The notes under the pieces: model-generated
The model's database searches: none
Seen by the model: only the letters and a program-made list of their open reading frames with translations
Told to the model about the DNA's origin: nothing
Program-made: the position numbers and the translations under genes
Origin: an uncultured Alphaproteobacteria bacterium
Lineage (GTDB): Bacteria; Pseudomonadota; Alphaproteobacteria; Micropepsales; Micropepsaceae
Length of the DNA stretch: 64,000 nucleotides
Direction of reading: 5' to 3'
Assembly: GCA_903897605.1 (NCBI GenBank)
Contig: CAIUCH010000054.1
Coordinates: 1-64,000, forward strand
Part shown: one piece after another, positions 1 through 64,000 of the stretch
Layout: each line of letters starts with the position of its first letter
Position numbering within the stretch: the first letter of the stretch is position 1

Positions 1-808
1 CGCCCAGGCCGGCGCCGCGATGGCGGCCGACCGCGTCGATTTCATCAATGAACACGATGCAGGGCGAATTCTTCTTGGCCTGTTCGAACATGTCGCGCAC
101 GCGGCTGGCGCCGACGCCCACGAACATTTCGACAAAGTCCGAACCGGAAATGGTGAAGAAGGGCACATTGGCTTCGCCCGCGATGGCGCGCGCCAGCAAG
201 GTTTTGCCGGTGCCCGGCGGGCCGACCAGCAGGACGCCCTTGGGAATGCGGCCACCCAAACGCTGGAATTTCTGCGGGTCGCGCAGGAAGTCGACGATTT
301 CCTTGAGGTCGTCCTTGGCCTCGTCCACACCGGCGACGTCTTCAAACGTGACGCGGCCCTGACGCTCGGTCAAAAGCTTGGCGCGCGATTTGCCGAAGCC
401 CATCGCCTTGCCGCCGCCCGATTGCATCTGGCGCAGGAAGAACACCCACACGCCGATCAACAGCAGCATGGGGAACCAGTTGACCAGGATGCCGACCAGA
501 GACGGCATGCCGTCATCGGCGGGCGCCACGGCGGTATCCACATTGTGCGACTTCAACATCGGCCACAGCGTGGTGTCGTTGGCGGGAACGGTGGTGGTGA
601 AGGGCTGGCCGGAGGTCAGCTCGCCTTTGACCTGTTCACCCTGGAAGGTGACTTTGCGAACCTGGTTCTGCACCACTTCTTCGTTGAATTTGGAATAGCT
701 GATGGCGCTGGCCGTGGTGTGGGTGCCCGTGCCCTGGAACAGGTTGAACAGGAACACCAGCAGGACCGCGATGAGGATCCACAGGCCGAGATTGCGCAAA
801 TTGTTCAA
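1..808 (-). CDS. ftsH: FtsH ATP-dependent zinc metalloprotease, 5' part only
   Basis: Only the first 269 codons are present; the gene runs off the left edge. FtsH is the membrane-anchored AAA+ protease that degrades misfolded membrane proteins and selected regulators. Visible are a first membrane helix (residues 9-24), a periplasmic stretch, a second helix (about 105-125), the linker [24 protein letters not shown], Walker A GPPGTGKT (196-203) and Walker B IVFIDEID (251-258). The protease HExxH region would lie outside the window. No ATG fits; I chose TTG at 806-808, with AAAGGAC about 7 nt upstream. Another in-frame TTG lies at 812-814. tilS lies upstream on the same strand, the usual alphaproteobacterial order. 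Confidence 0.96.
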
Positions 809-1016
809 GACCAAAGTCCTTTCACTACTACTTCGGCCCACCGGGCCGACGGCACTACAATTTCAGCCAAAAGCGGCTGCGGCATTCGGGGCCAATGCCC
901 TGCACGCGCACCAACGCCCCGGCACGGTTATTAGATAGGACGTTTCTAGCGTATTGCCAGCCAGCAAAACGTTAAGAGTTTCACGCCCCTTTCGCAATCC
1001 GGGTCGATAGAGCCGG

Positions 1017-2138
1017 TTAACGGGGCTTTTCGCCCGTTCTGGAACTTTCCTTTGCCAGAATAAGGGTTTCCGGTCCAAAGACCCGCTCGGCGCGGGGTGC
1101 CGGAAACAGCCGGCAGCCATGCAGGGTCGCACCCCTGCCCAGCGCGCCCGAAGCAATGCTGTCGAAAAGACGCTCCAACGCCTCGAAACGGGGACGATAG
1201 GCTTGCTTGGCGACCACCATCAGCAGGCTTGCCAGCGCGCGCAGACCGACCTCGCGCGGTGCCGCCATCAGGGACTTGGCATCCAGCAATATACGCGTGC
1301 CGTCCGGCCGCGCCGCACGGGCCAGAACCGCCTCGGTGGCCAATTCCAGCGCGGCGCGGGCGCGCGCCAAATGATTTGCGGCGTCGGCGATACGCGACGG
1401 CGCCAGCCCCGCCGCTTCCAGCGCTGGCATCAGGTGCCGGATGCGGCTTCGGGCAAAGCGCGCCTCGCTGTTCATGGGATCATCCAGCCAGCTTTGGTTC
1501 AGCGTTTTCAAATAAGCGCGCAGCGCGGCACGGGAGATACCCAGCATCGGCCGCGCCAGATTGAGATCCTCGAATTCACTTACCGGGAAAGGCGCCAAAG
1601 CGCGCATCGCGCTCAATCCGTCCAATCCACTGCCGCGGCCCAGGCGCAGCAGAAACGTCTCGGCCTGGTCATCCAACGTGTGGCCGACATAGAGCGTGGC
1701 GATGCCGTGTTTCCTTAGCCAGGCGCCCATCAGGCCATAACGGGCATCGCGCGCCATGGCTTCGATGCCGGATTTTGGCACCGGGCCCTTGCGGGTGAGG
1801 ATATGCGCCGCCAGTCCCGCCTTTCGGGCGAAGCCGGCGGCCTTGCGCGCTTCGGCCGCCGAACTCTTGCGCAAGGCATGATCCACGATCAGCGCCACTG
1901 GCGGCGGGACGCCGCGTGCCTTCGCCCACTCCGCCAGCAAATGCATCAGCGCCAGGGAATCGCCGCCGCCGGACAGGGCCACCGCGCCCGGCCAGGGTGC
2001 GCCCAACGTATCCATCGCCTTGGCGAAATCGCGGCCAAGGACCGTGCTTCTTTTACTTGCAGGCCGCTTTGCGCGCGCCGGCCGCGGTCGCGAGGGTGGC
2101 CGCCGAGGCGTTGGGATATTTGGTCTTGAGCGCGGCAA
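1017..2138 (-). CDS. tilS: tRNA(Ile)-lysidine synthetase TilS
   Basis: This enzyme attaches lysine to C34 of the CAU-anticodon tRNA-Ile using ATP, so that it reads AUA. The PP-loop ATP-binding motif SGGGDS is at residues 56-61 of the 373-residue frame, followed by the N-type ATP pyrophosphatase fold with the GHTLDDQAETFLLRL segment typical of TilS. The longest start (2138) overlaps the cpoB 3' end by 86 nt and gives a basic, Pro/Arg-rich leader of about 40 residues. An ATG at 2015 (MDTLGAPWPGAVALSGGGDS) would put the P-loop close to the N-terminus, as in most relatives, and may be the real start. The family is certain; the start is not. Confidence 0.93.
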   Translation of the reverse strand: MPRSRPNIPTPRRPPSRPRPARAKRPASKRSTVLGRDFAKAMDTLGAPWPGAVALSGGGDSLALMHLLAEWAKARGVPPPVALIVDHALRKSSAAEARKAAGFARKAGLAAHILTRKGPVPKSGIEAMARDARYGLMGAWLRKHGIATLYVGHTLDDQAETFLLRLGRGSGLDGLSAMRALAPFPVSEFEDLNLARPMLGISRAALRAYLKTLNQSWLDDPMNSEARFARSRIRHLMPALEAAGLAPSRIADAANHLARARAALELATEAVLARAARPDGTRILLDAKSLMAAPREVGLRALASLLMVVAKQAYRPRFEALERLFDSIASGALGRGATLHGCRLFPAPRAERVFGPETLILAKESSRTGEKPR

Positions 2139-3033
2139 GGGTGGTGCATCCTCCGCTGGTCTGGCCCTGTGCGATCAGGGCCTGGCCGAGCTTCAACATA
2201 CTATCCGGGCTGCGGATACTGCCCGGATATTTCTTGATCTGCTCCGCGAAGGCCCGGGTGGCGCTGGGATAATCATGCTGCACATAGGCGATGTCGCCGA
2301 TCCAGTAGATCGCTTGGGCCGACAGATCGGTGTCGCCGGGATTGGCGTCGGCATAAGTGCGGAACGATGCGCTGGCTTCGGCATATTGCGCCTTGGCGAG
2401 CAGGTTCATGGCGGTATCGAATTGGGCGGTACCTTTGGCGCCGGACGGCCCGACCGGCGTCGCAGATCTGGGGCCTGATGCCGGGCCGCTATTCATCGGC
2501 AAGGTGCCGAGGGTGCCGGGCGGACGTCCGAGCTGCTGCGGCGCGCCCGACGAAGGCGGTCCGTTGAAAGCCTGACTGTCGCTGCCGATCGGCGGCAACG
2601 GCGTTCCCGGCGTGTAATTGGCAGACGGTCCCGCAGGGCCGGTGGCGGGCGCCGTGCCCGTGGCACCGCAATTGAGGCCCTGCTCATTGGCGTCCGCGCC
2701 CAATTGCTGCGCCGATATCATGCAAAGGCGATAGGCAAAGTCTTTTTGCTGGGCATCGATCTTCTGGCGCAATTCCTGAATCTGATGCCCCAGCTCTTCA
2801 CTGGTGCCGGTGGCATTGGACAGGCTCTGGGTCAGCCCCCTCACCTTGTCTTCGAGTTGTTGCACGCGGCCGGATAGTTGGTTGATCTGATTGTCCTGGC
2901 CATCTTCATGGGCCTGGCGTGCCGCCTTCTCTTCATCGCTTTCGCCGAAAAGCTGGGCATGGGCCGGCATCGCGGTCACGACCGCACCCGACGTCATCAG
3001 GCCGAGAATGAAAAGGGCTGCGCGCATATTCAT
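2053..3033 (-). CDS. cpoB: Tol-Pal system protein CpoB (YbgF)
   Basis: This periplasmic protein links the Tol machine to peptidoglycan synthesis during division. It has 326 residues with a signal peptide ending AHA-Q at about 26. A coiled-coil trimerisation segment (about 40-103, rich in Gln/Leu/Glu) is followed by a Pro/Gly-rich linker and a C-terminal TPR region (about 200-326) with an ALIAQGQ-type helix repeat. GAGG lies 5 nt before the ATG. It follows pal and overlaps tilS. A terminator-like hairpin separates it from pal, so it may be transcribed partly by read-through or from its own promoter. Confidence 0.95.
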   Translation of the reverse strand: MNMRAALFILGLMTSGAVVTAMPAHAQLFGESDEEKAARQAHEDGQDNQINQLSGRVQQLEDKVRGLTQSLSNATGTSEELGHQIQELRQKIDAQQKDFAYRLCMISAQQLGADANEQGLNCGATGTAPATGPAGPSANYTPGTPLPPIGSDSQAFNGPPSSGAPQQLGRPPGTLGTLPMNSGPASGPRSATPVGPSGAKGTAQFDTAMNLLAKAQYAEASASFRTYADANPGDTDLSAQAIYWIGDIAYVQHDYPSATRAFAEQIKKYPGSIRSPDSMLKLGQALIAQGQTSGGCTTLAALKTKYPNASAATLATAAGARKAACK

Positions 3034-3069
3034 GGCTGCCTCAGAACTAACAACGAACCAGGACTAACA

Positions 3070-3103
3070 ATTAAAAAGGGCGCGAGTGAGACCACCCGCG
3101 CCC
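3070..3103 (-). terminator. intrinsic terminator after pal
   Basis: On the minus strand GGGCGCG and CGCGCCC (genomic 3097-3103 and 3078-3084) form a 7-bp stem with a 12-nt loop, followed directly by TTTTT. It begins 22 nt past the pal stop codon and ends about 40 nt before the cpoB start. Confidence 0.8.
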
Positions 3104-3124
3104 ATTTCTAACTTTAAACGTCGA

Positions 3125-3652
3125 TCACGAGTTCGCGCCACCGACGATGACGCTGACGCCGCGACGGTTCTGCGACCAGCAATCTTCGCTGGACTCGGTG
3201 CAGATGGGACGCTCCTTGCCGTAGGAGACGGTTTCCAGACGGCCGGCGGCGACGCCTTGCGCCACCAAGGCTTCCTTCACCGCATTGGCCCGGCGGGCGC
3301 CCAGCGCGAGATTGTATTCGCGGGTACCGCGTTCGTCGGCATGACCTTCGACGGTCAGGCGCACGGACGGATAGCGCGCAAGCCAGGCGGCCTGCTTGGA
3401 CAAGGTGCCCTTGTCATTGTCTTCGATATTGTACTGGTTGAGGGCGAAATGAACGGTGTCGCCGACATTGACCTTAAAGTCCTGGACACTGCCCGGCATG
3501 ATGCTGGACGTGACCGGGGCGGCCATCGGCGCCGGCGGCGGGGCTGCGGGCGGCGGGGCGGTATTGACTGCTTCCTGTTTGTGGGTGCAGGCGCCGAGCA
3601 GCAACGCGGCCGACAAAGCGGCAAATTTCAACGTGCTGGAAAATGTCTTCAT
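3125..3652 (-). CDS. pal: peptidoglycan-associated lipoprotein Pal
   Basis: This outer-membrane lipoprotein binds peptidoglycan and is the target of TolB. It has 175 residues. The lipoprotein signal peptide has a lipobox LGAC with the lipidated Cys at 22. A short Ala/Pro linker follows, then an OmpA-like domain (about 65-172) containing [18 protein letters not shown] and [11 protein letters not shown], the peptidoglycan-binding signature. It lies 273 bp downstream of tolB on the same strand. That spacer holds the exact palindrome GCCAAAATTTTGGC (3752-3765) and is long enough for a separate pal promoter. Confidence 0.98.
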
Positions 3653-3925
3653 GGCAATGGGTCTCCCGAGAAAGTGAAGGCGGCGGCGGGTGGCGCCTGA
3701 GTTCCAAAAATTAACACACCCGAAGGCAAAACGTACAAAGCGGCAAAAAGAGCCAAAATTTTGGCGGTTATTGCCCTCGAATCACTAAAATGGAGTTTAG
3801 GGTTCCAGGGGCATTTGCCAATGCTGGAGGTGCCCAGAGCAAGCAAATTTTTGTTTAGAATCATCGCTTCCCTTAGCGGAAGCTTCCGATGTTTCCGGTG
3901 TAAATTCAAACCATGCGTTTGAGGA

Positions 3926-5233
3926 CTACTGGATAAGCGGCGACCAGGCCGGATCGGAAGCATCGCCCGGGGTCATTACCCGAAGCTCGTTGCGGCCCGT
4001 CACATCCACCGAATAGATCTGCGAGCCGCGGTTGTTGGACGCTTCCCGGGTGAACATCAGCACCCGGCCATTGGGCGCCCAGGTGGGTCCTTCGTCGTGA
4101 TAGGCGTTGGTGATCATCCGCTCGCCCGAGCCGTCGGTGCGCATCACCCCGATGGTGAAGTGCGAGCCTTGCTGCTTGGTGAAAGCGATGAGATCGCCGC
4201 GCGGTGACCAGACCGGGGTGCCATTCTCGCCCGCGCCGAAGCTGATGCGGCGCTGGCCCGAGCCGTCGGCATTCATCACATAGATCTGCTTGGTGCCGCC
4301 GCGGTCGGATTCAAACGTGATCTGGCGGCCATCGGGCGAGAAGGACGGCGCGCTGTCGATGGCGGGATCGGTGGTCAGCCGCTGCACCGCGCGCGAGCGC
4401 AGATCCATCACATAGATGTCTGAGTTGCCCCCATTTTCCAAGGTCAGCGCCACGCGGTTGCCGTCCGGCGAGAAACGGGGCGAGAAGGTCATGTTGGGGA
4501 AATTGCCCAACTCTTCCTGGCGGCCGGTTTCCAGATCAAACAGATAAACATGCGGCTTGGTGGCGATGTAGGACATGTAGGCGATCATCTGCGCCGTGGG
4601 ATTGAAGCGCGGCGTCAGCACCAGATAGTCGCCGCGGGTCAGGAAGATCGGATTGGCGCCGTCCTCGTCCATCACAGCCAGGCGCTTGATCCGCTTCAAG
4701 GCGGGGCCGGATTCCGAAATGAAAACGATGCGGGTATCGAAATAACCTTTCTCACCGGTGATGCGCTCATAGATCGCATCCGACACCAGATGCGCCACGC
4801 GGCGCCAATTCTCGGGTTGGGTGAAGAATTGCTGACCCAGCATCTGGCTCTCGCCAAAAACATCCCAGAGGCGAAATTCGACCTTGAGTCTGCCATCGGG
4901 CTGCAAAGTCACCTGCCCCGCCACCAGGCCCTGGGCGTTGATCGCGCGCCAGCTGGCGAAAGTGGGCGCGACATTGATGTTGTTGATGTGCTCGACAAAG
5001 GCGCGCGGGTCGATCGATTTGAACAACCCGGAGCGGTCGAGATCGGCGCGGATCACGCCGGCAATATTGGCGCCCAGCTGCGCCTGGGACGGATCGGCGG
5101 AAATCATGTCGGGAATGGCGATGGGCAGCGGCTGGGCGTTGCCTTGCGTCACGTCCACCTGCAGGGCCGCCGCGGCCGGCAAAGGCGCCAGCGCGGCCAG
5201 GAACAGGGCGCAGACCAGAAGAAATTTCCTCAT
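3926..5233 (-). CDS. tolB: Tol-Pal system translocation protein TolB
   Basis: This periplasmic protein binds Pal and the TolA domain. A signal peptide with cleavage after AAAA (about residue 23) is followed by the N-terminal TolB domain (about 25-165) and a six-bladed beta-propeller of PD40 repeats, seen as repeated SPDG motifs such as [14 protein letters not shown] and [15 protein letters not shown] chose ATG 5233 because GGAG lies about 7 nt upstream and the signal peptide starts MRKFLLV; an upstream in-frame ATG at 5251 would add six residues. It lies 58 nt after tolA. Confidence 0.97.
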
Positions 5234-5291
5234 GCCATTCTCCAAAGACATTTCGCCCAGCCTGGTTCCCGAAACGGGCCGATTTTAGGCG

Positions 5292-6122
5292 TCATTGATT
5301 CATCATCTGGCGGGGATCGAAACGCAACGGATTGATCTCGCGCCACTGGCTATAGCGATCCTGGGGCAACTTGTAAGGCTGGCACTGGAAGATGGCGCGG
5401 CGCGCGGCTTCAGCGGCGGCGCGGGTATAGGGATTGCCGGATGACATTGCATCGGATGTGACGCGCCCCGCAGTGCCGTCGGGATTGAGGGCGAGATCGA
5501 AATCCACCACCAGATCGGCGGCGTTGGGCGCCCCCACCGGCGGGCTCCAGCAATGATAGATCTGGCTTTTCAGCGCGTCGGCGAGATCGGCGGTCATGGC
5601 GTTGGCGTCGCCGATGCCTTGCACCACGCGCGGCCCCACCTTGGCATTGGGCGGCGTCTTGGGCGTGGCAGCAAGCTTGTTCAAAAGCGCCGCGAAATCC
5701 TGGCTGGTCTGTTTTTGGGTGGGCTGGGCCGGCTTCTTTGGCTCTTCAACCTTTTCCGGTTTGATCTTGAACTTCGGCAGCGGCGGCTCGGGCGCGGGCT
5801 CGACCTGCTGGAACTGCGGCAAGGGCGGCGCTTCGACGGTGGGCTGCGGCGCCTCGATCTTGGGTGGGGTCGGCGGCGGCGGCGGCGCCATGGCCGCGAC
5901 ATTGGTTTTTTCGGTGATGGTGATGAGATCGACCGGCACCGAATGACTTTCCGGGCTGGCATCGAGCATGCGCGACCAGGTGAAATAGGTCGCCCCGATC
6001 AAGGCGGCATGCAGCAGCAGCGACACCGCCAACCCTGCGCGCGGTCCCCGCGCCGTGGTCGGACGCGGCGGGCGCTGCAAGCCAGCGCGCTTAGCGCGTA
6101 TTTGGTTTAGGCTTTGCGACAT
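5292..6122 (-). CDS. tolA: TolA-like energy transducer (TonB C-terminal type)
   Basis: This links the TolQR proton channel to periplasmic TolB and Pal. It has 276 residues: a cytoplasmic basic tail, one membrane helix (about 30-48) containing the SLLLH segment typical of TonB and TolA proteins, a long Pro/Glu/Lys-rich spacer (about 70-155) and a C-terminal TonB/TolA domain (about 175-276). Its place between tolR and tolB identifies it as TolA rather than TonB. The start overlaps the tolR 3' end by 32 nt, which suggests translational coupling. Confidence 0.93.
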   Translation of the reverse strand: MSQSLNQIRAKRAGLQRPPRPTTARGPRAGLAVSLLLHAALIGATYFTWSRMLDASPESHSVPVDLITITEKTNVAAMAPPPPPTPPKIEAPQPTVEAPPLPQFQQVEPAPEPPLPKFKIKPEKVEEPKKPAQPTQKQTSQDFAALLNKLAATPKTPPNAKVGPRVVQGIGDANAMTADLADALKSQIYHCWSPPVGAPNAADLVVDFDLALNPDGTAGRVTSDAMSSGNPYTRAAAEAARRAIFQCQPYKLPQDRYSQWREINPLRFDPRQMMNQ

Positions 6123-6539
6123 CGGTTACCAGCCCGATATGGGTGAAGCCGGCGCTTGCGAGCAGACCCATCACCACCATCACCCGGCCATAATCCACCG
6201 TCTTGTCCCCGCGCACGAAAATGCGCTGGTCGTAGCCGTTCTGCGAGATCGCCTGCAGCTTGGGCACCAGCGCATCCTCGGTGATGGCTTCCTTCTGCAG
6301 ATAGATCTTGCCGTCCTTGGCGACGGTGACGGACAGCGGTTCCTTGTCCTGGCCCAGCGCCGGCGCGCGGGTCTTGGGCAGATCGACCGGCACGCCCACC
6401 GTCAGAAGCGGCGCCGTCACCATGAAGACGATCAGCAGCACCAGCATCACGTCGACAAAAGGCGTGACGTTGATTTCGGACATGGCGGGGCTGCGCTTGC
6501 GACGTCCCCGCGATCCGACATGGTGCATGACCGACGGCA

Positions 6540-6540
<1 letters not shown>
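6091..6540 (-). CDS. tolR: TolR protein (ExbD/TolR family)
   Basis: This inner-membrane partner of TolQ has 149 residues. The single membrane helix (about 26-46) follows the signature NVTPFVDVMLVLLIVFMV, in which Asp30 is the conserved protonatable residue of the channel. The periplasmic domain ends KPKPNTR. The start overlaps the tolQ stop in a TGATG arrangement. Confidence 0.97.
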
Positions 6541-7415
<875 letters not shown>

Positions 7416-7500
7416 GAGAACAACCTTGTTCGCGCGGGCGCGCGGCGGAGATGCGCATTTAAAATTGGCCGAAGTAGGGCGGCCTTTCGCCGAATCACTG

Positions 7501-7950
7501 TCAAGTATCTGTTTCTACGAGAAAAGGTGTCAACAAATCCCGCAGCGACAAAGGCAAGCGTCGCGGCTTTCCCGTTAACGTGATGATGCAGGCTTCGATC
7601 CGCCCATCCATCAGCAAAATGTCACCGGCAGTGATCTTCTGGACCGCTTCGATGCGCGCGCCGGAAAGGGCGATGAGCGCGGTCCGAACCGTGAGCGTGT
7701 CGTCGACCCGCGCCGGGCGAAGATAGCGGGCCCGGACCTCGCGGATCGCCCAGACAGTGGGCTCATCGCTGTCGAGATCGGCCATCTTGGTGACCCCGGC
7801 AAGGCGGAAGAATTCGGTGCGGGCGCGCTCCATATAGCGCAGGTAATTGGCGTGATAGACCACACCCGAAAGATCGGTATCCTCGTAATAAACGCGCAGC
7901 TGCAGGACATGAATCTTGCCGTCGAAATGGCCCAGCCCGGCGACGCTCAT
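7501..7950 (-). CDS. ybgC: Tol-Pal-associated acyl-CoA thioesterase YbgC
   Basis: A 149-residue hot-dog-fold (4HBT) thioesterase that hydrolyses acyl-CoA or acyl-ACP and is usually encoded with tolQ. The active-site loop [20 protein letters not shown] spans residues 21-40, with the likely catalytic Asp26 and His33. The start overlaps the ruvB stop by 4 nt (ATGA), so it is translationally coupled to the ruv genes. Confidence 0.95.
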
Positions 7951-9008
7951 GCATCGCCTTCGTCGGAAAAGAGCCCGATCTGGGAAGGATCGCGCGGCGG
8001 GGCGGCAAGGCCCAGATGGCCATAGGCCTGGCCGGTCAAAAGCCGCCCGCGCGGCGTGCGCTGCACGAAGCCCTGCTGCATCAGATAAGGCTCGACGATC
8101 TCCTCGATGGCGTCGCGCGCCTCGCCCAGGGCGGCGGCGATGGTCTCGATGCCGACCGGGCCGCCGCCGAAATTCTCGGCGATCAAGGTGAGATAGCGCT
8201 TGTCGAAGCCGTCGAGACCCCGGCGGTCCACTTCCAGACGGGTCAAGGCAGCGTCGGCGATGCGGGCATCGACTTTCGCCTGGCCGCTGACCGATGCGAA
8301 GTCGCGCACCCGTTTGAGCAGACGTCCGGCAATGCGGGGCGTGCCGCGGGCGCGGCCGGCGATTTCGTGCGCGCCTTCCGCCGTCAGATCGAAACCCAGC
8401 ACCCGGGCGCCGCGCGCAACGATCGAGCAGAGTTCGTCGGCGGTGTAGAAATTGAGCCGCACCGGAATGCCGAAGCGGTCACGCAGCGGCGTGGTGATCA
8501 GGCCCGAGCGGGTGGTGGCGCCGACGAGCGTAAAAGGCGCCAGCTGGATCTTCACCGAGCGCGCCGAAGGCCCTTCGCCGATCACAAGATCGAGCTCGAA
8601 ATCCTCCATCGCGGGATAAAGAATTTCTTCCACCGCCGGACTGAGGCGATGGATTTCGTCGATGAACAGAACGTCGCGCGGTTCCAGGTTGGTGAGAATG
8701 GCGGCAAGATCGCCGGCCTTCGCCAGCACCGGACCGGAGGTGGAGCGGAAATTGACCCCCAATTCTCGCGCCACGATTTGCGCCAAGGTGGTCTTGCCCA
8801 AGCCCGGCGGGCCGGAGAACAGGACATGATCCAGCGCCTCACCGCGCGTCTTGGCGGCTTCGATGAAGATCTTCAGATTCTCGCGCGCCTGTTGCTGGCC
8901 GACAAAATCGGACAGGGTCTTGGGGCGCAGCGAGAATTCCAGAGAGTCGTCTTCGGTGCGTTCCGGCGTAGTGATACGCGCCTCTTCATTTTTCGAGGCT
9001 TTCGCCAT
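7947..9008 (-). CDS. ruvB: Holliday junction branch migration helicase RuvB
   Basis: The AAA+ motor of the RuvABC resolvasome, 353 residues. Walker A GPPGLGKT is at 66-73 and Walker B LFIDEIH at 114-120. Sensor 1 lies in [11 protein letters not shown], and the C-terminal winged helix carries [16 protein letters not shown]. It starts on the base following the ruvA stop codon, so the two are tightly coupled. Confidence 0.98.
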
Positions 9009-9611
9009 CTAGCGTCCCATCCCGCGCAAAGCTTCGCGCAGCAGCGCCCCGGTTTCGGCGCCATCGCCAAGATCATTTCCAGCCCGCGCCACCGCCTCGG
9101 CCGCCTGGCCTTCGGAATAACCCAGCTTCAACAGCGCTGCCACCGCATCGGCGGTGGGACCGCGCGGCGCCGCCATGGGCGCATGCATGTCGTCGTCGCT
9201 CCGCAGCATCAGAGCGGGTGCCTTGTCTTTCAATTCGGTGGCGATGCGCAGCGCCAGCTTGGGGCCGACACCGGGCGCGCGCCCGATCATCGCCTTGTCC
9301 GACAGCGCCAGCGCCCGTTGGAGCTCGCGGGGCGACAAGGTCGAGAGAACCGACAGCGCCACTTTGGAACCCACATTCTGCACCGTCTGCAGCAGCCGGA
9401 ACCATTCGCGTTCCTCGGCGCTGGCGAAACCATAGAGCCGGATCGCGTCATCGCTGACTTTCATTTCGATCATCAACGACGCATGCGCCCCCGCTGCAAG
9501 CCGCGACAGGGTGGTGGACGGACATTGCACCAGATAGCCGACGCCACCGACATCCAGGATCACGGCATCCTCGGCGATGCTGTCTACGATGCCGGTGAGT
9601 TTTCCGATCAT
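9009..9611 (-). CDS. ruvA: Holliday junction DNA-binding subunit RuvA
   Basis: 200 residues. The N-terminal OB fold begins MIGKLTGIVDSI and includes GGVGYLVQCP. Two helix-hairpin-helix elements follow (LLQTVQNVGSKVALSVLS and APGVGPKLALRIATELKDK), and the C-terminal RuvB-contacting domain (about 150-200) contains ALLKLGYSEGQAAEAV. The true start is ATG 9611, which overlaps the ruvC stop by 4 nt; a longer open frame continues upstream but only through ruvC in the wrong frame. Confidence 0.97.
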   Translation of the reverse strand: MIGKLTGIVDSIAEDAVILDVGGVGYLVQCPSTTLSRLAAGAHASLMIEMKVSDDAIRLYGFASAEEREWFRLLQTVQNVGSKVALSVLSTLSPRELQRALALSDKAMIGRAPGVGPKLALRIATELKDKAPALMLRSDDDMHAPMAAPRGPTADAVAALLKLGYSEGQAAEAVARAGNDLGDGAETGALLREALRGMGR

Positions 9612-10120
9612 AAGCGCGCCATCATCATGCGGGCGCGCGTGCCGGAAAGATGCGCATGCGTGATCGCCGCCGCCAGCGCATCGGCGGCATCGGCTTGCTT
9701 GACGCCACAGGTTGGCAAGAGCCGCTTGACCATGAATTGCACCTGGTCCTTGCCGGCGTGCCCCGCGCCCACCACGCATTTCTTGATGTGGTTGGGGGAA
9801 TATTCGGCGATTTCCAACCCCGCTTCCGCCGCTGCCAGCAGCGCCATGGCGCGGGCATGGCCCAGCTTCAGCGCCGCCGACGGATCGCGCGCCACGAAAG
9901 CCAGTTCGACCGCGATAGCCTGCGGCGCCAGCCGCGCGATCACGGCAGTCAGCTCGCGGTGCAGGGCCAGTAGCCGCAATCCCAGCCCCAAGGCGGGCTT
10001 GGTGGCGATGACACCATGTTCGATGTGGGATAGTCGGGTGCCGTCGAGCGAAATCACGCCCCAACCCATCGCACTGAGGCCGGGATCCAGGCCAAGAATA
10101 CGAATCGCGGTGGCCGCCAT
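9608..10120 (-). CDS. ruvC: crossover junction endodeoxyribonuclease RuvC
   Basis: The Holliday-junction resolvase. From ATG 10120 it has 170 residues, close to the usual size, and begins MAATAIRILGLDPGLSAMGW with the first catalytic Asp at 12. The further acidic residues lie in AVELAFVARD and QADAADALA. I preferred 10120 because AAAGG lies 5 nt upstream; an in-frame ATG at 10156 would add 12 residues unlike the family. It is coupled to ruvA by an ATGA overlap. Confidence 0.94.
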   Translation of the reverse strand: MAATAIRILGLDPGLSAMGWGVISLDGTRLSHIEHGVIATKPALGLGLRLLALHRELTAVIARLAPQAIAVELAFVARDPSAALKLGHARAMALLAAAEAGLEIAEYSPNHIKKCVVGAGHAGKDQVQFMVKRLLPTCGVKQADAADALAAAITHAHLSGTRARMMMARL

Positions 10121-10180
10121 GACGGCCTTTGTGCCCGTTCTGTTCGCCTGCATCAATCGGCAAGGCTGCCAAAAACCTGG

Positions 10181-10927
10181 CTATTCGTTCAGCTTGGCAA
10201 TCAGGGCGTCGGACAGCTCGTAATTGCCATAGACATTCTGAACGTCGTCATGATCGTCCAGAATTTCCACCAGCTTCATCAAGGATTCGCCCGCTTCTTC
10301 CGGCACCGCGACCGTGTTCTTCGGGCGCCAGGTGATGGCGGCGGAGGCCGGCGCGCCCAGCTTGGCTTCAAGCGCGTCGCGCACCTGGGCGAAGCTTTCG
10401 ATGCTGGTGAGGAATTCATGGCTGTCCGCGGTGGAGACACACTCGTCGGCGCCCGCGTCCAGCGCCACTTCCAGCATCTGGTCCTCGCCGCCTTTGTCGG
10501 CCGGATAGGAGATCGCCCCCACATGATCGAACATGAAGGCGACCGAGCCGGTCTCGCCCATCGCGCCGCCATATTTGGCGAAGGTTGAGCGCACATCCGC
10601 CGAGGTGCGGTTGCGGTTGTCGGTCATCGCTTCCACGATGATGGCGACGCCGCCCGGCCCGCGGCCTTCATAGCGGATCTCGTCATAATTCTCGGCGTCG
10701 TTGCCGCCCGCCTTTTTGATCGCCCGCTCGATATTGTCCTTGGGCATGGATTCCGCCTTGGCGGCGATGATGGCGGTGCGCAGCCGCGCGTTCAGCGCAG
10801 GGTCCGGCAACCCGGCCTTGGCGGCGACGGTGATTTCGCGGGCGAGCTTGGAGAAGAGCTTGGAGCGCTCCTTATCCTGGCGTCCCTTGCGGAACATGAT
10901 GTTCTTGAACTGACTATGGCCGGCCAT
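10181..10927 (-). CDS. yebC: YebC/PmpR family (TACO1-like) regulatory protein
   Basis: 248 residues, the family's normal length, beginning [19 protein letters not shown] and containing ERAIKKAGG and [14 protein letters not shown], the hallmark of the family. Members are annotated as transcriptional regulators; some are reported to relieve ribosome stalling. In many bacteria it lies directly before ruvC, as here, with a 60-nt gap. Confidence 0.96.
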
Positions 10928-11118
10928 TTTTCACCATTTGACGAATTGGACCGCGGCCGGATCGGTCCCGGCTGCGTTTCGCGCCGGCCAAATAGCCGCC
11001 CCATCCGTTCGGTTTCAAGTCCCGGTTGCTTGTGCCAAGCCCGGCCGCGGGGGCAGGATGGCCCGATAGCTGTTGCGATTCATCCGATATTCCCAGACCG
11101 ATTTCTAAGGAGACCCAG

Positions 11119-11610
11119 ATGATCCTTGGCATGGATTGGTTCACCTTGGCGCATGTCCTGATCAGCTTGATCGGCATCGCCACCGGCTTGGTGCTGTTGC
11201 TGGCGCTGATGGGGGGCCGCAATCCGGCAAACTGGGCCGCCTGGTTCCTGACATTCACGGTCCTGACCAACGTCACCGGTTTTTTCTTTCACAATGACCA
11301 CATCACTCCAGGCCAGATCGTCGGGGTCATTTCCCTGATCGCCCTGGTCCTGGCGATTTATGCTTTGTATGGACGGAACTTGGTGGGCGTTTGGCGCGGG
11401 ACGTATGTCGTGACCGCCACCATCGCCCTTTATCTCAATTGCTTTGTTCTGGTGATCCAGTCGTTCCAGAAAATTCCATTTCTGCATGCGCTGGCGCCCG
11501 GAAATCCGCCCAACGGTCCGGCGTTCCTGATCGCCCAGGCCATCGTTCTGCTGGCCTTGGCCGGTGCCGGATGGATTGCCTGGAGGGCGTTCAAGCCTTT
11601 GAAATTCTGA
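11119..11610 (+). CDS. small four-helix membrane protein of unknown function
   Basis: 163 residues, almost entirely hydrophobic. Four or five membrane helices are visible (about 7-29, 36-55, 62-83, 90-110, 132-155), with short loops such as HNDHITPGQ and ALAPGNPPNGP. I recognise no family motif. The start is ATG 11119 with AAGGAGA 5 nt upstream, a strong site. The padR-type gene follows after 66 bp on the same strand, and the dyad between them makes regulation of one or both by that PadR protein plausible, but this is inference. Confidence 0.82.
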   Translation: MILGMDWFTLAHVLISLIGIATGLVLLLALMGGRNPANWAAWFLTFTVLTNVTGFFFHNDHITPGQIVGVISLIALVLAIYALYGRNLVGVWRGTYVVTATIALYLNCFVLVIQSFQKIPFLHALAPGNPPNGPAFLIAQAIVLLALAGAGWIAWRAFKPLKF

Positions 11611-11620
11611 CATTTTACCT

Positions 11621-11665
11621 ATACCTATCATTCATAGGTATTTGATACCTAGGAATGATAGGTAT
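11621..11665 (+). promoter_or_regulatory. nested palindromic operator, probably bound by the PadR protein
   Basis: Two 21-bp arms (11621-11641 and 11645-11665) are inverted repeats of each other with 20 of 21 matches and a 3-bp spacer. Each arm is itself a palindrome of the form ATACCTAT, 5 nt, ATAGGTAT (the right arm has one mismatch). The sequence is AT-rich and has no terminator T-run. It lies directly before the padR-type gene and overlaps its probable promoter, as expected for autoregulation. Confidence 0.75.
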
Positions 11666-11670
11666 ATAGC
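11642..11670 (+). promoter_or_regulatory. probable leaderless promoter of the padR-type gene
   Basis: TTGATA (11642-11647) and TATAGC (11665-11670) are separated by 17 bp and resemble -35 and -10 boxes. The expected start point, about 7 nt past the -10, falls on the A of the ATG at 11677. No Shine-Dalgarno sequence precedes that ATG, so the mRNA may be leaderless. The promoter lies inside the nested dyad. Confidence 0.5.
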
Positions 11671-11676
11671 GTTGCC

Positions 11677-12006
11677 ATGGCGGCGAACCGTCCTTTTCTG
11701 TCGGGAATTCCGGAGCTTCTGGTCCTGCGGCTACTCCAGGATCAGGAGATGTATGGCTATGAAATCGTGGCCGGGATTGCCGCCGCGACCGGCCAGGCGG
11801 TCAGCCCAAAAGAAGGGGTGATCTATCCCTTGCTCCATTCCCTGGAGAAAGACGGGCTGCTGCGGGCCCAGCCGCGGCAGGCAGAAGGACGCACCCGGAT
11901 CTATTACACGCTGACATCCCGGGGGGTGCGACGGCTGTTCGAGCTCACCGACCACTGGACCCGCCTGCATGGCGCAGTGTCCCGGGTTCTGCGAGACGGC
12001 GCCTGA
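11677..12006 (+). CDS. PadR family transcriptional regulator
   Basis: 109 residues with a PadR winged helix (about 10-85). GIPELLVLRLLQDQEMYGYEI forms the first helices, and the phrase SPKEGVIYPLLHSLEKDGLL is the diagnostic recognition-helix segment, followed by the wing (RTRIYYTLTSRGVRRL). It is a short PadR of the s1 type with a minimal C-terminal dimerisation helix. Such proteins usually repress their own promoter and an adjacent transporter or membrane protein gene. The effector is unknown. The start is ATG 11677, without a visible ribosome-binding site. Confidence 0.93.
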   Translation: MAANRPFLSGIPELLVLRLLQDQEMYGYEIVAGIAAATGQAVSPKEGVIYPLLHSLEKDGLLRAQPRQAEGRTRIYYTLTSRGVRRLFELTDHWTRLHGAVSRVLRDGA

Positions 12007-12016
12007 AACCCAGGCC

Positions 12017-12084
12017 GGACTGAAACTCAGACTGACTTGAACTTCAGACTGGCCTGAACTTCAGACCGGCCCGAAATTCATACG
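12017..12084 (+). repeat. four 17-bp imperfect tandem repeats
   Basis: Units at 12017-12033, 12034-12050, 12051-12067 and 12068-12084 follow the pattern GGCCTGAACTTCAGACC with 3 or more differences each. A degenerate fifth unit precedes them. They fill the space between the padR-type stop codon and the end of the convergent reductase gene; the last unit contains the reductase stop codon. Confidence 0.75.
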
Positions 12085-13103
12085 GGAAACGGATTGCGTT
12101 CGGAAAATTGCTGCTGGTGCCAGTAAGGATAGATCGCGGGCCGCGCGCTGGCCTGGTCCAGCCTGGCGACCTGCTGCGGCGTCAGCGACCAGCCCACCGA
12201 CCCCAGATTGGCCTTGAGCTGATCCTCATTGCGGGCGCCGATCACCACCGTCGCCACACTGGGGCGCTGCAACAGCCAGTTCAGCGCGATCTGCGGCACC
12301 GTCTTTCCCGTTTCTTGCGCCACCCCATCCAGCGCATCCACCACCCGGTAGAGATATTCGTCGTCGATCTGCGGTCCAGAGGCCGCGGTTTCATGCAGAC
12401 GGCTCACCTTGGGCAGCGGCTGGCCGCGCCGGATCTTGCCCGTCAGGCGGCCCCAGCCCAGCGGCGACCACACCACGCATCCGACGCCCTGATCCAAGGC
12501 CAGCGGCATCAGCTCCCACTCATAGTCGCGCCCGATCAGCGAATAATAGGCCTGATGCGCGACATAACGGGGAAAACCATATTTCTCGGACGTCGCCAGC
12601 GATTTCATCAGATGCCAGCCCGACCAGTTGGAAACGCCGATATAGCCGATCTTTCCGGCCCGGATCAGCGCATCGAAGGTGGCCAGGGTTTCTTCCGGCG
12701 GCGTCTGGGCATCGAACCCGTGCAGCTGCACCAAATCGATGCGATCGGTGCCAAGCCGTTTCAGGGCCGCGTCCGTCGCCGCCAGAATATGAAAGCGCGA
12801 GGAACCGACGTCATTGGCGCCTTCCCCGATGCGGAAGGTATATTTGGTGGAGATCAGGACCTTGTCGCGACGGCCCTTGATCGCCGCTCCCAGAATTTCT
12901 TCCGACGCCCCGCTGGAATAGACATCGGCGCTGTCGAACATGTTGACGCCCGCGTCGAGACAGATATCGACCAGCCGCGTCGCTTGCTTGGCATCGGTTT
13001 CGCCCCAGGCTTTGAAGAACTCGCCCTTGCCGCCAAAGGTGCCGGTGCCAAAGGTGAGCGCCGGGACCTTGAAGCCCGAGCGTCCGAGAAGACGATATTC
13101 CAT
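12078..13103 (-). CDS. aldo/keto reductase
   Basis: An NADPH-dependent oxidoreductase with a TIM-barrel fold, 341 residues from ATG 13103, which has GGGAG about 7 nt upstream. It begins MEYRLLGRSGFKVPALTFGT. The catalytic tetrad is visible: Asp57 and Tyr62 in FDSADVYSS, Lys87 in LISTKY, and His in VQLHGFD. The C-terminal NADPH-binding segment TVVIGARNEDQLKANLGSVG is present. It resembles the Tas/YghZ-like group; the substrate is unknown. It is convergent with the padR-type gene. Confidence 0.95.
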   Translation of the reverse strand: MEYRLLGRSGFKVPALTFGTGTFGGKGEFFKAWGETDAKQATRLVDICLDAGVNMFDSADVYSSGASEEILGAAIKGRRDKVLISTKYTFRIGEGANDVGSSRFHILAATDAALKRLGTDRIDLVQLHGFDAQTPPEETLATFDALIRAGKIGYIGVSNWSGWHLMKSLATSEKYGFPRYVAHQAYYSLIGRDYEWELMPLALDQGVGCVVWSPLGWGRLTGKIRRGQPLPKVSRLHETAASGPQIDDEYLYRVVDALDGVAQETGKTVPQIALNWLLQRPSVATVVIGARNEDQLKANLGSVGWSLTPQQVARLDQASARPAIYPYWHQQQFSERNPFPV

Positions 13104-13184
13104 GAAGATCTCCCGATTGATCCGGGCAGGATCGCCGCCCGCACGAATGGTTTCAACCGCGACCGCCAAAGGGTCTTCGAAACA

Positions 13185-13997
13185 TCACGATGTCGGCGGC
13201 ACGGCCTGTTTCAAACGTCCGCCGACGCGCACGGGATCGATGCGCGTGGCCAGACCCTTAGCGCCGGTCTCGACAAAGACGCCACAGACGGTGGCCGGGC
13301 CGGTGGCCGGGGTAAAGCGCGCGCTGGACATTTTGCGCAAAAACCGCTGCATCGGTTCGGCCTTGTCCATCCCGATCACGGAATCATAATCGGCGCAGGC
13401 GCCCGCATCCGTTTGATAGGCGGTGCCGCCTGGAAGAATCTGCGCGTCGGCGGTGGGAACATGCTGATGCGTGCCGACCACCAGGCTGGCGCGGCCATCG
13501 CAAAAATGTCCCATCGCCATCTTTTCCGAAGTGGCTTCGGCATGCATGTCCACCACGATGGCGTCCGCGGCTTCGCCCAATGGACAGGCGGACAATTCCG
13601 CCTCCACCGCCGCGAAGGGATCGTCCAGCGCATCCATGAAGACCCGGCCCATCACATTGACCACCAGCACGCTGCCGCCCGGCGTCTGATAGAGATTGGC
13701 GCCCCGGCCCGGCGTGCCGCGCGGGTAATTCTGCGGCCTGAGAATGCGGTCTTCCTTGTCGATATAGGTGAGGATTTCCTTCTGGTCGGCCCAATGATTG
13801 CCGGTGGAAATCACGTCAATCCCCATGCCGAAATATTCTTCCGCGATGGCGCGGGTCAGGCCGAAACCATGGGCGGCATTCTCGCCATTGGCGATGACCA
13901 GGTCGGGCATCAGCCGTGCCTTCAGCCCCGGCAGTTCAACCGACACGGCGTCGCGTCCCGGCTTGCCGATAATGTCGCCCAGAAAAAGAATCTTCAT
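13185..13997 (-). CDS. YmdB family metallophosphoesterase
   Basis: 270 residues. Members are di-iron or dimanganese phosphodiesterases acting on 2',3'-cyclic nucleotides in Bacillus; the role in alphaproteobacteria is less clear. Metal ligands are visible in LFLGDIIGKPGRD (Asp8), ANGENAAHG, STGNHWADQ, VDMHAEATSEK and VGTHQHVPTAD. The start overlaps the fthC stop by 4 nt (ATGA), so the two genes form an operon, a pairing often seen in this class. Confidence 0.94.
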   Translation of the reverse strand: MKILFLGDIIGKPGRDAVSVELPGLKARLMPDLVIANGENAAHGFGLTRAIAEEYFGMGIDVISTGNHWADQKEILTYIDKEDRILRPQNYPRGTPGRGANLYQTPGGSVLVVNVMGRVFMDALDDPFAAVEAELSACPLGEAADAIVVDMHAEATSEKMAMGHFCDGRASLVVGTHQHVPTADAQILPGGTAYQTDAGACADYDSVIGMDKAEPMQRFLRKMSSARFTPATGPATVCGVFVETGAKGLATRIDPVRVGGRLKQAVPPTS

Positions 13998-14584
13998 CGC
14001 GGGAATTCTGTCAGGCCCGTTTGCGTGAGGATGGCGTTGAGAGGATAGTCATGCGCGTCACGCGGCAGAAAGTCCATGTGCTGCGCGGCATAGGCAATGC
14101 CGATGGCACGCGCGTGTGGCAATGCCGCAAGCGTGCGGTCGTAATAGCCGCCGCCATAACCGAGACGAAAACCCTGATCGTCATAGGCCAGCAGCGGCAC
14201 CAGCAGCATGTCGGGGATGGCGCGCGGCCAATGCGCCAATGGCTCGTGAATGCCATGGGTGCCACGCCGCAGGATTTCGCCATCCGGCACGAGATGAAAT
14301 TCCAGGGCCGCGTTTTTTGCCACGATCCGGGGGAAGGCGATCCGTGCGCCCATGCGCGCCAGGGCTTGCAGCAACTGCGCCGGATCGGCCTCATCCCGAT
14401 GGGCATGATATCCAGCGACAATGGCGCCGGGCGCGATGTGCAGGCTGCCGGCATGGGCGGCCATGGCTGTGGCGAAGCCATCGAACCGCAGATCCGCGCG
14501 GCGGCGGCGCGCCAGGTCTCTGAATTCCGCTTTAGAGGGCAAGGTGGACGGTACCGCGTTCGCCGTTGGTGTGTGGATCCTCAT
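13994..14584 (-). CDS. fthC: 5-formyltetrahydrofolate cyclo-ligase
   Basis: This converts 5-formyl-THF to 5,10-methenyl-THF with ATP. From ATG 14584 it has 196 residues, the normal size. The signature GYGGGYYDR is at 142-150, and LLVPLLAYDDQGFRLG precedes it. The N-terminal KAEFRDLARRRRADL corresponds to the ATP-binding KxxLR region. The open frame extends to 14776 but that part covers the predicted 6S RNA and lacks family similarity. Location directly after 6S RNA (zapA-ssrS-fthC) is a conserved proteobacterial arrangement. Confidence 0.94.
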   Translation of the reverse strand: MRIHTPTANAVPSTLPSKAEFRDLARRRRADLRFDGFATAMAAHAGSLHIAPGAIVAGYHAHRDEADPAQLLQALARMGARIAFPRIVAKNAALEFHLVPDGEILRRGTHGIHEPLAHWPRAIPDMLLVPLLAYDDQGFRLGYGGGYYDRTLAALPHARAIGIAYAAQHMDFLPRDAHDYPLNAILTQTGLTEFPR

Positions 14585-14707
14585 GGGCCTGCTTTGCAGG
14601 TGGGCACCGTGTGCCCAAGACCACGGTCTTGGGCAGGGACAGCTCCCGATGAGTAACATTAAGGCCCCTGGGCATCGCGAACCTGACGCGCGAGGCAGTG
14701 ACCGTCC
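14560..14707 (-). ncRNA. ssrS: probable 6S RNA (ends approximate)
   Basis: The gap between zapA and fthC on the minus strand is the conserved location of ssrS. It starts just downstream of a -10 box TATACT (14714-14719), contains the GGCCTTAA stretch resembling GCCTTAA of 6S RNAs, and has a strong hairpin GCCCAAGAC/GTCTTGGGC (14613-14634) like the conserved 3'-half hairpin. 6S RNA binds the housekeeping RNA polymerase by mimicking an open promoter. Both ends are estimates from expected length (about 150 nt), and the 3' end may overlap the fthC start. Confidence 0.7.
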
Positions 14708-14713
14708 GGCCCC

Positions 14714-14719
14714 AGTATA
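14714..14719 (-). promoter_or_regulatory. -10 box of the predicted 6S RNA promoter
   Basis: TATACT on the minus strand, 5 of 6 matches to TATAAT, about 60 nt past the zapA stop codon. No convincing TTGACA box is visible at the usual distance. Confidence 0.5.
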
Positions 14720-14778
14720 GCGCATTTCCCTAATGAAGTGGCTTTTTCGTTTGGCGGCCAAATTTTGCCCGTCCAAAT

Positions 14779-15120
14779 TCAGGCAGTGGCGAGTTGGGCA
14801 GCCAGGGTTTCGATCCGGACGGCGGCCTGATCCAGTGCGGCCACGGCTTTGGCCTCCGTCTCTTGCCCGCGCGCGTCCAGTTCCGTGCGCGGCACCATGT
14901 CGGCGCCAGGATGGTGCGGTTCCTTGCCATGATGTTCGTCGGCGATCAGCAGCGCCGCCATCAACAGCAGCCTGGTATCACCCACTTGGCCCACCGAACT
15001 GAGGACTTCGCGGGTCTTGGCATCCACCGTGGCGGCAAGTTGGCGCAAATGTTCTTCCTCGCCCTCGTCACAGGCGATGGTGTAGGCCCGGGCATTCACC
15101 ATGACATTGACCAGGGGCAT
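14779..15120 (-). CDS. zapA: cell division protein ZapA
   Basis: 113 residues. ZapA promotes FtsZ bundling at the division ring. It begins MPLVNVMVNARAYTIACDEG and continues with EEEHLRQLAATVDAKTREVL, the conserved ZapA domain, with a C-terminal coiled coil (about 75-113). It lies 5 nt after a small coiled-coil gene and before the predicted 6S RNA. Confidence 0.93.
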   Translation of the reverse strand: MPLVNVMVNARAYTIACDEGEEEHLRQLAATVDAKTREVLSSVGQVGDTRLLLMAALLIADEHHGKEPHHPGADMVPRTELDARGQETEAKAVAALDQAAVRIETLAAQLATA

Positions 15121-15125
15121 GTAAG

Positions 15126-15395
15126 CTACCTCGCAAGTGCGGCGCGAATTTCGCCGATAGCACCGTCCAGACGGCCTTCGACTTCCTGTGTCAGGCTGGA
15201 AAGGGCCGCCAATTCCTCTTCCAGCTGGGCGATGCGGGCCAAAAGCTGCTCCCGCTCGCCCCCCAAGGCGGCGGCCCGAGCCTCCGCGGCGGACGCGGCT
15301 TTTCCCCGTTGGCCCGCCAGTTTCGCGGCTTTTTCCAGGCTTTCCAGCGCCTGGGTGAGGCGTTTCTGGGTCGCTTCCAGCCGGCTCATCCCCAT
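15126..15395 (-). CDS. small coiled-coil protein (DUF4164-like)
   Basis: 89 residues from ATG 15395 (GTG/ATG choices nearby; the open frame reaches 15479). It is nearly all predicted coiled coil: SRLEATQKRLTQALESLEK, then GGEREQLLARIAQLEEELA and EVEGRLDGAIGEIRAAL. Proteins of this type regularly precede zapA in alphaproteobacteria, suggesting a division role, but no function is established. The ribosome-binding site is weak, so the start is uncertain. Confidence 0.78.
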   Translation of the reverse strand: MGMSRLEATQKRLTQALESLEKAAKLAGQRGKAASAAEARAAALGGEREQLLARIAQLEEELAALSSLTQEVEGRLDGAIGEIRAALAR

Positions 15396-15579
15396 GTCAT
15401 CGCTTGAGTCGCGCCCCGACCTTAGTGCGCGGACCTTTCCAGGGAAAGGCAAATTGGCCTGTATCCTAAAGGGTTTCATTGGAAAAACCTGTCAACCATA
15501 AGCGTTCCTCCCGGGTTCGGCCCCTTGACGGCGGCTGACCCCCCTCGCTAAGGCCTCACCACCCTCCCGGGAACCACAT

Positions 15580-17580
15580 ATGACCAGCACAGCAGCTCCG
15601 CCGGAGCAGGCCAAAATCCGCAGTCTCGCCAACGTCATCCGCATGCTTTCGATCGATGCGGTGGAGAAGGCCAAATCCGGCCATCCCGGCCTGCCCATGG
15701 GCATGGCCGATGCCGTCACGGTGCTGTTTTCGCGCTTCCTGAAATTCGATCCGGCAAATCCCCATTGGCCCGACCGCGACCGTTTCGTGCTGTCGGCCGG
15801 CCATGGCTCGATGCTGCTTTATGCCTTGCTCTATCTCACCGGCTATCCGGAAATGACTTTGGAGCAGCTGCAGAATTTCCGGCAGGTGGGCAGCCGCACC
15901 GCCGGCCATCCCGAATATGGCCACGCCCCCGGGATCGAGACCACCACCGGTCCCTTGGGCCAGGGCATCGCCAACGCCGTCGGCATGGCGCTGGCCGAAG
16001 CCCATCTCAATGCCCGCTTCGGCGGCGTGCTGGTCGACCACAAGACCTATGTCATCGCCAGCGACGGCGATCTGGAAGAAGGCATCAGCCATGAAGCGAT
16101 TTCACTGGCGGGCCATCTCAAACTCAAAAAGCTGATCGTGTTGTGGGACCACAACAACATCACCATCGATGGCGCAACCTCGCTGTCGGAATCCACCGAC
16201 ATGATCGGGCGCTTCAAGGCGGCGGGCTGGACCACGGACAGTTGCGACGGCCATGACGCGGCGGATGTTTTCCGCGCGCTGAGCGCAGCACAGAATTCCG
16301 ACGCCCCGGTGCTGATCGGCTGCCGCACCATCATCGGCTTTGGCATGCCGAACCGCCAGGGCACGCAAAAGGCCCATTCCGACGCACCCGGCGCCGACGA
16401 AGTGGCGGCGACGCGCAAGGAACTGGGCTGGAATTTTCCGCCCTTCGTGGTGCCGGACGATTTGTTCGGCCAATGGCGCGCCATCGGCGCCCAGGGCAAG
16501 GCGCGCTGGGAAGACTGGATGCGGCGCAAGAACGCGCACGCCGTGGCGCATGAATTCGACGCCACCAATGCGGATGCGCTTCCCCCGGAAGTCGCCCAGG
16601 GCCTGGTCGCGCTGAAGGAAAAAATGAGCGCGGAGAAGCCGGTGGCCGGCACCCGCAAACATTCGGAAAAAGCCCTGGAGGTCATCAATGGCGCCACGCC
16701 GCTGACCATCGGCGGTTCGGCGGATCTGACGCCGTCCAACAACACCAAGACCAAGAATATCACCGAGATGTCGCCGGGCGATTTCGCCGGTCGCTACATC
16801 CATTACGGCATCCGCGAACATGGCATGGCGGCGGCGATGAACGGCATGGCGCTGCATGGCGGCGTCATTCCGTATGGCGGCACCTTCATGGTGTTCTCGG
16901 ACTATGCCCGGCCTTCCATCCGTCTTGCCGCGCTGATGGGCGTGCGCAGCATCTTCGTGATGACGCATGATTCCATTGGCGTGGGCGAAGATGGGCCGAC
17001 GCATCAGCCGGTCGAGCATCTGGCGGCCCTGCGTGCCATTCCAGGTCTGATGGTGATGCGTCCCGCTGACGGCGTCGAGACGGCGGAATGCTGGCAGATC
17101 GCTCTGGAGCATGCGCACCGCCCCAGCCTGCTGGCTTTCTCGCGCCAGGATGTGCCCACCGTGCGCACCACCCACACCGCCGAAAATCTTTCCGCCAAGG
17201 GCGCCTATGAACTGATCGGCGCCGCCAATGCCAAGGTCACTTTGCTGGCCACCGGCTCGGAAGTCGGCATTGCCGTCCAGGCCCGCGACATGCTGGCCAA
17301 GGAGGGCATCGCCGCGCGCATAGTCTCCATGCCCTGCTGGGCCTTGTTCGAGGAACAGAGCGAACAATATCGTGACAAGGTCCTGGGCCCCGGCACCGTG
17401 AAGGTCGCGATCGAAGCGGCGGTGCGCCAGGGCTGGGACCGTTATATCGGCGCCGCTGGCGGTTTCATCGGCATGCATTCCTTCGGTTCCAGCGGACCGG
17501 TCAAGGACGTTTACCGTCATTTCCACATCTCGCCCGAGGCTGCGGTGGAAGCGGCTAAGAAGGCGTTGAGCAAACAGTAG
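15580..17580 (+). CDS. tkt: transketolase
   Basis: Thiamine-diphosphate enzyme of the pentose phosphate and Calvin cycles, 666 residues, full length. It has the N-terminal substrate/TPP residues in [13 protein letters not shown] and [20 protein letters not shown], the TPP/Mg motif [13 protein letters not shown] (about 160-172), the central [19 protein letters not shown] region with the catalytic Glu, and the C-terminal transketolase domain. It heads a plus-strand run with gap (11-nt gap), pgk and fba, so the four probably form a carbon-metabolism operon. Confidence 0.98.
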
Positions 17581-17591
17581 GGGAGTTCAAG

Positions 17592-18599
17592 ATGGTTCGG
17601 GTTGCAATCAACGGCTTTGGCCGCATCGGACGGCTGGTGCTCAGGGCGATTGTCGAAAGCGGCCGCCGTGACATCGAGATCGTCGCCGTCAATGATCTGG
17701 GCCCGATCGAAACCAATGCCCATCTGCTGCGCTATGACAGCGTCCATGGCCGTTTCCCCGCCCATGTGACGGTGGATGGCGACATGATGACCGCCGCCGG
17801 TCACAAGATCAAAGTCACCGCCGTCAGAGAGCCCGCCAAGCTTCCGCACAAGGAACTGGGCGTCGACATCGCGCTGGAATGCACCGGCATCTTCACCGCC
17901 CGCGACAAGGCGGCGCTGCATTTGGAAGCCGGCGCCAAGCGGGTGCTGGTTTCCGCCCCCGCCGACGGCGCCGACATCACCGTGGTCTATGGCGTCAATC
18001 ACGACAAGCTGACCAAGGATCACATCATCGTCTCCAATGCCTCTTGCACCACCAATTGCCTGGTGCCGGTGGCCAAGGTGCTGAACGACCTGGTCGGTAT
18101 CGAAAAAGGCATGATGACGACGATACATTCCTACACCAACGACCAGCCGTCCCTGGACCAGATGCACAAGGATCTCTATCGCGGCCGGGCCGCGGCTTTG
18201 TCGATCATTCCCACCTCGACCGGCGCGGCCAAGGCCGTCGGCTTGGTGCTGCCGGAATTGAAAGGCAAGCTGGACGGCGTCTCGGTGCGCGTGCCCACGC
18301 CCAACGTCTCGCTGGTGGATTTGAAATTTCTCGCCAGGCGCAACACCAGCGTGGAAGAGATCAACCAGGCGATCATCGCCGCGGCAGCCAGCGGACCGCT
18401 GAAAGGCATCCTGGAAATGGTGCACGACAAACTGGTCTCGGTGGATTTCAATCACCAGCCGGCATCGTCCAGCTTTGCACTGGATCAGACCAAGGTGATG
18501 GACGGAAATTTCGTCTCGATCATGACCTGGTACGACAATGAATGGGGTTTCTCCAACCGCATGGGCGACACCGCCGTTGCGATGGGCAAGCTTCTCTAA
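17592..18599 (+). CDS. gap: type I glyceraldehyde-3-phosphate dehydrogenase
   Basis: 335 residues. The Rossmann fold starts [19 protein letters not shown]. The catalytic Cys152 is in [12 protein letters not shown], and the C-terminal [12 protein letters not shown] is intact. Asp in AVNDLGPIE suggests NAD preference. GGGAG lies about 6 nt before the ATG. It sits between tkt and pgk. Confidence 0.98.
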
Positions 18600-18637
18600 C
18601 GGCCTCGAGTGACGAAGCGATAGACCAAAAAAGACCG

Positions 18638-19843
18638 ATGGATTACAGAACGCTCGACGACCTGGCGGTGAAGGGCAAGCGCGTCCTGGTGCGCGCCGAT
18701 CTCAATGTGCCGTTGAAGGACGGTGTCGTCACCGACGCCACCCGCATCGCGCGCCAGGCACCCACCATCCGCGAATTGGCGGACAAGGGCGCCAAGGTCA
18801 TTCTGCTTTCCCACTTCGATCGTCCCAAGGGCAAGGTGGTCGCGTCGATGTCGCTGAAGCCGGTGGTGGCGCCATTGGCCAAGGCGGTGGGCCGCAATGT
18901 CGCCTTCGCCGAGGATTGCGTCGGACCCAAAGCGGAAGCGGCGGTCAAGGCGCTGAAGGATGGTGACGTGCTCCTCTTGGAGAACACCCGCTTCCATGCC
19001 GGCGAGGAAGCCAACGATCCCGAATTCACCAAACAGGTCGCGGCGCTGGGCGACATCTTCGTCAATGACGCGTTTTCCGCCGCGCACCGTGCCCATGCCA
19101 CCACCACGGGCCTGGCCTATCTGCTGCCCTCGGCGGCGGGACGCTCGATGGAGCAGGAACTCAGCCATCTTGAGAAGGCGCTGAGCAATCCCGAGCGGCC
19201 GCTGCTGGCGGTGGTGGGCGGGGCGAAAGTTTCCACCAAGATCGAACTGCTGCAGAATCTGGTCGGGCGGGTCGAAGTGCTGGTGATCGGCGGCGCCATG
19301 GCCAACACATTTCTCGCCGCCGAAGGCATCCCCATCGGCAAATCGCTCTACGAAGCCGATCATTTGGAGACGGCACGCAAGGTCTTGCACATGGCGAATG
19401 AAAGCGGCGCTGCCCTTTTGTTGCCCACCGATGTGGTGGTGGCCAAGCAATTCAAGCAGGACGCCGCCCATCGCACCGTGCCGGTCGATCAGATCGCCGC
19501 CGACGACATGGTGCTGGATGTCGGCCCCGCCAGCATCCAGGCCTTCAAGAACCGGCTGGTAACCGCCAAGACTCTGGTGTGGAACGGCCCCTTCGGCGCC
19601 TTCGAGACCAGGCCCTTCGATGCGGGAACCGTGGCGGCGGCAAAAGCGGTGGCGCAGGCGACCAGGGCCGGCAACCTTTTGTCGGTGGCCGGGGGCGGCG
19701 ACACCGTGGCCGCGCTGGCCCATGCCGGCGTTGAGGATGATTTTTCTTATGTCTCGACGGCGGGCGGGGCATTTCTAGAATGGCTGGAGGGCAAGGACCT
19801 TCCCGGCGTGGAAGCGCTGAAGGCCGCCAAGGCAAGAGGATGA
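18638..19843 (+). CDS. pgk: phosphoglycerate kinase
   Basis: 401 residues from ATG 18638. The N-terminal substrate-binding [15 protein letters not shown], then HFDRPKG, and the C-terminal nucleotide-binding [12 protein letters not shown] are all present. An open frame extends upstream into gap, but MDYRTLDDL is the family-like N-terminus. The gap to gap is 38 nt, and fba starts 2 nt after its stop codon. Confidence 0.98.
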
Positions 19844-19845
19844 CA

Positions 19846-20871
19846 ATGAACCTGAACGAGTTGAACGCGATCGCCAAGAAGATGGTCGCTCCCGGCAAGG
19901 GCCTGTTGGCCGCCGACGAATCCACCGGCACGATCAAGAAGCGTTTCGACGCGATCGGCGTGCAGAACACCGAAGACAATCGCCGCGACTATCGCGAAAT
20001 GATGTTCCGCACCGGCACGGCGATGAAGGAGCATATCTCCGGCGTCATCCTGTATCACGAAACCATCCGCCAGAACGCCAAGGATGGCACGCCGCTGGTC
20101 AAGCTGATCGAGGCGGCGGGTTCGGTGCCCGGCATCAAGGTCGATGCCGGCGCCAAGCCGCTGGCGGGCAATCCCGGTGAAGTCATCACCGAAGGCCTGG
20201 ACGGCCTGCGCGAACGTTTCCAGGAGTATCACAAGCTGGGCGCGCGCTTCGCCAAATGGCGGGCGGTGATCGATATCGGCGCCGGCATGCCCAGCTACAA
20301 TTGCATCAACGCCAATGCCCATGCGCTCGCCCGCTATGCGGCGCTGGCGCAGGAGAACGGCATCGTGCCCATCGTCGAGCCGGAAGTGCTGATGGACGGC
20401 GATCACGACATCGCGCGCTGCGAACACGTCACCACCTGGGTGCTGAAGGAAGTGTTCCAGCAGCTTTTCTTCGCCGGCGTGGCGCTGGAAGGGATGATCC
20501 TGAAACCCAACATGATCGTGCCCGGCAAGAAATGCGCCAAGCAGAACTCGCGCGAGGACGTCGCCCGCGCCACGGTCAAGGTGCTGAAGGATTGCGTGCC
20601 CTCGGCGGTGCCGGGCATCGCCTTCCTGTCGGGTGGTCAGTCCGACCAGGAAGCCACCGCCCATCTGGATGCCATCAACAAGATCGGCAACCTGCCCTGG
20701 GCTGTGACCTTCTCCTATGGCCGCGCCCTGCAGGCCGCGCCACAAGCCGCCTGGAGCGGCAAGACGGAAAATGTCGGCAAGGGCCAAGCCGCCTTCGCCC
20801 ATCGCGCCTTGATGAATTCTCTGGCCGCTTTGGGAAAATGGTCCAAGACGGACGAAAGCAAGGCAGCCTAA
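19846..20871 (+). CDS. class I fructose-bisphosphate aldolase
   Basis: 341 residues. It is the Schiff-base (class I) type, not the zinc class II enzyme more usual beside Calvin-cycle genes: KGLLAADESTGTIKKRFD near the N-terminus, the Schiff-base Lys220 in MILKPNMIVPGKK, and the FLSGGQSDQEATAHLDAIN signature. The start is ATG 19846, 2 nt past the pgk stop; AGAGGA inside the pgk end provides the ribosome-binding site. An ATG six nt upstream is also possible. Confidence 0.96.
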   Translation: MNLNELNAIAKKMVAPGKGLLAADESTGTIKKRFDAIGVQNTEDNRRDYREMMFRTGTAMKEHISGVILYHETIRQNAKDGTPLVKLIEAAGSVPGIKVDAGAKPLAGNPGEVITEGLDGLRERFQEYHKLGARFAKWRAVIDIGAGMPSYNCINANAHALARYAALAQENGIVPIVEPEVLMDGDHDIARCEHVTTWVLKEVFQQLFFAGVALEGMILKPNMIVPGKKCAKQNSREDVARATVKVLKDCVPSAVPGIAFLSGGQSDQEATAHLDAINKIGNLPWAVTFSYGRALQAAPQAAWSGKTENVGKGQAAFAHRALMNSLAALGKWSKTDESKAA

Positions 20872-20897
20872 ACTGCACCAAACCCATGCGCAGACCC

Positions 20898-20979
20898 GTC
20901 TCCCCTGTGCGCGCAAAGCGCGCTAGTAGGGGAGGTGGTCGTAGCTGGCTCTCGAGCCAGCGAAGACCGGAGGGGTAAG
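20898..20979 (+). repeat. composite hairpin repeat, family II copy A
   Basis: It begins CTCCCCTGTGCGCG, pairs with TAGGGGAG after about 20 nt, then has an inner hairpin GCTGGCTC/GAGCCAGC, and ends ACCGGAGGGG. The same order recurs at 24460-24543 and 28807-28907. It fills the fba-thiE gap. Confidence 0.8.
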
Positions 20980-20983
20980 AAAT

Positions 20984-21601
20984 ATGTCTGACTGCCGACT
21001 CTATCTAATTTCGCCGCCGCATCTTTCGCCGGCGAATTTTGCTATTCCTCTGCGCGAAGCCCTGCACGGCGGCGATGTCTCCAGCTTTCAGTTGCGGCTG
21101 AAGAATGTGGACGACAATACAATCCGCCGCGCCACCGATCTGCTCAGGCCGATTGTGCAGGCGGCGGGCGCTGCCTTCATTCTCAACGACCGGCCAGATC
21201 TCGCCAAGGAATTGGGCTGCGACGGCGTGCACGTCGGCCAGGACGATACAAGCTATGCCGAAGCGCGCGCGATCATGGGTGCCAAGGCGATCATCGGCGT
21301 TACCGCCCATGACAGCCGCCATCTGGCGATGGAAGCCGCCGATGCCGGCGCCGACTATGTCGCATTCGGCGCCTTCTTCCCCACCAAAACCAAAGAACCC
21401 AAGACCCGCGCCAATATCGAATTGCTGCGCTGGTGGAGCGAAATGATGGTGGTGCCCTGTGTCGCCATTGGCGGCATCACGGTCGAGAATGCCCCTGCGC
21501 TGGTGGAAGCGGGTGCGGATTTCCTGGCGGTGTCCGCGGGCGTGTGGGAACACCCTGACGGCCCGGAAGCCGCTGTGAAGGCTTTCAACCTGCTTTTCTG
21601 A
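20984..21601 (+). CDS. thiE: thiamine phosphate synthase
   Basis: 205 residues, TIM barrel. It joins HMP-diphosphate and thiazole phosphate to thiamine phosphate. It has the conserved [23 protein letters not shown] with the Mg ligands, [30 protein letters not shown], and [13 protein letters not shown] near the end. It lies alone among central-carbon genes; no THI-box riboswitch is visible upstream, only the composite hairpin repeat. The substrate assignment within the ThiE/TenI group is likely but not proven. Confidence 0.92.
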
Positions 21602-21733
21602 CAGGCTTTTCGGCGAGTTGAGGTTGTCCGGCCCTCCCGCTATAACCCGCCCGCTCTTTGAACCTGCTGACCTCAATCCCGCGTCCCGCTCCGTGTTCGA
21701 AACGGCGGGCGATTCCTAGAAGGCGTGTTTGCC

Positions 21734-22303
21734 ATGTCGAAAATTGCCGGTAACGAAATCCGCCCGGGCGCGATGATCGAGCATCAGGGCGCGCTCTGGA
21801 TCGCGGTCAAGACCCAGGCGGTCAAGCCGGGCAAGGGCGGCGCCTACAACCAGGTCGAACTCAAGAATATCGAAACCGGCACCAAGCTGAACGAGCGCTT
21901 CCGCTCGTCCGAGATGGTGGAGGAAATTTACCTCGACAAGAAGGATTTTCAGTTCCTCTTCGCCGGCGGCGACATGCTCACTTTCATGGACATGGAAAGC
22001 TATGAGCAGATTGAACTGGCCACCGATTTCGTCGGCGATCAGGCGCAGTTTCTGTCCGACGGCATGAAGGTGATGCTGCGGCTGCATGAAGGCCGCCCGC
22101 TTTCCATCCAGTTGCCGCAACTCGTCACCGTAACGGTGGCGGAAGCCGATCCGGTGCTCAGAGGCGGCACCGCCGCACCCTCCTTCAAGAATGCGGTGCT
22201 GGAGAATGGCCTGAAGATTCAGGTCCCGCCCTTCATCAGCGCGGGCGAAAAGATCGTGGTCAATACCGAAGACGGTTCCTATATGCGCCGGGCGGAATCC
22301 TGA
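21734..22303 (+). CDS. efp: elongation factor P
   Basis: 189 residues from ATG 21734. EF-P rescues ribosomes stalled at polyproline. The three OB-like domains are present; the loop KPGKGGAY carries Lys34, the residue that EpmA modifies in many bacteria. AGAAGG lies about 10 nt upstream; a GTG at 21725 would add three residues. Its stop codon forms TGATG with the ATG of the truncated extra copy of the suhB 5' end. Confidence 0.97.
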
Positions 22304-22416
22304 TGGCGTATCTCTCGCCTGCACTCAATGTGATGATCGCGGCGGCGCGGCGGAGCACCGGCCAGCAAAAGTGCGAAGCGGTTTTGCGTCCGGCCGTGCG
22401 ACCCATAAAGGACTGA
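22303..22416 (+). pseudogene. orphan second copy of the suhB 5' end, open through a repeat element
   Basis: Positions 22303-22350 repeat codons 1-16 of suhB (22418-22465) with 5 differences in 48 nt. All five are third-position silent changes (codons 2, 5, 6, 7, 8), so both copies encode [16 protein letters not shown]. The frame then continues open through the adjacent repeat and stops at 22414-22416, one nt before the intact suhB ATG, giving a 37-codon reading frame. Its ATG overlaps the efp stop (TGATG). It probably marks the original suhB start; it could now act as a coupling leader. Confidence 0.85.
22352..22403 (+). repeat. REP-like element, family I copy 1
   Basis: Left end GGAGCACCGGCCAGC, right end GCGTCCGGCCGTGCGACC, with CAAAAGTGC and GCGGTTTTG forming the central imperfect stem. 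Copies 2-4 are at 25518-25568 (inverted), 43248-43309 and 54832-54922. The left end directly abuts the orphan suhB fragment. Confidence 0.85.
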
Positions 22417-22417
22417 C

Positions 22418-23215
22418 ATGGCTTATCTCTCACCGGCCCTGAATGTGATGATCGCGGCGGCGCGGAAAGCCGGCCGCCCCCTGATCCGCGATTTCGGTGA
22501 ACTGGAGAATCTGCAGGTCTCGATGAAGGGCCCAGCCGATTTCGTCACCAGCGCCGACAAGCGTACCGAAGGCATCCTGATCGAGGAACTCACCAAGGCG
22601 CGTCCGGGTTATGGTTTTTTGGGCGAGGAAGGCGGCGTGATCGAAGGCAAGGACAAAACCCATCGCTTCATCATCGACCCGATCGACGGCACCACCAATT
22701 TCATGCATGGCATTCCGCAATTCGCCATCTCCATCGCGTTGGAGCGCGAAGGCCATCTGGTCTCGGCGCTGGTCTTCAATCCCGTTACCGACGATCTCTT
22801 CACCGCCGAGAAGGGCCATGGCGCTTTTCACAACAACAAGCGGCTTCGCGTCGCGGCCCGCAAGGAGCTGGGCCCCAGCGTTATCGCCACTGGCGTGCCC
22901 TTCATGGGCAAGGAGGGCCATGCCCGCGCCTTGGCCGAAATGGGCGCGGTGATGAACGTCACCGCGGGCATCCGCCGCATGGGCGCGGCCTCGCTCGACC
23001 TGGCTTTCGTCGCGGCCGGCCGGTTCGACGGCTTTTGGGAACATGGCCTGCAGCCCTGGGACATTGCCGCGGGCATCCTGCTGGTCAAGGAAGCCGGCGG
23101 TGTCATCACCGATCTGAATGGCGGCGAGCAGATGATGACCAACGGCCAAGTGTTGTGCGCCAACGAGAATCTGCATCCGCAGCTGCTCAAGCTACTGAAG
23201 AGCACGAAGGCGTAA
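22418..23215 (+). CDS. suhB: inositol monophosphatase family protein SuhB
   Basis: 265 residues, the usual length. Mg-binding motifs are GEEGG (69-73), DPIDGTTNF (87-95) and WDIAAGILLVKEAGG near the C-terminus. It hydrolyses inositol-1-phosphate and related sugar phosphates; in enterobacteria SuhB also joins the NusA antitermination complex. AAAGGA lies 7-8 nt before the ATG, inside the short spacer following the repeat element. The gene is intact although its 5' end is duplicated upstream. Confidence 0.96.
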   Translation: MAYLSPALNVMIAAARKAGRPLIRDFGELENLQVSMKGPADFVTSADKRTEGILIEELTKARPGYGFLGEEGGVIEGKDKTHRFIIDPIDGTTNFMHGIPQFAISIALEREGHLVSALVFNPVTDDLFTAEKGHGAFHNNKRLRVAARKELGPSVIATGVPFMGKEGHARALAEMGAVMNVTAGIRRMGAASLDLAFVAAGRFDGFWEHGLQPWDIAAGILLVKEAGGVITDLNGGEQMMTNGQVLCANENLHPQLLKLLKSTKA

Positions 23216-23260
23216 GGACACCGGCCTTACGCGAGCCAGTGAGTCTCGCGGCAAACTGGA

Positions 23261-23280
23261 TGGCCCGCATTCGCGGGCCA
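23261..23280. terminator. perfect hairpin between convergent genes
   Basis: TGGCCCGC and GCGGGCCA form an 8-bp perfect stem with loop ATTC between suhB and the convergent dehydrogenase gene. There is no T-run on either side, so termination activity is only inferred from position. Confidence 0.45.
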
Positions 23281-23308
23281 TGACAAACAGGGATTGCGTG
23301 ATCGAGCC

Positions 23309-24418
<1,110 letters not shown>

Positions 24419-24459
24419 CAGCAAACCCTCCATGAAAACAAACTTGATACAAATACACG

Positions 24460-24543
24460 GGCTTTCTCCCCCCGTGCGCGAAGCGCTAACGGGGGAAGAT
24501 GTGCGATAGCGGGCTTGCCCGCGTGCCGCACAGATGGGGGAAT
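24460..24543 (+). repeat. composite hairpin repeat, family II copy C
   Basis: CTCCCCCCGTGCGCGAAGCGC pairs with AACGGGGGAAG, followed by TGTGCG...CGCACA enclosing AGCGGGC/GCCCGCG, and ends GATGGGGGAA. Same block order and orientation as copies A and B. It lies in the divergent gap upstream of the dehydrogenase gene. Confidence 0.75.
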
Positions 24544-24643
24544 AAACAGATGAGGTAGCAAAAAACCACTAATTGTTGCAAAGCGTTAGATTGAGGCTAG
24601 GCTGGATTCGGGGTAATTATCTGTCGAAGCTTGAGCCGGAGCC

Positions 24644-25495
24644 ATGCGTCTGAAAACCGCTACACTGTTGGCGAGCGTCTGGCTTGCAGGGTCGCTCACG
24701 GCCATGGCCCAGACCGTCGATCGCGGCAACGAAGTGTCCGTCAACCCGGTCATGGGCAGCTCCAGCGGCGTGCTGCTGTATCCGGGCGATCAATATATGC
24801 GCCTGGTCCGTCCCGCCCTGGAGGCCGGCGAAACCGCAAAAGACATGGGTCCGATCCAGCTCCACATGCCGACCCATCACGCCAGGACGGTGCGCAAGGT
24901 GGCCGCGCCCGCAAAACTTCGAACCTCCACGGCAGAGATCGCCCCGCCCGTCGCTCCAAAAGCCAAACCGGAGAAGCCCAAGCCTCAACCCAAGGCGGTT
25001 GCCAGCGCCGCGCCAGCCCCCCCCCCTTACGTGCCCGGCTTTGGTCCCAGCGACCTGGGTGCCGCAGGCCTCAATCTGGGCGGCGTGGCCGCGCCACCCA
25101 CGCGCATGGCCAAAGCCAATCCCCCGCCCGCCAATGTCACCACCCCGTCTGGCGCGGAAGCGGAATCACCGGGTCTGTCGAAGCGCAGTGTGATCCTGTT
25201 CGCGCCGCAAGCGGCCGATCCCGCCGATGCCGCGATGGGTGCGATCAAATTCTTGGCCGGCGATCTTAACGCCGCCATGAACAGCGCCTCCTCCCGCGTC
25301 CAGATCCAGGCCTATGGCGGCAACCGCGGCGACAAGGGGTCCGACGCAAGGCGGCTGTCGCTCAAGCGGGCGTTGGCGATCCGACAGGCCCTGATCGACA
25401 ATGGCGTCCCCGCCGAGCGCATCGATGTCCGCGCCATGGGCGGCGTCGATGACAAGGGCCCCGCCGATCGCGTTGATGTGTATGTGAAGGCCTGA
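24644..25495 (+). CDS. OmpA-like periplasmic/outer-membrane protein
   Basis: 283 residues. Signal peptide (cleavage after AMA, about 22). A middle section rich in Pro/Ala/Lys (about 75-160) acts as a linker. A C-terminal OmpA-like domain (about 180-283) contains RVQIQAYGG, then ARRLSLKRALAIRQALIDNG and PAERIDVRAMGG, the peptidoglycan-binding helix-strand pattern. It probably anchors something to the cell wall; the partner is unknown. Its last 38 nt are repeated at 25571-25608 beyond a repeat element. AGGCC/GGGCCC followed by TTTTTT just past the stop may be a weak terminator. Confidence 0.88.
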   Translation: MRLKTATLLASVWLAGSLTAMAQTVDRGNEVSVNPVMGSSSGVLLYPGDQYMRLVRPALEAGETAKDMGPIQLHMPTHHARTVRKVAAPAKLRTSTAEIAPPVAPKAKPEKPKPQPKAVASAAPAPPPYVPGFGPSDLGAAGLNLGGVAAPPTRMAKANPPPANVTTPSGAEAESPGLSKRSVILFAPQAADPADAAMGAIKFLAGDLNAAMNSASSRVQIQAYGGNRGDKGSDARRLSLKRALAIRQALIDNGVPAERIDVRAMGGVDDKGPADRVDVYVKA

Positions 25496-25517
25496 GCACG
25501 GGCCCTTTTTTCATTTC

Positions 25518-25568
25518 GGTCGCACGGCCGGACGGAAAAGTGGTTCCCACTTTTCCTGGCCGATGCTC
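25518..25568 (-). repeat. REP-like element, family I copy 2 (inverted)
   Basis: Read on the minus strand it runs GAGCATCGGCCAGG, AAAAGTGGGAACCACTTTT (a near-perfect central hairpin), CCGTCCGGCCGTGCGACC. The GAGCATC end lies 2 nt from the orphan copy of the OmpA-like gene end. Confidence 0.88.
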
Positions 25569-25570
25569 TT

Positions 25571-25608
25571 GCCCCGCCGATCGCATCGATGTGTACGTGA
25601 AGGCCTGA
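25571..25608 (+). pseudogene. orphan second copy of the 3' end of the OmpA-like gene
   Basis: 38 nt matching 25458-25495 at 35 positions, including the stop codon. In the gene's frame it encodes PADRIDVYVKA-stop against PADRVDVYVKA-stop in the intact copy: one conservative and one silent codon change. It has no start and is separated from the gene by the repeat element. Confidence 0.85.
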
Positions 25609-25616
25609 ATTCAGAT

Positions 25617-26816
25617 TCAAATCATCTCGACATGCTTGGCTTCCGGTCCGAACTTCATGCAGAGCGCGATTACCAGCGCCGCGCCAATTGCGACCACCGC
25701 CAGCGCCAATCCGTAATTGCCGCCCGAGCGGGCAGCCAGTTCGGTCTGGAAGACTGCGTTGACCGAGGCGATCAGGTTGCCCAGTTGATAAACCGTGCCA
25801 GGGAACGTGCCCCGGACATCCTTGGGAGACAATTCGTTCAGGTGCGCCGGGATCACCCCCCAAGCGCCCTGCACCGCAATCTGCATCAGGATCGCACCCA
25901 CCGTCAGAAGCACCGCTGTGCTGGAAAAGGCCCAGAGAAAGGCCACGGGCACACCCATCAAGGCGGCGATCATGGATGCGCGGCGGCGGCCAATGCGCTG
26001 GCTCAGACTGCCGAAACCAATGCCGCCGACAATGGCCCCGATATTGTAGAGGATCGCAATCAAGGACACTTTCGCCGTGCTGAAGCCATGCTGCTCCCGC
26101 AAGAAGGTCGGGTAGATGTCTTGGGTGCCATGGCTGAAGAAATTGAATGCGGTCATCATCACCACGGCGAACAGCACCAGCCGCCAATGGTTTCGCAGGA
26201 CCGAGAATGTGCTTGTGGTCTGCGCCCGCTCCCGATTCCAGCCAGGAGCTTCACCCGTCATTTGCCAGATGTAATAGATCAAGAGGAAAGCCGGGACGAG
26301 GCCGACCATGAACATGCCACGCCATCCCAGGAAAGCATAGAAAGCGAACACCAAGGAGGCCGCCAGATAGCCGGTGGCGTAGCCTGATTGCAGCAAGCCG
26401 GAGACAAAGCCACGCTTGTCGCTTTTCACGGTCTCGAAGGCGAGCGAAGAGCCCACGCCCCAAACCCCGCCCATCGCCACGCCGAACAGCGAGCGGATGA
26501 CATAAAAAGCCATCAGGCTTGGCGCAAAGGCGGTAAGAAATCCGAACAAGGAATAGAAGGCGACATTCACCATCAGGATCGGGCGGCGGCCATACCGGTC
26601 GGCCAAACGCCCGAAAATGAAGGCGCCCAGTGGCCGGAACGCCAGGGTCAGGGTCAGCGCCAAGGCGATGGCGGAATTGTCGACCTGAAAACCCTTGGCG
26701 ATGTCCTTCAATACAAAAACCAGGACAAAGAAGTCGAAGGCATCCAGCGCCCAGCCTAGATAGGCCGCAAGCACCGCGTGCCGCTCACGCGGTGTCCAGC
26801 CGGTCAAAACTGACAT
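25617..26816 (-). CDS. MFS transporter, metabolite:proton symporter type
   Basis: 399 residues from ATG 26816 (GGGAGAG about 8 nt upstream). Twelve membrane helices are predicted. The first helix, LGWALDAFDFFVLVFVLKDI, and the loop GRLADRYGRRPILMVNVAFY are typical of the sialate/lactate (SHS) and related organic-acid carriers. The second half repeats with GSLSQRIGRRRASMIAALMG. The substrate is unknown, probably an organic acid. It is divergent from the PAP2 gene. Confidence 0.92.
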   Translation of the reverse strand: MSVLTGWTPRERHAVLAAYLGWALDAFDFFVLVFVLKDIAKGFQVDNSAIALALTLTLAFRPLGAFIFGRLADRYGRRPILMVNVAFYSLFGFLTAFAPSLMAFYVIRSLFGVAMGGVWGVGSSLAFETVKSDKRGFVSGLLQSGYATGYLAASLVFAFYAFLGWRGMFMVGLVPAFLLIYYIWQMTGEAPGWNRERAQTTSTFSVLRNHWRLVLFAVVMMTAFNFFSHGTQDIYPTFLREQHGFSTAKVSLIAILYNIGAIVGGIGFGSLSQRIGRRRASMIAALMGVPVAFLWAFSSTAVLLTVGAILMQIAVQGAWGVIPAHLNELSPKDVRGTFPGTVYQLGNLIASVNAVFQTELAARSGGNYGLALAVVAIGAALVIALCMKFGPEAKHVEMI

Positions 26817-26942
26817 CGAAACTCTCTCCCGCTTTTCGCCCAGCATTTCAGGTGCCGGGCCGCTTGGGAACCCCTACATATTCCCAACCTAGCTCCGCCA
26901 AGCATTTGCCATGGCCGCCGGACAGGTTAGAAAGCCCTTGAA

Positions 26943-27491
26943 ATGTTTTGCGGATTTTCAGGCATGCGGGCCTCTCTCGCCGCCTTGCTGCTGCTGGCAG
27001 CGACCAGCCCGGCGCTTGCCGGCGGAATCGAGACCACCGGCACCGCTGTGGCGGTGGCGCTTCCGTTGATCGCCGGCGGGATCAGCCTCTACAAGGACGA
27101 CCGCACCGGCCTGGCCGAACTCACGGTGGATACGCTGGCGACGGTGGGCACGGCCTATGCGCTGAAGAATATCGTGCGCGAGCAGCGGCCGGACAAAAGC
27201 AATTTCCAATCCTTCCCGTCCGACACCTCGGCGCTGGCCTTCGCTCCGGCGCAATTTCTTTGGGACCGCTATGGTTGGGAATATGGCCTGCCCGCCTATG
27301 CGGCGGCCAGCTTTGTCGGCTACAGCCGCATCGATGCCAAGAAGCATCATTGGTATGACGTCGCCGCCAGCGCCGGTTTCGCCTTCGGCTTCTCGAAGAT
27401 CTTCACCACCCGCTATCGCGCGCCTGGCTTGCGCTATGGCGCGGAACTCTCGCCCGATGGCGGGGCCTTCCGTCTGTCCTATAACTTCTAA
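26943..27491 (+). CDS. PAP2-superfamily phosphatase-like membrane/periplasmic protein
   Basis: 182 residues with a signal peptide (MRASLAALLLLAATSPALAG from the second ATG, 26964, a possible alternative start). PAP2 motif 1 is KNIVREQRP (K-x6-RP) and motif 3 is SRIDAKKHHWYD (SR-x5-H-x3-D). Motif 2, normally PSGH, reads PSDT, so the usual His is missing. The family removes phosphate from lipids such as undecaprenyl or phosphatidyl phosphates. Activity is uncertain. It overlaps the convergent MFS gene by 4 nt. Confidence 0.85.
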   Translation: MFCGFSGMRASLAALLLLAATSPALAGGIETTGTAVAVALPLIAGGISLYKDDRTGLAELTVDTLATVGTAYALKNIVREQRPDKSNFQSFPSDTSALAFAPAQFLWDRYGWEYGLPAYAAASFVGYSRIDAKKHHWYDVAASAGFAFGFSKIFTTRYRAPGLRYGAELSPDGGAFRLSYNF

Positions 27492-28753
27492 GTCACGGCT
27501 TCGACGTCGGTGAATTTATCGACGGTGCGCAGCACTGGAAATAATTTCATCCAGATCGCCACCACCAGCAAGGTGCCGATGCCGCCCGCCACCACCGCCG
27601 GCACCGTCCCCATCAATGCCGCCGTGGTGCCGGATTCGAATTCGCCCAGTTCGTTGGAGGCGCCGACAAACAGCATATTGACCGACGAAACCCGTCCTCG
27701 CATGGCATCCGGCGTCGCCAGTTGGATCAGCGAGGAGCGGATATTGACGCTGATCATGTCGCTGGCGCCCATCACGAACAGCGCCAGGAGAGAGAACGGA
27801 AACCAGGTGGAAAGTCCGAAGGCGATGGTGGCGACACCGAACACCGCAACCGTGGCGAACATCTTGGCGCCGACCCGATTGGCGATCTGAAAGCGCGTCA
27901 GATAGAAGGCGACGACAAAGGCGCCCGCGGCCGGCGCGCTTCGCAGGAACCCAAGCCCGATCGGACCCGCATGCAGAATGTCGCGGGCATAGATCGGCAA
28001 TAGGGCGGTGGCGCCGCCCAGCAGCACCGCGAAAAGATCCAGCGAGACCGCGCCCAGCATCACGGGCCGTGAGCGTACAAAGCGTACGCCCTCGGCAACG
28101 CGCTCCAATCCGGTCGCCAGGCTTGCTTCCGGTACAAAATAGCGCCCGCCCAGCCGCGAAACGATGATCGCCGCCGCCGAAAAGCCGGCGATGCAAAGCA
28201 CATAAACCGAGAGCGGACCCAGGGCATAGAGAAACCCGCCCAGCGCGGGCCCCGCGATCACCGCCGCGGTGAAGGCGGAGGAGCTGATCGAAATCGCGCG
28301 CGGCAGCCGATCCTGTTCCACCAGAAAGGGCAGCAGCGATTGGCTGGAAGGAGCGGCAAAGCCACGCGCCGCGCCGAACAGGATCAAGACCGCGTAGAAC
28401 GGCCACACGGTGTGCGGCACGAGCAAAGTGAGGCCGAGAAAGAGCGCCGAGCAGGTCGCCTGCAGCCCGCCCGCCAGCGAGGCGACGCGGCGCTGGTTGA
28501 ACCGGTCGGCAAAATCGCCAGCCGGCAAGGTGAGCAGGAACATCGGCACGAACTGGCACAGTCCCACCAGGCCCAGCGACAGGGGCGTTCGCACCATGTC
28601 ATAGATCTGCCAGCCGATCGCCACGGACTGAACCTGCATGGCGCATGTCGAGATGAAACGTGAAACCACGAACAAAGACAGATCGCGGCGGCGATAAATG
28701 AGAGTCGGGATGTCACTCACGGCTGCCCGCATTTGCACCAAAGCGGCGGTCAA
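27488..28753 (-). CDS. MFS transporter, EntS-like (DHA3) exporter
   Basis: 421 residues, about 12 membrane helices. The N-terminal RRRDLSLFVVSRFISTCAMQ and VQSVAIGWQIYDMV, plus LPAGDFADRFNQRRV, match the enterobactin-exporter/multidrug DHA3 group; the second half has SVNMLFVGASNELGEFESG, typical of that group. No siderophore genes lie nearby, so the substrate is unknown. The 3' end overlaps the PAP2 gene by 4 nt. Confidence 0.92.
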   Translation of the reverse strand: MTAALVQMRAAVSDIPTLIYRRRDLSLFVVSRFISTCAMQVQSVAIGWQIYDMVRTPLSLGLVGLCQFVPMFLLTLPAGDFADRFNQRRVASLAGGLQATCSALFLGLTLLVPHTVWPFYAVLILFGAARGFAAPSSQSLLPFLVEQDRLPRAISISSSAFTAAVIAGPALGGFLYALGPLSVYVLCIAGFSAAAIIVSRLGGRYFVPEASLATGLERVAEGVRFVRSRPVMLGAVSLDLFAVLLGGATALLPIYARDILHAGPIGLGFLRSAPAAGAFVVAFYLTRFQIANRVGAKMFATVAVFGVATIAFGLSTWFPFSLLALFVMGASDMISVNIRSSLIQLATPDAMRGRVSSVNMLFVGASNELGEFESGTTAALMGTVPAVVAGGIGTLLVVAIWMKLFPVLRTVDKFTDVEAVT

Positions 28754-28806
28754 AACAATGAAAAGCTTTTAGATGGCTCAAGCTCTGGCGAAGCTTGGCA
28801 ATGACC

Positions 28807-28907
28807 CGCCTCCCCTGCGCGCGCAAAGCGCCCTGGCGGGGGAGGGTCGGTAGCGGCAGCGTGCCGACGTAGCAACCTCTCGAGGTTGCGTAGGGCGGAG
28901 GGGGCAA
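28807..28907 (+). repeat. composite hairpin repeat, family II copy B
   Basis: CTCCCCTGCGCGCGCAAAGCGC pairs with GGCGGGGGAG; then GTCGGTAGCGGC/GCCGAC and AACCTC/GAGGTT hairpins; it ends GGGCGGAGGGGGCAA. It is the longest copy, with one extra inner hairpin, and lies between two minus-strand genes. Confidence 0.8.
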
Positions 28908-28930
28908 CTTTAGACCAGATGGGGGAAAAG

Positions 28931-29473
28931 TTATTTAGAAGCCATCACCGAAACCCCGCTCTGCAGATGCAGGGTCTGACTTTGCTCGCCCGCCGCAAGC
29001 GCGAATTTGACTTTCGAGAAAGGCGGCTTGCTCAAAACCGGATGGACGTCGCGGGAAAATCCATAAGGCTCCAGCGGCAATCCCAGCCAGGTGGTGTCCA
29101 TCCGGTCGTTGCCATTGACGTCCTGATAAGTCTCGATGGCATAGATGCCCGGCGGCACGTCACGCAGAGTGATGATGGTTTCGCCTTCCACGGCATCCAC
29201 ATCGGCGGACGCGATGGGCTTGGAATTGTCATCGCGATAGCCCCCCCGGTCATACAGCCCCAGCCGGACCATGCCGCCGCGTTTGACGTCCTCGATGCGA
29301 ATGGTAAGCCGCGCGGCAGGTTTGGCGAGGCCGATTTCGTCGGCCCGCGCCGGCTGGACCAGCGCCGCGGCAGCCACCAGCCAGGCCAGCAGCAAACCGG
29401 CGGCGGCAAGCCCGAACCGGGTTCCCTTCGCGCCTCTGGCATCCCTGGATGCCTCCGCTTGCTTTGCCGCCAT
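28931..29473 (-). CDS. DUF2141 domain protein, exported
   Basis: 180 residues from ATG 29473. A membrane-spanning or signal segment (FGLAAAGLLLAWLVAAAALV, about 19-38) ending QPARADE is followed by a beta-rich DUF2141 domain: RLGLYDRGGY, DVPPGIYAIETYQDVNGNDRMDTTWLGLP and EPYGFSRD, the conserved features. The function is unknown; such proteins are periplasmic. No Shine-Dalgarno precedes this ATG; the frame is open to 29566, so the start is tentative. Confidence 0.85.
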   Translation of the reverse strand: MAAKQAEASRDARGAKGTRFGLAAAGLLLAWLVAAAALVQPARADEIGLAKPAARLTIRIEDVKRGGMVRLGLYDRGGYRDDNSKPIASADVDAVEGETIITLRDVPPGIYAIETYQDVNGNDRMDTTWLGLPLEPYGFSRDVHPVLSKPPFSKVKFALAAGEQSQTLHLQSGVSVMASK

Positions 29474-29517
29474 TTGTGTCAAATTGTCTCGATTATCGCG
29501 AGTTAACAGGCCAAAAC

Positions 29518-29549
29518 GCCATCGGACCGGGGTTTTCCGGTCCGATGGC
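29518..29549. repeat. perfect 13-bp inverted repeat upstream of the DUF2141 gene
   Basis: GCCATCGGACCGG and CCGGTCCGATGGC flank GGTTTT. The stem is GC-rich and perfect. It could be a second terminator after mdh, a 5' UTR hairpin of the DUF2141 gene, or an operator. Confidence 0.6.
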
Positions 29550-29576
29550 GCCGATATAGCTATCAAATAAGACTTT

Positions 29577-29597
29577 AAAAGCCCGTAACGGGCCTTT
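29577..29597 (-). terminator. intrinsic terminator after mdh
   Basis: On the minus strand, GCCCG-TTA-CGGGC followed by TTTTA starts within a few nt of the mdh stop codon; A-tract upstream and T-tract downstream fit a classical terminator. Confidence 0.8.
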
Positions 29598-30599
<1,002 letters not shown>

Positions 30600-30648
30600 C
30601 TACCTAGCCTTTGGCAGGGGCGCGGGCAAGCTGACAATTATTCCCAGA

Positions 30649-31953
30649 CTAATCCGCAACGATCCGGACAAAGCCCATCGCGCCATGGGCGCCGCCGCCA
30701 TAGGGAGCGGTTGGCGAGGATGGCGTGAAATCAAAGGCATAGAGACCGCCCAGGCCGAATTTGAGGTGATCCGCCAGCCGCCAGTCGTGAATGGCGCCAA
30801 ACGACATTTTGCCTGCGCCGCGAACCGCCGCCCCCGGAACCAGCTCATTGCTGCCGATGCTTTCGCCCCGGCCGAACAAGGTCCAGGCATCGTCCGGACG
30901 ATATTCCGCTTCCAGCAGGCCCGCGCTTTCGTCGCTCCCATCGGAGAGATGCTTGTTGCCGAACGCCAAGGTGGCGGCGACGGCGCCGAAGGAAAACTGA
31001 TTGTAATAGGTGGCGCTGGCAGTGAGGCGGCGTTGGTCGATCATTGGCGTCAGTAGTTCCGGACTTTTCAGATATCCGCCGGATACCTGCAGAGACCAAT
31101 GCGGATCGGGATTGAAGGAGAGCCGCACGGCGGTGGAATCGAATCGCGCGGAATCGAAATTGAAGCGGAACTGGTCGGGCTCGCGGCCGGTGAATTGTGA
31201 AGCTTCCAGCTTCCAGTCCTCATGCACCCAGCCCAATGTCACCACGCCGAACGTGACATGGGTGGAATCCAGCCAGTGATGGCTGATCGGGGTCTCCGGA
31301 ATATCCTCGCCGGAAATGCGATGCATATAGGCCGAGGGTCCCAGCGCCGGCTCGCCCGGATAGCCGAAATAGACAAAGACATTGTCGCTTTGATTCAAGC
31401 GATGACTGAGGCTGGCCGCCAGCTCCATGAACAGATCATGCGGATGCTGACGGTCCACCAGGGGCGTGGTGCCATCCGCGGTTTCGCCGGTCGCCAGCAG
31501 CAAGGGATAGCCGCGCCGTCCCATGAAGGGATCGATGCTCATCATGGCATGCAGACCCAGCGTATCGTCGCTGTCGAGCGGCTTGGTCGCCATCGCCATC
31601 ACCATCCCCGCGGCAAAGGCATCGTTCCCGCCACGCGGACCGCTCTGGCTGTCGGCGATGCCCAGCGCACGGCCATGCAGCATCACCATCCAATCATCCA
31701 CCATCAGATGAATGCCGGAATGCGGCGCCGCGTCCGGCTGCCAACTTGTGCCGGAGGCTTCGCGCGACATGGAATAAAAACCATAGGCGCCCGTCATCGG
31801 CATCGCCATGTTCATGGCTGGCATATCGTTGCGGGGCATTTCCATGCCGGGCATGTTGCCGCCTTGCGGCATGTTCATTCCGCCCATGCTCTGCGCCAGC
31901 GCGGGCGTCGAAGCGGCCAGCAGAATAGAAAGAAGAAAAGAAATTCTCGCCAT
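30649..31953 (-). CDS. predicted outer-membrane protein with Met-rich N-terminus
   Basis: 434 residues from ATG 31953, which follows the HU terminator. A signal peptide (MARISFLLSILLAASTPALA) is followed by a segment with 11 Met in about 33 residues (MGGMNMP, GMEMPRNDMP). The remainder alternates aromatic and polar residues (DWKLEASQF, WSLQVSGGYL, WTLFGRGESI), as in a beta-barrel, and ends in Asp rather than an aromatic residue. Met-rich segments often bind Cu(I), so a copper-related role is possible. No cop or pco gene is adjacent and I assign no name. Confidence 0.8.
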   Translation of the reverse strand: MARISFLLSILLAASTPALAQSMGGMNMPQGGNMPGMEMPRNDMPAMNMAMPMTGAYGFYSMSREASGTSWQPDAAPHSGIHLMVDDWMVMLHGRALGIADSQSGPRGGNDAFAAGMVMAMATKPLDSDDTLGLHAMMSIDPFMGRRGYPLLLATGETADGTTPLVDRQHPHDLFMELAASLSHRLNQSDNVFVYFGYPGEPALGPSAYMHRISGEDIPETPISHHWLDSTHVTFGVVTLGWVHEDWKLEASQFTGREPDQFRFNFDSARFDSTAVRLSFNPDPHWSLQVSGGYLKSPELLTPMIDQRRLTASATYYNQFSFGAVAATLAFGNKHLSDGSDESAGLLEAEYRPDDAWTLFGRGESIGSNELVPGAAVRGAGKMSFGAIHDWRLADHLKFGLGGLYAFDFTPSSPTAPYGGGAHGAMGFVRIVAD

Positions 31954-32002
31954 GCCGCGACGCTGCGATAGTGCTCGCGCCCATGCAAGTGACATCGCGC
32001 CA

Positions 32003-32035
32003 AAGAAAAAGGCCGAGCGCAACGCGCCCAGCCTT
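32003..32035 (-). terminator. intrinsic terminator after HU gene
   Basis: A GGCTGGGCGC/GCGCTCGGCC stem with loop GTT and two mismatches is followed on the minus strand by TTTTTCTTT. It also has TTTTCTT on the other strand. It lies about 20 nt after the HU stop codon. Confidence 0.8.
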
Positions 32036-32057
32036 TTCTTCGTTCATGAAAACGATG

Positions 32058-32387
32058 TTAGATCGCTTCCTTCAATTCCTTGGAGGCGCGGAACGCGACC
32101 TTCTTGGATGCCTTGATCTTGATCGCTTCGCCCGTCGCGGGGTTGCGGCCCATACGCGGACCGCGCTTGCGCACGACCAGAATGCCCAGACCGTTGAGAC
32201 GGATGCGGGCGCCCTTCTTGAGATGCTTGGTGATCAAGCCAATCACGTCTTCCAGCATTGCATTGGCGCTCTTTTGCGAGAGTTCATGCTTCTCGGCGAG
32301 CTGGCTGGCGAGCTGACGGGTGGAAACGGTTTCGACTTTAACGGCGGCTTTGGTGGCTGTAACGGCGGCTTTGGTGGCTGTTGCCAT
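32058..32387 (-). CDS. HU-family DNA-binding protein
   Basis: 109 residues, about 18 longer than standard HU. The core begins about residue 20 (VSTRQLASQLAEKHELSQKS), with KKGARIRLNGLGILVVRKR and the arm GPRMGRNPATGEAIKIKASK, the DNA-gripping beta ribbon. The extra N-terminus ATKAAVTATKAAVK comes from a perfect 21-bp tandem duplication. A nucleoid-associated role is inferred from the family; IHF is unlikely because the extension and arm are HU-like. GAGGGA lies about 8 nt upstream. Confidence 0.92.
   Translation of the reverse strand: MATATKAAVTATKAAVKVETVSTRQLASQLAEKHELSQKSANAMLEDVIGLITKHLKKGARIRLNGLGILVVRKRGPRMGRNPATGEAIKIKASKKVAFRASKELKEAI
32340..32381 (-). repeat. perfect 21-bp tandem duplication within the HU gene
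   Basis: 32340-32360 and 32361-32381 are identical; each encodes the heptad ATKAAVT/K on the minus strand, so the frame is kept. Confidence 0.9.
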
Positions 32388-32464
32388 TGGGATTGTCCCT
32401 CTTAACGAATCAACGATAAGCCCGAATTTACTGCATTTTCCGCGATTCCAAGTGGCCCAATAGC

Positions 32465-32490
32465 AAAAAAGCCCCGAAAAACCGGAGCTT
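32465..32490 (-). terminator. second terminator downstream of rplS
   Basis: Minus-strand AAGCTCCG and CGGGGCTT (one G:U-type mismatch) with a short loop are followed by TTTT. It works in tandem with the hairpin at 32517-32540. Confidence 0.65.
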
Positions 32491-32516
32491 TCTGCATTTT
32501 TTTGTCGATAAGCGCG

Positions 32517-32540
32517 AAAAGCCCGAAAACAGGGGCTTTT
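32517..32540 (-). terminator. first terminator downstream of rplS
   Basis: Minus-strand AAAAGCCCC and GGGCTTTT form a stem 5 nt past the rplS stop codon, ending in TTTT. Confidence 0.75.
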
Positions 32541-32545
32541 TCGGA

Positions 32546-32953
32546 TCAGTTGGCCTCGGGGCCGGCATTCTCGACGCGCTCGGAGATGCGCGCCGATTTG
32601 CCGGTGCGGCCGCGCAGATAATAGAGCTTGGCGCGGCGCACCTTGCCCTTGCGCACCACCACCACCGAATCCACCAGCGGCGAATAGATCGGGAAAACGC
32701 GTTCCACGCCTTCGCCATAGGAGATTTTGCGGACTGTAAAGGCCTCGTTCAGGCCCGATCCCTGGCGGGCAATGCAGACGCCTTCGAAGGCCTGCAGGCG
32801 TTCGCGGGTTTTGTTCTGCTTGGTCTTCTCGTCAAAGGAGACGTCCACCACCTTGACGTTGACCTTCAACGTGTCGCCGGGACGAAAGCTGGGCAGGGGC
32901 TTGGCGCGGACAGCCGTCATCTGCTCGGCTTCGAGCGTCTGCAAAAGGTTCAT
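32546..32953 (-). CDS. rplS: 50S ribosomal protein L19
   Basis: 135 residues from ATG 32953 (GGAG about 9 nt upstream); an upstream ATG at 33025 overlaps trmD and lacks family similarity. The conserved [15 protein letters not shown] and [19 protein letters not shown] segments are followed by [15 protein letters not shown] and [20 protein letters not shown]. It is the last gene of ffh-rpsP-rimM-trmD-rplS and ends in tandem terminators. Confidence 0.98.
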
Positions 32954-33005
32954 GGCGGCAATCTCCGTACGGCTTTCAAGCCAAAGTGAAGGCGCGGCGT
33001 ATAGC

Positions 33006-33707
33006 CTAGCGCTTGTGCTTTTCATAGAGGGTCCAGAGGTCCGGGCGGCGGACCTTGGTCAGGGCTTCGGCCTGGGACAGCCGCCAGCGGCTTATTTCCT
33101 TGTGATTTCCTTGGGTTAGGACCTCCGGAATGGTCCGCTCCTCGAACGCCTGCGGCCGGGTGAAATGGGGATATTCCAACAGCCCCACCCCGAAGCTTTC
33201 CTCTTCGGTCGAAGCCTGGTCCCCCAGCACCCCGGGGATCAGGCGAACCGTGGCTTCGATCAGCGCCATGGCGGCGATCTCGCCGCCCGCCAGCACGAAA
33301 TCGCCCAGCGAGATTTCCTCGATCGCGCGGGCCTCGATCACCCGTTGGTCCAGGCCCTCGAAACGGCCGCAGAACAGGACCGCGCCGGGACCGGAGGCGA
33401 GTTCCCGCACCCGCGCCTGGGTAAGCGGCGCGCCCCGTGGCGAAAGATAAATCAGCGGGCGGCCGCCACGATCCACCGCATCGATCGCCGCCGCCGCGAC
33501 ATCGGCCCGCATCACCATGCCGGGACCGCCGCCTGCCGGGGTGTCGTCCACCGTACGATGCTTGCCGAGGCCATGGTCGCGGATGTCGCGCACCTCCAGC
33601 GACCAGAGCCGGTTCGCCAGCGCCTTGCCCGGCAGCGACACGCCCAAAGGGCCGGGGAACATGTCTGGGAAAAGGGTCAGGACGGTGGCGGACCAGCTAT
33701 TCGACAT
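33006..33707 (-). CDS. trmD: tRNA (guanine-N1)-methyltransferase TrmD
   Basis: 233 residues from ATG 33707; it methylates G37 of tRNAs to prevent frameshifting. SPOUT knot motifs are [33 protein letters not shown] and [19 protein letters not shown]. It starts [14 protein letters not shown], as usual. The frame is open to 33782, but that part derives from the inverted copy of the rimM end. It lies 72 nt after rimM, 52 nt before rplS. Confidence 0.97.
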
Positions 33708-33764
33708 GGGAAAGACCTGTGGCTCCCTCGCGGGCGAAGACGCTGACGCTATCGCCCGCTCGGC

Positions 33765-33805
33765 GACGAAGGCAATGATCACTCAACGTGATCATTGCCT
33801 TCGTC
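33765..33805. repeat. perfect 18-bp inverted repeat built on the rimM 3' end
   Basis: 33765-33782 and 33788-33805 are exact inverted copies with a 5-nt loop. One arm is rimM coding sequence (the codons before HVE-stop); the other lies past the stop codon. No T-run follows on the minus strand, so it is not a standard terminator. Confidence 0.85.
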
Positions 33806-34297
33806 GTCTTCCGGCACAGCAACCACGATGCGTCCGGCCGCAATGTCGATGGTGGGCACGGTCTCGCGGGTGAAGGCGAGCAGAATGCTGTCGCCATCGG
33901 AACGCAGAATTTCCATCACATCGCTGGCGCCGTAATTGTGGATGGCCGCGACCTTGCCCAGCATGCGGCCTTCGCTGTCCTGCGCTTCCAACCCGATCAG
34001 GTCGGCGTGATAGAATTCTTCCTGCGCCGTTGCGGGCAAGGCATCGCGCCCGATGAACAACTCGGTGCCCTTGAGGGCTTCGGCGGCATTGCGGTCGGTG
34101 ACGCCGGAAAAGGAAATCACCGCCTCGCCCGGTTTGCCCGGGCGAAAGTCGGTGATCTCGTAGGTCTTGCCCCGCGCATCGCGGAGCGGCCCATAAGACG
34201 GCAGCGCTTCAGGCGCCTCGGTGAAGAGCTTGACCTTCACCGCACCCTGCAGGCCCTGCGCGCCGATGACGGCGGCGAGAAGAACCTCCTTGCTCAT
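33779..34297 (-). CDS. rimM: 16S rRNA processing protein RimM
   Basis: 172 residues. RimM binds S19 and helps 30S maturation. The N-terminal domain begins [20 protein letters not shown]; the C-terminal PRC barrel has [18 protein letters not shown] and [17 protein letters not shown]. It lies between rpsP and trmD. The tail [10 protein letters not shown] is acidic, and its DNA forms one arm of a perfect inverted repeat. Confidence 0.96.
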
Positions 34298-34335
34298 AGG
34301 CTAGGCACCTTCTTCGCTTCGCTCGGGGAGGGGCA

Positions 34336-34373
34336 AGTTTTTCTAGGCTCGCTGACGCTCGCCAAGAAAAACT
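34336..34373. repeat. hairpin between rpsP and rimM
   Basis: AGTTTTTCTAGGC (34336-34348) and GCCAAGAAAAACT (34361-34373) pair at 12 of 13 positions with a 12-nt loop. It starts inside the rpsP stop codon. There is no T-run beyond the stem, so it may tune read-through between the two genes or protect mRNA. Confidence 0.7.
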
Positions 34374-34722
34374 AAGCCGACGCTTCTTCCGCGGCCTTGG
34401 CGGCTGCGGCAGCGCGCTCCTGCGCCTTCTTCTTCGGAATAGCCTTTTGCGGATTGTTGTGCACCCGGGCCTTCACCACGCCGGCCTTGGCGAGGAATTT
34501 GTGCACCCGGTCCGACGCCACGGCGCCCTTGGCGATCCAGACCTTGGCCTGGTCGAGGTCCAGCTTCAGGCGGTCGGCATGATCCGACGGCAGCAGCGGA
34601 TTGTAGAAACCGATCTTCTCGATGAAGCGGCCATCGCGCGGCGAGCGCGAATCCGAGATCACGATATTGTAGTGCGGGCGTTTCTTGGTGCCGCCGCGGG
34701 CCAGACGAATGCGCAGTGCCAT
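34372..34722 (-). CDS. rpsP: 30S ribosomal protein S16
   Basis: 116 residues. It begins [20 protein letters not shown] and contains [20 protein letters not shown], the S16 signature. The C-terminal tail (about 85-116) is rich in Lys and Ala, longer than E. coli S16 but usual for alphaproteobacteria. It follows ffh by 48 nt. Confidence 0.98.
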
Positions 34723-34770
34723 GTTGTTCTTTCCTTGCAGTTAAACGGTTAAATCCAATTCGTTTTCAAT

Positions 34771-36153
34771 TTATCGCCGCGGAAACATTCCGGGCGGCAA
34801 TCCACCGGGCATTCCGCCGCCCATTCCCCCTTGGCCGGGCATCATCGGCATGCGGCCGCCCTTGCCCATCTTCTTCATCATGTCCGCCATCTGGCGATGC
34901 ATCTTCATCAGCTTGTTGACGTCCGAGACATCGACCCCGGCGCCGGCCGCGATGCGTTTGCGGCGCGAGCCATTGATCACATCGGGATCGGAACGCTCCG
35001 TCTTGGTCATCGACTGAATGATGGCTTCCTGGCGGGTGAGGACCTTGTCGTCCAGGCCCGCCGCTTCCAACTGGCCCTTGATCTTGCCCACGCCGGGCAG
35101 CATGCCGAGCACGCCCTTCATGCCGCCAAGCTTTTTCATCTGATTGAGCTGCGAAGCCAGGTCGTTCATGTCGAACTGACCTTTCTTCATCTTGGCGGCG
35201 AGCTTTTCCGCTTCCTGCTTGTCGAAAGACTCGGCGGCCTTCTCGACCAGCGACACCACATCGCCCATGTCGAGAATGCGGGCGGCGACGCGGTCGGGAT
35301 GGAAGGCTTCCAGCGCGTCCAGCTTTTCGCCCGCGCCCAGGAACTTGATCGGCGCGCCGGTGACGCTGCGCATCGACAGCGCCGCGCCGCCGCGGGCATC
35401 GCCATCGACGCGGGTGAGGATGATGCCGGTGAGACGCAACCGGTCGTTGAAGTTCTTGGCGATATTGACCGCGTCCTGGCCGGTCAGGCTGTCGGCGACC
35501 AGAAGGGTTTCGTGCGGATTGGTGGCGGCCTTGATGCTGGCGACTTCCGCCATCAGCTGCTCGTCGATCGACTGACGGCCGGCGGTGTCGAGAATGAGAA
35601 CGTCGTAACCGCCGACCTTGGCGGAGGCCAAGGCGCGCCTGGCGATAGCGACGGGATCCTGACCGGCGATGACGGGAAGCGTGGCGACACCCGCCTGTTC
35701 GCCCAGCACGCGCAGCTGTTCCATGGCGGCGGGACGGTTGACGTCCAGCGAAGCCATCAGCACGCGTTTCTTCTCGCGGGTCTGCAGCATCAGGCCCAGC
35801 TTGGCGGAGGTGGTGGTCTTGCCCGAACCTTGCAGACCCACCATCAGGATCGGCGCGGGCGGGCTGCCCAGCGACAAAGCGGCATTCTGCGCACCCAAGG
35901 TCTCCACCAGCACGTCATGGACAATCTTGATGACTTGCTGACCGGGGGTGACCGAGCGGATGACATTCTCGCCGATTGCCCGGGGACGGACTTTTTCGAT
36001 GAAATCCTTCACCACCGGCAAGGCGACATCGGCCTCGATCAGGGCAGTGCGCACTTCGGCCAATGCCGCATCGACATCGCTCTCGCTGAGCGCGCCGCGC
36101 CCGCGAAGCTTGTCGAATACGCCGCCGAGGCGGGATTGAAGCGATTCAAACAA
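34771..36153 (-). CDS. ffh: signal recognition particle GTPase Ffh
   Basis: 460 residues from a TTG codon at 36151-36153 (read FESLQSRLGGVFDKLRGRG), with GGAG 8 nt upstream; ATG starts farther up would add a proline-rich leader unlike the family. The N domain is followed by the GTPase domain: GLQGSGKTTTSAKLG, DTAGRQSIDEQLM and TRVDGDARGGAALS. The Met-rich M domain (about 300-460) ends in a Gly/Met/Pro tail. Ffh binds signal sequences and 4.5S RNA; its receptor FtsY is encoded at 40662. Confidence 0.97.
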   Translation of the reverse strand: MFESLQSRLGGVFDKLRGRGALSESDVDAALAEVRTALIEADVALPVVKDFIEKVRPRAIGENVIRSVTPGQQVIKIVHDVLVETLGAQNAALSLGSPPAPILMVGLQGSGKTTTSAKLGLMLQTREKKRVLMASLDVNRPAAMEQLRVLGEQAGVATLPVIAGQDPVAIARRALASAKVGGYDVLILDTAGRQSIDEQLMAEVASIKAATNPHETLLVADSLTGQDAVNIAKNFNDRLRLTGIILTRVDGDARGGAALSMRSVTGAPIKFLGAGEKLDALEAFHPDRVAARILDMGDVVSLVEKAAESFDKQEAEKLAAKMKKGQFDMNDLASQLNQMKKLGGMKGVLGMLPGVGKIKGQLEAAGLDDKVLTRQEAIIQSMTKTERSDPDVINGSRRKRIAAGAGVDVSDVNKLMKMHRQMADMMKKMGKGGRMPMMPGQGGMGGGMPGGLPPGMFPRR

Positions 36154-36174
36154 ACTCAATTCTCCAAACAGTTT

Positions 36175-36332
36175 CGCCCCAGGGGGCGCCACGCGCTGCC
36201 TGGGGGCGATCCTTCGCGCCGGGCGAAGGACCGGAAAGGCCTTTGGTCTTTCCGGAAACGGCCGGGTTTTAGGCTGTGAGGAGCGATTTGCCAAGGGCAA
36301 ATGTAACGGTCCAGTGGACCGTTGCAAGCAAC
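36175..36332. repeat. cluster of consecutive short inverted repeats
   Basis: The gap before ffh holds five or six hairpins in a row: CGCCCC/GGGGCG-type (about 36175-36208), TCCTTCG/CGAAGGA (36210-36230), CCGGAAAG/CTTTCCGG (36231-36255), ATTTGCC/GGCAAAT (36286-36302), AACGGTCC/GGACCGTT (36305-36323) and GTTGC/GCAAC (36321-36332). Four of them are perfect. No reading frame is supported here. Confidence 0.75.
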
Positions 36333-36366
36333 GAACGCCCGGAGCGCAAGCGGAGGGTGGCCAAAT

Positions 36367-38499
36367 TCAGCCTTTTAACCCCAATTTCTCGGCCAGATAG
36401 ACGAAGCTCAGGCCCCACATCTCCGCCGCCTGCTTATGGTCGGCGGCGGCGGCATGGCCACCATCGGTATTCTCATAGAACAGGACTTCGTGTCCTTGGG
36501 CTTGCATCCTGGCCGCCATCTTGCGGGCATGCACCGGCGTGACGCGGTCGTCGCTGGTGGCGGTGACGAAGAAGACCGGGGGATATTTCACGCCCGCTTT
36601 CACATTCTGGTACGGCGAATAGGTGAGCAGATAAGCGCGCTCGTCCGGCTTGGCGGGATCGCCATACTCGCCCTCCCACGACGCGCCCGCGCCGATATGG
36701 GTATAGGCCAGCATGTCCACCAGCGGCACCTGGCACACCACCGCCCCGAACAGATCGGGCCGCTGCACCATCACGGTGGAAACCAGCAGCCCGCCATTGG
36801 AGCCGCCCATCATGCCCAATTGCCTGGGCGTGGTCAGGCCGCGCTTTTCCAGATCCTGCGCCACCGCCGCGAAATCGTCATAGGCGCGCTGACGGTTGAG
36901 TTTGGTCGCCGCCTCATGCCAGGCCGGGCCGAACTCGCCGCCGCCCCGAATATTGGCCACGACATAAATGCCGCCATGGGTCAGCCACAGCCGCCCGAAA
37001 TTGGCGGAATAGCCCGGTGTCAGCGAAATCTCGAAGCCGCCATAGCCATACAGCACGGTCGGCGCGGGGCCGTTCAATTGTTTGGGCCGCGTCACAAAGT
37101 AAGGAATCTTGGTGCCGTCCTTCGACACCGCCTCGAACTGTTCGGTGACAAGACCGGACGCATCGAACCGTGCCGGCAATGACTTGATCGGCTTGGGCGG
37201 CGCGTCGCGGCCCGCGTCGTAGGCATAGAGCGTGGTCGGTGTCAGGTAGTTCTGGAAATTGAACTGCGCCTGGGTTCCATAGTCATTGACCGAAACGATA
37301 CCGGGGGTGCCGCCTGAGGGCAAAGGTATCGTCTCGCGCACCCAATGATCGCCATCGACATCCCCTTGGCGGAATTTGATCACCTGACCCACGACATTGT
37401 CGAAGATCGCGGCATAGACCAGGTCTCCGGACGCCGCGACCTGCTCGACCGAGGCGCGCGGGCCTGGGGCATACAGCAGCCGCACGCGCGGCGCGGCGCC
37501 AGTCTTGAGAAAGGGGTCCAGGGCCAGCGAAATCAGCGCACCCTTGGGCCAGGTCTTGCCGCCAGTGTTCCAGTCGGCACGCAAACTCACGATCAGATGC
37601 TTGGAATCGCCGGACGCCAGGCCCTGGACAATCGCGGATAGCGGCAACGGCAGTTTCAAAGTGCTGCCGTCTTCGCGCAGCCAGGAATATTCGCTCTCGA
37701 AAAAACTGACTGCCCGGTTGATCAGGGCATCATGCGATTTGCGGCTGTCGAAGGTGGCGGCTTGCGAGGCGACGTCGCTGGCTTTGCCTTCAAACACGGT
37801 GCGGGCCGCACCGACCGCTTCGCCGCGATGCCAAAGCTTGACGATGCGCGGATAACCGGAGGCGGTGAGCGAACCGGGACCGAAATCGCTATCGAACAAG
37901 ATGCGGTCATTGCCCCACCAGCTGGCATCACTTTTGGCTTCGGAAAGCGCAAAGCCCTTGGCATCGAATGCCTTGCCGCCGATGTCGAATTCGCGGATCA
38001 CCACCGCGTCGCCGCCGCCGCGCGACAGCCGGATCAGGGCGCGCTGTTCATTGGGGCTGACACCAGCGCCTTCGAAGACCCAGTTTTCCTTATCCGTTTT
38101 CGCCAGCGCATCGACATCCAAAAGAATTTCCCAGCGCGGATTGGGATTGGCGTAATCGGCGATGATCGTGCGCCGCCATACGCCCTTGGGATTTTTCGCG
38201 TCCTGCCAGAAATTATAGACATAACCATGATCCAGGCCGCCGGTGGGAATGCGGTCGGGCGCATCCATGACCTGAAGCACGCTGTCGTAATTCTTCTGGT
38301 AGCGCGGATCGGCCTTCAGCACCGCCAGCGATTTCTTGTTCTGCTCGGCCACCCAGGCCAGCGGCTTTTCGCCATGAACATCCTCGAGCCAGACATAAGG
38401 ATCGGCTGCAGTGTCAGTTTTTGGGGCGGTCACGGCATGAACTCCGGAACAAAAAAAGGAGAGGAACAACAGGATCGTCGCGGTCAGGCGCACAGACAT
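36367..38499 (-). CDS. prolyl oligopeptidase family serine peptidase (S9)
   Basis: 710 residues with a signal peptide (cleavage about residue 22, after VHA). The N-terminal beta-propeller domain starts DPYVWLEDVHGEKPLAWV, the POP signature. The catalytic domain has the nucleophile Ser567 in GMMGGSNGGLL, Asp651 in DDRVTPVHA and His682 in DGGHAAA. It cleaves after proline in short peptides; export suggests periplasmic peptide degradation. It is a single gene followed by the hairpin cluster. Confidence 0.95.
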   Translation of the reverse strand: MSVRLTATILLFLSFFCSGVHAVTAPKTDTAADPYVWLEDVHGEKPLAWVAEQNKKSLAVLKADPRYQKNYDSVLQVMDAPDRIPTGGLDHGYVYNFWQDAKNPKGVWRRTIIADYANPNPRWEILLDVDALAKTDKENWVFEGAGVSPNEQRALIRLSRGGGDAVVIREFDIGGKAFDAKGFALSEAKSDASWWGNDRILFDSDFGPGSLTASGYPRIVKLWHRGEAVGAARTVFEGKASDVASQAATFDSRKSHDALINRAVSFFESEYSWLREDGSTLKLPLPLSAIVQGLASGDSKHLIVSLRADWNTGGKTWPKGALISLALDPFLKTGAAPRVRLLYAPGPRASVEQVAASGDLVYAAIFDNVVGQVIKFRQGDVDGDHWVRETIPLPSGGTPGIVSVNDYGTQAQFNFQNYLTPTTLYAYDAGRDAPPKPIKSLPARFDASGLVTEQFEAVSKDGTKIPYFVTRPKQLNGPAPTVLYGYGGFEISLTPGYSANFGRLWLTHGGIYVVANIRGGGEFGPAWHEAATKLNRQRAYDDFAAVAQDLEKRGLTTPRQLGMMGGSNGGLLVSTVMVQRPDLFGAVVCQVPLVDMLAYTHIGAGASWEGEYGDPAKPDERAYLLTYSPYQNVKAGVKYPPVFFVTATSDDRVTPVHARKMAARMQAQGHEVLFYENTDGGHAAAADHKQAAEMWGLSFVYLAEKLGLKG

Positions 38500-38588
38500 G
38501 GCGGCTCCCGGGTTGGAGGACCAGCTTTGCGAATTTTGCCGTGCCTCGGCAATGGCAAAAGCCGTCCGCGCCCCCTATAAGGCGCCTG

Positions 38589-39422
38589 ATGATCCCCTTC
38601 CGCAAAATGCAGGGCTTGGGCAACGATTTTGTCGTGTTCGATGCGCGCCATAACGCCATTGCCATGACCACGAGACGGGCCCGGGCCATCGCCGACCGCC
38701 ATTTCGGTGTCGGCTGCGACACGCTGGTGCTGATCGAGCCGGGCAAGGCCGGCGCGGACGCGGTTCTGCGCTTCTTCAACGCCGATGGCGGGGAAGTGGA
38801 ATCCTGCGGCAATGCCACCCGCTGCATCGCCCGCTTCCTGATGGACGAGCAGGGACTGTCCCAGGTCAAACTCGACAGCCAGGGGGGCCCCTTGCTCTGC
38901 AGCGATGCCGGCAACGGCCTGGTGACGGTGGATGTGGGCGTTCCCAAATTCGACTGGCGCGATATCCCGCTCAGCCATGCCGCCGATACCGAAAAGCTCG
39001 CGATCCCGGTGAACGGAACAGATATTACCGCCGCCGCCGTCCTGATGGGCAACCCGCATTGCGTCTTGTTTGTCGAGGATGTGGAAAACGCGCCGGTGAC
39101 CGAACTGGGGCCCAAGCTGGAAACCCACGCCTTCTTTCCCACCCGCATCAATGTGGAATTTGCCCAGATCATCGACCGCAGCCATATCCGCATGCGGGTC
39201 TGGGAACGGGGGATCGGCGTGACCTTGGCCTGTGGCACGGGGGCCTGCGCCACCGCGGCGGCGGCCTTTCGCCGTGGCCTTGCCGGGCGCAAGGTGGAAG
39301 TGGAACTGGACGGTGGCAAGTTGCAGCTGGAATGGCGGGAATCAGACGGCCATATGCTGATGACCGGCCCCGGCACGCTTGTTTTTCTGGGCCAGCTTGA
39401 TCTGGATGCCTATGGCCATTGA
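38589..39422 (+). CDS. dapF: diaminopimelate epimerase
   Basis: 277 residues from ATG 38589. It converts LL-DAP to meso-DAP for lysine and peptidoglycan synthesis. The catalytic pair is Cys73 in ESCGNATRC and Cys215 in LACGTGACATAA. It begins MIPFRKMQGLGNDFVVFDAR. It overlaps mtaB by 11 nt. The open frame upstream to 38421 lies antisense to the peptidase gene start and is not coding. Confidence 0.97.
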   Translation: MIPFRKMQGLGNDFVVFDARHNAIAMTTRRARAIADRHFGVGCDTLVLIEPGKAGADAVLRFFNADGGEVESCGNATRCIARFLMDEQGLSQVKLDSQGGPLLCSDAGNGLVTVDVGVPKFDWRDIPLSHAADTEKLAIPVNGTDITAAAVLMGNPHCVLFVEDVENAPVTELGPKLETHAFFPTRINVEFAQIIDRSHIRMRVWERGIGVTLACGTGACATAAAAFRRGLAGRKVEVELDGGKLQLEWRESDGHMLMTGPGTLVFLGQLDLDAYGH

Positions 39423-40665
39423 CGTTGTCACCTTCGGCTGCCGCCTCAACGCCTATGAAAGCGAGGCGATCAAGGCACGCGCCGGCGAGGCGCAACTGCA
39501 GAACGCCGTGGTGGTCAACACCTGCGCCGTGACTGCCGAAGCCGTGCGCCAGTCGCGCCAAGCCATCCGCAAATTAAAGCGCGAGCGGCCCGGCACCCGC
39601 ATCATCGTCACCGGCTGCGCCGCCCAGACCGAACCCGAGACCTACGCCGCCATGCCGGAAGTCGATGCCGTATTGGGTAATCAGGAAAAGCTGCAGGCCA
39701 CCGCCTATGCCGATTTCGGCCTGGGTACTGCCGAGCGGGTGCGCGTCAATGACATCATGAGCGTGACCGAGACCGCACCCCAAATGGTGGACCATTTCGA
39801 GGGCCGGGCGCGGGCCTTTCTGCAGGTCCAGAATGGCTGCGACCATCGCTGTACCTTCTGCATCATTCCGTATGGCAGGGGCAATTCGCGGTCGGTGCCG
39901 ATGGGATCGGTGGTGGAAGAGGCCCGCCGCCTGACGCAAAACGGTTTTGCCGAAATTGTGCTGACCGGCGTGGACCTCACCTCTTACGGCGCCGATCTTC
40001 CCGGCACGCCTTCGCTGGGCCAACTGGTGGCCAAGCTTTTGAAGCTGGTGCCGGCGCTGAAACGGCTGAGACTTTCCTCCATCGATTCCATCGAAGCCGA
40101 TCCCGCTTTGATGCGCGCCATCGCCGAGGAAGAGCGGTTGATGCCGCATTTCCATTTGTCGGCGCAATCCGGTGATGACCTGATCCTCAAACGCATGAAG
40201 CGCCGCCACAGCCGCGCCGACACGATTGCCTTTTGCGAGACCGTGCGGCGCTTGCGTCCCGACGTGGCGTTCGGCGCCGATCTCATCACCGGCTTTCCCA
40301 CCGAAAGCGAAGCAATGTTCGAGAATAGTTTAAAGCTGGTGGACGATGCCGGATTGACCCAGCTGCATGTCTTTCCGTTTTCTCCCCGCATCGGAACACC
40401 GGCCGCGCGCATGCCCCAGCTTGGCGCCGCCATCGCCAAGGCGCGGGGTGCGCGGCTGCGCGCCAAGGGCGAAGCGGCGCTGGAAGCCCGTTTCCGCACC
40501 ATGATCGGCAGGCAATGTTCGGTGCTGGTGGAGAAATCGGGCTTCGGCCACAGCGAATGTTTCGCACCGGTCCGGCTTGAAGGCGCGGCGGTGCCCGGCA
40601 GCATCCTGCCCGTGACCATCACCGGCGTCGAAGCAGGACACTTGACGGCCAGACAAGCCGCATGA
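39412..40665 (+). CDS. mtaB: tRNA threonylcarbamoyladenosine methylthiotransferase MtaB
   Basis: 417 residues. A radical-SAM methylthiotransferase that makes ms2t6A at position 37. The N-terminal MTTase domain has its cluster Cys10 (FGCRLNAYES), Cys38 (NTCAVT) and a Cys in VTGCAAQ; the radical-SAM cluster is Cys143, 147 and 150 (CDHRCTFC). The TRAM-like C-terminus is short. It starts MAIDVVTFGC within the dapF end (an ATG 6 nt upstream is possible). ftsY overlaps it by 4 nt. Confidence 0.95.
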   Translation: MAIDVVTFGCRLNAYESEAIKARAGEAQLQNAVVVNTCAVTAEAVRQSRQAIRKLKRERPGTRIIVTGCAAQTEPETYAAMPEVDAVLGNQEKLQATAYADFGLGTAERVRVNDIMSVTETAPQMVDHFEGRARAFLQVQNGCDHRCTFCIIPYGRGNSRSVPMGSVVEEARRLTQNGFAEIVLTGVDLTSYGADLPGTPSLGQLVAKLLKLVPALKRLRLSSIDSIEADPALMRAIAEEERLMPHFHLSAQSGDDLILKRMKRRHSRADTIAFCETVRRLRPDVAFGADLITGFPTESEAMFENSLKLVDDAGLTQLHVFPFSPRIGTPAARMPQLGAAIAKARGARLRAKGEAALEARFRTMIGRQCSVLVEKSGFGHSECFAPVRLEGAAVPGSILPVTITGVEAGHLTARQAA

Positions 40666-41609
40666 GGACCTTTGGTGAAGCTCCGCCGGAAGAGACCGGC
40701 CTCTTCGCGCGGCTGAAGCAGGGCCTCGCCAAATCCAGTGCCGGCCTTACCGGCGGCCTGGCGGGGCTTTTCACCAAGAAGAAGCTCGATGCGCAAACCG
40801 TGGCCAGCCTGGAGGAAGTGCTGATCCAGGCCGATATGGGCGCGGCCGAGGCCAAGCGCCTGGCCGCCGCGGTGGCCAAAAACCGCTATGACAGCGAGAT
40901 CAGCGATGCCGAGGTCCGCGCCATCCTGGCTGCGGAGATCGCCACGGCGTTGAAACCCCTGCAAAAACCTCTCACGATCGACGCCGCCAAGCGGCCCTTT
41001 GTGATCCTGGTGGCCGGGGTCAACGGCACCGGCAAGACCACCACCATCGGCAAGCTGGCGCGCCGCCTGACCGGCGAGGGCAAAACAGTGGTGCTGGCCG
41101 CGGGCGACACTTTCCGCGCAGCGGCGATCGAGCAACTGGGGATATGGGCGAGCCGCGCCGGGGCACGTTTCGTCGCAGGCAAGGCGGGCGGCGATGCCGC
41201 CGGCCTCGCCTTCGAGGCGCTGGAAAAAGCGCAAAAAGAAAATGCCGACATTCTTCTCATCGACACGGCGGGGCGTCTGTCGAACAAGACGGCGCTGATG
41301 GCCGAACTGGAAAAGATCGCGCGCGTTCTGAAGAAGCGCGATGCGAGCGCGCCCCATGCCGTGCTGTTGGTGCTGGACGCCACCACCGGACAGAATGCGA
41401 TCACCCAAGTCGAAGCCTTCACGGCGGCCGTGCCGCTCACCGGTCTCATCATGACCAAATTGGACGGCACCGCCAAAGGCGGAATCCTGGTCGCTCTGGC
41501 CGCCCGCTCGACCTTGCCGGTACACTTCATCGGCGTCGGCGAAGGCGAAGCAGACCTTCAGCCTTTCCAGGCGGAACCATTCGCGCAAGCTCTTATAGGA
41601 ACGGCATGA
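40662..41609 (+). CDS. ftsY: signal recognition particle receptor FtsY
   Basis: 315 residues with a short N-terminal region instead of the long acidic A domain of E. coli. The N domain contains LDAQTVASLEEVLIQADMG; the GTPase domain has GVNGTGKT (119-126), AAGDTFRAAAIEQL, LIDTAGRLSNK and TKLDGTAKGG. It is coupled by ATGA overlaps to mtaB and yciB. It is the partner of Ffh encoded at 34771. Confidence 0.97.
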   Translation: MRTFGEAPPEETGLFARLKQGLAKSSAGLTGGLAGLFTKKKLDAQTVASLEEVLIQADMGAAEAKRLAAAVAKNRYDSEISDAEVRAILAAEIATALKPLQKPLTIDAAKRPFVILVAGVNGTGKTTTIGKLARRLTGEGKTVVLAAGDTFRAAAIEQLGIWASRAGARFVAGKAGGDAAGLAFEALEKAQKENADILLIDTAGRLSNKTALMAELEKIARVLKKRDASAPHAVLLVLDATTGQNAITQVEAFTAAVPLTGLIMTKLDGTAKGGILVALAARSTLPVHFIGVGEGEADLQPFQAEPFAQALIGTA

Positions 41610-42154
41610 ATCCGCAGATCCGCCGACTGGCACTCGACCTTGGGCCGCTTATTTTGTTCTTCGCGGCGTTCCAATATGCCGGCATTTTCGCCGCCACCGC
41701 GATCTTCATGGTCGCGGTGCTGACGTCATTGGCGATCGGTTGGCATCTGGAAAAAAAGCTGTCGCCCATTCCTTTGATCACCGCCATTCTGGTGATGATT
41801 TTCGGCGGGCTGACGCTTTATCTGCACAATGATACGTTTATCAAAGTGAAGGTCACCATTCTCTATGTGATCTTCGGCATGATCTTGCTGGGCGGGTTAT
41901 GCTTCAACCGCCTTTTCATAAAATACATTTTTGCGGAAGCGTTCGACCTCACGGAAAAAGGCTGGCGCGGCCTGACCTGGCGCTGGGGCATTTTCTTTCT
42001 CGCCCTGGCGGCAATCAATGAAGCGGTATGGCGCAGCACCTCGACCGCGACCTGGGTGTCGTTCAAGGTCTGGGGGATCATGAGCATGATCTTCCTGTTC
42101 GCCCTGGCACAAACCCCGTTCCTGCTCAAGCATCACATCGATCCCGAACACTGA
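41606..42154 (+). CDS. yciB: inner-membrane protein YciB (septation protein A family)
   Basis: 182 residues with about five membrane helices. Family marks are LGPLILFFAAFQYAGIFAAT, then LTLYLHNDTFIKVKVTILY, WRGLTWRWGIFFLALAAINE and WVSFKVWGIM. It is implicated in cell-envelope and septum maintenance. The start ATG 41606 overlaps the ftsY stop by 4 nt; this dapF-mtaB-ftsY-yciB order is common in alphaproteobacteria. Confidence 0.95.
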   Translation: MNPQIRRLALDLGPLILFFAAFQYAGIFAATAIFMVAVLTSLAIGWHLEKKLSPIPLITAILVMIFGGLTLYLHNDTFIKVKVTILYVIFGMILLGGLCFNRLFIKYIFAEAFDLTEKGWRGLTWRWGIFFLALAAINEAVWRSTSTATWVSFKVWGIMSMIFLFALAQTPFLLKHHIDPEH

Positions 42155-42468
42155 GCGGAGTTCAACCTCTGTTCACGGATGATCTGCGGGGGCGCAATAG
42201 ATATGCGCGCGCGTGGCAGACATACAACACATTGTGTCTTTTCGAGACTTGGCAATGAGATAGCGAAATCTTGGCGCTGGGACATCATTGCCGAAATCGA
42301 AACAAAATATCCCGAACACGCAAATTGCGATGGACTCGTCCGTACAAATTCTTTTTAACACTGGCGCACCGTCGCGCATTGCTGTTTAGTGCGCGTCTCA
42401 CCTTTCGGTCCTGGCATTCGACTTCGCTTTGATCCGATTTTCGTCCGCGTTGTTCTGGGGGGCATTTC
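42155..42468. other. 314-bp intergenic region upstream of the marR-type gene
   Basis: No gene is supported. It is less GC-rich than its surroundings. The imperfect palindrome ACACATTGTGT (about 42232) could be a regulator site, and GGGGGG lies about 6 nt before the downstream ATG. No terminator for yciB is visible. Confidence 0.5.
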
Positions 42469-42984
42469 ATGTTGAAGGGTCAGCGCAAGGCGAATGGAGG
42501 CTTCGAGTTATCCGATGCCCCGTCGCACCTGATCCGCCGTTGCCAGCAATTCTATGGCGACCTCTATGCGCGTGAAGCCGGTGCGCGCGAACTGACGAAG
42601 CAGCAATTCACCTTGCTCTGCGCGCTGGAGCATAATGACGGCGCCAGCCAGACCACATTGGTGGAGATCACCGGCATCGATCGTTCCACTCTGGCGGAGA
42701 TGGTGCGCCGCATGCTGGAGCGCGGTCTGCTCTCGCGCGAACGGACCGAGGAAGATCAGCGCGCCAACGCGGTGGCGATCTCGCCGTCGGGCCGCAAGGC
42801 GCTGAGGTCCGCGCGCAATGCCGCCGACCGGGCTGAGCGTGCCCTGCTGGATGCCCTGCCCGCGCCGGAGCGTCTGAAATTCGTCAAATCGCTGTCCCAG
42901 ATTGCCCTGGCGGCCGAAGCCTATGGCGCCAACGGCGTCGCCAAGGCCCACAAGGCCGGCCGCCGCAACGGCAAACGCGCCTAA
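42469..42984 (+). CDS. MarR family transcriptional regulator
   Basis: 171 residues with a winged-helix MarR domain (about 30-140). Recognition helix region: TTLVEITGIDRSTLAEMVRRML; wing: RERTEEDQRANAVAISPSGR. The N-terminal leader of about 25 residues and the Ala/Lys/Arg-rich C-terminal tail (HKAGRRNGKRA) lie outside the domain. The large 314-bp upstream region may hold its operator. The ligand is unknown. Confidence 0.93.
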   Translation: MLKGQRKANGGFELSDAPSHLIRRCQQFYGDLYAREAGARELTKQQFTLLCALEHNDGASQTTLVEITGIDRSTLAEMVRRMLERGLLSRERTEEDQRANAVAISPSGRKALRSARNAADRAERALLDALPAPERLKFVKSLSQIALAAEAYGANGVAKAHKAGRRNGKRA

Positions 42985-42987
42985 CCC

Positions 42988-43209
42988 CTAGATTTTGATA
43001 TCGAGTGTGGAACCGAGCCGCACGGGCGCCTTTGCGCGCACCGGCGCGGGATCGGGTATGTCTTGCGCCGGGGCGACCTGCTTCAAAGGCAGGGGCGCAA
43101 ATCCTTTGGTCTTTTCCAGCGCCGCCGCGAAGCTGGCCGCCGGCCGGACGGACGGCTGGACCTGCGCCGCCTGCTGGCTGGCGAGAAGGTTCTGGGCGCT
43201 GATCTGCAT
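42988..43209 (-). CDS. small hypothetical protein
   Basis: 73 residues beginning MQISAQNLLASQQAAQ, rich in Ala, Pro and Gln, with no membrane segment or signal peptide. AGGGTGG lies 3-4 nt before the ATG, a good ribosome-binding site, and the frame lies convergently 3 nt from marR. The N-terminus resembles short flagellum-associated proteins only vaguely; I make no functional claim. Confidence 0.5.
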   Translation of the reverse strand: MQISAQNLLASQQAAQVQPSVRPAASFAAALEKTKGFAPLPLKQVAPAQDIPDPAPVRAKAPVRLGSTLDIKI

Positions 43210-43247
43210 CCGCCCACCCTAGAAAATCAGGGTTAGGAAAGACTTAA

Positions 43248-43309
43248 GGAGCATCGACCAGGGAAAGTGTGAAGCGAAGCGGAACGGTTTCCCGTCCGGG
43301 CGTGCGACC
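43248..43309 (+). repeat. REP-like element, family I copy 3
   Basis: Left end GGAGCATCGACCAGG, centre GAAAGTGTGAAGCGAAGCGG, right end CCCGTCCGGGCGTGCGACC. It ends 7 nt past the 3' end of the ccmG gene. No duplicated gene terminus was found at this copy. Confidence 0.8.
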
Positions 43310-43315
43310 AAAAAA

Positions 43316-43861
43316 TTAAGACGCCTTTTTGGCCTTCTCGATTTCGGGAAGGAGCTGTCCGGTCATGGCGCTGGCTGTAAGCTGGCCGACCAATTTGAAG
43401 CGCACCACCCCTTTGCCATCCACCACATAAGTCTCCGGCACGCCATAGACGCCCCAATTAATGCCGGTGCGGCCATGGGTGTCGGCGACGATGCGCGAAA
43501 AAGGATTGCCCTGCTCGTTCAGGAACACGCGTCCCGCGCTGGGCTGGCGCTCCTCATAGTCCACGCCATAAAGCGTGATCCCCGGAATCCTGGACAGCGT
43601 CATCAACTGGGCGCTTTCCATGCGGCAGGGCACACACCAGCTGGCAAAGAAATTCACCACCGTGACATGGCCGGACGCGAGATCGGCGCGGGCGAAGCCA
43701 GGCGTGGCGCCGTCCATCGCGCCCAGGCCGATGTCGGGCGCGGGCCTGTCGATCAGGGCCGAAGGCAGCAGATCGGGCGGCCGCCCGAACAGGCTGTGAA
43801 ACAGGAAGAACGCCAGGACCAGAAACGCGGCCACCGGCGCGGCGTAGAGCCAGCGTCTCAT
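43316..43861 (-). CDS. ccmG: thiol:disulfide interchange protein CcmG/DsbE
   Basis: 181 residues from ATG 43861. A periplasmic thioredoxin anchored by one helix (about 6-25). Active site FFASWCVPCRMES with Cys76 and Cys79; the cis-Pro lies in YGVPETYVVDG. It reduces apocytochrome c before heme attachment. It overlaps ccmD by 4 nt and is the last gene of the ccmABCDG run; ccmE, ccmF and ccmH are not in the window. Confidence 0.95.
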   Translation of the reverse strand: MRRWLYAAPVAAFLVLAFFLFHSLFGRPPDLLPSALIDRPAPDIGLGAMDGATPGFARADLASGHVTVVNFFASWCVPCRMESAQLMTLSRIPGITLYGVDYEERQPSAGRVFLNEQGNPFSRIVADTHGRTGINWGVYGVPETYVVDGKGVVRFKLVGQLTASAMTGQLLPEIEKAKKAS

Positions 43862-44013
43862 GGGCGGTCCCGTTCCAGCGCTTCCAGTTTCTTCTTCGCG
43901 ACCCGCCAGGCGGTCCAGCTCTGCCACACCGTCGCCAGCAGCGCCACGGCGGAAATCCCATAGGCGGGCCAGATGAAGGCGGCATAGCCGCCCATGGCGA
44001 AAAACGCGCTCAT
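43858..44013 (-). CDS. ccmD: heme exporter protein CcmD
   Basis: 51 residues, one membrane helix (about 8-31: GGYAAFIWPAYGISAVALLA) followed by a basic cytoplasmic tail VAKKKLEALERDRP, the usual CcmD design. It is linked by ATGA overlaps to ccmC and to ccmG, which fixes its start at 44013. CcmD stabilises the CcmABC-CcmE complex. Confidence 0.92.
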   Translation of the reverse strand: MSAFFAMGGYAAFIWPAYGISAVALLATVWQSWTAWRVAKKKLEALERDRP

Positions 44014-44711
44014 GCCGTTCTCTGCATCAGGCCGCGGGCGCGCCGGTTCACGATCTCGGTGCGGATCCGCACCATCCAGAGCGCCGCGAACAGCAGCATG
44101 TAAGCCAATGCCATGATCAGCAACGGCCACAGGAATACCGGCGCGATCTTGCCGGAGAGAATGCTTTCGCCCTGATGCAAGGTGTTCCACCAATCGACCG
44201 AGAATTTGATGATCGGCAGATTGACCGCGCCGATTAGCGCCAGGATGGCGGCGGCGCGGGCAGCGCGCGCTTCATCCTCGATCGCGTTCCATAACGCGAT
44301 GTAACCCAGATAAAGAAACAGCAGCAGCAGGAAGCTGGTGAGACGGGCATCCCACACCCAATAGGCGCCCCACATCGGCCGGCCCCATAACGATCCGGTG
44401 ATCAGGCCCAGTGCCGTGAACACTGCCCCCAGCGGCGCCGCGGCGCGGGCGGCAGTGTCGGCCAGGGGATGACGCCAGACCAGCGAGAACAGCGAGGCGA
44501 TAGCGATCAGGCCATAGGCGGATTCCGCCACGATCGCGGCGGGCACATGCACGAACATGATGGTGACGGTCATGCCCTGCTGATAATCGGGCGGCACCTG
44601 AAAGCCGAGATAGAGCCCCGCCGCCAATGCGATCACGGCCGCGCCGCAGACCCAAGGCAACAGGGCGCCGGACAAGCGCATGAACATGGCGGGATTGGCA
44701 TAGCGGAACAT
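44010..44711 (-). CDS. ccmC: heme exporter protein CcmC
   Basis: 233 residues, six membrane helices. The tryptophan-rich heme-binding loop RPMWGAYWVWDARLTSFLLL is intact, with His in FVHVPAA and in NTLHQGESI as probable heme ligands. It delivers heme to CcmE. It lies 28 nt downstream of ccmB. Confidence 0.96.
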   Translation of the reverse strand: MFRYANPAMFMRLSGALLPWVCGAAVIALAAGLYLGFQVPPDYQQGMTVTIMFVHVPAAIVAESAYGLIAIASLFSLVWRHPLADTAARAAAPLGAVFTALGLITGSLWGRPMWGAYWVWDARLTSFLLLLFLYLGYIALWNAIEDEARAARAAAILALIGAVNLPIIKFSVDWWNTLHQGESILSGKIAPVFLWPLLIMALAYMLLFAALWMVRIRTEIVNRRARGLMQRTA

Positions 44712-44739
44712 GCTGCTGTTTAGCCCCTTTTGGTCTTCG

Positions 44740-45408
44740 CTACCCTGCGAGATTAAGCCTCACGCATGCTGCAGCCGCAAACGGACTGAGCAAAACCGCC
44801 GCGACGGAAAAGGCGGACAGGAGCCCCAAGGCCCCGTTGGACAGATGATCCAGTGCCCCGGAAACCGCGCCGGCGCCGAAAATCACTGCCGGCGCCAGCA
44901 ATGGCAGCACGATCAAGGGCAAAATGAGGCCCCCCCGTTTCAGCGACAAGGTCAGGCTGGCTCCGATCGCGCCCACCGCGCTGACGGCAGGGGTGCCGAT
45001 CAGGAGCGAAACGAACAGCGCCCAAGTGCCCTGTCCCGAAAGACCGAACAGCAACGCCAGCAGCGGCGACAACAGCGTGAGCGGCAGACCGGTGGAAAGC
45101 CAATGCGCCAGCAGCTTGGCCAACGCCACCTGCTCCAGCGACAAGGGCGACAACGCGATCAAATCCAGGCTGCCATCGTCGAAATCGCCCTGATACAGCC
45201 GGTCCAGCGACAGCAATGCCGCCAACACCGCGCCCACCCACAAGACCCCGCCGGCAATGCGCGACAGCAGGTGCAGATCCGAGCCCACGCCCAGTGGCAC
45301 CAAAGTCGCCACCAGCGCAAAGAAGGCCAGCGCCAATGCCGCGCCGCCGCCGGACCGCGCCGCCAGGCGCAGATCGCGCGAGAGCAGGCTGGCGAAGGGC
45401 CCGCTCAT
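44740..45408 (-). CDS. ccmB: heme exporter protein CcmB
   Basis: 222 residues, six membrane helices, the permease partner of CcmA. It begins FASLLSRDLRLAARSGGGAA and has the typical DFDDGSLDLIALSPLSLEQV segment. The start overlaps ccmA by 4 nt. Confidence 0.95.
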   Translation of the reverse strand: MSGPFASLLSRDLRLAARSGGGAALALAFFALVATLVPLGVGSDLHLLSRIAGGVLWVGAVLAALLSLDRLYQGDFDDGSLDLIALSPLSLEQVALAKLLAHWLSTGLPLTLLSPLLALLFGLSGQGTWALFVSLLIGTPAVSAVGAIGASLTLSLKRGGLILPLIVLPLLAPAVIFGAGAVSGALDHLSNGALGLLSAFSVAAVLLSPFAAAACVRLNLAG

Positions 45409-46019
45409 GCCGCCTCCAGGCGCAGCGACCGCGCCTCAAGACCCAACGCATCGTGGGTGGCGGCGATGACGATGCCCCCGGCCGCGCAATGCGCCGACAT
45501 CAATTCGGCCGTCAGCGCCCGCCCGGCGGTATCCAGGGCGGCAAGAGGTTCGTCCAGCAGCCACAAGCCGCGACCCGACACGATCAGCCGCGCCAGGCCC
45601 AGACGCTTTTTCTGGCCGGCGGAAAGATAGCGGCAAGGAAAATCGCGTTGGCGCGAAAGCCCCACCCGCTCCAGCAAAGGGCCAATGACGTCGCGGGCGC
45701 CGTAGAGCTGCGCGAAGAACTCCAGCTGCTCGCCCACACTCAATTGCGGTTTGATGCCGTCCTGATGTCCCAGCCAGCCGACCAGACGGCCGCGTTCTTC
45801 GCCATCGCTGATCGCACCCCTATCGGTGTTGAGGGTGACGCGGCCGGACGCGGGTGGCAGAAAGCCGGCGATCAGGCGCAACAGCGAAGTCTTTCCGACG
45901 CCATTGGCCCCTTCCACCACCAGCGCTTGACCCGCCGCGACATGGAAATCGAGATCGGCGAATACGCGCCGCTCGCCGCGCACGCAGGCAAGCTTCTCGG
46001 CGGCGAGGGACGTAATCAT
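45405..46019 (-). CDS. ccmA: heme exporter ATP-binding protein CcmA
   Basis: 204 residues. ABC ATPase: Walker A GANGVGKT (37-44), signature LSAGQKKRLGLARL, Walker B LWLLDEPLAALD and the switch His in IAATHDALG. It powers release of holo-CcmE. It is the first gene of the ccmABCDG run. Confidence 0.96.
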   Translation of the reverse strand: MITSLAAEKLACVRGERRVFADLDFHVAAGQALVVEGANGVGKTSLLRLIAGFLPPASGRVTLNTDRGAISDGEERGRLVGWLGHQDGIKPQLSVGEQLEFFAQLYGARDVIGPLLERVGLSRQRDFPCRYLSAGQKKRLGLARLIVSGRGLWLLDEPLAALDTAGRALTAELMSAHCAAGGIVIAATHDALGLEARSLRLEAA

Positions 46020-46184
46020 GACAATGGAACTAACACGAAAATGAGGCGTGAGGAATTTTGTGGCAAAATGCCATACTCGTTTCCGCGGCCGCTCGCTTGA
46101 GCCGTTCGCACGCTGCCGCTACGAACCGCTCGTCGCTCTCGCAGGTCCACCGGACCTGCTCACGCGCTTCGCGCGCCGCTCCTC
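46020..46184. other. intergenic region with short hairpins
   Basis: No gene is supported. TGGCA-AAA-TGCCA (46061-46073) and GCAGGTCC-ACC-GGACCTGC (46141-46159) are perfect inverted repeats, and GCGCTTCGCGC follows. The ccmA promoter should lie near its left part; no T-run marks a terminator for phbB. Confidence 0.5.
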
Positions 46185-46907
46185 TCAGTACATATGTTGG
46201 CCGCCATTGATGGAGATCGTCGATCCGGTGATGAAACCCGCATCGTCGGCCACCAGGAACAGCACGCCGCGCGCGATTTCATGCGCATGGCCCAGGCGCT
46301 TGACGGGAATGCGGGCGACGATCTTTTCCAAGACATCGGCCGGGACCGCCGCCACCATGTCGGTGTCGATATAACCCGGCGCGATGGCGTTGACGGTGAT
46401 GCCTTTGGCGGCGCCTTCCTGGCTGAGCGCCTTGGTGAAGCCGTGAATGCCGGATTTGGCGGCGGCGTAATTGACCTGGCCATATTGTCCGGCCTGGCCA
46501 TTGATCGAGCCGATATTGACGTTGCGCCCGAAATTGCGGTTCAGCATCCCGTCCCAGGCTGCCTTGCACATGTTGAAACAACCGCCCAAATTGGTGTCGA
46601 GCACTTCGTCCCAGGCGCCGCGGTTCATCTTCTTCATGGTGGCGTCGCGGGTGATACCGGCATTGTTGACGATCACTTCGACCGGACCCAGGGCGGCCTC
46701 GACTTTGGCCATGCCTGCCATGCACGCCTCATAGGATGAGACGTCCCATTTGAAGGTGGCGATGCCGGTCTTGTCGGAAAAGGCCTTGGCGCGCTCGTCA
46801 TTGCCCGCGTAATTGGCGGCGACCTTGTAGCCCGCATTCTTCAATCCCACCGAGATCGCTTCACCGATGCCGCGCGTCCCGCCCGTAACCACCGCCACCC
46901 GTGCCAT
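46185..46907 (-). CDS. phbB: acetoacetyl-CoA reductase
   Basis: 240 residues. A short-chain dehydrogenase reducing acetoacetyl-CoA to (R)-3-hydroxybutyryl-CoA for polyhydroxybutyrate. NADPH-binding GGTRGIGEAI near the N-terminus; NNAGITRDATMKKM; the catalytic Tyr and Lys in NYAAAKSGIHGF. These and SINGQAGQYGQ are typical of PhbB. It is grouped with phbA (47298) and the divergent phaR. No PHA synthase is in the window. Confidence 0.95.
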   Translation of the reverse strand: MARVAVVTGGTRGIGEAISVGLKNAGYKVAANYAGNDERAKAFSDKTGIATFKWDVSSYEACMAGMAKVEAALGPVEVIVNNAGITRDATMKKMNRGAWDEVLDTNLGGCFNMCKAAWDGMLNRNFGRNVNIGSINGQAGQYGQVNYAAAKSGIHGFTKALSQEGAAKGITVNAIAPGYIDTDMVAAVPADVLEKIVARIPVKRLGHAHEIARGVLFLVADDAGFITGSTISINGGQHMY

Positions 46908-46934
46908 TGCCCACTCCCTGTTATTGCGCGCCGT

Positions 46935-47249
46935 TCAGACGCTGCCCTTCTTCTCCACTACCAGAATCCGCGCCTGACCGACAGGATAGGCGACATGTTC
47001 GTCGCCCGTTTCGGCGAGCATGACATCGCCCGGACCGAGATGCTGCACCTTTTCCGTGCCGCCGTGGCGATAATGCATCTGAACCGCGCCCTCGAGCACG
47101 ACAAAGACTTCGTCGCCGTCATTGACGTGCCATTTGTAGGGCCGGTCGGTCCAATGCAGGCGCACACTGGCGCCTTCGACCTCGGCGATATCGCGCGCGC
47201 CCCAGGCCTTGGGGGCCGTAAAGGTCTTGGTATCGAGATGAAACTTCAT
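46935..47249 (-). CDS. cupin domain protein
   Basis: 104 residues, a single small beta-barrel cupin. HVNDGDEVFVVLEGAVQMHY carries the first metal-binding motif in reduced form (His, Glu), and PGDVMLAETGDEHVAYP the second (with His). The ligand is unknown. It lies between phbA (48 nt) and phbB (27 nt) on the same strand, so co-expression with the PHB genes is likely. Confidence 0.88.
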   Translation of the reverse strand: MKFHLDTKTFTAPKAWGARDIAEVEGASVRLHWTDRPYKWHVNDGDEVFVVLEGAVQMHYRHGGTEKVQHLGPGDVMLAETGDEHVAYPVGQARILVVEKKGSV

Positions 47250-47297
47250 CCCGGTGCCGGCCTTACCGTTCGACGCAGCATTTTTTGGCGCGTCTCA

Positions 47298-48470
47298 CTA
47301 TCGTTCAACGCACATCGCAATGCCCATGCCGCCGCCGATGCAGAGCGTGGTCAGACCCTTCTTGGCGCCGCGCTTGCCCATTTCGTGCAGCAGGGTGACC
47401 AGAACGCGCGCGCCCGACGCACCGATGGGATGGCCGATGGCGATGGCGCCGCCATTGACGTTCACTTTGGAAAGATCCCAGCCCATGTCCTTGTTGACGG
47501 CGCAGGCCTGGGCGGCGAAAGCCTCATTGGCCTCGATCAGATCGAGATCCTTGGCCTGCCAGCCGGCCTTCTCCAGCGCCATGCGGGAGGCGGGAATGGG
47601 ACCGGACCCCATCACCTTGGGATCGACGCCGGCCTGAGCCCAGCTGGCGATGCGGGCCAGCGGCGTAAGCCCCCGCGCCGCCGCATCCTTGGCGCTCATC
47701 AGCACCAAAGCCGCGGCGCCGTCATTGATGCCGGACGCGTTGCCGGCGGTGACCGTGCCATCCTTGGAGAAAGCCGGCCTCAGGCCTGCCATCGCGTCGT
47801 ACGTGGCGCCATCGCGGATATATTCGTCAGCGTCCACCACCGTCTCGCCCTTGCGGGTCTTGATCGTCACCGGCGCGATCTCGTCCTTGAAGCGGCCGGC
47901 CTTTCGCGCCGCTTCCGCCTTGTTCTGCGAGGCGACGGCGAACTTGTCCTGTTCTTCGCGGGTGATCTGCCATTGCTGCGCGACATTCTCGGCGGTGGTG
48001 CCCATGTGATAGCCGTTGAAGGCATCCCACAGCCCGTCCTTGATCATGGTGTCGATCAAATTGAGATCGCCCATCTTCTGGCCGGCGCGCAGATAAGCGG
48101 CATGGGTGGATTGGCTCATGGATTCCTGGCCGCCCGCCACCACGATGCGGCTGTCGCCATTCTTGATCGCCTGCGCCCCCAGCGCGACGGCGCGCAAACC
48201 GGAGCCGCACACCATGTTGATGCTCCAGGCTGGCGCGCCGACCGGCACACCGGCGGCGATGGAAGCCTGACGTGCCGGATTCTGACCTTGTGCCGCCGTC
48301 AACACCTGGCCCAGGATTACTTCGCTGACTTCGCCGGGCTCGATTTTGGCGCGGCCAAGCGCCGCCTCGATCGCCACCTTGCCCAGTTGATGCGCCGGCA
48401 AACTCGCAAAGCCTCCATTGAACGCGCCCACGGCGGTGCGCACGCCCGCAACAATCACGACTTCTTCCAC
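47298..48470 (-). CDS. phbA: acetyl-CoA acetyltransferase
   Basis: 390 residues. A biosynthetic thiolase that condenses two acetyl-CoA. The nucleophile is Cys88 in [10 protein letters not shown]; the His is in [15 protein letters not shown]; the second active-site Cys is in [10 protein letters not shown] near the C-terminus. It provides the substrate for PhbB. It is divergent from phaR, with 220 bp between them. Confidence 0.97.
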
Positions 48471-48588
48471 CTGAATCCTCCGGCGCTGATTAACTGTCTG
48501 CCCGCAAAATGCCGCGAATGCGAGGCGTGGTAAACCGATATGAATTTCACCAGTGGAAACAAGGAATTACCAATCGTTTCGCCGGTCA

Positions 48589-48598
48589 CAACATGTTG
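48589..48598. promoter_or_regulatory. palindrome in the phbA-phaR divergent region, possible operator
   Basis: CAACATGTTG is a perfect 10-bp palindrome followed by CGCTTGC. PhaR proteins bind TGC-rich sites upstream of PHB genes and their own gene; assignment here is positional inference. Confidence 0.3.
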
Positions 48599-48690
48599 CG
48601 CTTGCTAAAATGAGGCTGGACGGACCCCGCGGCATGATGTTGTCATTGGGGAAAGTTGCGCGGTGTCGGCGAACAGAAGGTGGGGAATTC

Positions 48691-49272
48691 GTGTCGGAAG
48701 AAAAAGCCAAGGACGGACCGGTCGTCATCAAGAAATATGCGAACCGCCGGCTCTACAATACGCAGACATCCAGCTATGTGACCCTCGATCACCTGGCGGG
48801 GATGGTGAAGGAAGGCGTCGAATTTGAAGTCCAGGACGCGCGCACCGGCGACGACATCACCCGTTCGGTCCTGACCCAGATCATCTTCGAGGAAGAAGCC
48901 AAGGGCCAAAATCTTCTGCCGATCAAATTTCTGCGTCAGTTGATCCGTTTCTATGGCGACAGCCTGCAGACTTTCGTGCCGGGCTATCTGGACATGAGCA
49001 TGGACAGCTTCACCAAGAACCAGGGCGCCATGCGCGACCGCATCGCCGAAGCGATGGGCGGCGGCAACCAGATGGTCGAAAATCTTACCCGTCAGAATCT
49101 CGCCATCTTCGAAAAGGCGATGCAGGTCTTTTCGCCTTTCGGCGGCGTCATGCCCGGTCACAAGACCGACGCGCAGCCGGAAGAAAAGCCCGCCGCCAAC
49201 GATGTCGACGCCCTGAAGCGTGAAATGGAGGCCATGCGCCGCCAGATCTCGGAACTCAGCCAGCGGAAATAG
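48691..49272 (+). CDS. phaR: polyhydroxyalkanoate synthesis repressor PhaR
   Basis: 193 residues from GTG 48691 (AAGGTGGGG upstream); the open frame extends farther up but without similarity. The DNA-binding PHB/PHA accumulation domain is VIKKYANRRLYNTQTSSYV and the following TLDHLAGMVKEG (about 10-70), then PHB_acc segments (EEAKGQNLLPIKFLRQLIRF, YGDSLQTFVPGYLDMSMD). The C-terminus is a coiled coil. It represses phasin and PHB genes until PHB granules titrate it. Confidence 0.95.
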   Translation: MSEEKAKDGPVVIKKYANRRLYNTQTSSYVTLDHLAGMVKEGVEFEVQDARTGDDITRSVLTQIIFEEEAKGQNLLPIKFLRQLIRFYGDSLQTFVPGYLDMSMDSFTKNQGAMRDRIAEAMGGGNQMVENLTRQNLAIFEKAMQVFSPFGGVMPGHKTDAQPEEKPAANDVDALKREMEAMRRQISELSQRK

Positions 49273-49553
49273 TTCCGCACTGTCGGTTGGTAAATTCCTC
49301 TTCATCAAAAAGACCCAAGCGGGGCGCGGTCATCGCGTTCGTTTTGGCGTTTGCAGAGAATTTTAAGCAAACAAGACTCAATCACACCGCGCTTTTGAAT
49401 CGAAGCGGAGCGAAGTCGCACATCCCGCATTGTCTCAACGCGGGAGAAGGCGCCAATGCCGGGCGAGTTAGTTTCAAATTTAGCGAAAGATTTCAGCGGC
49501 GGGCAAAGCCTTCCCGCCATGCTGCCGGCATCGTCGAACGGGATGCCTTGCTG
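49273..49553. other. intergenic region after phaR
   Basis: No gene is supported. CCCGC/GCGGG with an 11-nt loop (about 49427-49446) is the only clear hairpin. A long open frame covers it but its first 89 codons have no protein-like features. Confidence 0.45.
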
Positions 49554-49844
49554 ATGATTTTCCGGGCCATATTCTGGATAGGACTCGTGTCGCTGCTGAT
49601 GCCGCGCGCGGCCGATCCTGGGCCTGGACGTCCGGGCGCCGGCACATCGCTTCCTTCTGCTGTGAGCTCCTGGGCCGTTTCTGGTCTCTCGCGCCCGGGG
49701 AAAGTTTGCGAGGATCACACGGCGGCGTGTGCCGGCGGCCTGGCGCTTCTGGATTCGTTTCAGAGCCATGCCTGGCAGGGACTGGCGGCGGTGAAGGCGG
49801 ACATCGAGGCCGATCGCAAGGCCCGCCAGAATAGGCGCATCTGA
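49554..49844 (+). CDS. small exported protein, DUF5330-like
   Basis: 96 residues from ATG 49554. An N-terminal hydrophobic helix (IFRAIFWIGLVSLLMP) is followed by a Gly/Pro-rich stretch and two Cys in KVCEDHTAACAGGLALLDSF, the pattern of DUF5330 proteins of alphaproteobacteria. The C-terminal helix is basic. The function is unknown. The frame is open well upstream, but the helix marks the likely start. Confidence 0.7.
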   Translation: MIFRAIFWIGLVSLLMPRAADPGPGRPGAGTSLPSAVSSWAVSGLSRPGKVCEDHTAACAGGLALLDSFQSHAWQGLAAVKADIEADRKARQNRRI

Positions 49845-49872
49845 CATTTTCGCGGCGCCGCGGCGCGCGATA

Positions 49873-50391
49873 TCAGCCTTGATCGATGGTGACTTTGACT
49901 TTTTTCGGCGTGCGCGTGCGGCGGTCCTGTCCGCGCCAGGGACGCTCCATGGCGCGGCGATCGGGACCGAAAAAAGCAGGCGCGGCGATGAAAGGTCTGG
50001 GCGCGATCAGCGCGGCGCGCAGCTTGGCGGCAACGGTCTTGGGGCTCATGGGGCGGCAGATCACATCGGTGATGCCCTGGTCGCGCGCCTTTTCCACATC
50101 GGTGCGCCGCGCGCCGTCATAAACCGCGAAGATCGGGATCATGGGATTGAGCAGCATGGCGCCGTGCCGCACCGCCAAAGCGAATGACGTGTCGCCCAAC
50201 TGGGTGCCGCCTTCCACGAACACGGCGTCGAAATGTTCAGTGCCGAGCAGTTCCAGGGCCCGTCGCGGCTCGTCGATCAAGACGATCCGGTGCAGACCGA
50301 TGGCGGTGAGCACGGTACGCAGCATCGTGCCGGACTGCCCCTTGGCGCCGACCACCAGAATGCGCGCGGCATCGATATCCAACTGTGCCAT
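49873..50391 (-). CDS. degenerate response-regulator receiver protein
   Basis: 172 residues. A CheY-like fold can be traced (ARILVVGAKGQSGTMLRTVL to DVICRPMSPKTVAAKLRAAL), but the acidic pair after strand 1 is replaced (VVGAKG), the phospho-acceptor Asp after strand 3 is Glu-Gly-Gly (VFVEGG), and the Lys before Pro is Arg. It is probably not phosphorylated. The tail GPDRRAMERPWRGQDRRTRT is basic, as in several alphaproteobacterial single-domain regulators. The partner is unknown. Confidence 0.82.
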   Translation of the reverse strand: MAQLDIDAARILVVGAKGQSGTMLRTVLTAIGLHRIVLIDEPRRALELLGTEHFDAVFVEGGTQLGDTSFALAVRHGAMLLNPMIPIFAVYDGARRTDVEKARDQGITDVICRPMSPKTVAAKLRAALIAPRPFIAAPAFFGPDRRAMERPWRGQDRRTRTPKKVKVTIDQG

Positions 50392-50460
50392 GGAGCCCCG
50401 GAATGAGGGCGCATCTTGTCCTTGCTCGCCTTAAAGGGCGGTAAAGGCTAGGGTCTTGGC

Positions 50461-50778
50461 ATGAACATCGCCCGCGCACTGTCCCGGCTTGCCACGCTGG
50501 CCGCGTTGGTCGCGCTTGCCGGATGCCTGAGCGCCTCGGACCGCGCCCTGCGCAAGACCCCGGATTTCAAGGCGGGCTATTCGGACGGCTGCGCCAGCGC
50601 CGGCACCCAGGGTGCGAATATGCGCGACACCAGTTTGATGCGCGACGAAGAATCCTATCGCACCAACAAGGGCTATCGCACCGGCTGGGGCACTGGCCTC
50701 AACGCCTGCCGTCCCTATCAGCCCAACGGCAATATGCTGCCGCCGCCCGGCCAGGGCCCCATCCCCGATCCCCGCTGA
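50461..50778 (+). CDS. small lipoprotein
   Basis: 105 residues. A lipoprotein signal with lipobox LAGC (Cys at about 22), then DFKAGYSDGCASAGTQGAN, YRTNKGYRTGWGTGLNACRP and a Pro-rich tail. Two further Cys could pair. The repeated GYxxGxxxG-like motifs are typical of small outer-membrane lipoproteins of this class, but I recognise no function. It is divergent from the receiver gene. Confidence 0.8.
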   Translation: MNIARALSRLATLAALVALAGCLSASDRALRKTPDFKAGYSDGCASAGTQGANMRDTSLMRDEESYRTNKGYRTGWGTGLNACRPYQPNGNMLPPPGQGPIPDPR

Positions 50779-50881
50779 GACCTCCGCAAAAGCTTCACAC
50801 AAAGATTAATGCCGCATTAACCATTGGCGCGCAGGCTGAGCGATAATCCGTGTACGGTTCTTTGGCAGGAGCGGCACAGCG

Positions 50882-50989
50882 ATGTTAGGTCATCTGGTTT
50901 CCAACACGTTTGGCGGCGGTCCCGCTCGCCCCGCGCGCGGCGCGCCCGGCCTGCTGCGCCGTCTTTGGACCTATATCTTCAAGCGCTGA
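50882..50989 (+). CDS. possible 35-residue basic peptide
   Basis: ATG 50882 to TGA 50987-50989, product MLGHLVSNTFGGGPARPARG and 15 further residues ending WTYIFKR. AGGAG lies about 9 nt upstream. It is basic, with a short hydrophobic tail. It ends 1 nt before the convergent merR-type stop codon. Too short to prove by eye. Confidence 0.4.
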   Translation: MLGHLVSNTFGGGPARPARGAPGLLRRLWTYIFKR

Positions 50990-50990
50990 T

Positions 50991-51446
50991 TCAACCCTTG
51001 GCGGTCAAGGGCCGGGTGGGCACGGCCTGGACATTCTCCTGCTCGAAGAACAGGGGCCATGGCGTGCGGGGTTTGCCTTCCAGCGCCGCGTCGATGTCGC
51101 GGATGCCATCGCGCAACTGGCGCAGCGCCTGATCGATGTCGAGCTTCTGGCGCTCCAGCACCACGATCCGCTCTTCGAATTTCTTGCGGGCATGCACCAT
51201 CTGGGCGTGCTCGCCATCCTTGCCGTCATACATGTCCAGCACTTCGCGGATCTCCGCCAGGCTGAACCCCAGCCTTCGGCCCCGCAGGATGAGAATGATG
51301 CGGGCGCGATCACGCGCCGCATAAAGCCGGGTCTGGCCGCGGCGGCCGGGCGCGATCAGGTTTTCGTCTTCATAGAAACGCAAGGTGCGCGCCGTGACGG
51401 AGAATTCCTTGGTGAGCTGACGGATGGTATAAATCTGGCTGCTCAT
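50991..51446 (-). CDS. MerR family transcriptional regulator
   Basis: 151 residues. The MerR winged helix (about 5-75) has YTIRQLTKEFSVTARTLRFYEDENLI and RGRRLGFSLAEIREVLDMYD; a long coiled-coil dimerisation helix follows (about 80-120). No Cys cluster of metal-sensing members is seen. The pattern resembles the LiuR-like group that controls branched-chain or fatty-acid catabolism; an acyl-CoA ligase lies at 54943 but no operon links them. Confidence 0.92.
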   Translation of the reverse strand: MSSQIYTIRQLTKEFSVTARTLRFYEDENLIAPGRRGQTRLYAARDRARIILILRGRRLGFSLAEIREVLDMYDGKDGEHAQMVHARKKFEERIVVLERQKLDIDQALRQLRDGIRDIDAALEGKPRTPWPLFFEQENVQAVPTRPLTAKG

Positions 51447-51499
51447 GACGCGCTCGTGTCATTTATCGCGTATAACGATGGCCGTTCCTTACCCCGACG

Positions 51500-52690
51500 T
51501 CAACTGCCGTGCGCGCATAACGATATCTGGTTGACCCACGCCAAAGCTTGCGCGTCCCGGCCGCCACACACCGGCGCTGCGATGCTGCGTGCTTCCGCGT
51601 CGCGGTGCAGAACCGTCAGGTCCAAAGCCAGAATGGCGCGGATGCGCTCGGAAAAACTTCGCCGGAACGCCGGATTGTCCTGATTGAGGCGAAGCGCGGC
51701 GCGCAGATACGGCTCGGCGGCGCTGGCGTCCTTTTCCTGCAGCAGCGCCAGGCCGCGAAAATATTGCGCACGTGGATCGCGCGGATATTGCTGCGCCAGG
51801 TCATAGGAATTGGCCGCGATCATTTCAGGTGTTTGCGGCAAGCGGTCGAAGGGAACCAGCTCTCGGCCCGGTTTGGCATAGCGATCGAAATTGCCGTTGA
51901 CGATGGGAAAACAGCTGACGGTGATGAGAAAAATCACCCCGCCCAGGGCCGCCGCGATGCCGCCATGCGACGGTACTTCATCGCTTTCACGCCAGGATGC
52001 CATCATGGCGAAGACCAACGCCACACCCATCAAGGCGCCGCCGATATGGGCGTTGACATCAACCGTAGCGCCTTCCCGCGTCACGGCCGGCACCAGAGCA
52101 GGAAAGAGCAGCGCACCCGCAAGCCAGCGGCGCAGGCGCGGCCAACGCACATCGTCATGGAAGCTGGCGGCGAACATCGCGCCCAATACCGCGATGATGG
52201 CGCCGGAGGCGCCCACGCTGATCATGTCGGCCGGATCCGCGAAGAGGGAGAACAGCGTGCCGCCCATCCCGCCGGCCAGATAGATCGCCGCGAACCATCC
52301 CGCGCCCACCGCGCTTTCCAGCAACAGACCCGCCAAGAGCAAGGCGATCAGATTGCCGATCAGATGCGAAGCGGAGCCATGAAGAAATGGCGCGGTGAAA
52401 AGCCGCCACCATTCTCCCTGCCCCAGCACCAGGGCGCGATCGGTGGCGCCCGCACCCAGCAGGGTGAAATGACCGGGCGCGGCGCGGCCGACCATGTCGG
52501 TGGCCAGGCGGATCTCCCGAAGGAATTCAAAACAGAGCCAGGCGGCAAAGAGAATGGTGCACCAGGGAAGGCGGCCAAGCCATCCGGGGCGGCGTAAGCC
52601 AACCGGCGCGGCAGCCGGAACAACTGCCGGCGACGATGCCTGTTTGGGACCTGTCGCGCCCTCGCGGCGGCCGAATGTTCCAGCCGGCAT
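51500..52690 (-). CDS. rhomboid-family intramembrane serine protease with TPR-like tail
   Basis: 396 residues from ATG 52690. Six or more membrane helices. Rhomboid features are HLIGN (about 109-113), the nucleophile Ser162 in VGASGAIIAVLG and His215 in VNAHIGGALMG; catalysis uses this Ser-His pair. The C-terminal soluble part (about 290-396) has a TPR-like repeat, RAQYFRGLALLQEKDASAAE. The substrates are unknown. An alternative GTG start lies at 52699. Confidence 0.93.
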   Translation of the reverse strand: MPAGTFGRREGATGPKQASSPAVVPAAAPVGLRRPGWLGRLPWCTILFAAWLCFEFLREIRLATDMVGRAAPGHFTLLGAGATDRALVLGQGEWWRLFTAPFLHGSASHLIGNLIALLLAGLLLESAVGAGWFAAIYLAGGMGGTLFSLFADPADMISVGASGAIIAVLGAMFAASFHDDVRWPRLRRWLAGALLFPALVPAVTREGATVDVNAHIGGALMGVALVFAMMASWRESDEVPSHGGIAAALGGVIFLITVSCFPIVNGNFDRYAKPGRELVPFDRLPQTPEMIAANSYDLAQQYPRDPRAQYFRGLALLQEKDASAAEPYLRAALRLNQDNPAFRRSFSERIRAILALDLTVLHRDAEARSIAAPVCGGRDAQALAWVNQISLCAHGS

Positions 52691-52699
52691 GCCACCCAC

Positions 52700-53163
52700 C
52701 TTGTTATGGGCGCAAGGCTAATGCCGTTGTGCTTTCCCATTGGTAAAACAAACCGGATGTTTCACCGCTGGATTTATTCCGCCGCGGCGCGCACCGCCTG
52801 GTTCTCACGCGCCAGATTTTCCGCCGCATAATCCCGGTTGAGAATCCTGACCAGCACCGTTTCCGGATATTTGGGCTGGGCATCTGCCAGTCCGGACAAT
52901 TGGCATGTTTCCAGACATCGATGGCGAGAAGGCAATTGATGGCATAAAGCGCGGTCTACAAACCGGCGGCTTTCCCGTCAACGCGCGAAAGCGTGCAACG
53001 ATCCGCGCCCCCAAATTAATTATTGTTATCGCGTCTGCGAAGAAATCGCATTTCGCGAAAATTCGTGATCTTGATGAACACAATTGTCACTCGACATTCG
53101 CATCCCCGTCGCGCAAACAAGACGCATGCGGGGTAGGAGACGTCAAAAACTCGGGAGGCAGTG
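52700..53163. other. 464-bp gap with a possible gene remnant
   Basis: No intact gene. On the minus strand a frame without a start, open from 52977 to a TAA at 52774-52776, ends RILNRDYAAENLARENQAV and looks like a protein C-terminus; a neighbouring frame reads LYAINCLLAIDVWKHANCPD. Together they may be a frame-shifted remnant. The right part (about 53010-53150) is AT-richer and should hold the promoter of the next gene. Confidence 0.4.
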
Positions 53164-53373
53164 ATGCCCGCTTATGAAATCTGCTATTTGGACGCTACCG
53201 GCGCCCTCACCTACAAATTCCTCGCCAATTGCGAGGATGATGGCCGCGCCAAGGTCCTTGCCCATGCGATGAAACTGCCCAGCGCCAAGCGGCTGGAAGT
53301 ATGGAGCGGCGAAGCGTTGATCTATGCGCGCCCTTCCGACATGGCGCAGGCCGCGCTGCTGCGGGCCAGCTAG
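53164..53373 (+). CDS. small hypothetical protein
   Basis: 69 residues: MPAYEICYLDATGALTYKF, then CEDDGRAKVLAHAMKLPSAKRLEVWSGE. It has alternating strand and helix, no membrane segment. GGGAGG lies 5 nt before ATG 53164. Proteins of this shape are frequent, unnamed, in alphaproteobacteria. The 3' end overlaps the convergent aminotransferase by 4 nt. Confidence 0.75.
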   Translation: MPAYEICYLDATGALTYKFLANCEDDGRAKVLAHAMKLPSAKRLEVWSGEALIYARPSDMAQAALLRAS

Positions 53374-54749
53374 AACAATCTTTCCCGCTTTGCCCAGTCC
53401 GCCGTCGCATCCAGCGCGCGGGTGAGACGATCGAACAGCTCATTGATCTCGGCTTCGCTGATGATCAAGGGCGGGCAGAGCGCAATGCGGTCGGTGGGCA
53501 AAGGCCGTACGATCAGGCCTTCGGCTTCCGCGAAGTTCACCGCGGTCTGCGCCACCTGCCGGTCGGCCGGGAAATGCGCCTTGGTCTTTTTGTCGGCGAC
53601 CAGTTCGAGGCCGGCGATCAGGCCGACGCCCCTGGCTTCGCCCACCAGCGGGTGATCCTCCAATTGCTTCAGCCTTGCCAGAAAGACCGGAGAGACGTGA
53701 CGGACATGCCCGACAATGTCGCGGCGCTGATAGATCTCGATGGCCTTGAGCGCCACCGCCGTGGTCACCGGATGACCGCCATAGGTGAGGCCATGTCCCA
53801 ACACGCCGATACGGTTCGATTCCCGGTCGATCACGTCGGTCAATTCCGGCGACAGCAGCACGGCGGAGACCGGCAGATAGGCGCTGGACAATCCCTTGGC
53901 CAATGACACGCTGTCGGGCTCGAAGCCGTATTTGGCGCAGCCGAACCATTCGCCGGTGCGGCCGAAGCCGGTGATGATCTCGTCGCTGATCAGCGGGATG
54001 CCGTGGCGGATCAGGACTTTGGTGATGGCGTCGAAATACCCGTCCGGCGGTACGATGGCGCCGCCCGCACCCATCACCGGCTCCACGATCATGGCGGCGA
54101 TGGTATCGGGATCTTCCTTCTCGATCAGGGCCTGGAGATTGGCGGCAAGACGCGTGGAATATTCCATTTCGCTCTCGCCCGGTTCGGCGCCGCGATAATG
54201 ATGCGGCAGATCGGCATGGACGGCGAAATCGAAGGGCGCGTCGAAGCCCTGATGGATGCTGGGAATGCCGGTCAGGCTCGCCGCCGCCAGGGTGACGCCG
54301 TGATAGCCCATGCGGCGGGAGATGATTTTCTTTTTCCTGTGTTGTCCCCGCGCATTGGCGGCATACCAGGCGAAGCGCACCTGGGTGTCGTTGGCTTCGG
54401 AGCCGGAGCAGCCGAAAAACACCTTGCCCACCGGAAAGGGTGAAATTTCCTTCAGCTTTTCCGCCAGCGCCGCGGCGGGCTCATGGCTCTTGCCGCCAAA
54501 GACATGGCCATAGGCGAGTTTTTGCATCTGCTCGGTGGCGGCCTCGATCAGTTCGTTGTCGCCCCAGCCCAGTGCGGTGCACCAAAGCCCCGACATGCCT
54601 TCGATATAATCGCGTCCGGCGGTGTCGAAGACCCGCACCCCTTCGCCACGTTCGATGATCAGCGGACCCCGTTCCGCCAGCACCTTCAGATTGGTGAGCG
54701 GATGCAGCAGGGAATTGAGATCACGGGTTTGGGCATTGGAGAGGGGCAT
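53370..54749 (-). CDS. class III (omega) aminotransferase
   Basis: 459 residues. PLP-dependent. PLP phosphate-binding SGSEANDTQVRFAWY; MGYHGVTLAAASLTG; the Asp of SDEIITGFGRTGEWFG; the Schiff-base Lys in SLAKGLSSAYLP (about 290). Closest in pattern to putrescine/beta-alanine:pyruvate aminotransferases, but the amine donor cannot be read from sequence. No polyamine genes are adjacent. Confidence 0.95.
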   Translation of the reverse strand: MPLSNAQTRDLNSLLHPLTNLKVLAERGPLIIERGEGVRVFDTAGRDYIEGMSGLWCTALGWGDNELIEAATEQMQKLAYGHVFGGKSHEPAAALAEKLKEISPFPVGKVFFGCSGSEANDTQVRFAWYAANARGQHRKKKIISRRMGYHGVTLAAASLTGIPSIHQGFDAPFDFAVHADLPHHYRGAEPGESEMEYSTRLAANLQALIEKEDPDTIAAMIVEPVMGAGGAIVPPDGYFDAITKVLIRHGIPLISDEIITGFGRTGEWFGCAKYGFEPDSVSLAKGLSSAYLPVSAVLLSPELTDVIDRESNRIGVLGHGLTYGGHPVTTAVALKAIEIYQRRDIVGHVRHVSPVFLARLKQLEDHPLVGEARGVGLIAGLELVADKKTKAHFPADRQVAQTAVNFAEAEGLIVRPLPTDRIALCPPLIISEAEINELFDRLTRALDATADWAKRERLF

Positions 54750-54831
54750 GACGGGCCTTTCAAGAGCGCCGGGACTTTAGCCTTTTGCACAGCCCTCGCC
54801 ACGTTCTTGTGGCAAGCTGATTGAATAGAGC

Positions 54832-54922
54832 GGAGCATCGGCCAGGAAAAGTACGGCCCCAACCTATATTTTGGGCCGCGTGGCCTACGCTGTCGCTAGG
54901 CCACCCGTCCGGCCGTGCGACC
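54832..54922 (+). repeat. REP-like element, family I copy 4 (expanded)
   Basis: Left end GGAGCATCGGCCAGGAAAAG, right end CCGTCCGGCCGTGCGACC, but the centre is about 50 nt and holds two other hairpins: GGCCCCAA/TTGGGCC and GTGGCCTA/TAGGCCAC (the second perfect). It ends about 20 nt before the acyl-CoA ligase start. Confidence 0.85.
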
Positions 54923-54942
54923 TACAAAAAGGAAGAGCAGCC

Positions 54943-56562
54943 ATGCGCGGACTGATGCAGGACTGGCCTATGCGCGTGCACCGTTTCATCGACCATGCCG
55001 CGCTGTATCACCGGGGTGCCCGCATCGTCAGCCGCACCGTCGAAGGCGGTATCCATCACACCAATTATGCCGAGATCCGCACCCGTGCCCTGAAGCTCAC
55101 CGGCGCACTGTCGCGCCGCGGGGTCAAGGCCGGCGACCGGATCGCAACCCTGGCCTGGAACACGCACCGCCATGTCGAAGCCTGGTATGGCATCGCCGGC
55201 GCCGGCGCGATCTATCACACCTTGAACCCACGCCTGTTTCCCAACCAGATCGCCTGGATCACCAATCACGGCGGCGCGAAAATGCTGATGTTCGACACCT
55301 GCTTCATGCCGATCCTGGAACAGGTCGCGCCTTTGCTGAAGCATGTCGAAACCTATGTCGCGCTTTGCGATGCGGCGCATCTGCCCAAGGTCAAGCTACC
55401 TGGCAAGCTGATTGCCTATGAGGATCTAATCGCGGGCAAGGAAGGGCGCTGGGCCGAAATGCATGAGAATGATGCTTGCGGGCTTTGCTACACTTCCGGC
55501 ACCACCGGCGATCCCAAGGGCGTGCTCTATTCGCACCGCTCCAATACCTTGCACGCGCTATTGGCGGGACAGACCCCCGGCCTGGGAATGGGCGCCAGCG
55601 ATGTGCATCTGCCGGTGGTGCCGATGTTTCATGCCAATGGCTGGGGCATTCCCTTCATCGCCCCGATGGCGGGCGCCAGCCTGATCATGCCGGGCCCGAA
55701 ACTGGACGGCGCTTCGCTGTACGAATTGATGGAGAGCGAGCGGGTCACCGCCACCGCCGGCGTGCCCACCGTCTGGCTGGGGCTGCTGCAATATCTGGAA
55801 GCCAACAAACTGGAATTTCATTATTTGAAACGCGTGGTGATCGGCGGCGCCGCAGTGCCCCGCGCCATGATCGAAGCCTTCGAGGATCGCGGCATTGCCG
55901 TCACCCATGCCTGGGGCATGACCGAGATGAGCCCTTCCGGCAGCATGAGTGCGATCAAGCCGCCGCTGGACGAACTTCCCCGCCCGCGCCAGATCGACGC
56001 TCTGTGCAAGCAGGGCTATCCCCTGTTCGGCGTAGAAATGAAGATCACCGACGACAAGGGCCGCGAACGCGCCCGCGACGGCAACAGCGTGGGGCGGCTG
56101 AAAGTGAAGGGGCCCGCCGTGGCGCGCGGTTACTACAGGAGCGTGGGCGGCGATGCTTTCGACCGCGAGGGCTGGTTCGACACCGGCGATGTCGCCAGCC
56201 TGGATGCCGAAGGCTTCATGCGCATCACCGACCGATCCAAGGATGTGATCAAATCGGGCGGCGAATGGATTTCCACCATCGAGATCGAGAATCTGGCGGT
56301 CGGCCATCCCGATGTCGCCGAAGCCGCCGCGATCGGCGTGCCGCACCCCAAATGGGGCGAAAGGCCGCTGCTGATCGTGGTCGCCAAACCGGGGACCAAG
56401 CCCACCCAGGACGCGCTGCTGGTCCATCTGCAAGGCAAGATCGCCAAATGGTGGCTTCCTGACGCGGTGGTGTTGGTGGACGAAATCCCGCATACCGCGG
56501 CAGGAAAAATTCTCAAAACGCAATTGCGCCGCCAATTCGCGGATTTTAGGTTGGACCGATAG
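54943..56562 (+). CDS. acyl-CoA ligase (AMP-forming, medium/long-chain type)
   Basis: 539 residues from ATG 54943 (AAGGAAGAG upstream). The adenylate-forming P-loop YTSGTTGDPKG is at 183-193; HAWGMTEMSPSGSM holds the A5 motif; GWFDTGDVASLDAEGFMRIT and DRSKDVIKSGGEWIS the A7-A8 motifs; the catalytic Lys is in AAGKILKTQLR. It resembles FadD-like and methylthiopropionyl-CoA ligases (DmdB); the substrate is unknown. The DUF1499 gene follows after 17 nt. Confidence 0.95.
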   Translation: MRGLMQDWPMRVHRFIDHAALYHRGARIVSRTVEGGIHHTNYAEIRTRALKLTGALSRRGVKAGDRIATLAWNTHRHVEAWYGIAGAGAIYHTLNPRLFPNQIAWITNHGGAKMLMFDTCFMPILEQVAPLLKHVETYVALCDAAHLPKVKLPGKLIAYEDLIAGKEGRWAEMHENDACGLCYTSGTTGDPKGVLYSHRSNTLHALLAGQTPGLGMGASDVHLPVVPMFHANGWGIPFIAPMAGASLIMPGPKLDGASLYELMESERVTATAGVPTVWLGLLQYLEANKLEFHYLKRVVIGGAAVPRAMIEAFEDRGIAVTHAWGMTEMSPSGSMSAIKPPLDELPRPRQIDALCKQGYPLFGVEMKITDDKGRERARDGNSVGRLKVKGPAVARGYYRSVGGDAFDREGWFDTGDVASLDAEGFMRITDRSKDVIKSGGEWISTIEIENLAVGHPDVAEAAAIGVPHPKWGERPLLIVVAKPGTKPTQDALLVHLQGKIAKWWLPDAVVLVDEIPHTAAGKILKTQLRRQFADFRLDR

Positions 56563-56579
56563 TCACTTTACGAGTTTCC

Positions 56580-57344
56580 ATGCGCTTTCCGATTTTCGCC
56601 GCCCGCTTGGCGCTGACCGCCCTGCTGCTGGCTGCCCTGATCGCCGCCTTGGCGGTGGTGTCTGTGCGCGCCGGACTTGCCGCCTTCGGCACCGGACTGG
56701 AAGCGATGACGGCCGCGGTGGTGCTGGAACTGATCGCGCTGGCACTGGCGTTGGTCTGGATGGTTTCGGCCCTGAAGCATAATCGCGGCGAAGCCAAGCG
56801 CATCGGCATGACGGCGCTGCTGGGATCGCTGGTGCTGCTCTATGTCCCGCTGCACACCGTCTATCAGGGACTGATGGCGCCACTGATCCACGACGCCACC
56901 ACCGATCCCGACGATCCGCCCACCTTTGTGGCGCTCGCAAAGCGGCCGCCTGGCGCCAACAGCACGGTGTTCGACGCCAAGGAGCAGATCTCCTATCGCG
57001 GCGAACACAATACCGTCAGCTATATGCTGCATGAATATTATTCCGGGTTGACCCATCCGCTTGCGCTGATCATGCCGCCCGGCAAGATGTTCTGGCGCTG
57101 TTTCAATACCGCCAAGCGGATGGGCTGGAACATTGTTGATTACAACGAAAAAGAAGGCCGCATCGAAGCCACCGCCGCCAGTTTCTGGTTCGGGCAGGTT
57201 TCCGACATCGTGATCCGGGTGCGTCCTGCCGGCGCCTTGGGGGCGCGCTTCGACATGCGGGCGGAAAGCGAAAACGGCAAGCGCGATTTCGGACGCAATA
57301 TCGGATTGCTGAAGGATTATCGCGCCGCGCTCAATTCCTTGTAG
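56580..57344 (+). CDS. DUF1499 membrane protein
   Basis: 254 residues. Three membrane helices in the first 110 residues, then a soluble DUF1499 domain (about 145-254): MFWRCFNTAKRMGWNIVDYN, RIEATAASFWFGQVSDIVIRV and ARFDMRAESENGKRDFGRNI. The function is unknown. Possibly co-transcribed with the upstream ligase. The 3' end overlaps the convergent MBL hydrolase by 28 nt. Confidence 0.9.
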   Translation: MRFPIFAARLALTALLLAALIAALAVVSVRAGLAAFGTGLEAMTAAVVLELIALALALVWMVSALKHNRGEAKRIGMTALLGSLVLLYVPLHTVYQGLMAPLIHDATTDPDDPPTFVALAKRPPGANSTVFDAKEQISYRGEHNTVSYMLHEYYSGLTHPLALIMPPGKMFWRCFNTAKRMGWNIVDYNEKEGRIEATAASFWFGQVSDIVIRVRPAGALGARFDMRAESENGKRDFGRNIGLLKDYRAALNSL

Positions 57345-58321
57345 CGGCCATCCGGCAGCGCCGCGACACGGCCATCCTCGATCATGTGCTTCAGATGCGC
57401 CTCGACCGTCAGGCTGGCGGCGCGGCGCAGAACGGGCTTGATGGTGGCATAAAGCGTTTCGACCAAGGCCGGCACTGTGTCGCGGCCGCGATGCAGCGCG
57501 CGCAGGATCTGGGCCTCGCGCATCCGCCGGTGGGACAGATAGGCGCGCAGGTACGAGTCCGGCCTGGTGATCGGCGAACCATGGGTGGGATAAAGAATCC
57601 GGTCACGGCGCGCGATCAGCTTCTCCAGGCTGCGCATGTAATCGCCCATATTGCCGTCCGGCGGCGCCACCACGGTGGTGGACCATCCCATCACATGATC
57701 GCCGGTGAAGAGGGCGCCTTCGGCTTCCAGCGCGTAACTCATGTGGTTGGAGGTGTGACCGGGCGTGAAAACACATTGCAGCGCATAGCCATCGCCGGCG
57801 ATCACGTCGCCATCCTTCACAATCACATCCGGGACGAACTCGCGATCACCGCCTTCTTCCACGTCATCGTCGTACCGCCCATGCGGACCGAAGCCATAGG
57901 TCCTGGCGCCGGTTGCCGCTTTCAACGGCGCGGCGGCCGGCGAGTGATCGCGATGGGTGTGGGTGATCAGGATATGCCCAACCTTGCGATCACCGATGGC
58001 CGCAAGCAGGGATGCGACATGCGCGGGATCGTTTGGACCCGGATCGATCACCGCGACTGATTCTTTTTGGTCGCTCCGGCTTTGGCCAACGTTCCGGCTC
58101 TCGCCTTCTTTTTGGTCGCTCCGGCTTTCGTCGACGCTCCGGCTTTCGCCGACGCTCCGGCCATCACCAATAATGTAAACGCCGGTGCCGCGGAACGTGA
58201 AGGGACTGGGATTGTGCGCCAGCAACCGCTCGATGCGGGACGACAATTGTTCCGCCACGCCATAGACCGCCGGCTGGGATTGATCAAAGTGCAGCGCCCG
58301 CTTGGTCATGCCGTCATTCAA
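57317..58321 (-). CDS. MBL-fold metallo-hydrolase (LACTB2-like) with repeat insertion
   Basis: 334 residues. Zinc-binding HTHRDHS is at 121-127; further ligands are in FTPGHTSNHM, LFTGDHVMGW and YPTHGSPI. A C-terminal winged-helix-like region follows, typical of the LACTB2/glyoxalase-II-like group. Between strands (residues 54-88) lies a low-complexity insert of RSVGES-like units that relatives lack, encoded by 18-bp repeats. Active-site residues are unaffected. It is coupled by ATGA overlap to the upstream membrane-protein gene. Confidence 0.93.
   Translation of the reverse strand: MNDGMTKRALHFDQSQPAVYGVAEQLSSRIERLLAHNPSPFTFRGTGVYIIGDGRSVGESRSVDESRSDQKEGESRNVGQSRSDQKESVAVIDPGPNDPAHVASLLAAIGDRKVGHILITHTHRDHSPAAAPLKAATGARTYGFGPHGRYDDDVEEGGDREFVPDVIVKDGDVIAGDGYALQCVFTPGHTSNHMSYALEAEGALFTGDHVMGWSTTVVAPPDGNMGDYMRSLEKLIARRDRILYPTHGSPITRPDSYLRAYLSHRRMREAQILRALHRGRDTVPALVETLYATIKPVLRRAASLTVEAHLKHMIEDGRVAALPDGRYKELSAAR
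58058..58159 (-). repeat. in-frame tandem repeat inside the MBL hydrolase gene
   Basis: Five units begin CGGAGCGTC or a close variant, each 18 bp, with two units lengthened by CAAAAAGAA. They encode RSVGES, RSVDES, RSDQKEGES, RNVGQS and RSDQKES. The frame is preserved. Confidence 0.88.
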
Positions 58322-58725
58322 TAGGGCTTGTCATCCAGCGCCCGGATCAAGCCGCGCAACAGCCGCCAATAATACCAGAAGCAAGTGATCACCAGCCCCA
58401 GGAACACCGCACCCAGCATCGCTGTGTTGTGATAAATCGACAGGCCGTGATGCGGCCAGCCTTGCAGCAAAGACAGCACAAGTCCGGCAAGGCCGGCAAA
58501 GGCAAATGCCGCCGCGCTCAGCGCGACTGCCAGCCAGACCCAGAACACCAGGATGAGATTGCGATAATGGCTTTCATAAAAGCTGCCGCGCGCGTCATCC
58601 AGCCGCAGATGGGCCAGGACGACACCGATCAGCGCGGTCACGCCACTGGACGCCGGTGCGATCAGAAACAGGCCATAAACAGCCAGGACCCAATTTCGTT
58701 CTTCTCCGGCAGCGATGTCGCGCAT
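58318..58725 (-). CDS. four-helix membrane protein
   Basis: 135 residues with four membrane helices (about 12-37, 55-80, 82-90 with loop, 100-122). It resembles DUF4870-like small membrane proteins: ALIGVVLAHLRLDDARGSFY, ESHYRNLILVFWVW, and the ending YYWRLLRGLIRALDDKPY, which is typical of them. The function is unknown. Coupled to the MBL hydrolase by a 4-nt overlap and divergent from the unidentified paralog pair. Confidence 0.82.
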   Translation of the reverse strand: MRDIAAGEERNWVLAVYGLFLIAPASSGVTALIGVVLAHLRLDDARGSFYESHYRNLILVFWVWLAVALSAAAFAFAGLAGLVLSLLQGWPHHGLSIYHNTAMLGAVFLGLVITCFWYYWRLLRGLIRALDDKPY

Positions 58726-58788
58726 GCCTCCTCCTGACCACCGAACCCATAAAGCACGGGCAAAGGCTTACCGCCCACGGTCTAGCGC

Positions 58789-58820
58789 GTAAGGCAATAT
58801 TCATCAAATCGGCTCAGACT
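58789..58820 (+). promoter_or_regulatory. conserved upstream block of paralog A
   Basis: A 32-bp block starting GTAAGGCAATATTCATC matches 60055-60086 at 29 of 32 positions. It lies 38 nt before the preferred start. CAATATTCAT could include a -10 box. It is conserved as well as or better than the coding DNA nearby. Confidence 0.6.
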
Positions 58821-58858
58821 CCGCACCTTATTGTCGCCGACCTTTGTCTGGTGCGATT

Positions 58859-60001
58859 GTGGCCAACGACCGGATTATCCGCTTCCTCTGTTCGCTGGAT
58901 GGCGCGTCCACCAGCCGCGTCCTCAATCTGCGTCACATCGCGCGCCTCAATGCCAACGATCCCGAGCATGGCGGCAAGCCGCTGTTCCTCTCGCCGGCGC
59001 TCAACACCGCCTTCGTGCTCAAGCATCGCATCCGCCCGGACGAGACCTATCTGTTTTCCTCGTCGCGCTCGGCCGGAACCAAGATCATCTTGCCGGTGGA
59101 CATGTCCGATCTGCGCGCCGGCGGCCGCACCGTCTTCGTCGACCAGCGCGGCTTCGTCGAAAGCCTGCGCGAGGTGGGACATTATTCCGACGCGAATTTG
59201 GAGCGCGACATCACCGTTCTGCGCCTGCTCAACGCCATTCCCTCACTCGACCCCTTCCTGTTGCGCGAACATCTGCGCGCCAACGAGATCGAGGTGGCGC
59301 CCTGCTATTTCGCCATATCGGCCAACGACCAGGAACGCATGCACCAATTCGTCTCCAACGAATTGTCGCGGCTGGTGAAGCTTGCCAATGGCAATGGCGA
59401 TGACGATGGTTCAACCGGCCGGATGGTGACGGCGATGCTTTCGGGCCAGGTGAATGAAAAACTGGACCCCCTGCGCCTGACCCTGGGATTGAGCGAGAGC
59501 GATTTCCGCGAAGGCGCCTTCGGCTGGCGCGGGCTGCTCTATTATAAATGGGCGCTGCAGAACTTCTGGCCCGATGTGATGAGCGCGCTGCGCCAGATCA
59601 AGGAAGTCATGCCGCATGGCGCGATCAGCGACGCGCAGCGCGTTTATCTGCCCGCCGCCAAACGCAACATCATCGAATTGGTGCGCGACAACAATCAGCA
59701 CATCTCCAGGGTCTTGGACATTTATGACGATTCCTTCAACAGCCTGGTCGCCAGCAATTCGCCCAAGACCTTTCGCGATTTCCTGATGTCGGCGCCCTGC
59801 ATGTTCCTGGAGCTGGGGGAAAAGATGGGCGCGATATCCCATATTGTCAGTTTCTGGCGCTACCGTTTCCCGGCCGGCAAGCCGACCCAGGTGGACGCCG
59901 AGGAGCTCACCACCATCTTCCAGGATTTCACCAGCGGCTTCGCCGAACGCACCCGCCAGCAGTCCTCGCCCATCCCGCAGCCCAAGGTTATCCAGGCCTG
60001 A
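58859..60001 (+). CDS. unidentified protein, tandem paralog A
   Basis: 380 residues from GTG 58859; a TTG at 58844 is an alternative. No signal peptide and no membrane helix, so probably cytoplasmic. I do not recognise the family. Segments shared with paralog B include LDGASTSRVLNL, FLSPA-NTAFVLKHR, AIPSLDPFLLREHLR, STGRMVTAMLS, LPLRLTLGL-like and the C-terminal FLELGEKMGAISHIVSFWRY. It contains no obvious nucleotide-binding or catalytic motif. The start was chosen because it aligns with that of paralog B. Confidence 0.85.
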   Translation: MANDRIIRFLCSLDGASTSRVLNLRHIARLNANDPEHGGKPLFLSPALNTAFVLKHRIRPDETYLFSSSRSAGTKIILPVDMSDLRAGGRTVFVDQRGFVESLREVGHYSDANLERDITVLRLLNAIPSLDPFLLREHLRANEIEVAPCYFAISANDQERMHQFVSNELSRLVKLANGNGDDDGSTGRMVTAMLSGQVNEKLDPLRLTLGLSESDFREGAFGWRGLLYYKWALQNFWPDVMSALRQIKEVMPHGAISDAQRVYLPAAKRNIIELVRDNNQHISRVLDIYDDSFNSLVASNSPKTFRDFLMSAPCMFLELGEKMGAISHIVSFWRYRFPAGKPTQVDAEELTTIFQDFTSGFAERTRQQSSPIPQPKVIQA

Positions 60002-60054
60002 AGGCCGGTTCGGCGCGCCGGACAGCCACGGCGCCTTGACCGTGCCCTCGCCGA

Positions 60055-60086
60055 GTAAGGCAATATTCATCAAATCCACCCAGACT
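60055..60086 (+). promoter_or_regulatory. conserved upstream block of paralog B
   Basis: Second copy of the 32-bp block (29 of 32 matches to 58789-58820), lying 32 nt before the preferred start. Confidence 0.6.
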
Positions 60087-60118
60087 TGGGCCACGGTTTC
60101 AATGTTGCCGGGGTAGTT

Positions 60119-61273
60119 TTGACGGGCGATCGCACCATCCGTTTGCTGGCCGCGCTCGACGGAGCATCCACCAGCCGTGTGCTCAATCTCGGCCAGATCG
60201 CGCGCACCCGGGGCGCCGATCCGGAGTATCGCGAGAAGCCGCTATTTCTGTCTCCGGCGATCAACACCGCCTTCGTTCTCAAACATCGCACGCGTTCGGA
60301 CGAAAGTTATCTGTTCACTTCGCCGCGCTCGATATCGACCAAACTCATCGTGCCCTTCGACCTCAAGGATCTGCGCGCGGGCGGGCGCTCCTTCTTCATC
60401 GACCAGCGCGGCTTCATCGAAAATCTGCGCGAGGCCGGGCACTATCGGGATGAGAAGCTTGAGCGCGACGTGGTGGTGCTGCGTCTTCTAAGCGCCATCC
60501 CGTCCCTGGATCCTTTCCTGCTGCGCGAGCATTTGCGCAACAACGGCTTCGAGGTCGCGGCCTGCTATTTCGCCATCTCGCCGGGCGACCAGGAACGCAT
60601 GCATGATTTCGTTTCCGCCGAACTTCAGCAGCTGGTGCAGTTGGCCAGCGGCGGCAACGACCAGAACGGTTCCACCGGCCGCATGGTGACGGCGATGCTG
60701 TCCAGCCAGGTGGACGAAAAGCTCGAACCGCTGCGCCTGACCCTGGGTCTTAGCGGCCCGGATTTTCGCGAAGGCGCCTTTAGCTGGCGCGGATTTCTCT
60801 ATTACAAATGGGCGATGCAGAATTTCTGGCCCGATGTGATGGGCATTCTGCGCGAGATCAAGGAGATTCGTCCGGTCGGTCCGGTCGATGTCGAGCAGCG
60901 CGCCTATCTGACCTTCGCCAAGCGCGGCATCATCGAAATGGTGCGCGATCATGGCCAGCATATTTCCAGGATGCTGAACGTCTATGACGATTCCTTCGGC
61001 AGCCTGGTCGCCAGCCAGTCCCCCAAGACCTTTCGCGACTTCCTGCTCTCGGCGCCGAAAATGTTTCTGGAGCTTGGCGAAAAGATGGGCGCGATTTCCC
61101 ACATCGTCAGTTTCTGGCGCTACCGCTTTCCCAAGAGCCGCCCGTCCATGGCCGACGCCGAAGAGCTCAGCACCATTTTCCAAGACTTCACCAGCGGCTT
61201 CGCGGAGCGGAACCACAAGCAGGCCTCTCCCTTCCCCAAACCCCAGGTAATCCAGATCGACGCCGAGGTTTGA
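60119..61273 (+). CDS. unidentified protein, tandem paralog B
   Basis: 384 residues from TTG 60119 (GGGG about 5 nt upstream); a TTG at 60086 would extend it by 11 residues. Most positions are identical to paralog A through the whole length, with the main differences at the N-terminus, around 185 (a Gly/Asn/Asp-rich linker) and the C-terminal tail (KPQVIQIDAEV). It is a recent or selectively maintained duplicate; function unknown. Confidence 0.85.
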   Translation: MTGDRTIRLLAALDGASTSRVLNLGQIARTRGADPEYREKPLFLSPAINTAFVLKHRTRSDESYLFTSPRSISTKLIVPFDLKDLRAGGRSFFIDQRGFIENLREAGHYRDEKLERDVVVLRLLSAIPSLDPFLLREHLRNNGFEVAACYFAISPGDQERMHDFVSAELQQLVQLASGGNDQNGSTGRMVTAMLSSQVDEKLEPLRLTLGLSGPDFREGAFSWRGFLYYKWAMQNFWPDVMGILREIKEIRPVGPVDVEQRAYLTFAKRGIIEMVRDHGQHISRMLNVYDDSFGSLVASQSPKTFRDFLLSAPKMFLELGEKMGAISHIVSFWRYRFPKSRPSMADAEELSTIFQDFTSGFAERNHKQASPFPKPQVIQIDAEV

Positions 61274-61338
61274 GGCGCCAGGGAACTTTTTCCCGTTTGG
61301 ACGGTTTGAATGGCATCTCTATTTGAAGGATGCCCATA

Positions 61339-61965
61339 ATGAAGACCCTATTTCCCAAGTTGGCCGCGACAACCGCTTTGGCCATCACGCTTTTTGCCCT
61401 TCCGGCCCAGGCCTCGGACAAGGGCGAGTTGCTGCGCGACGCCAACCACACCGTCAGCGACCTCAAACATGACCCGGCCTTCGCCACCGCCGCCCGCATG
61501 ATGGACGGCGCCAAGGCCGTCTACATCGTACCCAAGCTGATCAAGGGCGGCTTCATCTTCGGCGCCGAAGGGGGAGACGGCGTGCTGGTGCACCGCACCG
61601 CGCATGGCTGGGGCGAACCCAAAGTCTATGGCATGGGCTCGGCGTCCTTCGGCCTGCAGGCCGGCCTGGAACAGGCGGAACTGATCTTCATCATCAACAG
61701 CAACCGCGCCCTTGCCGGCATCGAGCATGGTAACTTCAAGCTCGGCGCGGGGGCGGGCCTGACCATCGTCAATCTGTCATCCGGCGCGGAAGGCGCCACC
61801 ACCGCCCATGGCGGCGATCTGGTGGTTTGGACCTCGGGCTCGGGCGCCTATGCCGGAATCAGCTTCAATGGCTCGGTCATCAGCCCGGACAAGGAGATGA
61901 ATTCCACCCCGACCACCGGTCCGGAAGCCGAAAAGCTGCGCGCCAATCTGGAATCCGTGCGCTAG
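61339..61965 (+). CDS. SYLF domain (Ysc84-like) lipid-binding protein
   Basis: 208 residues from ATG 61339 (GAAGGA about 8 nt upstream). Signal peptide MKTLFPKLAATTALAITLFA ending PAQAS. The SYLF domain (about 45-208) has MMDGAKAVYIVPKLIKGGFI, GAEGGDGVLVHR and YGMGSASFGLQAGLEQAELI. SYLF proteins bind phosphoinositides in eukaryotes; bacterial members are periplasmic with unknown role. It is followed by a strong terminator. Confidence 0.92.
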   Translation: MKTLFPKLAATTALAITLFALPAQASDKGELLRDANHTVSDLKHDPAFATAARMMDGAKAVYIVPKLIKGGFIFGAEGGDGVLVHRTAHGWGEPKVYGMGSASFGLQAGLEQAELIFIINSNRALAGIEHGNFKLGAGAGLTIVNLSSGAEGATTAHGGDLVVWTSGSGAYAGISFNGSVISPDKEMNSTPTTGPEAEKLRANLESVR

Positions 61966-61989
61966 GCCAAAACCAAAGTAGCCAGATGG

Positions 61990-62024
61990 GGGCGCGCGGG
62001 GTTACCGTGCGCCCTCATTTTTTT
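61990..62024 (+). terminator. strong terminator, 11 nt before the next start codon
   Basis: GGGCGCGCGG and CCGTGCGCCC form a 10-bp stem (one G:T) with loop GGTTA, followed by TCATTTTTTT. The ribosome-binding site GGAGGA of the next gene begins right after the T-run. Confidence 0.8.
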
Positions 62025-62035
62025 GGAGGACTGCC

Positions 62036-62425
62036 ATGAAAACCGTTTACATCGCCTGCCTGGCCGGAGCGTCCCTTCTGCTATCGGCAACCGCTTTCGC
62101 CGCCGATCTCGGCTCCGAAATCACCAATGCCCAGACCCATGCCGGCCTTGCCGCCTCGGCCGCCAATATCGATGGCGTGCATATGCATATGCATCATGCG
62201 CTGAATTGCCTGGTGGGACCGGGCGGCGACGGCTTCGACGCCAAGCAGATGAACCCCTGCGCCCAGTCCGGCAATGGCGCCATCCCCGACGAGATGGACG
62301 CGGCCAAGAAAGCCAAGCTGACCACCGCCAAGACCCAGTTGATGCAGGGCATCGCCGCCACCGACCTGAAGATGGCCCAGGCCTCGGCCACCACGGCCCA
62401 GACCACCATCGTCAGCGCAAAATAA
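62036..62425 (+). CDS. small periplasmic protein of unknown function
   Basis: 129 residues. Signal peptide (cleavage after AFA, about 22). DGVHMHMHHALNCLVGPGGD has four His and two Met that could bind metal; CLVGP and NPC give two Cys. The C-terminal half is helical (AAKKAKLTTAKTQLMQGIAA). GGAGGA lies 6 nt before the ATG. I recognise no named family. Confidence 0.82.
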   Translation: MKTVYIACLAGASLLLSATAFAADLGSEITNAQTHAGLAASAANIDGVHMHMHHALNCLVGPGGDGFDAKQMNPCAQSGNGAIPDEMDAAKKAKLTTAKTQLMQGIAATDLKMAQASATTAQTTIVSAK

Positions 62426-62530
62426 GTCAGCGCGAAATAATATCCTGGCCCCGCGATGCTTCGGCCGCCGCCGAAGCATCGCGGTATCGGCTTGGTCTAT
62501 CCTAGAGTCATTGCACCAAGGAGACCGGCC

Positions 62531-62845
62531 ATGGCCACGACCATCATCTGTCATATCCAATACCAGATCGACCCGTACCAGCGGGACGCGTTCCTAGAAT
62601 ATGCCCAGACTTGGCTGACCGTGATCCCGGCCTGCGGCGGCAATCTGCTGGGCTATTTCCTGCCCCATGAAGGCACCAACGACACCGCCCATGCCATGAT
62701 CGGGTTCGAGAGCCTGGCGGCTTATGAAATCTATCGCGCCGAATTGCTGAAACATCCCGGCGGCAAGGCCAATTTCGAATTCGCCCAGCGCAAGAAATTC
62801 ATCCTGCGCGAAACCCGGGAATGGCTGAAAATGGTGGTGGCCTAA
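62531..62845 (+). CDS. NIPSNAP family protein
   Basis: 104 residues from ATG 62531 (AAGGAGA upstream). A dimeric alpha/beta-barrel fold: [40 protein letters not shown] and [20 protein letters not shown] match the NIPSNAP pattern. The function is unknown. It ends 38 nt before uvrB. Confidence 0.9.
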
Positions 62846-62882
62846 ACCTACAAATTCCCGTCTGAACCGCTATATTGGGGAC

Positions 62883-64000
62883 ATGGCGCACAATAACGGC
62901 ATGGTTCCCCGGTCCAAGGGCAAGGCCCGGGCCGCGAAGGGTTCTGAAAACGCGGCGAAATTCCAAGCGGCGCTGCAAGCTGCGCCGTCGATCGTTGCGG
63001 ATTCCGATCCTGCTTATCAGGCGCTGCCGTTGAACGGGTTGACCGGCGCGGAAGTGGCGGCCTTTGTGCCGCACCGCCCGGCGCGGCCGGAAAAATCCGA
63101 AGGCGGCAAGAGATTCAAGCTGGTCAGCGAGTACCAACCTGCGGGCGACCAGCCCACCGCCATCGCCGAACTGGTCAAAGGCGTCGAAGCGCTGGACCGC
63201 GACCAGGTGCTGCTGGGTGTCACCGGTTCGGGCAAGACCTTCACCATGGCGCAGGTGATCGAGCGCACCCAGCGCCCGGCGCTGATCCTCGCCCCCAACA
63301 AAACGCTCGCAGCGCAACTTTATTCCGAGTTCAAGCAATTCTTTCCGGAAAACGCGGTCGAGTATTTCGTCAGCTATTACGATTACTACCAGCCGGAAGC
63401 CTATATCCCGCGCACCGACACCTATATCGAAAAAGATTCATCGATCAATGAAGAGATCGACCGCATGCGCCATTCGGCGACGCGGGCGATTTTGGAACGC
63501 GACGATGTCATCATCGTCGCTTCGGTGTCGTGCATCTACGGCATCGGCTCGGTCGAAACCTATTCCGGCACCGCCGTCTCCATCGCCAAGGGCGACAAGG
63601 TCGACCGCAACGCTGCCATCGGCGGGCTGGTGGCGCTGCAATACCGGCGCAATGACGACAATTTCACCCGCGGCGCATTTCGGGTGCGCGGCGACACCAT
63701 CGACATTTTCCCGGCGCATTATGAAGACCGCGCCTGGCGGGTGGAGCTGTTTGGCGATGTGGTGGACAGCATCACCGAATTCGATCCCCTCACCGGCCAC
63801 AAGGCGGGCGAGCTGGATGCGATCAAGGTCTATGCCAATTCGCATTATGTGACGCCGCGTCCGACCCTGCAGCAGGCGATGAAAGGCATCAAGGCGGAGT
63901 TGATCACTCGCCTGGCGGATTTCCGTGCCAATGGCAAATTGCTGGAAGCGCAGCGGCTGGAACAGCGCACCACTTTCGATCTGGAAATGATCGAGGCCAC
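62883..64000 (+). CDS. uvrB: excinuclease ABC subunit B, 5' part
   Basis: 372 codons are present before the right edge. It has a basic N-terminal extension of about 80 residues, then [20 protein letters not shown], Walker A GVTGSGKT (112-119) and the DNA-gripping beta hairpin [20 protein letters not shown]. The 5' part up to about half of the helicase domain is intact, ending DLEMIEA. UvrB verifies damage for nucleotide excision repair. The missing part would hold motifs IV-VI and the UVR domain. Confidence 0.96.

Follow-up and report, generated by a model that had tools for sequence, protein, structure and literature searches.

How the 3′ terminus of an OmpA-like gene comes to be repeated beyond an inverted copy of a short palindromic element was the question raised by this locus, which lies in a 64,000-nucleotide stretch of DNA (the window) from an alphaproteobacterial genome that we label G000. 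The first-pass annotation had reported that 38 nt at the 3′ end of the gene, stop codon included, recur with 35 matches and a single Val-to-Ile change, that an inverted copy of the element, here called E, lies between the two copies, and that the order of parts read along E is the same as at a second locus, suhB. All of this was borne out. The repeats agree at 35 of 38 positions; the gene encodes Val where the copy beyond the element (the orphan) encodes Ile, and the DNA between them holds a 52-nt palindromic element on the minus strand (Table 1). Along E from 5′ to 3′, both loci present an orphan terminus, GGAGC.., GCGACC, an A-rich tail, and the intact gene.

The score of the OmpA repeat pair had a P value of 0.0007 against a null of mismatched flanks. 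The GGAG end of this E copy is AGAGCATC, with one mismatch, and that of the remaining three window copies is GGAGCACC or GGAGCATC; folded as single-stranded DNA, the copy had a z-score of -4.4. Within the spacer between the intact terminus and E, the 12 nt adjoining E (GAAATGAAAAAA in E orientation) are the A-rich tail, and the remaining 10 nt resemble the 3′ UTR behind the same stop codon in a relative, G065. The OmpA end of G065, the closest relative (L372, contig C14, 3964-4237), consists of two tandem units, each made up of the terminus, a 95-nt spacer, and E; the repeats are about 133/135 identical, yet the two E copies are of different subtypes.

At suhB, the start of the gene is repeated with 43/48 matches, and the score of this pair was never reached in the mismatched-flank null. 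The orphan start sits where suhB would be expected, since suhB begins directly after efp in the element-free relatives searched. The intact copy lies behind E with a Shine-Dalgarno-like sequence of its own.

Table 1. Features in the window and duplicated gene termini at E in other genomes
Feature	Window position or genome	Strand	Evidence or remark
Orphan suhB start (inositol monophosphatase)	22303..22350	+	16 codons; overlaps the efp stop codon
Element E upstream of suhB	22352..22403	+	79 bits
A-rich tail and Shine-Dalgarno-like spacer	22404..22417	+	CATAAAGGACTGAC
Intact suhB gene	22418..23215	+	
Second copy of suhB start	22418..22465	+	5 synonymous differences
OmpA-family gene, its 3′ end being the intact copy	24644..25495	+	Pfam PF00691, E value 6.9e-10; ORF list
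Intact OmpA 3′ terminus, including TGA stop	25458..25495	+	GCCCCGCCGATCGCGTTGATGTGTATGTGAAGGCCTGA; direct repeat, copy within the OmpA gene
22-nt spacer between intact OmpA terminus and E	25496..25517	-	
Element E at OmpA, imperfect hairpin	25518..25569	-	GGAG-type end at 25569, GCGACC end at 25518; covariance model score 72.2 bits
Orphan OmpA 3′ terminus	25571..25608	+	1 nt off the GGAG end of E
E copy	43248..43309	+	No detectable flank duplication
E copy, 91-nt form with enlarged loop	54832..54922	+	No detectable flank duplication
Duplicated termini, DUF815 and actR	G024		
Duplicated terminus, SpoU-type methylase	G016		
Duplicated terminus, FliL-like gene	G009		Named by resemblance; no Pfam match
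Duplicated termini, short-chain dehydrogenase (SDR) and Sel1 protein	G008		
Duplicated termini, RNase H (rnhA) and one gene without a name	G064		
Duplicated terminus, OmpA	G065		

A consensus of 16 copies gives E as 52 nt, GGAGC[A/G]nCGGCCAG.AAAAGTG...GGTTTT.CGTCCGGCCG[T/C]GCGACC, which starts with GGAGC[AG]nCGGCCAG and ends with CCGGCCG[TC]GCGACC. The initial description of an element of only about 50 nt needed correction: variable loops, which bring some copies to 62 to 115 nt, give a range of 50 to 115 nt around the 52-nt form, and an 8-nt A-rich tail (A at 56 to 74% per position) follows the GCGACC end, with slight G enrichment behind it. The DNA preceding the GGAG side has a weak composition bias, and a strict target motif there was ruled out. 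A covariance model, with the best 150 candidates scored, found 36 to 38 copies across the 60 contigs (2.79 Mb) of this genome, and the counts among its relatives ranged from none to 41. In a pattern scan of named genomes, E was widespread in alphaproteobacteria, including Rhizomicrobium electricum and Bradyrhizobium. No E match reached the gathering score in Rfam, and none of the sub-gathering matches was E. Within 22 nt of E, in the flanks of about 200 copies, 115 gene termini lay on the tail side and 67 on the GGAG side; those on the tail side are mildly AT-shifted even where there is no orphan.

The element had also been described as encoding nothing, which holds only in part: two of its reading frames are open, and a number of copies sit in frame within genes. 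The latter were found within protein-coding genes matching KsgA/RrnaAD and MatE in Pfam and within other reading frames. One lies inside ksgA (L053, contig C15:52069-52148) and one inside a MATE transporter gene (L032, contig C33:25816-25867), where the relatives G066 and G080 have an E insertion as well (L432 and L436). Three tandem copies on contig C38 (L042, L045, and L047; 5387-5545) form 54-nt units that keep the frame of their host gene, which reads as rlmN-type, an assignment made by reading and not by Pfam.

The proposal that terminus repeats abut the GGAG end of E more often than at random sites was examined across 165, later 219, distinct E copies from this genome, its relatives, and named genomes. 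We scored repeats with one copy abutting one end of E, a similarity-based measure by which older cases may be missed. Repeats of a gene terminus were found at 13 loci among the 219 copies, and a score of at least 20 occurred in 10 of 215 E copies compared with 3 of 3,000 random virtual sites (Fisher P = 3.5e-10, tandem elements removed). Four of the loci (suhB, OmpA, DUF815, and NrdJ) are among the approximately 37 copies of this genome, the DUF815 copies being on contigs C15 and C23, and the others are listed in Table 1. The polarity was 13:0, the orphan lying next to GGAG and the tail pointing to the intact gene, and the exceptions occurred solely where E itself is tandem. Because the junction position is shared between G000 and G065 at OmpA and between G000 and G024 at DUF815, we count about 11 independent loci, for which the same polarity would arise by chance about 1 time in 1,000. 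The earlier argument that two loci of one polarity suggest a mechanism and not chance is sound as regards the pattern, which is real and generalizes to 13 of 13 loci, whereas the mechanism behind it is something that we infer.

All 13 loci are at gene termini, 3 at starts and 10 at ends, and the limit of the repeat coincides with the start or stop codon or lies no more than about 5 nt away. No junction microhomology above chance was detected at these loci, and no junction motif was shared across the eleven different target genes. Since about 94% of E copies lack the duplication, it is not the obligatory insertion mode of E. No decayed orphans were found at the other copies at the peptide level; the distribution is bimodal.

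The orphan, not the intact terminus, occupies the native position. The orphan suhB start overlaps the efp stop codon, which agrees with the position of suhB in relatives without E, and the DUF815 orphans are found on the flank where the convergent neighbor usually lies. In G024, the DUF815 orphan is directly followed by GAATTGCGC, as in element-bearing sisters; in G000, a short unrelated palindromic insert comes next and then sister-like downstream DNA. The intact terminus, on the other hand, is the compositional outlier. Over eleven loci, the G+C content at third codon positions (GC3) was 0.590 for the intact terminus compared with 0.778 for the orphan and 0.780 for the gene body, and the 10 codons just past the duplicated segment were back at 0.80. 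None of 20,000 random draws of body blocks was as low, the intact copy was the lower one in 10:0 loci where the copies differ, and the limits of the AT shift are those of the duplication. From this pattern, we conclude that the intact terminus is an unusual piece.

A general end-of-gene effect could be part of the AT shift, since gene termini of relatives average a GC3 of 0.70 to 0.80, but the orphan at the same positions has no such shift. General hypermutation beside E was rejected, as E-adjacent ends without an orphan are just mildly AT-shifted. Horizontal replacement of the whole gene was likewise rejected, as both GC3 and codon similarity are normal right past the duplicated segment in the pooled data, although the return to normal is less clear in DUF815 of G000 taken singly.

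The two copies differ almost only in synonymous ways. Over twelve pairs, 72 of 90 differences fell at codon position 3, and the differing codons were 68 synonymous and 12 nonsynonymous, with no frameshift. If the orphan had decayed as dead sequence, simulations gave a mean of 48 to 58 nonsynonymous codons, with a minimum of 37. Synonymous identity between orphan and intact copy ranged from nearly complete down to 0.17 (actR), and in DUF815 and actR, the orphan had more in common with orthologues from other species than with the intact copy. Such synonymous-only divergence indicates that the copies were working gene ends while they diverged and that this took place before they came to lie side by side.

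The best explanation, which we put forward tentatively and short of calling it probable, is that E arrived joined to a diverged replacement gene end and inserted inside the same gene end. The inserted unit would run from GGAG through E, GCGACC, the A-rich tail, and a Shine-Dalgarno sequence or UTR to the gene end up to a point P, and it would have entered at P within that same gene on a chromosome without E, at the approximately 6% of E loci that have the duplication. The GGAG end would be joined at P, so that the resident terminus stays behind in its native context as an orphan, while the replacement terminus would keep the gene intact. The source may have been another strain or species in which this locus carried E and had diverged in sequence, and the DNA may have been a short, perhaps single-stranded, fragment starting at the GGAG foot of the hairpin. 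Its gene-end part would pair with the homologue, and the GGAG end would be joined illegitimately where pairing stops. Diverged copies would be the ones to survive, since deletion between identical direct repeats would be rapid.

Several results weigh against this explanation. A donor of the intact patches was not found among the sampled relatives, the best codon match being 9 to 10 of 16 to 18 among 30 to 37 related genomes, and no sampled genome of the genus had a GC3 below 0.71 (three to four genes each), let alone as low as 0.59. No enzyme or end-specific nuclease was found. The lack of microhomology also counts against it, because end-joining often leaves microhomology. The duplication loci, moreover, come from metagenome-type assemblies, with one strain per species. 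In addition, a second process is evident in the recent tandem units (OmpA in G065, L458 in G064, and the inner DUF815 unit in G000), which fit simple duplication.

Simple duplication is the core of the main rival, which we regard as unlikely overall. It holds that E was already beside the gene, that the unit of gene terminus, tail, and E was duplicated in tandem (unequal exchange could do this, as could the ligation of a 5′ flap ending in a hairpin), and that the outer E was then lost while the copies diverged. Both the polarity and the unit length (tail plus repeat, 31 to 135 nt) follow from it, and an outer E is present at actR in G024 (an old degenerate E ahead of the orphan), at the inner DUF815 unit of G000, at L458 in G064 (44/44 identical), and at OmpA in G065 (about 133/135 identical). 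However, nine loci have no outer E and an orphan in native context, as where the suhB orphan overlaps efp, and both the synonymous-only divergence and the AT-shifted intact copy are left unexplained; nor does it fit that the G065 E copies differ in subtype despite nearly identical repeats. The actR mosaic, compared with the sister genome G009, hinted at yet another possible route, Campbell-type integration of a small circle, in a comparison limited by sisters that are 35% different in codons.

The synonymous character of the differences bears most directly on target-site duplication, in which long staggered cuts (19 to 67 nt) would have made the repeats, with the gene copy kept under selection and the orphan drifting neutrally. 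Direct repeats of variable length flank E, the A-rich tail recalls retroposons, and the youngest cases are 97 to 100% identical, but the 12 nonsynonymous codons compared with about 48 to 58 expected for a dead orphan, the absence of frameshifts, and the absence of intermediate decayed orphans do not agree with neutral decay. Moreover, the repeats end at or near a start or stop codon and not at random, and E copies away from gene termini have none. We therefore rejected duplication followed by decay as strongly disfavored, with a confinement to gene termini and synonymous differences that make it quite improbable. Selection on both termini, in which excision, bypass, or re-initiation would let the orphan serve as the gene end and the second copy would be a fail-safe, seems about equally improbable. 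It would explain why orphans keep their frame, protein, and native codon composition, and why the orphan ORF runs through E to the intact start in all three start-type loci; on the other hand, Rfam gave no ribozyme, splice, or bypass signal, and orphans of the end type lie beyond a stop codon, so that E would have to be removed. To our knowledge, such use of an orphan has no precedent. As for an artifact of metagenome assembly joining strains, the duplication loci all come from metagenome-type assemblies, and DUF815 in G000 spans a contig break. Nevertheless, the same polarity and the precise GGAG junction recur in seven separate assemblies, and most junctions are inside contigs, several of them long, which makes this account very improbable.

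Among known systems, REP hairpins carry a short conserved 5′ tag and are moved by the RAYT transposase. E shares with GTAG-class REPs a hairpin and a short conserved 5′ tag, which is GGAG in E. Mobilization of E by a RAYT was nevertheless rejected, as the RAYT is missing from most E-rich genomes. Y1_Tnp (RAYT) was absent from G006, G007, G009, G024, and G065, which have 31 to 41 E copies each, and from G065, G066, and G080, the sisters of G000. This genome has a single Y1_Tnp (RAYT-like) gene (L062:1192-1926, contig C42), and the 3-kb locus around it contained no E match above noise. Gene-restoring integrative elements, such as e14 and phage 21 in icd and SXT in prfC, insert at a gene end by a site-specific integrase, each in one fixed gene, and leave an orphan terminus and a synonymously different replacement. 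The E loci likewise have an orphan terminus and a synonymously different replacement terminus, whereas E is about 52 nt, has no integrase and no fixed attachment site, and is found at eleven different genes. The earlier designation of gene-restoring insertion is supported as anatomy; the comparison with integrases and homing elements amounts to an analogy, there being no attachment site, microhomology, or transposase.

The available text of PMC3733652 describes CGTC and GTAG REPs and RPEs as short palindromes, many of them alphaproteobacterial, in dozens of copies. It places RPEs and intragenic REPs both between genes and in frame within genes, and the CGTC class has no dedicated transposase. 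E resembles them in copy number, palindromy, and in-frame insertion in protein-coding genes. It differs by that description in its GGAGC...GCGACC sequence of about 52 nt and its A-rich tail, and it has neither the CGTC terminal tag with an AT-starting stem of 8 to 9 bp nor the GTAG tag of the other class. Gene-terminus duplications of fixed polarity do not appear in the available text of that paper, where the word "duplicat" is absent, and literature searches, mostly of open-access text, returned nothing on gene-terminus duplications at palindromes. In homology-facilitated illegitimate recombination, as the accessible part of PMC3240628 has it, one end of the incoming DNA pairs and the other joins illegitimately. 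On the explanation favored here, the E loci would likewise have one homologous and one illegitimate end, but they differ from that account in that the illegitimate end is always the GGAG of E and microhomology is lacking.

E is best explained as a short, mobile palindromic repeat that is non-coding and has GGAG as its single precise end; it is an otherwise ordinary kind of palindromic repeat, and the phenomenon around it is real and recurrent. How palindromes without a transposase, RPEs and many REPs among them, spread has yet to be explained. The polar, recurrent junction, with GGAG inside a terminus and a rewritten terminus opposite, would be a physical trace of such a process, and it yields a defined DNA end to seek in the cell. 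It also points to a route by which repeats may enter important genes (suhB, rnhA, nrdJ, and actR) without destroying them, leaving directional marks that strain collections could read. We consider it possible, if rather doubtful, that E represents a minimal gene-end-restoring element that encodes no protein: the non-coding palindrome, about 60 nt long, would form the defined end of a mobile unit, and this unit would acquire the terminus of an adjacent gene and carry a synonymously altered version of it to the corresponding gene on a different chromosome, which would thereby be restored.

The start-type loci share a further property. The orphan suhB ORF continues across E and terminates 1 nt short of the intact ATG, and in all three loci of this type (suhB, actR, and SDR), the orphan ORF is open through E and the tail, with its stop at, or a few nucleotides from, the intact start codon. 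These three cases suggest translational coupling, which may be part of why start-type insertions are tolerated. Another palindromic repeat (CCTCACCCTTCGACAGGCTCAGGGTGAGG / CATGCTGAGC.TGTCGAAGCATGAGG) was seen just upstream of suhB in G016 (L257) and of SDR in G008 (L130). The window itself contains a second short repeat family at 20893-20935 and 28803-28845 (GACCCG.CTCCCCTG.GCGCGCAAAGCG..., 86% alike), as well as two 300-nt direct repeats at 58867-59166 and 60127-60426 that are 74% alike and are probably a tandem gene duplication.
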